Notes under the pieces: generated by a model
The model's database searches: none
What the model saw: the letters and a program-made list of their open reading frames with translations, nothing else
What the model was told of the DNA's origin: nothing
Position numbers and translations under genes: made by a program
Source of the DNA: an uncultured Methylococcaceae bacterium
Lineage (GTDB): Bacteria > Pseudomonadota > Gammaproteobacteria > Methylococcales > Methylococcaceae
Direction of reading: 5' to 3'
NCBI GenBank assembly: GCA_903930145.1
Contig: CAIYXP010000015.1
Span: 1 to 32,668 of the forward strand
DNA: 32,668 bases
Shown: positions 1 to 32,668 of the stretch, piece by piece
Layout: the number at the start of each line of letters is the position of its first letter
Position numbering within the stretch: the stretch's first letter is position 1

Positions 1-297
1 GACCCCAAAGAAGCCGTCGAGGGTGCCAACATGGTGGTCACCGATGTTTGGGCCAGCATGGGCCAAGAAGAAGAACAGGCGCTGCGTGCCAAAGCCTTTG
101 CCAATTATCAAGTCGATTCCAAACTGATGGCAGCGGCAGCGCCAGAGGCTTTGTTCATGCATTGCCTTCCCGCCCATCGTGGTGAGGAAGTTTCAGCCGA
201 TGTCATTGATGGTTTGCAAAGCGTCATCTGGGATGAAGCCGAAAACCGTCTTCATGCCCAGAAAGCATTGTTGGAATTTCTGATGACCCCCGCATAG
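1..297 (+). CDS. argF: Ornithine carbamoyltransferase, C-terminal part (5' truncated by window edge)
   Basis: This is the last 98 codons of ornithine carbamoyltransferase, the cytoplasmic arginine-biosynthesis enzyme that makes citrulline from ornithine and carbamoyl phosphate. The reading frame is open from base 1. It carries [14 protein letters not shown], the ornithine-binding SMG loop of the family, followed by [14 protein letters not shown] with the HCLP motif whose Cys takes part in ornithine binding and catalysis. The C-terminus, [18 protein letters not shown], is the standard ending of anabolic OTCases. The N-terminal carbamoyl-phosphate domain lies upstream of the window. The following gene is on the same strand 92 bases away, and I see no clear terminator between them. 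argF and argI paralogues cannot be told apart here. Confidence 0.95.
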
Positions 298-389
298 GCA
301 TTTATTTTTCATCCACAAATTGCCCGGTCACGAACATTGGCGATTCTGGTAGAATTGATGGAACTCACACTGTGTTGAAGGGTATCCGC

Positions 390-1031
390 TTGAATAAATT
401 CCTGTGTGCCGTTTTATTGTCCGTCTGTGTCGAAGCAGTCGCAAACACCTCTGTATGGATTGTCGAGAAAGCTGACCAGACCGATAGTGTTACCGTGCAA
501 ATGCGTGCCGGACCAGGCAAAAAACATAAACCACTCAAACCTTTGCAAGTAGGCACTGAACTTTTCATTGTCAAAGGCAGTGCCGAGAAGAGTGGATTCA
601 CCAAAGTCATGGCAGAAACTGGCGAAGTGGGTTGGGTGGAAACCCGTTACCTAACTAAAACCCCAAATTCCACCGGGCAGAAAGCGGAAACACAGCAAGC
701 CAACCCACAAGGATTGGCGAGTGGAACAAAACCTAAGACGGTTGAGGAATTGACCGCCGAAAACGCCCGCTTGAACAGCGAAATCATCACCATACGCCAA
801 GCATCCGCCAACGCATTGCAAATACAAATTGAGCGCGACAAACTGACCGAAGACAAACGATCCTTAGTCAGCGAAGTTGAAATGCTCAAGCGTGAAAAAT
901 ACGCCATGGACACCAACGGTAAACAAAACTGGTTCATGATAGGTGCTGGGGTACTGTTGGCTGGCATCGCGCTCGGCGTAGTGCTACCTCGTTTGAGTTG
1001 GCGCAAAAAGAACAATTGGGAAACGTTTTAG
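390..1031 (+). CDS. SH3-domain envelope protein with coiled coil and C-terminal TM (TIGR04211/YgiM-like)
   Basis: Small membrane-anchored envelope protein, 213 aa from the start chosen here. The order is: a signal peptide (about residues 1-18, hydrophobic LCAVLLSVCVEAVA), a bacterial SH3 domain (about 22-90, with VQMRAGPGKKHK and GEVGWVETRYL), a polar linker, a predicted coiled coil (about 115-175, starting VEELTAENARLNSEI), one TM segment (about 180-200) and a short basic tail (RKKNNWETF). This is the layout of the TIGR04211/YgiM family, whose role is poorly defined. I chose TTG at 390 because GAAGGG lies 7 bases upstream and it puts the signal peptide at the N-terminus. A GTG at 372 would add six residues with a weaker ribosome site. 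Function beyond envelope association is not known. Confidence 0.8.
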   Translation: MNKFLCAVLLSVCVEAVANTSVWIVEKADQTDSVTVQMRAGPGKKHKPLKPLQVGTELFIVKGSAEKSGFTKVMAETGEVGWVETRYLTKTPNSTGQKAETQQANPQGLASGTKPKTVEELTAENARLNSEIITIRQASANALQIQIERDKLTEDKRSLVSEVEMLKREKYAMDTNGKQNWFMIGAGVLLAGIALGVVLPRLSWRKKNNWETF

Positions 1032-1071
1032 GAATTTCAATCAGACAAATAATTATTAATAGAAAATAATC

Positions 1072-1977
1072 ATGCAAACATTGACTGAGTATCTTCCGCT
1101 ATATGGTAAATGGATACGGGAACAAGATAAAATAATTTGCTCCAGTTCCCTTGAAGACGATAATCATGGTTTTGCATTGTTTGGATATGATTTGGAAGAC
1201 GGGGAAATTGAAGCTGAGATTTCGTTGGGAGGCGACATTCTGCAAGGAGGTGCAATGATTGTTTTCAGGGCTAACGGACATGAGCTATATTATGGTGCAG
1301 GAGTAGGCGTTTGGGATGATGCATATGAGCTAAGTGAAGGAAAAAAATTCCAACTCACTCGGCTTGTAGGTGTTGGCAGCAGATCAAATATTGAACCAAA
1401 TCGCATTTATCATTTCAAGATCGTGCTTGAGGGGCAGAAAGTTGATGTTTATGTCGATTCGGTCAAGGTGATAAGTTACCAAAATCTACCAAGGCAAACA
1501 GGTACTAGCGTTGGCTTGTTTTGTCATAGAAGGACTCATGCTTCTTTCAGTAATGTCAGAGTTGTCTCGGCTCGCCCCAAAGCTTTTGTCGCCATGCAAT
1601 TCTCTGAACCCTATAACGAAGTCTATAGAGATGCTGTTGAGCCTTTGGTCAAGGAAATTGGTTTCGAACCGCTTCGTATTGATGATATTTATGGTCCAGG
1701 CATCATCATTAACGACATTATCAACAATTTATCTGAGTCTACAATAGTCCTTGCGGAAATTTCAGAGAAGAATGCAAATGTCTATTATGAACTTGGACTG
1801 GCCCATGCTTTTGGAAAGCCAACATTGCTCATGGCGACAAAAGGCACGTCCCTTCCGTTTGATGTAGGTTCTCATCGCACCATATGTTATGAAAATACTA
1901 TTGCGGGCCGGACTAAGTTGCAAACATCTCTGAGGCATAGCCTAATGAGTTTGTTAGGCCGCAGTATCAATAATTAG
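1072..1977 (+). CDS. Beta-sandwich (ConA/LamG-like) domain fused to a nucleoside 2-deoxyribosyltransferase/TIR-like domain
   Basis: Two-domain protein of 301 aa with no signal peptide or TM segment, so probably cytoplasmic. Residues about 1-165 are rich in beta strands and resemble a ConA/LamG-type or DUF1080-like sandwich (FKIVLEGQKVDVYVDSVKV, TSVGLFCHRRTHASFSNVRV). Residues about 168-295 resemble the NDT-like/TIR-like effector fold: strand AFVAMQF (171-177), RIDDIYGPG (202-210), then NANVYYELGLAHAFGKP (234-250). E240 sits where NDT-family enzymes have their catalytic Glu. Such domains are known as nucleotide- or NAD-directed effectors in bacterial conflict systems; applying that here is inference. 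Base composition is low: hand counts of three 60-base lines give 33-47% G+C against 60% in one line of ilvD. No clear Shine-Dalgarno precedes the ATG. Transfer into an argF-ilvD interval is likely. No partner gene is adjacent. Confidence 0.7.
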   Translation: MQTLTEYLPLYGKWIREQDKIICSSSLEDDNHGFALFGYDLEDGEIEAEISLGGDILQGGAMIVFRANGHELYYGAGVGVWDDAYELSEGKKFQLTRLVGVGSRSNIEPNRIYHFKIVLEGQKVDVYVDSVKVISYQNLPRQTGTSVGLFCHRRTHASFSNVRVVSARPKAFVAMQFSEPYNEVYRDAVEPLVKEIGFEPLRIDDIYGPGIIINDIINNLSESTIVLAEISEKNANVYYELGLAHAFGKPTLLMATKGTSLPFDVGSHRTICYENTIAGRTKLQTSLRHSLMSLLGRSINN

Positions 1978-1998
1978 TTTTTTGCTAGTTATAGGCTT

Positions 1999-2026
1999 CA
2001 ACCATTATTAGATTTAATAATGGTTG
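1999..2026 (+). terminator. Hairpin after the NDT-like gene, possible terminator
   Basis: A perfect inverted repeat has arms 1999-2010 and 2015-2026 (12 bp, 4-base loop GATT), 21 bases after the stop of the NDT-like gene and 52 bases before ilvD. Only three T residues follow on the plus strand, so a rho-independent terminator is possible but weak. It could also be an operator or mRNA structure ahead of ilvD. Confidence 0.4.
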
Positions 2027-2078
2027 TTTGGAAAAAACTTATATTCAAATAATTTAGTATACTGAAGGATATTATTAT

Positions 2079-3767
2079 ATGACCAACAAAACCCGCCAAT
2101 TTTCCTCCCTCGTCGTAGACGGCATGGAACGTGCCCCTAGCCGTGCCATGCTCTACCCTGTGGGCTTCACTGACGCTGACTTTAAAAAGCCGCAAATCGG
2201 CATCGCCTCGACATGGAGCATGGTCACGCCCTGTAATATGCACATCAACCGGCTAGCCGACGATGCGGCAAGAGGGGTGGACGGGCATGGCGGCAAAGCC
2301 GTGGTGTTCAACACCATCACCATCTCCGACGGCATTTCGATGGGAACTGAGGGAATGAAATACTCGCTGGTGTCACGGGAAGTCATCGCCGACTCGATAG
2401 AAACCGTGGTCGGTTGCCAAGGTTTCGACGGGTTGGTTGCCATCGGCGGCTGCGACAAGAACATGCCCGGGTGCATGATTGCCATTGCCCGGCTCAACCG
2501 GCCGGCAGTGTTCGTTTATGGCGGCACGATCCTTCCCGGCTGCCATAACGACAAGAAGCTGGATGTCGTTTCCGTGTTCGAAGCCGTCGGTGCAAGGGCC
2601 AATGGCAAGATAGATGATGCCGAACTCAAGGCCATCGAATCCAAGGCCATTCCCGGGGCTGGTTCTTGTGGTGGCATGTACACGGCCAACACGATGGCTT
2701 CAGCCATTGAGGCGTTGGGCATGAGCCTACCCGGCAGTTCCGCACAAGCCGCCATTTCCCAAGACAAGACATTGGATTGTGAACGCGCAGGCGAACAAGT
2801 GGTTAAATTGCTGGAGCTAGGCATCAAACCCAGCGACATCATGACCAAGAAGGCGTTTGAGAACGCCATCACGGTCGTTATCGCCCTAGGCGGTTCCACA
2901 AATGCGGTGCTACATTTGCTCGCCATGGCCTATGCCTCCAATGTCGATTTGAGCATAGACGACTTCACCCGCGTCGGACAGCATGTGCCGATGCTGGCCG
3001 ACCTCAAGCCTAGCGGCAAATACACAATGGCGGAATTGGTTGAAATCGGCGGCATTCAACCGTTGATGAAAGAATTGCTCAAAGCCGGGCTGTTGCATGG
3101 CGACTGCCTGACTGTCACAGGCCATACCATGGCGGAAAACTTAGCCAAAGCCCCGGATTATCCGGTAGGCCAATCCATCATCAAACCCTTGGACCAGCCC
3201 ATCAAAAAAGATAGCCATTTGGTCATTTTGCGTGGCAACCTCGCCCCTGAAGGTGCGGTCGCCAAAATAACCGGCAAGGAAGGCTTGCAATTCACGGGTA
3301 CTGCTCGGGTGTTTGAATGCGAGGAAATGGCCTTGAAAGCGATACTTGACGGCACTGTGGTGAAGGGCGATGTCATCGTCATCCGCTTTGAGGGGCCAAA
3401 AGGCGGACCTGGCATGAGGGAGATGCTCTCCCCCACCTCTGCGGTGATGGGCAAGGGCTTGGGGCAGGAAGTCGCATTAATCACCGACGGTCGCTTTTCC
3501 GGCGGAACCCATGGGTTCGTGGTCGGACACATCACCCCGGAAGCCTATGTCGGCGGACCTTTGGCAGTCGTCGAAAATGGCGACAAGATCACCATTGATG
3601 CCGAATCCCACGAGCTAAGCTTGCATGTCGAACCAGAAGAAATCAGTCGGCGATTGGCAGCTTGGCAACAACCCAAACGTCGCTATACCCACGGAGTATT
3701 GGCAAAATACGCCAAATTGGTCTGCTCGGCCTCGGAAGGCGCGGTGACGGATAAGTATTTGGATTGA
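2079..3767 (+). CDS. ilvD: Dihydroxy-acid dehydratase
   Basis: Cytoplasmic Fe-S dehydratase that converts 2,3-dihydroxy-isovalerate and 2,3-dihydroxy-3-methylvalerate to the 2-keto acids in valine/isoleucine synthesis, and supplies the pantothenate precursor. Full length at 562 aa, close to the 555-570 aa usual for the short form. The three cysteines expected to hold the cluster are present: C52 (MVTPCNMH), C125 ([11 protein letters not shown]) and C197 ([14 protein letters not shown]). The conserved [12 protein letters not shown] and [14 protein letters not shown] segments follow in the C-terminal half. The ATG at 2079 is preceded by GAAGGA with 9-base spacing. The gene stands alone between the AT-rich NDT-like gene and a convergent truA, with a strong terminator downstream. 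Whether the cluster is [2Fe-2S] or [4Fe-4S] cannot be read from sequence. Confidence 0.97.
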
Positions 3768-3780
3768 TTTTTCAAAAGAC

Positions 3781-3804
3781 CGGCTCGGTTTTTAAACCGA
3801 GCCG
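3781..3804. terminator. Bidirectional terminator between ilvD and truA
   Basis: An inverted repeat CGGCTCGGTTT / AAACCGAGCCG (3781-3791, 3794-3804) lies 13 bases after the ilvD stop and 10 bases beyond the truA stop. Its GC stem is flanked by A/T runs, so it can act for both convergent genes. Confidence 0.8.
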
Positions 3805-3814
3805 ACCTGACTAC

Positions 3815-4639
3815 CTAATCCCTCTCACCTTCCTTGTGGTCATACCGGGCGGCATTGGGGGGCAACAAATCGAATATGGGGTCTTTGGGAAGCCCGAATG
3901 TAGGCGGATAATATACCCCGCCTAGATACAAACCATCCGAAGGGGCAGTGACACCGCCCTGCTTGCGATCACGCACAGCCAACAATTCCCCAGTCCAGTC
4001 CGGTTCCCGCTTGCCGCTACCAATCTCCATCAACACCCCGGCGATATTGCGCACCATGTGATGGAGAAAAGCATTGGCTGACAATTCGATGATGACCCTG
4101 TCATGTTCCCTGCTCACTCGGATAAAATGCATAATCCTGCGCGGACTCAGCGACTGGCAACCTTGGGCACGGAAGGAAGTGAAATCATGATCGCCAACCA
4201 AATGATTGGCCGCTCCCTGCATTTTAATCTCATCCAAAGGATTGAAACACCAAGTGACTTGCTTGCGAAACAAGGCGGATTTCATCGGACGGTTGAGGAT
4301 GACATAACGATAATAGCGGGCGATGGCACTAAAACGGGCATGGAAACTCTGATCCACCTCCCTTGCCCACAATACCCGCACATCATCGGGCAAATTGGCA
4401 TTGCCACCGAGTAGCCATGCCCTGCTTTCCCGTTGGACGCAGGTGTCGAAATGAACCACTTGTTCCAAGGCATGAACCCCGGCGTCGGTGCGTCCCGCGC
4501 AATGAACCGTGATTGGCTCCGCCGCGACTTGGCTTAACGCCTCCTCGACGCAAGCCTGCACATTGCGCTGATTAAGTTGCCACTGCCAACCGACAAATGC
4601 CGAGCCGTCATATTCCAAGCCTAGGGCGATGCGGGGCAT
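3815..4639 (-). CDS. truA: tRNA pseudouridine(38-40) synthase TruA
   Basis: Isomerises U38, U39 and U40 in the tRNA anticodon stem to pseudouridine. The protein is 274 aa, the normal family length. The catalytic motif AGRTDAGVHA places the nucleophilic aspartate at D52, followed by a basic strand. The active-site region YYRYVILNRP and the C-terminal motif FLHHMVRNIAGVLMEIGSGK are also present. The start MPRIALGLEYDGSAFVGWQ is typical, although no strong ribosome site is visible upstream. It is the last gene of a minus-strand run fhs-hicB-hicA-truA, but 166 bases separate it from hicA, so it may have its own promoter. In many gammaproteobacteria truA instead lies between usg/fimV and trpF, so its placement here is not the common one. 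Confidence 0.96.
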   Translation of the reverse strand: MPRIALGLEYDGSAFVGWQWQLNQRNVQACVEEALSQVAAEPITVHCAGRTDAGVHALEQVVHFDTCVQRESRAWLLGGNANLPDDVRVLWAREVDQSFHARFSAIARYYRYVILNRPMKSALFRKQVTWCFNPLDEIKMQGAANHLVGDHDFTSFRAQGCQSLSPRRIMHFIRVSREHDRVIIELSANAFLHHMVRNIAGVLMEIGSGKREPDWTGELLAVRDRKQGGVTAPSDGLYLGGVYYPPTFGLPKDPIFDLLPPNAARYDHKEGERD

Positions 4640-4805
4640 AAGTTATCAATCACTTGTAGTCCAGAAAAAGCCCATTCTGAGCGGGTGTTTCGTGTAAATA
4701 TAAAATCTGTCACGGCAGTGATTTTCCAGATGCTGGAATATAAACGGGAGATACTAACCATGCGCAGCACCTAGCCCACATTAAAATAATCGCTTGATTG
4801 GCAAT
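4640..4805. other. Intergenic stretch hicA-truA, no gene seen
   Basis: 166 AT-rich bases containing a small inverted repeat (TTCCAG at 4724-4729, CTGGAA at 4733-4738). It may hold the truA promoter on the minus strand, but I could not pick convincing -35/-10 boxes. Confidence 0.3.
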
Positions 4806-5018
4806 TCAAAGCAACGCATTGAATTGTATGGCGGAAAGCCCCGCATCCTTAACAATGCCACCCATCGTAAATGCCTTAATTGGATTGTGACGGGGAATTG
4901 TCAACATTCTTTCACCGTTACTCATGACTATATGCTTGCCTTGCCTGATTACCCGAAACCCTGCCTTTTCGAGTGCGCGTACCGCGTCGAGATGGTTGAT
5001 GCCGGGAATTTTGGACAT
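4806..5018 (-). CDS. hicA: HicA-type mRNA interferase toxin
   Basis: A 70-aa toxin of the HicA/YcfA family, dsRBD-like proteins that cleave mRNA in translation-dependent fashion. MSKIPGI and DAVRALEKAGFRVIRQGKH place the catalytic histidine at H29 (family pattern G-x-H). The family core IPRHNPIKAF and the ending GIVKDAGLS complete the fold. I start at the ATG at 5018, two bases after the hicB stop; a TTG at 5024 would overlap that stop. Either way the toxin is probably translationally coupled to the upstream antitoxin. In this order (antitoxin first) tight repression of toxin synthesis is expected. The pair sits between two core genes, as mobile toxin-antitoxin modules often do. Confidence 0.88.
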   Translation of the reverse strand: MSKIPGINHLDAVRALEKAGFRVIRQGKHIVMSNGERMLTIPRHNPIKAFTMGGIVKDAGLSAIQFNALL

Positions 5019-5020
5019 AA

Positions 5021-5218
5021 TCAAGCCGCAATGTCAATTTCATAGGTTTCGAGTTCTGCACTAAGGTCTTGTATCCCAGCGAGATAATCCTGAATCGCAT
5101 CCTGAATATTACGCAAGGCTTCTTCCTCGGTGTCCCCTTCCGACCAGCAACCCGGCAAGCCGGGAACAGAAACAGAAATTCCATCCTCATTACGATGGAA
5201 AACAACGGTATATTTCAT
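5021..5218 (-). CDS. hicB: HicB-type antitoxin, short form without DNA-binding tail
   Basis: A 65-aa antitoxin with the partial RNase H-like HicB fold: MKYTVVFHRNEDGISVSVPG, then LPGCWSEGDTEEEALRNIQD, then a short helix. It should bind and block HicA. Many HicB proteins carry a C-terminal ribbon-helix-helix or HTH for autoregulation; here the protein ends at about the limit of the HicB core (LETYEIDIAA), so no DNA-binding domain is visible. The ATG at 5218 has a GAGG ribosome site about 8 bases upstream. The gene starts only 20 bases after the fhs stop on the same strand, so read-through from fhs could drive the module. Loss of autoregulation is an inference from length. Confidence 0.88.
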   Translation of the reverse strand: MKYTVVFHRNEDGISVSVPGLPGCWSEGDTEEEALRNIQDAIQDYLAGIQDLSAELETYEIDIAA

Positions 5219-5238
5219 TATGACGACCTCGCAAATAA

Positions 5239-6912
5239 TTAGAACAACCCGCTAATCTTCCCCATCTCGTCAACATCGATGCGTTCCGCCGCAGGGTTTT
5301 TAGGCAAACCCGGCATGGTCATAATGCTGCCACAAATCACCACAACAAACTCCGCGCCATGGGCCGGGCGGACTTCACGTATGGGTAAAATGTGGCCGGT
5401 CGGCGCACCTTTGAGCGTGGGGTCGTGAGAGAAGGAGGTTTGCGTCTTGGCAATGCACACTGGAAAATGGCTGTATTCCTCGCTGAGTTCCGCCAACTGC
5501 CTACGCGCCTTGATGTCGGCGGTAATGTCGGCAGCGCCGTAGATTTTAGTGGCGATGGCTTTGATTTTGTCCCATAACGGGGCATGTTCATCATAGAGGA
5601 ATCGAAAACCCGTCTCGCCTTTGTCCAATATCGATAGCACTTCATGGGCCAGGTTTTCAGCCCCTTTGCCGCCTTCAGCCCAATGGGTGCAAACAATCGC
5701 TTTGGAACCGAGCGCCTCGACCTTCTGTTTCAGCAAATCGACCTCGGCGGGCGTGTCGGATACAAAATGATTGATGCCCACCACGCAAGGCAAACCAAAT
5801 TGTTGCTGGATATTGGTCAAATGTCGTTCTAAATTGACAAAGCCACGCTCCAAAGCTTCCAGATTTTCCACACCCAGATCTTTCACCTCCACCCCACCAT
5901 GGGATTTTAACGCCCTCACCGTGGCGACCAGCACCACTACATCGGGTTGGATGCCGGCTTTGCGACATTTGATGTCGATGAATTTCTCCGCCCCCAAATC
6001 CGCGCCAAACCCTGCCTCGGTGACAACAATGTCAGCCAATTTCAACGCTGTTTTAGTCGCAATAACCGTATTGCAACCATGCGCAATATTGGCAAACGGT
6101 CCACCGTGGACAAACACCGGGTTATTCTCCAAGGTCTGGACCAAATTGGGCAATAGTGCATCTTTCAACAAGGCCGCCATCGCACCGTGGGCTTTCAGGT
6201 CACGGGCAAAAATGGCTTTATTATCACCCAAGGTGTATCCCACCAAGATATTGCCGAGCCGCTCACGCAATTCTTTGATGGAGTTGGACAGGCACAGGAT
6301 TGCCATCACCTCGGAAGCGGCAATGATGTCAAAGCCGTCTTGACGGGGAAAACCATTGGGGGCACCGCCCAAGGCAACGACCATTTCACGCAAGGCCCGG
6401 TCATTCATGTCGATGACACGCTTCCAATGCAAGCGACGCACATCCAAGTTAAGTTCATTGCCTTGATGGATGTGGTTGTCGATCATCGCCGACAACAAAT
6501 TATGGGCTACGCCAATGGCATGGAAATCCCCGGTGAAGTGCAAGTTGATGTCCTCCATGGGCATGACTTGGGAATAACCACCACCGGCCGCCCCGCCCTT
6601 CACTCCAAAGCAGGGACCCAGTGCGGGCTCGCGCAAGCAAATCATGCTTTTATGCCCCAGCCGGTTAAGGGCATCACCTAAACCCACGGTGGTCGTGGTT
6701 TTGCCCTCACCGGCGGGTGTGGGGCTGATGGCTGTCACCAATACCAGTTTACCGTCGGGCCTGTCCTTCAGACCTTCGATAAACTCCAATGACAATTTGG
6801 CCTTGTAACGGCCATAAGGGTCAAGATGTTCCGCATCAATGCCTAGCTTGTCTTTGGCTAGGCTAATGATCGGTTCCATTTTGGCAAGTTGTGCGATTTC
6901 AATGTCGGACAT
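5239..6912 (-). CDS. fhs: Formate--tetrahydrofolate ligase
   Basis: ATP-dependent ligase making 10-formyl-THF from formate and THF in cytoplasmic one-carbon metabolism. Full length at 557 aa (family about 550-560). The ATP-binding P-loop [15 protein letters not shown] is at residues 65-79. The diagnostic [20 protein letters not shown] segment follows at about 94-113, and [14 protein letters not shown] and the C-terminal [15 protein letters not shown] are also present. The ATG at 6912 is preceded by AGGAG with 5-base spacing, a strong site. It is divergent from cysH across a 266-base region that contains palindromes. Fhs is absent from many gammaproteobacteria, which use FolD for the same step; its presence fits formate assimilation in a methylotroph-like lineage, though this is not proof. 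Confidence 0.97.
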
Positions 6913-6972
6913 GTGAACTCCTAGTGATTTGGCATCTTCATGGCGCTAAACGAAGGGAAGCGAGAACCCGAC

Positions 6973-7010
6973 GCTGATATGGCGTTTGAAAATAGGACTA
7001 TTTTATCAGC
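6973..7010. promoter_or_regulatory. Nested palindrome in the fhs-cysH divergent promoter region
   Basis: AAAATAG-GA-CTATTTT (6989-7004) is a near-perfect palindrome enclosed by GCTGATA (6973-6979) and TATCAGC (7004-7010). It lies 60-100 bases upstream of the fhs ATG. It is a candidate operator; no matching regulator gene is seen in the window. Confidence 0.35.
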
Positions 7011-7152
7011 GAAAACAGCCATTCACGACTAAAACAGTAAAAAGACTTTGACCATGTTGTACGTGGCGGTTTACGCAAGCCTTTCTTCGGAATTAAACGA
7101 CTTGAAATTTCTGCGCTACATTTGCCAGTTTCTTGCATTTCGGCTAAAGTCG

Positions 7153-7166
7153 CTATTTTCAAATAG
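7153..7166. promoter_or_regulatory. Second palindrome just upstream of cysH
   Basis: CTATTT-TC-AAATAG is a 6-bp inverted repeat 12 bases before the cysH ATG. Its half-sites match those of the palindrome at 6989-7004 in the opposite arrangement, which suggests a shared binding protein or chance in AT-rich DNA. Confidence 0.25.
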
Positions 7167-7178
7167 TATTTGGACGAC

Positions 7179-7922
7179 ATGAGCAACCCATTATTTGACT
7201 TAGACACCCTCAAAGCTGAACTTGCCGACCATAACCCCCGCGCAGTCCTAAGCGCAGCACTGGAATATTTTGGCAACAACCTTGCCGTGTCCTTCAGTGG
7301 TGCGGAAGATGTGGCTGTGGTTCACCTTGCTTCCAGACTGAAGCCTGGAATCAATGTTTTCTGCTTGGACACTGGACGCCTTCACCCGGAAACCTACCGT
7401 TTTATCGAAAAAGTGCGTGAACAATTCGACATTAACTTGGAAGTGTTAAACCCGTCAAGTCAGGAGTTGGAAAATTTCGTCAGGGCCAAGGGATTGTTCA
7501 GCTTTTATCAGGATGGACACACGGAATGCTGTGGCATACGCAAGGTTGCACCTTTGCGCCGTAAGCTTGCCACAGTGGGCGCCTGGGTGACTGGTCAGCG
7601 CCGCGACCAGAATCCAACTAGATCGGACTTGGAAGAAGTGGAACTGGACACCACCTTTTCAACGCCCGAAAAATCACTTTACAAATTCAATCCCATGGCC
7701 AAATGGACTTCAGCCCAAGTGTGGGACTATATTGAAGCCTACGAATTGCCCTACAACGAGTTGCATACCAAGGGTTTCATCAGCATTGGCTGTGAACCCT
7801 GCACCCGCACTGTGCTGCCTAACCAACACGAACGCTCCGGGCGTTGGTGGTGGGAAGATGCCACAAAAAAAGAATGCGGACTCCATGCCGGGAATTTGCA
7901 TGAATCATCAAACGGTCATTGA
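7179..7922 (+). CDS. cysH: Phosphoadenylyl/adenylyl-sulfate reductase, Fe-S (APS reductase) type
   Basis: Assimilatory reductase releasing sulfite from activated sulfate in the cytoplasm. It is 247 aa from the ATG at 7179; a TTG at 7170 would add three residues. The PP-loop region is [16 protein letters not shown] (35-50). A CC pair (C117/C118 in TECCGIRK) and CxxC (C205/C208 in GCEPCTR) together form the [4Fe-4S] ligand set that marks APS-type rather than E. coli-type PAPS reductases. The catalytic cysteine is C233 in ECGLH near the C-terminus. By family knowledge this set indicates APS as the likely substrate, with electrons from thioredoxin; some Fe-S enzymes also accept PAPS. No other cys genes are adjacent. 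It is divergent from fhs. Confidence 0.95.
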
Positions 7923-7973
7923 CAATAATTAGTAGGCCGCCATCGCCATGCCAATCACGAACTGGCTACAGCC

Positions 7974-7997
7974 TTGGCAGCAAATACTTGCTGCCAA
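7974..7997 (+). terminator. Hairpin downstream of cysH
   Basis: TTGGCAGCAA (7974-7983) and TTGCTGCCAA (7988-7997) form a perfect 10-bp stem with loop ATAC, 51 bases after the cysH stop and 42 before the next gene. No T run follows, so it is either a weak terminator or another mRNA structure. Confidence 0.45.
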
Positions 7998-8039
7998 ATG
8001 GATAAGAACGTCTGAACCTAGTTCACAAGAACTGAATCC

Positions 8040-10592
8040 ATGAATCAGACTATTCAAAGAAACTCAGATTTCGGGTTGATGGATAAGATTGCCCTACCCA
8101 TAGCCATCATCGCGCCACTGATCTATATCATACTATGTGCGATGATTGGGGCATTATTAGCCTATCCTCTCCATTTTATTTTCCCTGCATCGTTTGAATA
8201 TCAAGCCTTAGTCTATAAATCCGCAGAATTATTGATGGCCTTAGGCTTATTTCCCCTAGGACGTTGGGCAGGAATGGGCAAAGCAGATATAGGACTTGTT
8301 GGCCCGATTGGATTGCTGCTTCGGCAAATAGCTAAGGGGTTTGGCTGGGGTGCGTTGATGCTAGGCATTCATGTACTGGTTCTAATAATTTTGGATGTGC
8401 GCCTGCTCTACCAAGATAAACTATACCTCGCTAAAATTCTCAGCTTGTCTTATAAAGGGGTATTGATTGGATTGGCAGTGGCCTCCTTGGAAGAGCCGAT
8501 ATTTCGGGGGTTTCTATTTGGGTACATGCTCAAAAAGACCAACCCCTGGAAAGCGGCCTTAATCGCTTCATTTTATTTCGCAGCCTTGCATTTTCTGAGT
8601 ACCGATTTAAACCCTGAATTTTCCGATATTCGTTGGAATACGGGATTCATTATCGTCTTGGATGCGTTTAAAAATCTGTTTCACATTCATTTTGACTCGT
8701 TCTTGGCATTATTTGCCGCTGGTGTTTTTCTCAGTGTCATCAGGCTATATTTTTCCGATTCAGGGCTGAGTTATTGCATAGGCATTCATGCTGGTTGGGT
8801 TTTCGTCATCAAAGCCACCAAGCCTTTGAGCGAACACAGTATCATTTCCCCGTATACGAATTTTGTCAGTGATTTTGATGGTAATATTGGGTATCTGTCG
8901 GCCACATGGACGACTCTATTGACTGTTTTGTTAATCAATGCCATGAAAAGGCGAGCAGAGCACTCTTCCCAAACTGCCGCTATCATTGCGGTGACCGATA
9001 AGCCAGCCTCTTTGAACAGCCTAGGCGAAAAATGGATGATTATTAAATACTGGCTGAAACAAGCGTTATCTCACTGGTGGAAAATGCATAACTATTCAAT
9101 TAACAATATTTCTAAAATTAACTTGGCAATTGGCAGTGTTCTGCTATTAACTCTGATCAGGTTATTGTTGGCGGGTAAAACCGAACTGATACCCGAAGAG
9201 AGTTATTATTGGACCTATAGCCAGCACCCCGCTTTAAGTTACTTTGACCATCCACCCATGGTGGCATGGATGATTTCAATCGGTACGGCAATTTTCGGCA
9301 ATACGGAACTCGGCGTTCGCTTTGTCGCGATTTTACTCTGGCCGTTTTCTGCATTATTGCTATTTTCAACCGGTAAGTTATGGTTTGACGAAAAAGTCGC
9401 TGCCATTGCCGTTTTGCTATTCTGCCTTTGCCCAGTGTTTGTCGGTGTGGGTTTTATCGTAACTCCGGATTTCCCCTTGGTGTTTTTTTGGTTGCTGACC
9501 ATGAATGCCATCAGTCGGGCACTCTTAACCCATCGTAATGGTTTTTGGTTATTGGCTGGCATCGCTTTTGGTTGTGCCATGCTATCGAAATACACGGCAG
9601 TCATGTTGTCAGCTTCGCTATTATTGTTTTTATTGGCATCACCCAAAGCCCGATTCTGGCTACTGCGCCTTCAACCCTGGTTGGCATTGCTGCTTGCCTT
9701 TGTCGTGTTTAGCCCCGTCATTGTCTGGAACTCGCAACATCAATGGGCATCCTTCCTGTTTCAATCCAACCGCACGGAAGTGGGGAACAATGACCCGCTC
9801 CGCGTGGAAGTGGGTATGTTTTGGCTCTATCAACTTTGGGCTTTGACTCCATTCATCTTCGGTTTATTTTTCTATACGCTCTTCCCTGCCATTCGCCGCG
9901 CATGGACACAACGCGAAGACCGATGGATTTTCACGATGTCTTTTGCGCTCCCACTTTACTTGGTGTTTGTCTTAGCCAGCTTCAAAACCAAAGGTCACAT
10001 CAACTGGACCGCACCTGCCTATTTGTCTTGGTCCCTAGCCGCTGCCGCCATTTTCTGGCAACTCGATAAAACATGGCTCAGCTTACGACCTATTGCTTGG
10101 CGATGCATAATCGCCGCAACGGTACTAATAGCCATTGCCGCCAATACCTTGGTCCATACCAGTTTGGCTTGGGGTTTCCCACAAAAATATGCCCTGAAAA
10201 GTGCTGGTGGTTGGCAAGGTCTCGCCTCCGCAGTCGGCAAGGCCCGTGAAGAACTGAGCCAGAATACCGGCAAACCGGCTTTCATACTGGGTATGGACAA
10301 ATACAATATTGCCGCAGAAATGGGGTTTTATTTGCAAGAACCTGTCGATATAGTCAATGATTATGCCTTGGGTTCTTCGGGTTTGGGCTACCGTTATTGG
10401 GTGGACTTGAAGAACCTGGAAGGCCGTCCGGCTATCGCCATCTTGGATCATAACAAAATTGGCCCTTATTCGATTCTTTGGCTACAACAACATTTTGACA
10501 GGCTGGATGAATGGATTCCAATGGAAATTCAAGGGGATGGACTGCAAAAGCGCAAAGTCTATTTGGTGAGAGCTTATGGTTATAAGATTTGA
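8040..10592 (+). CDS. Fusion of CPBP-type intramembrane protease domain and GT39-type glycosyltransferase
   Basis: An 850-aa polytopic membrane protein in one unbroken frame. Residues about 15-305 are a CPBP (Abi/CAAX-like) intramembrane protease region with all three expected motifs: LEEPIFRG with E151, E152 and R156; FYFAALHF with H184; and GIHAGW with H250. After a polar linker (about 303-355), residues about 358-850 match the ArnT/PMT-like GT39 family. The first luminal loop reads LIPEESYYW...YFDHPPMVAW (383-410), and VTPDFPLVFFW follows later. GT39 enzymes move sugars from polyprenyl-phosphate donors onto lipids or proteins in the periplasm. The usual DE acidic pair is EE here (E386/E387). 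The domains may act together on a membrane substrate, but that is inference. The ATG starts 117 bases after cysH; the next gene follows 52 bases later. Confidence 0.85.
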   Translation: MNQTIQRNSDFGLMDKIALPIAIIAPLIYIILCAMIGALLAYPLHFIFPASFEYQALVYKSAELLMALGLFPLGRWAGMGKADIGLVGPIGLLLRQIAKGFGWGALMLGIHVLVLIILDVRLLYQDKLYLAKILSLSYKGVLIGLAVASLEEPIFRGFLFGYMLKKTNPWKAALIASFYFAALHFLSTDLNPEFSDIRWNTGFIIVLDAFKNLFHIHFDSFLALFAAGVFLSVIRLYFSDSGLSYCIGIHAGWVFVIKATKPLSEHSIISPYTNFVSDFDGNIGYLSATWTTLLTVLLINAMKRRAEHSSQTAAIIAVTDKPASLNSLGEKWMIIKYWLKQALSHWWKMHNYSINNISKINLAIGSVLLLTLIRLLLAGKTELIPEESYYWTYSQHPALSYFDHPPMVAWMISIGTAIFGNTELGVRFVAILLWPFSALLLFSTGKLWFDEKVAAIAVLLFCLCPVFVGVGFIVTPDFPLVFFWLLTMNAISRALLTHRNGFWLLAGIAFGCAMLSKYTAVMLSASLLLFLLASPKARFWLLRLQPWLALLLAFVVFSPVIVWNSQHQWASFLFQSNRTEVGNNDPLRVEVGMFWLYQLWALTPFIFGLFFYTLFPAIRRAWTQREDRWIFTMSFALPLYLVFVLASFKTKGHINWTAPAYLSWSLAAAAIFWQLDKTWLSLRPIAWRCIIAATVLIAIAANTLVHTSLAWGFPQKYALKSAGGWQGLASAVGKAREELSQNTGKPAFILGMDKYNIAAEMGFYLQEPVDIVNDYALGSSGLGYRYWVDLKNLEGRPAIAILDHNKIGPYSILWLQQHFDRLDEWIPMEIQGDGLQKRKVYLVRAYGYKI

Positions 10593-10644
10593 AGCAAAGC
10601 ACAAGAAATATGCCAATCGAGCTTAATTTCACGGTAGTGATGCA

Positions 10645-11364
10645 ATGAAGATGGTGTCCGCATCCCTTTCCAAACCCGGTGGCAGGGAAATCAACCAGGA
10701 TTCGCTTGGTTTCTTGCCTCCAGAGTCAGGCTTGGGTTGCTGGGTCCTGGCTGATGGACGTAGCGAGATTGCCTCGAAGTCGGCGGTCAAAGTGATCTTG
10801 GAAAACTTTGCCGGCAACCCCGCCATTTCCCAGCCCGCCCTATTGCGGGTCATGGAATGGGCGCAGACAAAGACCCTTGATTTGCAAAGCGCACAACCCA
10901 TGAACCGTTCTGTCTATTCCTCGGTTGCGATGTTTTGCAGCGGGGGTTTGTCGGCGATATGGGCGCATGTGGGCAATGTCAGAATTTATGCTTTCCGTGA
11001 CGGTGAAATTATTTCCCAAACCAAAGATCACAGCATCGCTCAAGCCCTTGTTGATTCCGGCCAACTGAAGTTCGCAGAAATCCGTAGCCATCAGGAACGT
11101 AAAAGCTTGCTTCGTACCTTGGGTGGTCTGGGTGGAATGCACCCTACTCTATTGGAAAGCCGTTTTAAGTTGCAAACCGGTGATTTATTTCTAATTTGTA
11201 CAGACGGTTTTTGGGAATATGTCACCGAATTGGAAATGCAGGCTGACTGGTGCAAAAGTTCCAACTTGGCGGATTGGTTGGAAAGGATGGAAATGCGCCT
11301 ATTGTCAGTGGCCCCGACTGACAATGACAATTACAGCGCCATCGCTTTGATGGCGGAAGCATAA
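10645..11364 (+). CDS. PP2C-family protein phosphatase, compact, with variant motif 2
   Basis: A 239-aa soluble PP2C-like Ser/Thr phosphatase. Metal-site residues appear kept: NQDS (17-20), LADG (35-38), CTDG (185-188) and DNDN (226-229). Two normally strict stretches differ: the usual ADGMGG is ADGRSE, and the usual GDSR is GNVR (110-113). It may therefore be a divergent but active phosphatase or a regulatory phosphatase-fold protein. No TM segment or extra domain is seen. The ATG at 10645 is preceded only by a weak GGTAG. The next PP2C gene starts 5 bases after its stop, so the two are surely co-transcribed, and the CPBP-GT39 gene 52 bases upstream may belong to the same unit. No Ser/Thr kinase or FHA protein lies in the window. 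Confidence 0.82.
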   Translation: MKMVSASLSKPGGREINQDSLGFLPPESGLGCWVLADGRSEIASKSAVKVILENFAGNPAISQPALLRVMEWAQTKTLDLQSAQPMNRSVYSSVAMFCSGGLSAIWAHVGNVRIYAFRDGEIISQTKDHSIAQALVDSGQLKFAEIRSHQERKSLLRTLGGLGGMHPTLLESRFKLQTGDLFLICTDGFWEYVTELEMQADWCKSSNLADWLERMEMRLLSVAPTDNDNYSAIALMAEA

Positions 11365-11369
11365 GCCAA

Positions 11370-12449
11370 ATGACCGACCTACGTTTAGGCACTGCCCAAA
11401 TTCTCGGTGAACGGGAAGAGCAACAGGACTCGTATGGTCACACCTCACAAGATGACGATGCAATCGCTACCAATGGCGGAATCATGGCAGTGGTTGCCGA
11501 TGGTATTGGCGGTCATGCGCATGGTGGGGATGCCAGTCGGCGAGCGGTTGCTGCATTTTTGGAGCATTACCAAAGCGGACAACTGCACAATGACTTGCCT
11601 AACGCTCTTTATCATGCCTTGATCCAAGCCAATCACGCAGTGTTGGATTTCGCGGAAAGCCAAGGGGAAGTGGAAAATTGCGGCACTACCTTGATTGCGA
11701 TGGTCATGCATCACGAATCGCGCTGCCTGCACTGGATTGGCGTTGGCGATAGCCGTTTGTATTTGTTAAGGAATGGACAATTGGCACAGTTCACAGCCGA
11801 TACCAATTTCGCCGACCATCTCGCCAAGAAAGTCGCTCGCGGAATCGCAAGCAGGAATGATTTATTTGCGGAAGAAAATCCCCATCGGCTGACCAGTTTT
11901 CTGGGTTTGAAAAAACTCGGCAAGATTGACCGTAGCATCCGCCCTTTCCCGCTCCATCAAGGCGATGTGGCGATGATCTGCACCGATGGCATCTACAACG
12001 CCCTTAGCAAAGAAGAATTGTCGCATTGCCTGTCAGAGGAACCTCAAACAGCTTGTGATCGCATCATCCAATCAATCCTGGAAAAACATCACGACCATCA
12101 AGATAATGCCACAGTGGCCGTGCTCGCCTTTGGGTTCAAGGATTTAAACAAACATGATTTGCCAGTGTCGAAAGTTTCTGTTGCAGATCCCAATACAACG
12201 GAGTCAATTGATTCCGGTGAACCAAGCGAAATTAAACATCCGGCAAAATTACGTCTTTTGATCTTGGGCATTCTGGCTTTAGGCTTGATGATTTTGCTTG
12301 GCTTTCTTTGGCTGCAACACACACAAGATGTTAATCGGGTCGAGCAAAAAATTGTCGAGGAGACAAAGCCAATTGAGCCAGAATTGAAGATTATAAAAAA
12401 ACCGGAACAACCCCCGCGCAAAACCAACCAAAAAAATAAAGTTAAATAA
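11370..12449 (+). CDS. PP2C-family serine/threonine phosphatase with C-terminal TM anchor
   Basis: A 359-aa phosphatase with complete PP2C motifs: QDS (19-21), VADGIGGHAHGG (42-53), GTTL (105-108), GVGDSRLYLLRNG (124-136), CTDGIYNAL (204-212) and DNATVAV (245-251). Mn/Mg-dependent dephosphorylation of Ser/Thr proteins is expected. After the catalytic domain (to about 257) comes a 35-residue linker, one TM helix (about 295-316, LLILGILALGLMILLGFLWL), and a charged Pro/Lys-rich tail. The phosphatase domain is thus tethered on the cytoplasmic face and the tail lies outside. It follows the compact PP2C by 5 bases. Such phosphatases commonly pair with PknB-like kinases or type VI secretion loci, neither of which is seen here. 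It converges on ligA, with 70 bases between stops and no evident hairpin terminator. Confidence 0.9.
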   Translation: MTDLRLGTAQILGEREEQQDSYGHTSQDDDAIATNGGIMAVVADGIGGHAHGGDASRRAVAAFLEHYQSGQLHNDLPNALYHALIQANHAVLDFAESQGEVENCGTTLIAMVMHHESRCLHWIGVGDSRLYLLRNGQLAQFTADTNFADHLAKKVARGIASRNDLFAEENPHRLTSFLGLKKLGKIDRSIRPFPLHQGDVAMICTDGIYNALSKEELSHCLSEEPQTACDRIIQSILEKHHDHQDNATVAVLAFGFKDLNKHDLPVSKVSVADPNTTESIDSGEPSEIKHPAKLRLLILGILALGLMILLGFLWLQHTQDVNRVEQKIVEETKPIEPELKIIKKPEQPPRKTNQKNKVK

Positions 12450-12519
12450 TAATGTTAGGGGAGAATTTATTCGCCATGACGGCACTGTTAATGGGCCAAT
12501 GAATTGAGTCCATTCTTTA

Positions 12520-15823
<3,304 letters not shown>

Positions 15824-15849
15824 CGTAAAATTCCTCGGTTGCAGTTACA

Positions 15850-16884
15850 TCAAAATGCCGCTTTATTGACCGCTTTGGTCCGGGCAATTTGGCGGGAGAT
15901 AAAGCCCTTAGTGACCAACTCATCCAGATGCTGATCCAAGGTTTGCATACCATCTTTGCGACCGGTTTGGATGGCAGAATACATTTGGGCGATTTTCGCT
16001 TCGCGGATCAGATTGCGAATCGCCGGTGTGCCAATCATGATTTCCCATGCCGCCGTTCGCCCACCGCTAATTTTCTTCATCAATGCCTGTGAAATCACGG
16101 CTTGAAGCGACTCTGACAACATGGAGCGAATCATGTCCTTTTCCGCCGCTGGAAATACGTCGATAATACGGTCTATGGTTTTTGCCGCCGAGCTGGTATG
16201 CAGGGTTCCGAAAACCAAATGCCCAGTTTCTGCCGCCGTCAAGGCAAGGCGAATGGTTTCCAAGTCACGCATTTCGCCCACAAGGATGATGTCAGGGTCT
16301 TCGCGTAGCGCCGAGCGCAATGCCTCATTGAACCCCAAGGTGTCGCGGTGGACTTCGCGCTGGTTAATCAATGACTTCTTGCTTTCGTGCACAAACTCGA
16401 TAGGGTCTTCGACGGTCAATATATGGGAGTAATCATTGCTATTGATATAGTCGATCATAGCCGCCAGGGTAGTGGACTTGCCAGAGCCAGTGGGTCCGGT
16501 AACCAGAATCAGTCCGCGTGGCTTTTTGGTGATCTCTTGGAAAAAGGGTGGGCATCCGAGTTCATCCAAGGTCAGAACCTTGGACGGAATGGTTCGCATC
16601 ACTGCTGCCGCCCCTCGATTTTGGATGAATACATTGACTCGAAAGCGGGCGACACCGGGCAATTCAAACGAAAAGTCTGTTTCCAAAAACTCTTCGTAAT
16701 CGCGGCGTTGCTTGTCATTCATGATGTCATAAATCAAAGCATGGACTTCTTTATGCTCCAAGGGAGGCACATTGATACGGCGAATGTCGCCATCGACGCG
16801 AATCATCGGCGGGAGTCCGGCGGACAGATGAAGGTCGGACGCTTTGTTTTTAAAAGAGAATGCGAGCAGTTCTGTTATGTCCAT
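15850..16884 (-). CDS. pilT: Type IV pilus retraction ATPase PilT
   Basis: Motor that depolymerises the pilus and powers twitching motility. It is 344 aa, the usual length. The PAS-like N-domain (KASDLHLSAGLPPMIRVDGD) leads to Walker A GPTGSGKST (130-138). The conserved RecA-like core carries EDPIEFVHESKKSLINQRE, GEMRDLETIRLALTAAETGH and GTLHTSSAAKTIDRIID. The C-terminus contains AIQTGRKDGMQTLDQHL, which includes the region tied to retraction in the family (AIRNL is also present). It is first in pilT-pilU-ligA and divergent from yggS, with 87 bases between the starts. This divergent arrangement is common in gammaproteobacteria. Pilin and assembly genes are not in the window. Confidence 0.96.
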   Translation of the reverse strand: MDITELLAFSFKNKASDLHLSAGLPPMIRVDGDIRRINVPPLEHKEVHALIYDIMNDKQRRDYEEFLETDFSFELPGVARFRVNVFIQNRGAAAVMRTIPSKVLTLDELGCPPFFQEITKKPRGLILVTGPTGSGKSTTLAAMIDYINSNDYSHILTVEDPIEFVHESKKSLINQREVHRDTLGFNEALRSALREDPDIILVGEMRDLETIRLALTAAETGHLVFGTLHTSSAAKTIDRIIDVFPAAEKDMIRSMLSESLQAVISQALMKKISGGRTAAWEIMIGTPAIRNLIREAKIAQMYSAIQTGRKDGMQTLDQHLDELVTKGFISRQIARTKAVNKAAF

Positions 16885-16971
16885 AGTTCACTTCTGTGTA
16901 GAATTGAGAAACTGGGAGTCTGACAACTAAACCTGACAATCTTATTAGTATAAACAAAGGCAGAGGCATTA

Positions 16972-17673
16972 ATGAATGCAATCTCAGAAAATTTATCTCT
17001 AGTACGGCAAAGACTGCGTGAAGCTGAGCAAAGAGCCGGCAGGCCAGAGGGTTCTGTGGGCTTGGTTGCGGTCGGGAAGACCTGGCCTGCGACCGCACTG
17101 GAAGAGGCACATCGGCTCGGACAGCGGGATTTTGGCGAAAATTATTTGCAAGAAGCCATCGCCAAACAAGAAGCCTTGAGCCATTTGGCTATCATCTGGC
17201 ATTTCATCGGCCCTATCCAATCCAACAAAACCCGCCCACTGGCAGAACGCTTCGACTGGATTCATGGCGTTGACCGTTTGAAGATCGCCCAACGCTTGAG
17301 CGAGCAGCGCCCTGAACATTTGCCACCACTCAATCTCTGCATCCAAGTGAATGTCAGCCAAGAAGCCAGTAAATTCGGGGTCGCACTGGTCGATTTGAAA
17401 CCCTTGGCCGAAGCCATTAATGAATTGCCAAGGATCAAGCTCAGGGGTTTGATGGTCATACCAGCGCCAAGCGATGATTTTGAGGAACAGCGGCAGTCTT
17501 TTCGCATTTTGCGAGTAGCGCTTGAGCAATTGCCTATTCCAAGCATGGATACTTTATCCATGGGCATGTCGCACGATCTGGAAGCTGCCGTCATGGAAGG
17601 TGCCACTTTCGTGAGGATAGGCACGGCTATTTTTGGGAAAAGAACACGTAATCCCAATACCTTGGAGGGTTGA
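16972..17673 (+). CDS. yggS: YggS/PROSC family PLP homeostasis protein
   Basis: Pyridoxal-5'-phosphate-binding protein of the alanine racemase-like TIM-barrel fold, involved in vitamin B6 and amino-acid homeostasis rather than catalysis. It is 233 aa, full length. The PLP lysine is K36 in LVAVGKTWPA, where most members have AVSKT or AVTKT. FGENYLQEA, WHFIGPIQSNK, NVSQEASKFG and LSMGMSHDLEAAV are family hallmarks, and the phosphate-binding end is VRIGTAIFG. The ATG is preceded by AGAGG with a suitable spacing. In related genomes proC follows; here the gene instead converges, after 19 bases, on a sensor-kinase gene. Confidence 0.95.
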   Translation: MNAISENLSLVRQRLREAEQRAGRPEGSVGLVAVGKTWPATALEEAHRLGQRDFGENYLQEAIAKQEALSHLAIIWHFIGPIQSNKTRPLAERFDWIHGVDRLKIAQRLSEQRPEHLPPLNLCIQVNVSQEASKFGVALVDLKPLAEAINELPRIKLRGLMVIPAPSDDFEEQRQSFRILRVALEQLPIPSMDTLSMGMSHDLEAAVMEGATFVRIGTAIFGKRTRNPNTLEG

Positions 17674-17692
17674 TTCTGTGAAATAATCATCA

Positions 17693-19009
17693 TTACCCAC
17701 TTCCCATCCCCTTAAACACCACCCTCACCCTCAACCCGTTCGGCTCGGCATTGCTCAATTCAATCTTCGCCCCATGCCGGTCGGCAATGGTTTTGACGAT
17801 GGCTAACCCTAAGCCAGTGCCGGGTTCGGTCGTGGCCTCGCCACGATAAAAACGGTCGAACACACGGGCTTGGTCCTTGAGAGGTATGCCCGGTCCAGTG
17901 TCCGACACCTGAATGACTGGGCCGCCATCCTCGCAACTGACATGCACATCGACCTGCCCACCCATAGGCGTGTAGCGGACGGCATTTTCCACCAAATTAG
18001 CCAGCAGGATTCGCAAACCTTCGGTGTCACCTAGGACGATTGCTTTTTCATTCGCTTCTTCAATGCCTAAGTCTATGTCCTTGGCACCCGCCAAGGCGAT
18101 TTGGTCGCCCACCACACTCTTGGCCAATTCGGCAAGGGAAACCGATACATGGGGTTTGGCTGCCATGTCCGGGTCTTGCCGGGCCAAGGTCAACAGTTGG
18201 CTTACCGCATGGCTGGCTCGCAGAATGCCCGCCTTAAGGTCTGCTATGGATGTCAGGGCTTCTTCTTTCGACCCTGCACGCTCCACCAATTGCGCTTGCA
18301 GTTGCATCGCGGCAATGGGTGTGCGTAATTCGTGGGCGGCGTCAGCGATAAAAGCCCGCTGCGCGGTCAGCGCTTCGGCGAGTCGTGCCAGCAGGTCGTT
18401 GAGGGAACGCACCAAGGGCAATACTTCCTCCGGGGCTTTTTGCTCAGACAAGGGTTCCAGCGCTCTGGGGCTGCGGGTGGCAACCGCCTTGGCAAGCCGG
18501 TCCAAAGGGGCAAGTCCTCGACTGACCAAAATCCATATCAAAAGCGTCAACACCGGTAGCAATGCCCCCAATGGCATCAATACATGCATGGCTGTCCTTA
18601 ACGCCATTTGGTTGCGAACCTTCAAAGGTTGGGCGACTTGTATCACTAGCGAATTCAGTTGTGCAGCGAACACACGCCAGTTGCCTTCCGGGGTGGTGAT
18701 GGTGTTATAGCCAATTTGCACCAAACCGGGCAGGGTCTTATGCGGGTGGGAGTAATACACTCGGACACCTTCAGGGCTCCACACTTGGATGACAAAATCG
18801 AAATCCTCGGCCACATCCTCCGTTGCAGGGGCAAAGGCATTATGGTATGCCTGATCGCGCAGGGAGAGCGCCAATTGGCGCAACTGATAGTCGAACAAGT
18901 CATCGACTTCCGCAAGTGTTGAGCGGTAAATGACAAACGCACCCAGTAACAGCGCTAGGGAAATAGTCCCAAGCAGCGCAACCAAAAGTTGGTGACGGAT
19001 GGATTTCAC
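17693..19009 (-). CDS. Sensor histidine kinase (QseC/TctE-like)
   Basis: Inner-membrane sensor of a two-component system, 438 aa. TM1 is at about 8-28, a periplasmic 2CSK_N-like domain runs from about 30 to 135, TM2 is at about 143-163, and a HAMP-like linker follows. HisKA has the phospho-acceptor H226 in DAAHELRTPI. HATPase_c shows the N box NLVENAVRYTP (N342), G1 DTGPGIP (370-376) and G2 GTGLGLAIVKTI. Translation starts at a GTG separated by one base from the stop of the response regulator, so the pair is translationally coupled. The signal is unknown; relatives such as QseC, PmrB and TctE sense small molecules or metals. It is the last gene of the signalling run. Confidence 0.93.
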   Translation of the reverse strand: MKSIRHQLLVALLGTISLALLLGAFVIYRSTLAEVDDLFDYQLRQLALSLRDQAYHNAFAPATEDVAEDFDFVIQVWSPEGVRVYYSHPHKTLPGLVQIGYNTITTPEGNWRVFAAQLNSLVIQVAQPLKVRNQMALRTAMHVLMPLGALLPVLTLLIWILVSRGLAPLDRLAKAVATRSPRALEPLSEQKAPEEVLPLVRSLNDLLARLAEALTAQRAFIADAAHELRTPIAAMQLQAQLVERAGSKEEALTSIADLKAGILRASHAVSQLLTLARQDPDMAAKPHVSVSLAELAKSVVGDQIALAGAKDIDLGIEEANEKAIVLGDTEGLRILLANLVENAVRYTPMGGQVDVHVSCEDGGPVIQVSDTGPGIPLKDQARVFDRFYRGEATTEPGTGLGLAIVKTIADRHGAKIELSNAEPNGLRVRVVFKGMGSG

Positions 19010-19010
19010 G

Positions 19011-19667
19011 TCACTTGGGGATTAGGTAGCCCACGCCACGCACATTGACGATCAAACCTTGACCGAGCTTGCGCCGCAGGGAATGGATATAAACTTCCAC
19101 GGTGTTGCTTTCCACCTCTTCACCCCAGCCATATATGCTTTCCTCCAACTGGCTGCGCGATAGTGGGATTCCGGGCCTTTCCAATAATGCGTCCAGCAGA
19201 GCGTATTCACGAGAAGACAAGGTGACCGGCACACCACGCAATTGGACTTCGTGAGTCACCGGATTGACGGTCAGTTCGCCATGCTCAATCAAAGGGGCAG
19301 ACCGGCCTCCCTGTCGGCGGACCAAGGCACGGATGCGGGCATTCAATTCATCCAAATCAAACGGCTTGACCAAATAGTCGTCCGCCCCGGCATCCAAACC
19401 TTTGACACGGTCGGCGACCGCGTCCCGCGCCGTCAATATCAACACAGGGATGGCATTTTTCTTGGCGCGCACACCAGCCAACACCTCCAAACCAGACTTG
19501 CGTGGAAGCCCCAAGTCCAACAACAGCAACTCATAGGAACCGTTGGCAAGCGAAAGCTCGGCCGCCACCCCGTCTCGTACCCAATCGACGGCATAACCTT
19601 CCCGTTTCAAGCCAATCTGGACACTTTTGCCGATCATGGTATCGTCTTCAACCAGTAAAATTCGCAT
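19011..19667 (-). CDS. OmpR/PhoB-family response regulator (QseB/PmrA-like)
   Basis: A 218-aa transcription regulator, cognate to the following kinase. The receiver domain (1-115) has the acidic pair in VEDDT, phospho-acceptor D51 in LLLLDLGLP, T/A switch residues in LILTARDA and the conserved Lys in DDYLVKPFD. The winged-helix DNA-binding domain (about 125-218) carries LSSREYALLDALLERPG, then the recognition helix SNTVEVYIHSLRRKLG and the wing VRGVGYLI. This pattern is typical of the QseB/PmrA/TctD branch. AAGGA lies 8 bases before the ATG. It follows the diguanylate cyclase by 12 bases. Targets cannot be predicted from the window. Confidence 0.95.
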   Translation of the reverse strand: MRILLVEDDTMIGKSVQIGLKREGYAVDWVRDGVAAELSLANGSYELLLLDLGLPRKSGLEVLAGVRAKKNAIPVLILTARDAVADRVKGLDAGADDYLVKPFDLDELNARIRALVRRQGGRSAPLIEHGELTVNPVTHEVQLRGVPVTLSSREYALLDALLERPGIPLSRSQLEESIYGWGEEVESNTVEVYIHSLRRKLGQGLIVNVRGVGYLIPK

Positions 19668-19679
19668 ATTTCCCGTCCT

Positions 19680-20597
19680 TCAAATCGCCGACACACAATT
19701 TCTGCCAAGGCTTTTGGATCGATACAGCATTGCATCCGCCTGTTGAAGAAGACTGGTAAAAGTACCCATGTTTGGATTGCCTCCCATCGTCGCGCAACCG
19801 ATGCTTACGCTGACCCGAGGCCCGGTGCTAGACAAGGCATGGGGAAGATTAAGGTCAAGGATCAACTTCCGCAAATGTTCGGCAATTTGAAAGGCTGGCT
19901 GGCGGTCAGTCGAGGGAAGGATGACAGCAAACTCCTCCCCCCCGTAACGAGCCACCATGTCCCCCGGTCGGGAAACGCCCGCCATGAGCGTCTCGGCCAC
20001 ACGGCACAGGCACTCATCCCCGGCACCATGCCCATAATGATCGTTGAAGTCTTTGAAATGATCGATGTCGATCATTAAAATTGACAAGGGCATTCCTTCC
20101 CGATGGGCTCGCTTCCATTCCCTTTCCAAATTTTCATCCAAACGTCGGCGGTTGGGGATTTTGGTCAACGGGTCAATGAGGGATAACTTTTGCAATGAAT
20201 CCGCCTTCAACTTCAAAGCAATATGGCTACGCACCCGCGCCTTGGTAATGGCGATGGAAATCGGCTTGGTGATGTAATCCACCCCGCCCAGCCTAAAGCC
20301 GGTTTCCTCGTCGGATTCAGATGTCTTCGCAGTCACGAAAATGACGGGTATTCTGCTCGTGGCCGGATTTTCTTTCAAACGGCGCAGCACTTCGTAGCCA
20401 TCCATCTCCGGCATCATCACATCCAGCAATATCAGATCGGGCTGAGGTTCAGACTGGGCAGCCACCAAAGCCTCGGCTCCGCTAATGGCAACCTTGATAA
20501 GATATTCATGCCGCAAAGCTTCCGCTAGAATTTTAACGTTGGCCGGGGCATCATCAACCACAAGGACAATGGGCTTATACTCAGGATTTTGTTCCAT
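19680..20597 (-). CDS. Response-regulator diguanylate cyclase (REC-GGDEF)
   Basis: A soluble PleD/WspR-like enzyme making c-di-GMP from two GTP, switched by phosphorylation of its receiver. It is 305 aa from the ATG at 20597; a GTG directly before it (20600) would add one residue. REC domain: VVDDAP and phospho-acceptor at about D59 in LILLDVMMPEMDG, ending near TKPIS. GGDEF domain (about 137-305): DPLTKIPNRR, MIDIDHFKDFND, and the active-site motif GGEEF, with the product-inhibition I-site RPGD exactly five residues before it. Both catalytic and feedback features are intact. It lies 22 bases downstream of the hybrid kinase, whose REC/HPt output could phosphorylate it; that partnership is an inference from gene order. 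Confidence 0.94.
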   Translation of the reverse strand: MEQNPEYKPIVLVVDDAPANVKILAEALRHEYLIKVAISGAEALVAAQSEPQPDLILLDVMMPEMDGYEVLRRLKENPATSRIPVIFVTAKTSESDEETGFRLGGVDYITKPISIAITKARVRSHIALKLKADSLQKLSLIDPLTKIPNRRRLDENLEREWKRAHREGMPLSILMIDIDHFKDFNDHYGHGAGDECLCRVAETLMAGVSRPGDMVARYGGEEFAVILPSTDRQPAFQIAEHLRKLILDLNLPHALSSTGPRVSVSIGCATMGGNPNMGTFTSLLQQADAMLYRSKSLGRNCVSAI

Positions 20598-20619
20598 CAC
20601 CGATACTTAGGCGTTAGTA

Positions 20620-23600
20620 TTAACTCTCCGTTAGCCGTATTAGGGCTTCACGGGCTTTCTTATAGTCAATTTTGCCAACATGGCGCTTGAGCTGTTGGTA
20701 AAGATCGAGCCGGTCTGCCGGTGTCACTGCTTCAAGTTGTGACATCAACTCGTCGGGTATCAAATATTTTTGCGCCAAAAGCTGATCGATGCGGGCCGAC
20801 TTATGCTTAAACTCTTGTTCGCTTGCGATTTGGGAGGCAATGCCATCAGCGGTTCGCTGCAAATCATCCAATGTCATCCTAGCGGCTCGAAAAGCATTGC
20901 GCAAAAGGCCAAGCGTCTCGAAATTGTAGAAACCCTGCTTCAATTCTTCGTCTAGCTTTTGACTGGCCTCACTCAGATTAATTGCACCCACATTGCCCGC
21001 CGTGCCTTTAAGCTGGTGCAAATGCCACTCGGCACTTTTCAAATCATTCGCCGCAATGTTAGCCTCAATCTTTTCCATGGTTGCCATCACATCTAGCCGG
21101 AATTGCAACAACAGGCTGATAACGGCTTCCTGACTTCCCAAGCCGTCTTCTAGTTCTTCCAGATCGAACTCCGGTAATTGTAGCGTATTGCCTACTTTAT
21201 TGTGGTGCAGCGGTGATAACCCAGACCATTCTTCCGACATTCTAGGTCTAACCCAAAGTTTCAAGGTATCGAGTAGTTCTTCGGGTTCAATGGGTTTTGC
21301 GATGAACCCATTCATGCCACTGGCTAGCGCCCTTTCACGCTCAAGCTTCGTCACCCCGGCAGTCAAGGCAATGACAGGCAAATTGGTGTAACGGGCATCC
21401 TCGCGCAACTGGCGCGTTGCTTCCAAACCATTCATTTCCGGCATATTCACATCCATGAGCACGGCATCGAAATGCTCACGCCGAAGCAAGGCCAACACTT
21501 CATAACCATTGGAGGCGGTTCCCACTTGAATACCCACCCTTTGCAAAAACTCACAAGCAACCTGCCGATTGATCGGGTGGTCTTCCGCCACCAGTACCCT
21601 GATTCCGCTCAAGTCTTCCATGCGCTCAACGGCATCGCCAACTACACGAATTTGTGGATGCTGGATTTGCCGCACAAGTTGGGCCTCCTGGTTGGACTTG
21701 GCTAGTTTAAAAGCTAGGTCGAATTTAAACACAGTACCCTTCCCCGGCGTACTCTCCACCTGGAATTCGCTGCCCAACAATTCTAGCAGTTTGCTGCTAA
21801 TCGCCAAACCTAAACCCGTGCCGCCAAAGCGGCGGGTTATGGAGGCATCCGCTTGGGTGAAGGGTCGAAATAAACTGGCGACAGCTTCTTCATTCATCCC
21901 AATGCCAGTGTCTGCGACCTGAAAAGACAATATCACTTTATCTTGATCCATTCTATTGAAAGCAACCCCAAGGGTGATACCTCCAGTTTCCGTAAACTTC
22001 AAGGCGTTGCCCAATAAGTTTGTCAGCACTTGTTGCAAACGAAGAGAGTCCCCGTTCAACACACGCGGCACATCACTGGCTATGACAAGGTCTAGTGAAA
22101 GGGATTTTTCTTCGGCATGGTAAGAAAACAGATTGCGCAAGTTTTCCAGCATTTCACCCAGGTCAAAAGTGATGTCATCTATCGACAACAATCCGGCTTC
22201 AATTTTCGAATAGTCGAGTATGTCATTCAGAATTCTGAGCAAGCTATCCGACGAACTGTGGACCTTTTCTAAATAACTCCTCACCTTGGGCGACAAGGCT
22301 TGATCTAGGGCTAACCGTGTCAACCCCAAGATGCCGTTCATCGGTGTTCGGATTTCATGGCTCATGTTGGCAAGGAAATCAGATTTAGCCCTAGCCGAAG
22401 CATGGGCGGCATCCCGTGCCGCGATCAATTCCTGCTCAATCTGGTGTCTGTCCGTGATGTCAATGAAGAGCGAGACATGGTTTGTAATCTCATCATTGCC
22501 ATTCCTGACCGTGGAAATAATCTGCCATACCGGAAAAATTTCCCCATTTTTTCGCCGGTTCCAAATCTCACCCTGCCAATTGCCATGGGTTTTCAACTGA
22601 GCCCAAAGTTCCCGATAGAATGCCTCCCCGTGCAACCCGGATTTAAGCAGACGTGGATTGTTGCCAATCACCTCGGCAGCCGAATAGCCAGTGACTCTAG
22701 TAAAAGCTGGATTGACCGATAAGATTCGATTGTCGGAATCCGAAACCAAAATTGCCTCGCCGCTGCTCTCGAAAACCTGGGCCGCAAGCCGAAGTTGTTC
22801 CTCGTCCTTCTTTTGCGAGCTGATATCTTGCAAGGCCGCAATAAAGTAAAGCGGTATTCCGAGTGTGTCCCTCAACAAATAAATCGACGCTATCACCCAA
22901 ACGATTTCGCCCCCTTTTTGAACAAGCCGCCTTTCCATGACTGAACTATGGCCTGCGTCATCAACCAATTCCTGCACGGATGACATGCTAGTTTCAATGT
23001 CTTCAGCATGAATGATTCGTTGAAAACTGATCCCTTGGGACAATGCCTCTTCCTGGGAATAACCGATGATTCGACTGAACTCTTGGTTAATTTCAAGAAA
23101 TTGACCCTCTAGGGAAACCCGTGCGATTCCCACCGCTGCATTTTCAAAGACAGCGCGAAAACGCTGTTCATTTTCGGCTAAAGCGTCCTCAATACGCTTG
23201 CGCTGTATGGCCGATGAACAAATCAGTGCAATCTGTTCGACCACCGCCAAATCATGATCTGCGTAATCGAAAGCTGGATTGGCAAGAGCGACCCGCCCCA
23301 TCAGGCGGTCTTCAATCAAAGCAGGCACTGACAAAATGCCATGAATATGCCTATTTTCGCCGTGAAACTCCTCTAAACCAGCGATAGTTTCTGGGTGGTT
23401 GGTGAAAAACGCTTTTTCCGTCAAGTGAGTCAATGACCAAAGCCTATGAAAAATATTATCCTGTGTGTGGCGGATAGCCATGTGATCCCCTTCTCCTTCT
23501 TGGGAAAACTCCATCTTCAATGCTTTCCCATTCACTTGGGAATGTCTGCTCTTGAGTGTTTCCGGATCGACAATCGATACATATCCGCTTTGGCTCAGGG

Positions 23601-25044
23601 TAAGTGAAAGAGCCACCTCCAAGCTAGTATCCAATATCTCTTGCACGTTCGCCGCTGGCTTAATCATGGCTTGGGACAATTCGGCCAATGCGGCATTCAC
23701 CTTGACATCGTAGGCGAGGCGGGCTTCCATTTTCTTTCGTTCGGTAATGTCTTGGAATGACCCTGCCAACCATTCCATAGTCCCATCCTTTCCCCTTTCC
23801 GCCTGCCCTCGTGCCACGCAATGGTGAATCTCCCCATTGGCTTGAATTGCCCGCAGTTCGATCTCATAAGGCAAACCCTTGTCAATGGCATTTTCAACAG
23901 CGATTCGGAGTTGTTCCATGTCTTCAAGTGGAAACATAGCCGGATGCTCTGCAAATGAAGGCGGACTCTTTGAGGGGTCGCGCTGAAATAAGCGGTACAA
24001 TTCGTCAGACCAAGTTACCGTATCGTCCTTCACTTGCCATTCCCAACTGCCAATTTTTGCAAGGGATTCGGTTCTCGCTAACATGGACTCCTTATGGCGT
24101 AAAGCCCTCTCCGCCAGTTTCCTTTGGGTAATGTCTCGCCCTGAGCAATAAACCAGGGATCGCCCCCCAATTTCCACACCCACGGCATTGATTTCGACTT
24201 CAAGCACACTGCCATCACTACGGCGGTGTAGGGTTTCAAAGGTTGCATCCCCGTCAAAGAATGTAGAAATAATCCTTTTCAACTCGTCCGGGTACCATTG
24301 CGCATCCCATTGCGCCACGTTCATGGTTTGCATTTCTTGCTGACTGTAGCCAAGCATCCTACAAAAAGATTCATTTACCTGAATGACATTCCCGTCTAAA
24401 TCCAGCACATGGATGCCATCCCCCGCCGTGCGCAACAGGGTTTCATATTTCTTGCTTTCCAGCATCAGCACTTCTTCCGCCTGTTTGCGCTCGCTGATGT
24501 CCATCATCATGCCGATAAAGTAGTCTGGCCTTCCTTGGGAGTCCCGCACACATTTCACCACCAAATGTACGAAAACGACATGTCCGTCTTTATGGATGTA
24601 ACGCTTCTCCAATTGGTAGGAATCGATTTCCCCGCGAATGGCCTGATCCAGCAATGCTTGATTAGCCGCCAAATCATCGGGGTGAGTCAGCTTACCCCAG
24701 TCCAACGCTTGCATTTCCTCCTTGGTGTATCCAACCATGTCGCAAAAACGCTGATTGACATGGATTGTGCCTTTGGTATGTTTGGCCGTTAACATTCCAA
24801 TGAAGGGTTGTTCAAAATAATGCGCCAATTCGCCTTCCATCGTCTTGATGCCATCAGATTTTGCGTAGGATTGGGCATTCAAAGGCTCTACAGAAGCAAG
24901 CTGTGACCTAAGTTGGGCCAAGGCATCTGACAATTCAATAGTGCGCAAGCTCACAGCACGTTCGAGGTAAATCAGCCAAAGCTTGCGGACGGACAACCCC
25001 ACCAAAAAAGCGGCAAGAAGGGAGATGAAAAATAACTCAGTCAC
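20620..25044 (-). CDS. Multi-PAS/GAF hybrid sensor histidine kinase with REC and HPt domains
   Basis: Large phosphorelay protein, about 1474 aa from the GTG at 25044. One N-terminal TM helix (about 2-22) is followed by PAS1 (about 70-185), PAS2 (198-315), PAS3 (330-440), GAF (450-615), PAS4 (628-745) and PAS5 (755-870). HisKA carries H896 in MSHEIRTPMNG. HATPase_c shows NLLGNALKFTETG, DTGIGM and GTGLGLAIS. A receiver follows with D1198 in VLMDVNMPEMNG, and then an HPt domain with H1343 in HQLKGTAGN. All four phosphotransfer domains look intact. The frame stays open 58 codons further upstream, but that stretch lies inside thiD and shows no membrane or domain logic. The GTG overlaps the thiD stop by 8 bases and begins the TM helix directly (TELFFISLLAAFLVG). 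A ~125-residue tail of unknown role follows HPt. Confidence 0.92.
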   Translation of the reverse strand: MTELFFISLLAAFLVGLSVRKLWLIYLERAVSLRTIELSDALAQLRSQLASVEPLNAQSYAKSDGIKTMEGELAHYFEQPFIGMLTAKHTKGTIHVNQRFCDMVGYTKEEMQALDWGKLTHPDDLAANQALLDQAIRGEIDSYQLEKRYIHKDGHVVFVHLVVKCVRDSQGRPDYFIGMMMDISERKQAEEVLMLESKKYETLLRTAGDGIHVLDLDGNVIQVNESFCRMLGYSQQEMQTMNVAQWDAQWYPDELKRIISTFFDGDATFETLHRRSDGSVLEVEINAVGVEIGGRSLVYCSGRDITQRKLAERALRHKESMLARTESLAKIGSWEWQVKDDTVTWSDELYRLFQRDPSKSPPSFAEHPAMFPLEDMEQLRIAVENAIDKGLPYEIELRAIQANGEIHHCVARGQAERGKDGTMEWLAGSFQDITERKKMEARLAYDVKVNAALAELSQAMIKPAANVQEILDTSLEVALSLTLSQSGYVSIVDPETLKSRHSQVNGKALKMEFSQEGEGDHMAIRHTQDNIFHRLWSLTHLTEKAFFTNHPETIAGLEEFHGENRHIHGILSVPALIEDRLMGRVALANPAFDYADHDLAVVEQIALICSSAIQRKRIEDALAENEQRFRAVFENAAVGIARVSLEGQFLEINQEFSRIIGYSQEEALSQGISFQRIIHAEDIETSMSSVQELVDDAGHSSVMERRLVQKGGEIVWVIASIYLLRDTLGIPLYFIAALQDISSQKKDEEQLRLAAQVFESSGEAILVSDSDNRILSVNPAFTRVTGYSAAEVIGNNPRLLKSGLHGEAFYRELWAQLKTHGNWQGEIWNRRKNGEIFPVWQIISTVRNGNDEITNHVSLFIDITDRHQIEQELIAARDAAHASARAKSDFLANMSHEIRTPMNGILGLTRLALDQALSPKVRSYLEKVHSSSDSLLRILNDILDYSKIEAGLLSIDDITFDLGEMLENLRNLFSYHAEEKSLSLDLVIASDVPRVLNGDSLRLQQVLTNLLGNALKFTETGGITLGVAFNRMDQDKVILSFQVADTGIGMNEEAVASLFRPFTQADASITRRFGGTGLGLAISSKLLELLGSEFQVESTPGKGTVFKFDLAFKLAKSNQEAQLVRQIQHPQIRVVGDAVERMEDLSGIRVLVAEDHPINRQVACEFLQRVGIQVGTASNGYEVLALLRREHFDAVLMDVNMPEMNGLEATRQLREDARYTNLPVIALTAGVTKLERERALASGMNGFIAKPIEPEELLDTLKLWVRPRMSEEWSGLSPLHHNKVGNTLQLPEFDLEELEDGLGSQEAVISLLLQFRLDVMATMEKIEANIAANDLKSAEWHLHQLKGTAGNVGAINLSEASQKLDEELKQGFYNFETLGLLRNAFRAARMTLDDLQRTADGIASQIASEQEFKHKSARIDQLLAQKYLIPDELMSQLEAVTPADRLDLYQQLKRHVGKIDYKKAREALIRLTES

Positions 25045-25822
25045 AGTGCAAACCGGTCCGGTTTGGTAACCACTGGCCTTTGCCCAATGGAAAACCTGTC
25101 GCCAAGGAATCCCAAGTGAATTGTTGAGCTTGAAGACAGGCAAGCTCCATCGCCAACCCATTGGCAAGTCCCGCTGCCAATGCCGACGCCAATGTGCAGC
25201 CCGAACCATGATATTCATGAGGCAAACGGGGCCACTGCCATGACTTCATGCCTTGTGGCCCATATAAGCGATTGACCACTTCAGCGCTGCTGGAATGCGT
25301 CCCGGTGATGAACACCTGTTGGCAACCAAAGCCCATCAAAACAGTTGCGCATTCGTCAGGGGATTCCATGACAGACAACTGCCGTGCTTCAGGAATGTTG
25401 GGGGTCGAAACGAAGGTCAAGGGCAATAATTGATGCCGGATAATATCCAACAAATCTTCCTTTGCCAGCGGTGTACCCCCGCCAGCGGCCAAAACGGGGT
25501 CAAGCACCACCGGTATGCCCGTCAACTCGGCTTTTAATAATTCGACGACCGCCATGGCAATTTCGGAGGAACCCAACAAGCCGATTTTAACCACGCTGAC
25601 GGGCAAATCCGCTATCAATAAGCGGGACTGTTGTAGAAAATCGAATTTATTTTGGGGTAAGATCGTCACTACATTGGATGTGTCTTGGGCTGTCAACGCC
25701 GTCACCACCGTGCATGGACGGCAACCGAGTGCAGACAGAGTTTCGATGTCGGCCTGCAATCCTGCGCCACCCGTAGGGTCGTGGCCGGAAAAACAGAGTA
25801 CTATGGGTGGCGGGTTGGGCAT
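25037..25822 (-). CDS. thiD: Bifunctional hydroxymethylpyrimidine kinase/phosphomethylpyrimidine kinase
   Basis: Cytoplasmic ribokinase-fold enzyme that phosphorylates HMP and HMP-P for thiamine synthesis. It is 261 aa, normal length. The substrate loop GHDPTGGAGLQADI (13-26), VTALTAQDT (40-48), VLDPVLAAGGGTPL (107-119) and the anion-hole motif HGSGCTLASALAAG (205-218, with C209) are all present. It is divergent from the secreted-protein gene across 145 bases. A candidate -10 box TATACT lies at 25857-25862 on the minus strand, although the -35 is poor and no clear ribosome site precedes the ATG. Its stop overlaps the start of the giant hybrid kinase by 8 bases, an unexpected partner for a thiamine gene. 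Confidence 0.95.
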   Translation of the reverse strand: MPNPPPIVLCFSGHDPTGGAGLQADIETLSALGCRPCTVVTALTAQDTSNVVTILPQNKFDFLQQSRLLIADLPVSVVKIGLLGSSEIAMAVVELLKAELTGIPVVLDPVLAAGGGTPLAKEDLLDIIRHQLLPLTFVSTPNIPEARQLSVMESPDECATVLMGFGCQQVFITGTHSSSAEVVNRLYGPQGMKSWQWPRLPHEYHGSGCTLASALAAGLANGLAMELACLQAQQFTWDSLATGFPLGKGQWLPNRTGLHCD

Positions 25823-25967
25823 AAGTCGGAAGGTAAAATTGTCATAAATTGCATACAGTATAACGATTGCCCATCAAGAAATGAAAAATCAAAATAGTCA
25901 TTTACTGGTAATATGTCTACCTTAACTCTGCGACATTCGCAAACACAGGGCAAACCACGTTTAGCTT
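25823..25967. promoter_or_regulatory. Divergent promoter region thiD | secreted-protein gene
   Basis: 145 AT-rich bases between divergent genes. On the minus strand TATACT (25862-25857) could be the thiD -10 box. On the plus strand TGGTAATAT (25906-25914) looks like an extended -10 for the secreted-protein gene. Neither has a strong -35. No THI-box riboswitch pattern was recognised. Confidence 0.35.
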
Positions 25968-27764
25968 ATGAAAATACTCCCAAAACTCATTTTATGCACC
26001 TTCTTCTGTCACTTGTCCGCGATCACAATGACACCCTTGGCACAAGCCGATTCTTCAGACTATGGCGCGGCCTGCGAAGAATCCGGCGATACCCGCATTT
26101 GGGTTTCGCCTCTCAACCCCAAGCCTTACAGCGCCACGAAGATCATGGCCGTGGCAACCGACGGGGCCATTTCTGACTTGTCAATTGTAGAGAGTGATGG
26201 CAGAAAAATACCGCTACCCTCCAATTCACGAGGTGGACCCCCTTGGAGCCTGTCATCGGTCGTAGACAATCTAGCCGATGGCGATTACCGGATCGAAGCC
26301 CGCCGAAACGGCACTTTACTCGCTTGCCATCCTTTAGTCTTAGGCGGTCGTAATGCCCAAGAGGGACAATCTTTAGGCTGGAATCTTGCCACAGAGGCAT
26401 TTTATTCGGCTTGGATAGAAGAACTGTTTGGCGCACCCGTCGAAGAAAACCTGAGCTTCCCGTCGTTGGAGCCCGTGCTGCGCGACCCTGAGCGAAACTT
26501 TCTCTACAACCATCTTGGTCTGAACGAAGACCGAAACCTGCCTTCCACACCGGATTGCGCAGATTTGCCTTATACCCTACGCGCTTATTTTGCTTGGAAA
26601 GTAGGCTTGCCAGTCGGGTTCAGAACGTGTAGCCGTGGCTCTGCCAATTCGCCACCGCGATGCGGATCTGCCACAGTGAAAACAGAATTCACCCATGGCA
26701 TCGCATCCCAAGGTAATTTTAGGAGTGTCTACGGGCAATTGACCAATGCGGTCCACTCCGGTTCTGCTCGCACTGGGTTGGATGATGAAGCCACCGATTT
26801 GTATCCCGTCCCTCTAAATCGCGAGTCTTTGTGGCCGGGAACCGTCTTTGCAGACCCTTACGGTCATGTGCTGGTTCTGGCCCAATGGGTTCCGCAAACG
26901 GCTGGCAGGCCGGGGATGTTGCTCGCTGTGGACGCACAACCAGACAATTCGGTCACCCGCAAACGTTTCTGGGAAGGCACTTTCCTGTTCGCCAACGTAA
27001 ACAGTGCAGGCCCTGGATTTAAAGTTTTCCGCCCGCTGGCCCGCTCGGGTTCGGGAGCATTGCGAACATTTTCGAATGGCGAGTTAGTCGACAATCCAAG
27101 CTATGCCCCCTTTTCCATGGAACAGGAAAATCTGACACCGGAGGACTTCTATGCCCGCATGGACAAGTTGATTAATCCAAAGGGCTTGCAGCCAAAACAG
27201 GCTTTCGACACCACCTTGGATGCCTTGGCAGAGCAAGTGGAAACGAGGGTGACCTCCGTGGAAAACGGCGAGTCCTATTTTAGAAAAGGCCACGGCAGCT
27301 TCATTGCCATGCCCAGCGGAGCGAGTATCTTTGAAACCATCGGGCCGTGGGAAGATTTTGCCACTCCATCGCGTGACATGCGGCTCATCATTGCCATCAA
27401 CGTATTGAACGGCCTTCCCAATAAAATTGTCCGACACCCGGAATTGTTTGTGCTTAATGGACAATCACCCCAGACCCTGAAGGCCGAAATCGAAGATTAT
27501 CAGGCCCAACGCTTACAAGAGCGTAGAATCCGCTATATCCGCAGCGATGGCAGCTCTTGGGAATTGTCTTTGGCCGATGTATTGGCAAGGAAACAGGCGT
27601 TCGAAATGGCCTACAATCCCAATGATTGCGCTGAAGTTAGATGGGGGGCAAAACCCGGCACGGATGAATATTCCACCTGTCGCCGCCACGCACCCAGTGA
27701 ACAACATGCCAAGATGGAGCAATACAGACCTTGGTTCCGCGATGCCCGGCGACCAACCCGATAA
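25968..27764 (+). CDS. Secreted protein with possible Cys-His-Asp papain/transglutaminase-like core
   Basis: A 598-aa protein of unrecognised function. The N-terminus is a signal peptide (about 1-27, hydrophobic then AQA-D), so it is exported. Residues 30-125 resemble a beta-rich domain (IWVSPLNPKPYSATKIMAVA, LADGDYRIEARRNGTLL). The centre contains STPDCADLPYTLRAYFAWK with C197, then DPYGHVLVLAQW with H300, and a later Asp (VDAQPD, D322). This order and spacing recall papain-fold enzymes (transglutaminase-like or NlpC-like); it is a pattern judgement, not a family match. Several further cysteines could form disulfides. The C-terminal part is charged and soluble. The ATG lacks a clear ribosome site. 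A DUF2272-type lipoprotein gene follows 21 bases downstream, so the two probably work together in the periplasm. Confidence 0.75.
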   Translation: MKILPKLILCTFFCHLSAITMTPLAQADSSDYGAACEESGDTRIWVSPLNPKPYSATKIMAVATDGAISDLSIVESDGRKIPLPSNSRGGPPWSLSSVVDNLADGDYRIEARRNGTLLACHPLVLGGRNAQEGQSLGWNLATEAFYSAWIEELFGAPVEENLSFPSLEPVLRDPERNFLYNHLGLNEDRNLPSTPDCADLPYTLRAYFAWKVGLPVGFRTCSRGSANSPPRCGSATVKTEFTHGIASQGNFRSVYGQLTNAVHSGSARTGLDDEATDLYPVPLNRESLWPGTVFADPYGHVLVLAQWVPQTAGRPGMLLAVDAQPDNSVTRKRFWEGTFLFANVNSAGPGFKVFRPLARSGSGALRTFSNGELVDNPSYAPFSMEQENLTPEDFYARMDKLINPKGLQPKQAFDTTLDALAEQVETRVTSVENGESYFRKGHGSFIAMPSGASIFETIGPWEDFATPSRDMRLIIAINVLNGLPNKIVRHPELFVLNGQSPQTLKAEIEDYQAQRLQERRIRYIRSDGSSWELSLADVLARKQAFEMAYNPNDCAEVRWGAKPGTDEYSTCRRHAPSEQHAKMEQYRPWFRDARRPTR

Positions 27765-27785
27765 AACAGTCAACAAATTTAAACT

Positions 27786-28541
27786 ATGATCAGATCATTT
27801 GCATTTATCCTTCTAAGCTTGGCGCTGACTGGTTGCGGAAGTTCAGCAAAGAAAAAACCTGTCAGCGCTGTCGAAACTGTCGCACCGCAGACCAGCTTGA
27901 ACGAAATACCCGTCGATTCTTTAAGATATAAAATCATAGAACTCTTGAAAGATGAATGGGTATTTTTCGGTCAGCAGAAAGTGGTCATCGAACAAGCCGA
28001 GGAAAGCATACCCCATGTCGGAATATGGGAGGATGATGATTTGGCGCATAGCGAACGGATCAACCAATATTGGAGAACTGTGGGCATGTCCAGGCTCTCA
28101 GGCATGGATTGCAGACAACCTTGGTCTGCCGCCTTTATCAGTTGGGTGATGCGCGAAGCAGGAGTCCCTAACTATCTGTTCCCATCGGCACCATCCCACC
28201 GGGATTATCTGTCCCATATTATCAGTGTTGGACGCGGCAATCCTGAAGCCTCTTTCGTACCCCATACCATACAAGAGTACAAGCCTAAACCGGCGGATTT
28301 AATCTGCGCAAATCGTGGGACGGGCTATTTTGGCGAAGTGGCTGAGGAACTGCCTTCTTCCTTAAATGCGAAACTTCATTGTGATATTGTCGTTCATGTT
28401 GATGGGCGGAATTTACAGGCAATAGGCGGCAATGTCCGTAATTCGGTTTCAAAAAGCTTATTGACGCTATCACCCGATGGCTATCTGCAATTGACTCAAC
28501 ACCGGCCTTGGTTCCTGATCATTGAAAACCGGCTGGATTAA
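27786..28541 (+). CDS. DUF2272-type lipoprotein
   Basis: A 251-aa lipoprotein. The N-terminus IRSFAFILLSLALTGCGSS holds a lipobox with C17; residue +2 is Gly, so outer-membrane sorting is expected. The mature part matches the DUF2272 pattern: a YWRTVG segment, then DCRQPWSAAFISWVMREAG, a conserved PSHRDYLSHII stretch, and PADLICANRG, with an H(C)DIVVHVD strand late in the sequence. DUF2272 proteins are thought to have a CHAP/NlpC-like fold; the Cys of DCRQPW and the late His are candidate catalytic residues, which is inference. It is second in a two-gene unit after the large secreted protein. Its 3' end overlaps the convergent membrane-protein gene by 23 bases. Confidence 0.82.
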   Translation: MIRSFAFILLSLALTGCGSSAKKKPVSAVETVAPQTSLNEIPVDSLRYKIIELLKDEWVFFGQQKVVIEQAEESIPHVGIWEDDDLAHSERINQYWRTVGMSRLSGMDCRQPWSAAFISWVMREAGVPNYLFPSAPSHRDYLSHIISVGRGNPEASFVPHTIQEYKPKPADLICANRGTGYFGEVAEELPSSLNAKLHCDIVVHVDGRNLQAIGGNVRNSVSKSLLTLSPDGYLQLTQHRPWFLIIENRLD

Positions 28542-29061
28542 GCGGTTCTTTATGTACCCATTCGACGAGTTTGACGTGGATAGCCAGCTTCGTCTTAAGC
28601 GCATGTTGATAGGCGGCTGTTTCACGCAATTGTTCATGTGACCAGTTCAGCCAGCGGGTAATGGTTTGATAGAGTACCGCAAACCAACCAAACGTCATGA
28701 GTTGCTCACGGGTAATGTCAAAAATCCATGAAAGTATCATGGTGGAAAATACCTGGCTAACAATATGCAAGCTTATGCCTTCCACCACTTGTCCGCTGGA
28801 GGATAACGACAGAGCCGTAAACTCGACGGGCAAAAACAGCAAGCTGGGAATGAAAAAAGCGGAAAGGGCTACCCATGGAGGTGAATTGGCCAGCCAGCGT
28901 TCTAAATTTTCCAGATGGTACCAAGCTGTGAGGCAGTGCTCAAAATCGGTGAGCAAATCCCAAAGCCACTCTTCCAACAACACAGAAATCGCAAGGATTG
29001 AGAGGAGTACTTTTTTCGTGGTTTGAATTAAGGAGTCGAAACTGATTCTAATAAAGTCCAT
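28519..29061 (-). CDS. Small membrane protein of unknown function
   Basis: A 180-aa protein with about three hydrophobic segments (roughly residues 18-33, 63-88 and 98-116 in this numbering; WVALSAFFIPSLLFLPVEF is the clearest). It has an acidic EEWLWDLLTDFEH stretch after the first and an amphipathic, basic C-terminal helix. I do not recognise a family with confidence; similar short EEWLWD-containing membrane proteins occur in gammaproteobacteria. I start at the ATG at 29061, which has AAAGG about 10 bases upstream; a TTG at 29082 would add seven residues. It is downstream of ftsH on the same strand but separated by that gene's terminator, so it probably has its own promoter. Its 3' end overlaps the DUF2272 gene tail to tail. 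Confidence 0.75.
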   Translation of the reverse strand: MDFIRISFDSLIQTTKKVLLSILAISVLLEEWLWDLLTDFEHCLTAWYHLENLERWLANSPPWVALSAFFIPSLLFLPVEFTALSLSSSGQVVEGISLHIVSQVFSTMILSWIFDITREQLMTFGWFAVLYQTITRWLNWSHEQLRETAAYQHALKTKLAIHVKLVEWVHKEPLNPAGFQ

Positions 29062-29096
29062 AGTCTGATAGCCTTTGCCCAAGGTTTATGCCAATT

Positions 29097-29131
29097 AAAA
29101 CCCCCGAGTCTAGATAAGAAACGGGGGTTTT
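29097..29131 (-). terminator. Rho-independent terminator of ftsH
   Basis: On the minus strand the arms AAAACCCCCG and CGGGGGTTTT form a perfect 10-bp stem with a 15-base loop, 25 bases after the ftsH stop, ending in a T run. It also lies upstream of the small membrane-protein gene. Confidence 0.85.
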
Positions 29132-29156
29132 AGGGGTCTACGTGTACGCTTTTGTA

Positions 29157-31085
29157 TTAATGTAGCTCAGCCGGTTCACCCACTGTGTCAGATTCATCAA
29201 CTTTACCGAATCGCGTTCCCTTGCCATTTTCTCCAGTATTGGAGGGAGTATTGTCCTCCCAGTTTTGAGGAGGACGAGGGGCTTTTCCTTCCATAATATC
29301 GTCAATCTGTAGGCGATCAATCGTTTCGTATTTGATTAGGGCATCAGCCATGACATTTAACTTGTCGATATTTTCTTGCAATATCCGCTCAGCCCTTTCG
29401 TAGTTACGATCAATCAAAGACCGAATTTCTTCGTCAATCACATGAGCGGTTTCCTCGGACACTGACTTGTGCTTAGTCACGGACCGGCCCAAGAACACTT
29501 CACCTTCCTCCTCGCTGTAAGCAAGTGGGCCAAGCCGCTCAGACAAACCCCAACGGGTCACCATGTTTCTAGCGAGTCCTGTGGCCCTTTCAATGTCATT
29601 GGATGCACCAGTCGTCACTTGGTCTTTGCCAAAAATAAGTTTCTCCGCAATGCGACCGCCGAACAAACTGGAAATCTGGCTTTCCAATTTTTGCTTGCTG
29701 GCACTGTAGTGATCCTTTTCCGGCAAAAACATGGTGATGCCTAAGGCACGTCCACGCGGCATGATACTCACTTTGTAAACAGGATCGTGTTCGGGAACCA
29801 AGCGTCCGACGATGGCATGACCCGCCTCATGAAAAGCCGTGAGTTTCTTCTCTTCGACGCTCATCACCATAGAGGTGCGTTCGGCCCCCATCAGGATTTT
29901 ATCCTTGGCCTTTTCAAAATCATCCATCTGCACTTCGCGCTTGTTTTTACGTGCCGCGAACAAGGCCGCTTCGTTAATCAAGTTGGCTAGGTCGGCCCCG
30001 GAGAAACCCGGCGTACCACGGGCCAAATACTTGACCTCCACATTGTCGGCACAAGGAACTCGCTTGATGTGAACTTTGAGTATCTGTTCGCGCCCGCGCA
30101 CGTCAGGAAGCCCTACCACAATTTGGCGGTCAAAACGTCCAGGCCGCAGCAATGCGGGGTCCAGCACATCAGGCCGGTTGGTGGCGGCAATGACAATGAC
30201 CCCCTCGTTGCCCTCAAAACCGTCCATCTCCACCAGCAATTGGTTGAGTGTTTGTTCACGCTCATCGTGTCCGCCACCCAAACCCGCACCACGATGACGG
30301 CCAACCGCATCAATTTCATCGATAAAGATGATGCAAGGTGCGTGTTTTTTGGCTTGCTCAAACATGTCACGGACACGGGAAGCGCCCACCCCGACGAACA
30401 TTTCAACAAAATCAGAGCCTGAGATTGTGAAGAATGGCACTTTGGCCTCACCGGCGATGGCGCGAGCCAGCAAGGTCTTGCCCGTTCCGGGCGGACCCAC
30501 CATCAACGCACCACTGGGAATTTTGCCGCCCAACTTCTGAAACTTGCTGGGGTCTTTCAGAAAATCCACCATTTCAGTCACGTCTTCCTTGGCTTCGTCA
30601 CAACCCGCCACATCGGCGAAGGTGACTTTGACTTGATCTTCCTCCAACAATCTGGCTTTGCTCTTGCCAAAGGACATGGCTCCCCGTCCGCCAGCGCCTC
30701 CACCTTGCATTTGCCGGATGAAGAAAACCCAAACGCCGATAAATAACAACATGGGGAACCATGAAATCAAAATCTGCATTAACAAAGAAGGCTGCTCTGG
30801 GGGCATAGCCTTCAGTTCCACATGGTTCTTTAGAAGATCATCAACCAAATGAGGGTCATCAGGCGCAAAGCTGGTGAACTTGTCACCCGTATTTAAAATT
30901 CCACGAATGGTCTGGCCCTCAATGGTGACCTGTTTGACTTGCCCGTCATTCACCGTGGCGATGAATTGCGAGTAAGGCATATTATTCGCTTCGACCGATT
31001 TTCTCGCGCCAAAGTTGTTGAAAACAGCCACCAGCACAACGGCTATGACCACCCATAAAATAATGTTTCTTAGCATATCGTTCAC
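29157..31085 (-). CDS. ftsH: ATP-dependent zinc metalloprotease FtsH
   Basis: Inner-membrane AAA+ protease that degrades damaged membrane proteins and regulators. It is 642 aa, normal length. TM1 (about 6-24) and TM2 (about 104-124) enclose the periplasmic domain. The AAA module has Walker A GPPGTGKT (197-204), Walker [11 protein letters not shown] (251-260) and the second region of homology [20 protein letters not shown] with arginine fingers. The zinc site is HEAGH (419-423). The start is a GTG preceded by GGGAG with 6-base spacing; an in-frame ATG follows three codons later. It is downstream of rlmE on the same strand after a 169-base gap with a possible heat-shock promoter, so it can be expressed separately. 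The rlmE-ftsH pair is a conserved gammaproteobacterial arrangement. Confidence 0.97.
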
Positions 31086-31170
31086 TTCTCACTCCCTTAA
31101 TGGATGAGTATCCGAGTCAATACTTTTAGTAATCTTATCAGGATAAATCCCAACCGGCATTGTTTTCCTT

Positions 31171-31201
31171 ATCGGCGGGTTGAAATTCGGTATTTTTCAA
31201 G
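31171..31201 (-). promoter_or_regulatory. Possible sigma-32 (heat-shock) promoter for ftsH
   Basis: On the minus strand CTTGAAA (31201-31195) is an exact match to the sigma-32 -35 element. After 15 bases comes CCCGCCGAT (31179-31171), a partial match to CCCCATnT. It lies 86 bases upstream of the ftsH start. E. coli ftsH is heat-shock controlled, which makes this plausible. Confidence 0.35.
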
Positions 31202-31254
31202 TCTATTGCATGGGTTGATAGACTACCACTTGTGCTGGTTGGTTCCAGCAAAAA

Positions 31255-31875
31255 TCAAGCTTTGAAGCCTTTGCCGATCAGATAAACCTCCCGGCTGCGA
31301 TCTCTCGATGCTTTGGGTTTGCGGTTTGCAACGCTGGCGAAGGACTGCCTGACTTCTTTTTGATATTCATCGAACCCGGCTCCCATGAACAATTTGGTCA
31401 CAAACGCACCGCCGGGAGCCAAGACTCGCCGCGCCATGTCCAAGGCCAGTTCGGCCAAAACCATGGCCCGTGATTGATCCACCACACGGGTTCCGCTCAT
31501 GTTCGGCGCCATGTCGGAAAGCACGAGGTCCACTGGCTCGCCCCCCAAGGTTTCGAGGAGTTGGGCGAGCACCTGTTCGTCCATAAAATCACCCTCGATG
31601 ATCTCCACTCCCGGAATTGCTTCCACTGGCAGGATGTCCAGCGCTATAATTTTGCCGCGTTTGCCGATTTTTTCTGCCACGAACTGCGACCAACCTCCGG
31701 GTGCTGCCCCCAAGTCCACGACGGACATGCCGGGCTTAAGCAAGCGGTCACGTGAATCAATTTCTTCCAACTTGAACACGGCACGCGAACGGTAGCCCCG
31801 CTTCTGCGCCATTTTCACGTATTCGTCGGAAAAATGCTCGCTTAACCAGCGCTGGCTACTTCCGCTTCTCGCCAT
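31255..31875 (-). CDS. rlmE: 23S rRNA 2'-O-ribose U2552 methyltransferase
   Basis: SAM-dependent methyltransferase (FtsJ/RrmJ) modifying U2552 of 23S rRNA late in 50S assembly. It is 206 aa. The SAM motif is [14 protein letters not shown] (52-65). The catalytic K-D-K-E set is K35, D121, K161 and E196, each three less than the E. coli numbers and so collinear. DMAPNMSG surrounds the second residue. It is upstream of ftsH on the same strand and divergent from yhbY, with 40 bases between starts. This rlmE-ftsH/yhbY neighbourhood groups ribosome-assembly and stress functions and is a strong marker of synteny with other gammaproteobacteria. Confidence 0.97.
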
Positions 31876-31915
31876 ATTTATTTACCATGACTTTTTAATT
31901 CAACAGGACAATCGT

Positions 31916-32188
31916 TTGAAATCCGAACTCAAAAAACAACTGCGCGCCAAGGCTCACGCACTCAAACCAGTGATTATAACCGGACAAGCCGGGATTAGCC
32001 CCCCTGTATTATTCGAAATCAATGCCGCACTTGACCATCACGAATTGATTAAAGTGCGTGTCAACGCGGAAGACCGTGACCAGCGCAAGGAAATGTCTGC
32101 GATGATTTGCACCGAAACGGGTGCAGAATTGATACAAGCGATTGGTCATATCATTACGCTTTATCGGGAAAACCCAGACAAAAACTAA
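31916..32188 (+). CDS. yhbY: Ribosome-assembly RNA-binding protein YhbY (CRM domain)
   Basis: A 90-aa CRS1-YhbY (CRM) domain protein binding pre-50S particles. The conserved core ALKPVIITGQAGISPPVL supplies the GxxG-type loop, followed by ALDHHELIKVRVNAEDRDQRKE and a closing strand. The start is TTG at 31916, with AGGA 7 bases upstream; there is no in-frame ATG nearby that preserves the conserved N-terminus. It is divergent from rlmE. The convergent TPR gene ends only 8 bases past its stop, and no terminator hairpin is visible between them. Confidence 0.95.
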   Translation: MKSELKKQLRAKAHALKPVIITGQAGISPPVLFEINAALDHHELIKVRVNAEDRDQRKEMSAMICTETGAELIQAIGHIITLYRENPDKN

Positions 32189-32195
32189 CTGTGGG

Positions 32196-32668
32196 TTAAG
32201 GCATCTGTACGCCAGATTGGCTGACAAACTCATTCCAACGCGCCTCCATCCATTCCAAATCCTTTTTAAATTGCACATGGTTGGGAAAGGCTTGCCGCAA
32301 CTGGCGGCGGAGATCGAGGCTTTCGCGGTAGGCGGCGCGGGCGGGTTCGAGCTTGCCGAGTTCGGCCTCGACTTGGCCCACGTTGTTGAGCGAAATGGAG
32401 AGGTCGCGCAGGGCTTGCGGGGTGTCGCCTAGGCTGTCGCGCAACTGGCGGCTGAGATCGAGGCTTTCGCGGTAGGCGGCGCGGGCGGGTTCGAGCTTGC
32501 CGAGGTCGGCCTCGACTTGGCCCACGTTGTCCAGCGAAATGGAGAGGTCGCGCAGGGCTTGCGGGGTGTCGCCTAGGCTGTCGCGCAACTGGCGGCTGAG
32601 ATCGAGGCTTTCGCGGTAGGCGGCGCGGGCGGGTTCGAGCTTGCCGAGGTCGGCCTCGACTTGGCCCA
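32196..32668 (-). CDS. Tetratricopeptide-repeat protein, C-terminal part (5' truncated by window edge)
   Basis: The frame stays open to the window edge, so only the C-terminal 157 codons are seen. Residues form 48-aa TPR-like units with consensus DLSISLDNVGQVEADLGKL and EPARAAYRESLDL. They are almost identical from copy to copy. The final unit ends in LRQAFPNHVQFKKDLEWM and a short non-repeat tail. TPR arrays are protein-binding scaffolds; in related proteins of this repeat type the N-terminus may carry CHAT, NB-ARC/NACHT or other effector domains, which cannot be checked here. Base composition is striking: one 60-base line counts 72% G+C. The sequence lies 8 bases from the convergent yhbY stop. 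Confidence 0.85.
   Translation of the reverse strand, partial: GQVEADLGKLEPARAAYRESLDLSRQLRDSLGDTPQALRDLSISLDNVGQVEADLGKLEPARAAYRESLDLSRQLRDSLGDTPQALRDLSISLNNVGQVEAELGKLEPARAAYRESLDLRRQLRQAFPNHVQFKKDLEWMEARWNEFVSQSGVQMP
32317..32668 (-). repeat. Tandem 144-base direct repeats inside the TPR gene
   Basis: Copies begin at 32317, 32461 and 32605 (the last cut by the window edge after 64 bases). The two full copies differ at 3 of 144 positions, and the partial one is identical to its neighbour. The period is exactly 48 codons, so copy number can change without breaking the frame. Confidence 0.95.

Follow-up and report, generated by a model that had tools for sequence, protein, structure and literature searches.

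In the CPBP-exosortase fusions, which are of the exosortase E type, a CPBP domain shares one protein with a second membrane enzyme. For the CPBP fold by itself two structures serve as points of comparison, MmRce1 (PDB code 4cad), a type II CAAX protease, and SpdC (PDB code 6u0o). The residues E140, E141, H173, H227 and N231 are named for MmRce1 (PMC10811503), and in myxosortase the oxyanion hole is given as an HX3N motif (PMC11980579). The fold also includes members thought not to be proteases, SpdC and LnsB, and SpdC is said to be without key catalytic residues (both from an excerpt of PMC7387801). SpdC shows in addition that a CPBP fold is able to serve as the partner of a glycan enzyme, in its case the glucosaminidase SagB. 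Among the open-licence PMC papers listed, none on a fusion of CPBP with a GT39 glycosyltransferase was noticed.

The window analyzed here is the whole stretch of 32,668 nucleotides of contig CAIYXP010000015.1 from an uncultured Methylococcaceae bacterium, and it contains a single open frame in which a CPBP/Rce1-like membrane protein is followed by a GT-C glycosyltransferase (PMT_2/GT39, ArnT-like). As in the exosortase fusions, a CPBP domain is joined to another membrane enzyme; that comparison, drawn in an earlier note made from the sequence alone, holds as an analogy only, with no exosortase family among the Pfam and NCBIfam matches of the fused protein at E up to 1. The gene is best explained, with a probability of roughly 0.75, by loss of a stop codon that recently fused two adjacent genes; these were probably co-translated, and their products would work side by side.

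The fused frame and its two domains

The frame lies on the forward strand, starts with the ATG at 8040 and ends with the stop codon closing at 10592, and reads through 850 amino acids without interruption. It is composed of the CPBP part (residues 1-304, 8040..8951), a linker (residues 305-348, 8952..9083) and the GT39 part (residues 349-850 with the stop codon, 9084..10592), all three on the forward strand. The genome of the window (G000) was compared with six other genomes of the genus (G001-G006), and G001 carries the same 850-amino acid frame with 97% identity. Over the gene these two separate draft genomes differ at 73 positions (97.1% DNA identity), four of them inside the linker, and the frame stays open in both. 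The single frame and both domain names of the earlier note are borne out by the open frame itself, by matches to Pfam PF02517 and PF13231 above their cut-offs and by the copy in G001. It is highly improbable that an assembly or sequencing error merged two genes, the doubt that the earlier note had attached to its own reading. The window genome is a draft of 542 contigs and five relatives have two separate genes, but the second draft genome agrees despite its 73 differences in the gene, and because it carries the same frame a sequencing error is excluded as the source of the window's frame unless it were common to both assemblies. Support beyond chance for the parts of the frame comes from the profile scores, from conservation and from the low pN/pS between the two genomes.

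The CPBP part matches PF02517 (Rce1-like) at residues 140-255 (8457-8804) with 40.2 bits against a cut-off of 22.4. Conservation was read from alignment A2, in which 30 of the 38 rows of alignment A1 were kept; it comprises 24 CPBP and 8 GT rows, with each of the two fused proteins counted under both headings. Four distant GT rows of A1 had been placed against the CPBP part and were therefore left out, together with four CPBP rows. E151, E152, R156, H184 and H250 are invariant in all 24 CPBP rows of A2, and the same five residues are constant across the 27 rows of alignment A3. Residue 254, four positions after H250, is a valine in 22 of the 24 rows, the window protein included, and an isoleucine in the other two, so that the HxxxN motif of the oxyanion hole is absent from every row although H250 is present in all. 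The part shares with MmRce1 the Pfam family, the EExxxR motif and a spacing of 33 residues between the first glutamate and the histidine of the second motif (E151-H184 here, E140-H173 in MmRce1), and it differs in Val254, which takes the place of Asn231, in the fused glycosyltransferase and in that it is not known to have a CAAX substrate. This pairing of residues was made by motif and spacing instead of alignment, with H250 taken as H227 by its motif, because usable sequence relatives are lacking in the PDB; none was kept for the whole protein, A2 or A3, and the single match, to a ribosomal protein (E 0.56 and 0.062), was taken as chance. The earlier claim that all CPBP catalytic motifs occur thus stands for EExxxR and the two histidines and is not exact for the asparagine, whose position is held by valine. 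Judged from the aligned rows, the Glu/His core of a candidate protease is present and the oxyanion Asn is absent in every row examined. Order-wide relatives of window positions 8040-8951 mostly have the motif GxHxGW, with Val or Ile for the catalytic Asn.

The predicted structure of the CPBP part has block means of pLDDT between 86 and 97 over residues 21-300 (30-row alignment). VIA-align gives SpdC as the best structural match (Z 15.2 over 236 residues), followed by MmRce1 (Z 12.7 over 233 residues), and Foldseek alone returns 4cad at E 0.029. In contrast to the loss of key catalytic residues stated for SpdC, the window protein retains the Glu, Arg and His residues, and where the partner of SpdC, SagB, is neither a GT39 enzyme nor fused, the partner here is a fused GT39. 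The equivalog cut-off for MrtJ (NF033192, JDVT-CTERM protease) is missed, with 15.7 bits against 75.

The GT39 part matches PF13231 (PMT_2) at residues 403-563 (9246-9728) with 134.4 bits against a cut-off of 26.1, and the acidic residues E386, E387 and D403 are invariant in all 8 GT rows of A2. Its predicted model, of mixed to middling confidence, has a GT-C fold; the best Foldseek match is ArnT (PDB code 5ezm, E 1.6e-4), and VIA-align places it with oligosaccharyltransferases (up to Z 15.7) and ArnT (Z 14.1 over 371 residues). The likeness to the ArnT/PMT_2 (GT39) family thus lies in the domain, the best structural hit and the conserved acidic residues, whereas the score is far from the ArnT equivalog cut-off (NF009784, 33.5 bits against 567). 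In other Gammaproteobacteria GT39 relatives are likewise joined to a membrane module in one frame of 863-920 amino acids, the partner reading by eye as a DPM1-like GT2 at the N-terminus plus a GtrA-like segment (L061 1441-4047, L062 1950-4538, L064 1695-4454, L065 2025-4733, L066 2256-4937). Their GT2 and GtrA-like partner makes biochemical sense in one pathway, whereas the partner in the window is a CPBP protein, and they would agree with a polyprenyl-phosphate sugar as the donor.

The comparison of G000 with G001 gives pN/pS values of 0.16 in the CPBP part (residues 1-304), 0.11 in the GT39 part (residues 349-850) and 0.80 in the linker (residues 305-348). Both domains are under strong purifying selection, indicating that both enzymes are kept. 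The linker value comes from four changes (three replacement, one silent) and does not stand apart significantly from the other parts (p = 0.09 and 0.12 by Fisher's test), so that on these few changes the linker gives no clear sign of constraint and may nevertheless be constrained. The linker is predicted to be disordered, with pLDDT below 50 at residues 320-360, and the junction alignment with the six other genus genomes reads it as the former C-terminal tail and the intergenic spacer, now in frame.

Gene order and history within the genus

Both parts are present in all seven genomes of the genus, fused in two (G000 and G001) and as separate frames in the same order and on the same strand in the other five. 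Identity to the window in G002, G003, G005 and G006 is 65-78% for the CPBP protein and 70-84% for the glycosyltransferase, and in G004 a CPBP protein of 45% identity is followed by a GT39 enzyme of 28% identity. The gap from stop to start, with longest-frame starts, is 1 nt in G003 and G006, 4 nt in G005, 10 nt in G004 and 107 nt in G002. In the trees of both parts G000 and G001 group together with G002 as their sister, with support of 100/99 or better for both forks in both trees, and G005 forms the next branch (83/84 for CPBP, 93/98 for GT39), the other deep forks being weak or open. The fused pair is therefore placed within the unfused members of the genus. The GT39 tree has two outgroup rows on long branches, and in it G162 groups with unfused genus members at an open fork.

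The sister genome G002 shows the unfused state of the junction. Three stops interrupt its CPBP frame ahead of the GT39 start, and the middle one aligns with a TGG codon of the window; as its spacer of 107 nt is not a multiple of three its two genes are in different frames. In the simplest history the stops would have been lost, and the length changed, on the branch leading to G000 and G001. An earlier fusion, one node down, that was afterwards undone in G002 is a possible alternative, since the spacer of this sister genome holds stops in the CPBP frame.

G004 differs from the other members. Its CPBP protein is excluded from the clade that unites the remaining six (99/99), and the GT39 gene behind it, at another locus (L025, 5110-9020), reads as belonging to a separate subgroup; two PAP2-like genes follow there by eye. 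This arrangement is possibly an independent pairing of CPBP and GT39. With G004 counted in, a CPBP gene followed by GT39 in seven of seven genomes is more pairing than one would expect by chance.

The genes on either side of the fused frame are shared by most of the genus. Upstream lies a PAPS reductase domain protein (cysH-like, 7170..7922, forward strand), with a cluster member in the same place in five of the seven genomes, and downstream lie two PP2C-type phosphatases (10645..11364 and 11370..12449, both on the forward strand), of which the latter seems by eye to end in a membrane segment at its C-terminus; cluster members of the two lie downstream in five of the seven genomes, the same five for each. 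All three were assigned by Pfam on the window copy. The contig of G002 stops just past its GT39 gene. None of these genus neighbors points to a glycan pathway.

Elsewhere in the window, within 20620-25822, a frame of 1532 amino acids with PAS-like and kinase-like parts by eye overlaps a 261-amino acid frame on the same strand (25037-25822) by 182 bases; the long gene probably has its true start further in. Nearly identical tandem TPR units (Pfam) at 32196-32666 continue to where the contig stops, perhaps because the assembly broke inside a repeat. The frames at 25968-27764 (598 amino acids), 28519-29082 (187 amino acids) and 4918-5205 (95 amino acids) have no Pfam match at E 0.01.

Distribution outside the genus

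The CPBP part taken as a query finds matches, mostly one per genome, in 283 of 311 genomes of the order and in every one of its 50 genera, counts that include the fused proteins. Among the matches listed the frames are 249 to 501 amino acids long, the two fused frames (listed as 856) excepted. A frame spanning both parts was found with the whole-protein query in two of the 311 order genomes, G000 and G001, among the matches listed, and in the window's genome alone among 369 genomes of the class and 299 of the phylum, both evenly drawn samples. These wide searches score at most a few candidates per genome, so that distant fusions could be missed; a row spanning both parts should rank near the top. 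A conserved CPBP-GT39 fusion family was looked for in these samples and not found.

The pairing as separate genes is likewise confined to the genus in the loci sampled. No GT39 profile match stands beside the CPBP gene in any of 27 genomes outside the genus (23 from the order and 4 from the class) in which 1 kb or more of downstream sequence is available, and the three genomes of the original 30 set aside for having less than 1 kb are also without one. For 12 non-genus CPBP loci the neighbors were read by eye; in six the stretch holds tig-, clpP- and lon-like genes, and other neighbors read as cmoA or aldolase genes. From the side of the glycosyltransferase, a CPBP match occurs in only one of 30 PMT_2 loci from the phylum sample (L075-L104), which is the window's own (L084). 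The long GT39 frames of 863-920 amino acids (L061-L066) have no CPBP inside, and the long CPBP frames and their neighbors (L067-L070, L072-L074) show no GT39.

Close relatives of the window's GT39 are found in other families of the order (L047 65-1621 in G162 with 60% identity, L028 18279-19787 in G039 with 48%), a distribution suggestive of transfer from one lineage to another. The contig that carries the CPBP gene of G039 is not that of its GT39 gene, and none lies within the 20-kb GT39 stretch; in G162 the contig starts just before the GT39 gene and its upstream neighbor is out of view.

Possible products and roles of the fusion

In a stop-loss fusion the first gene would be the mostly single-copy CPBP/Rce1-like membrane protein carried across almost the whole order and the second an accessory GT39 glycosyltransferase that stands directly behind it in this genus. 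Comparison of the genomes indicates that the ancestor shared by G000 and G001 lost the first gene's stop and that the short spacer was brought in frame with the second, probably in this order. The product would be two membrane modules with a flexible linker between them, each module functioning as it does when apart. ArnT-type enzymes have their N-terminal beginning in the cytoplasm, and because the CPBP tail is also basic the linker is probably cytoplasmic. By family likeness the GT39 part most likely uses a polyprenyl-phosphate sugar to modify an acceptor of the envelope, on the periplasmic face, while a membrane substrate of its own is most likely what the CPBP part acts on or holds. The two parts need not share a substrate, and the benefit of the fusion, if any, may be that expression is fixed at 1:1 where it earlier depended on translational coupling.

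The fused gene retains features of a separate GT39 gene. The ATG of Met349 (9084..9086, forward strand) falls where the unfused sister genes have their GT39 start codon and is a possible internal start, and just upstream is the ribosome-site-like motif GGTGGA (9076..9081, forward strand). Its pairing with the 16S tail is calculated at -6.0 kcal/mol, the best of ten listed in-frame start codons between 8851 and 9200, and at -7.0 in the same place in G002. Internal initiation near 9084, which the earlier note had set against a single protein, thus gains weight as a possibility, and with the old start and its site kept a free GT39 may still be made alongside the long form. That the cell makes free GT39 also or even mainly, by a start at this ATG or by cleavage of the linker, for which the predicted disorder would speak, is nevertheless given somewhat less than an even chance; it concerns the products and is compatible with the fusion explanation. 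About 6.5% of positions in the gene reach -6 or better, the site could be a remnant of the recent fusion, and as there is no stop ahead of 9084 ribosomes initiating at 8040 necessarily make the long form. Scores at the GT39 starts in G003, G005, G006 and G004 range only from -3.3 to +0.6, and that of the 8040 start is -0.7, so that initiation rates are not readable from these scores. The retained start and site are suggestive of a second product and are not proof of it.

The earlier note proposed that processing and glycosylation of a membrane or exported substrate are coupled in this protein. Here the CPBP part would process or hold a substrate that the GT39 part glycosylates, and the fusion would fix a pre-existing complex. 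The genus offers some support, as GT39 directly follows CPBP in all seven genomes, in G004 with an apparently different GT39 subgroup at another locus and a CPBP protein outside the clade of six. Translation of overlapping genes is tightly coupled, and the proteins of such a pair are often subunits of one complex (PMC10666635); CPBP-fold proteins with co-workers are known, SpdC with SagB and LnsB with LnsA, the contact of the latter two being putative (excerpt of PMC7387801). Against these stand the CPBP part in 283 of 311 order genomes with GT39 alongside at none of 27 loci outside the genus, the tig-clpP-lon, cmoA or aldolase neighbors read there by eye, a linker with no clear constraint, and the lack of a noticeable sorting-tag substrate gene among the adjoining genes as read. 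What survives of the proposal is the constant order of the two genes in the genus; on adjacency within one genus a coupled function is possible but rather unlikely. Less probable again, and drawn by analogy with SpdC-SagB and perhaps LnsB-LnsA, is a role for the CPBP part, with its Glu and His kept and the oxyanion Asn missing throughout the rows examined, as the membrane scaffold or acceptor-presenting subunit of GT39; a core CPBP protein would then have been recruited by the genus as a GT-C partner at least twice, at the main locus and in G004, and the fusion in G000 and G001 would be its covalent complex.

Recent stop-loss fusion accounts for these observations as what looks like a young, lineage-limited accident of gene order with both parts intact, not an established new enzyme, and reading the gene as a coupled enzyme would over-read the finding. 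The locus presents a gene fusion caught early, in that a single genus displays the neighbors still unfused, the nearest sister with its spacer, the one-frame form and the start codon left behind. The comparison further indicates an uncharacterised CPBP subfamily, present in nearly all of the order and mostly as a single copy.
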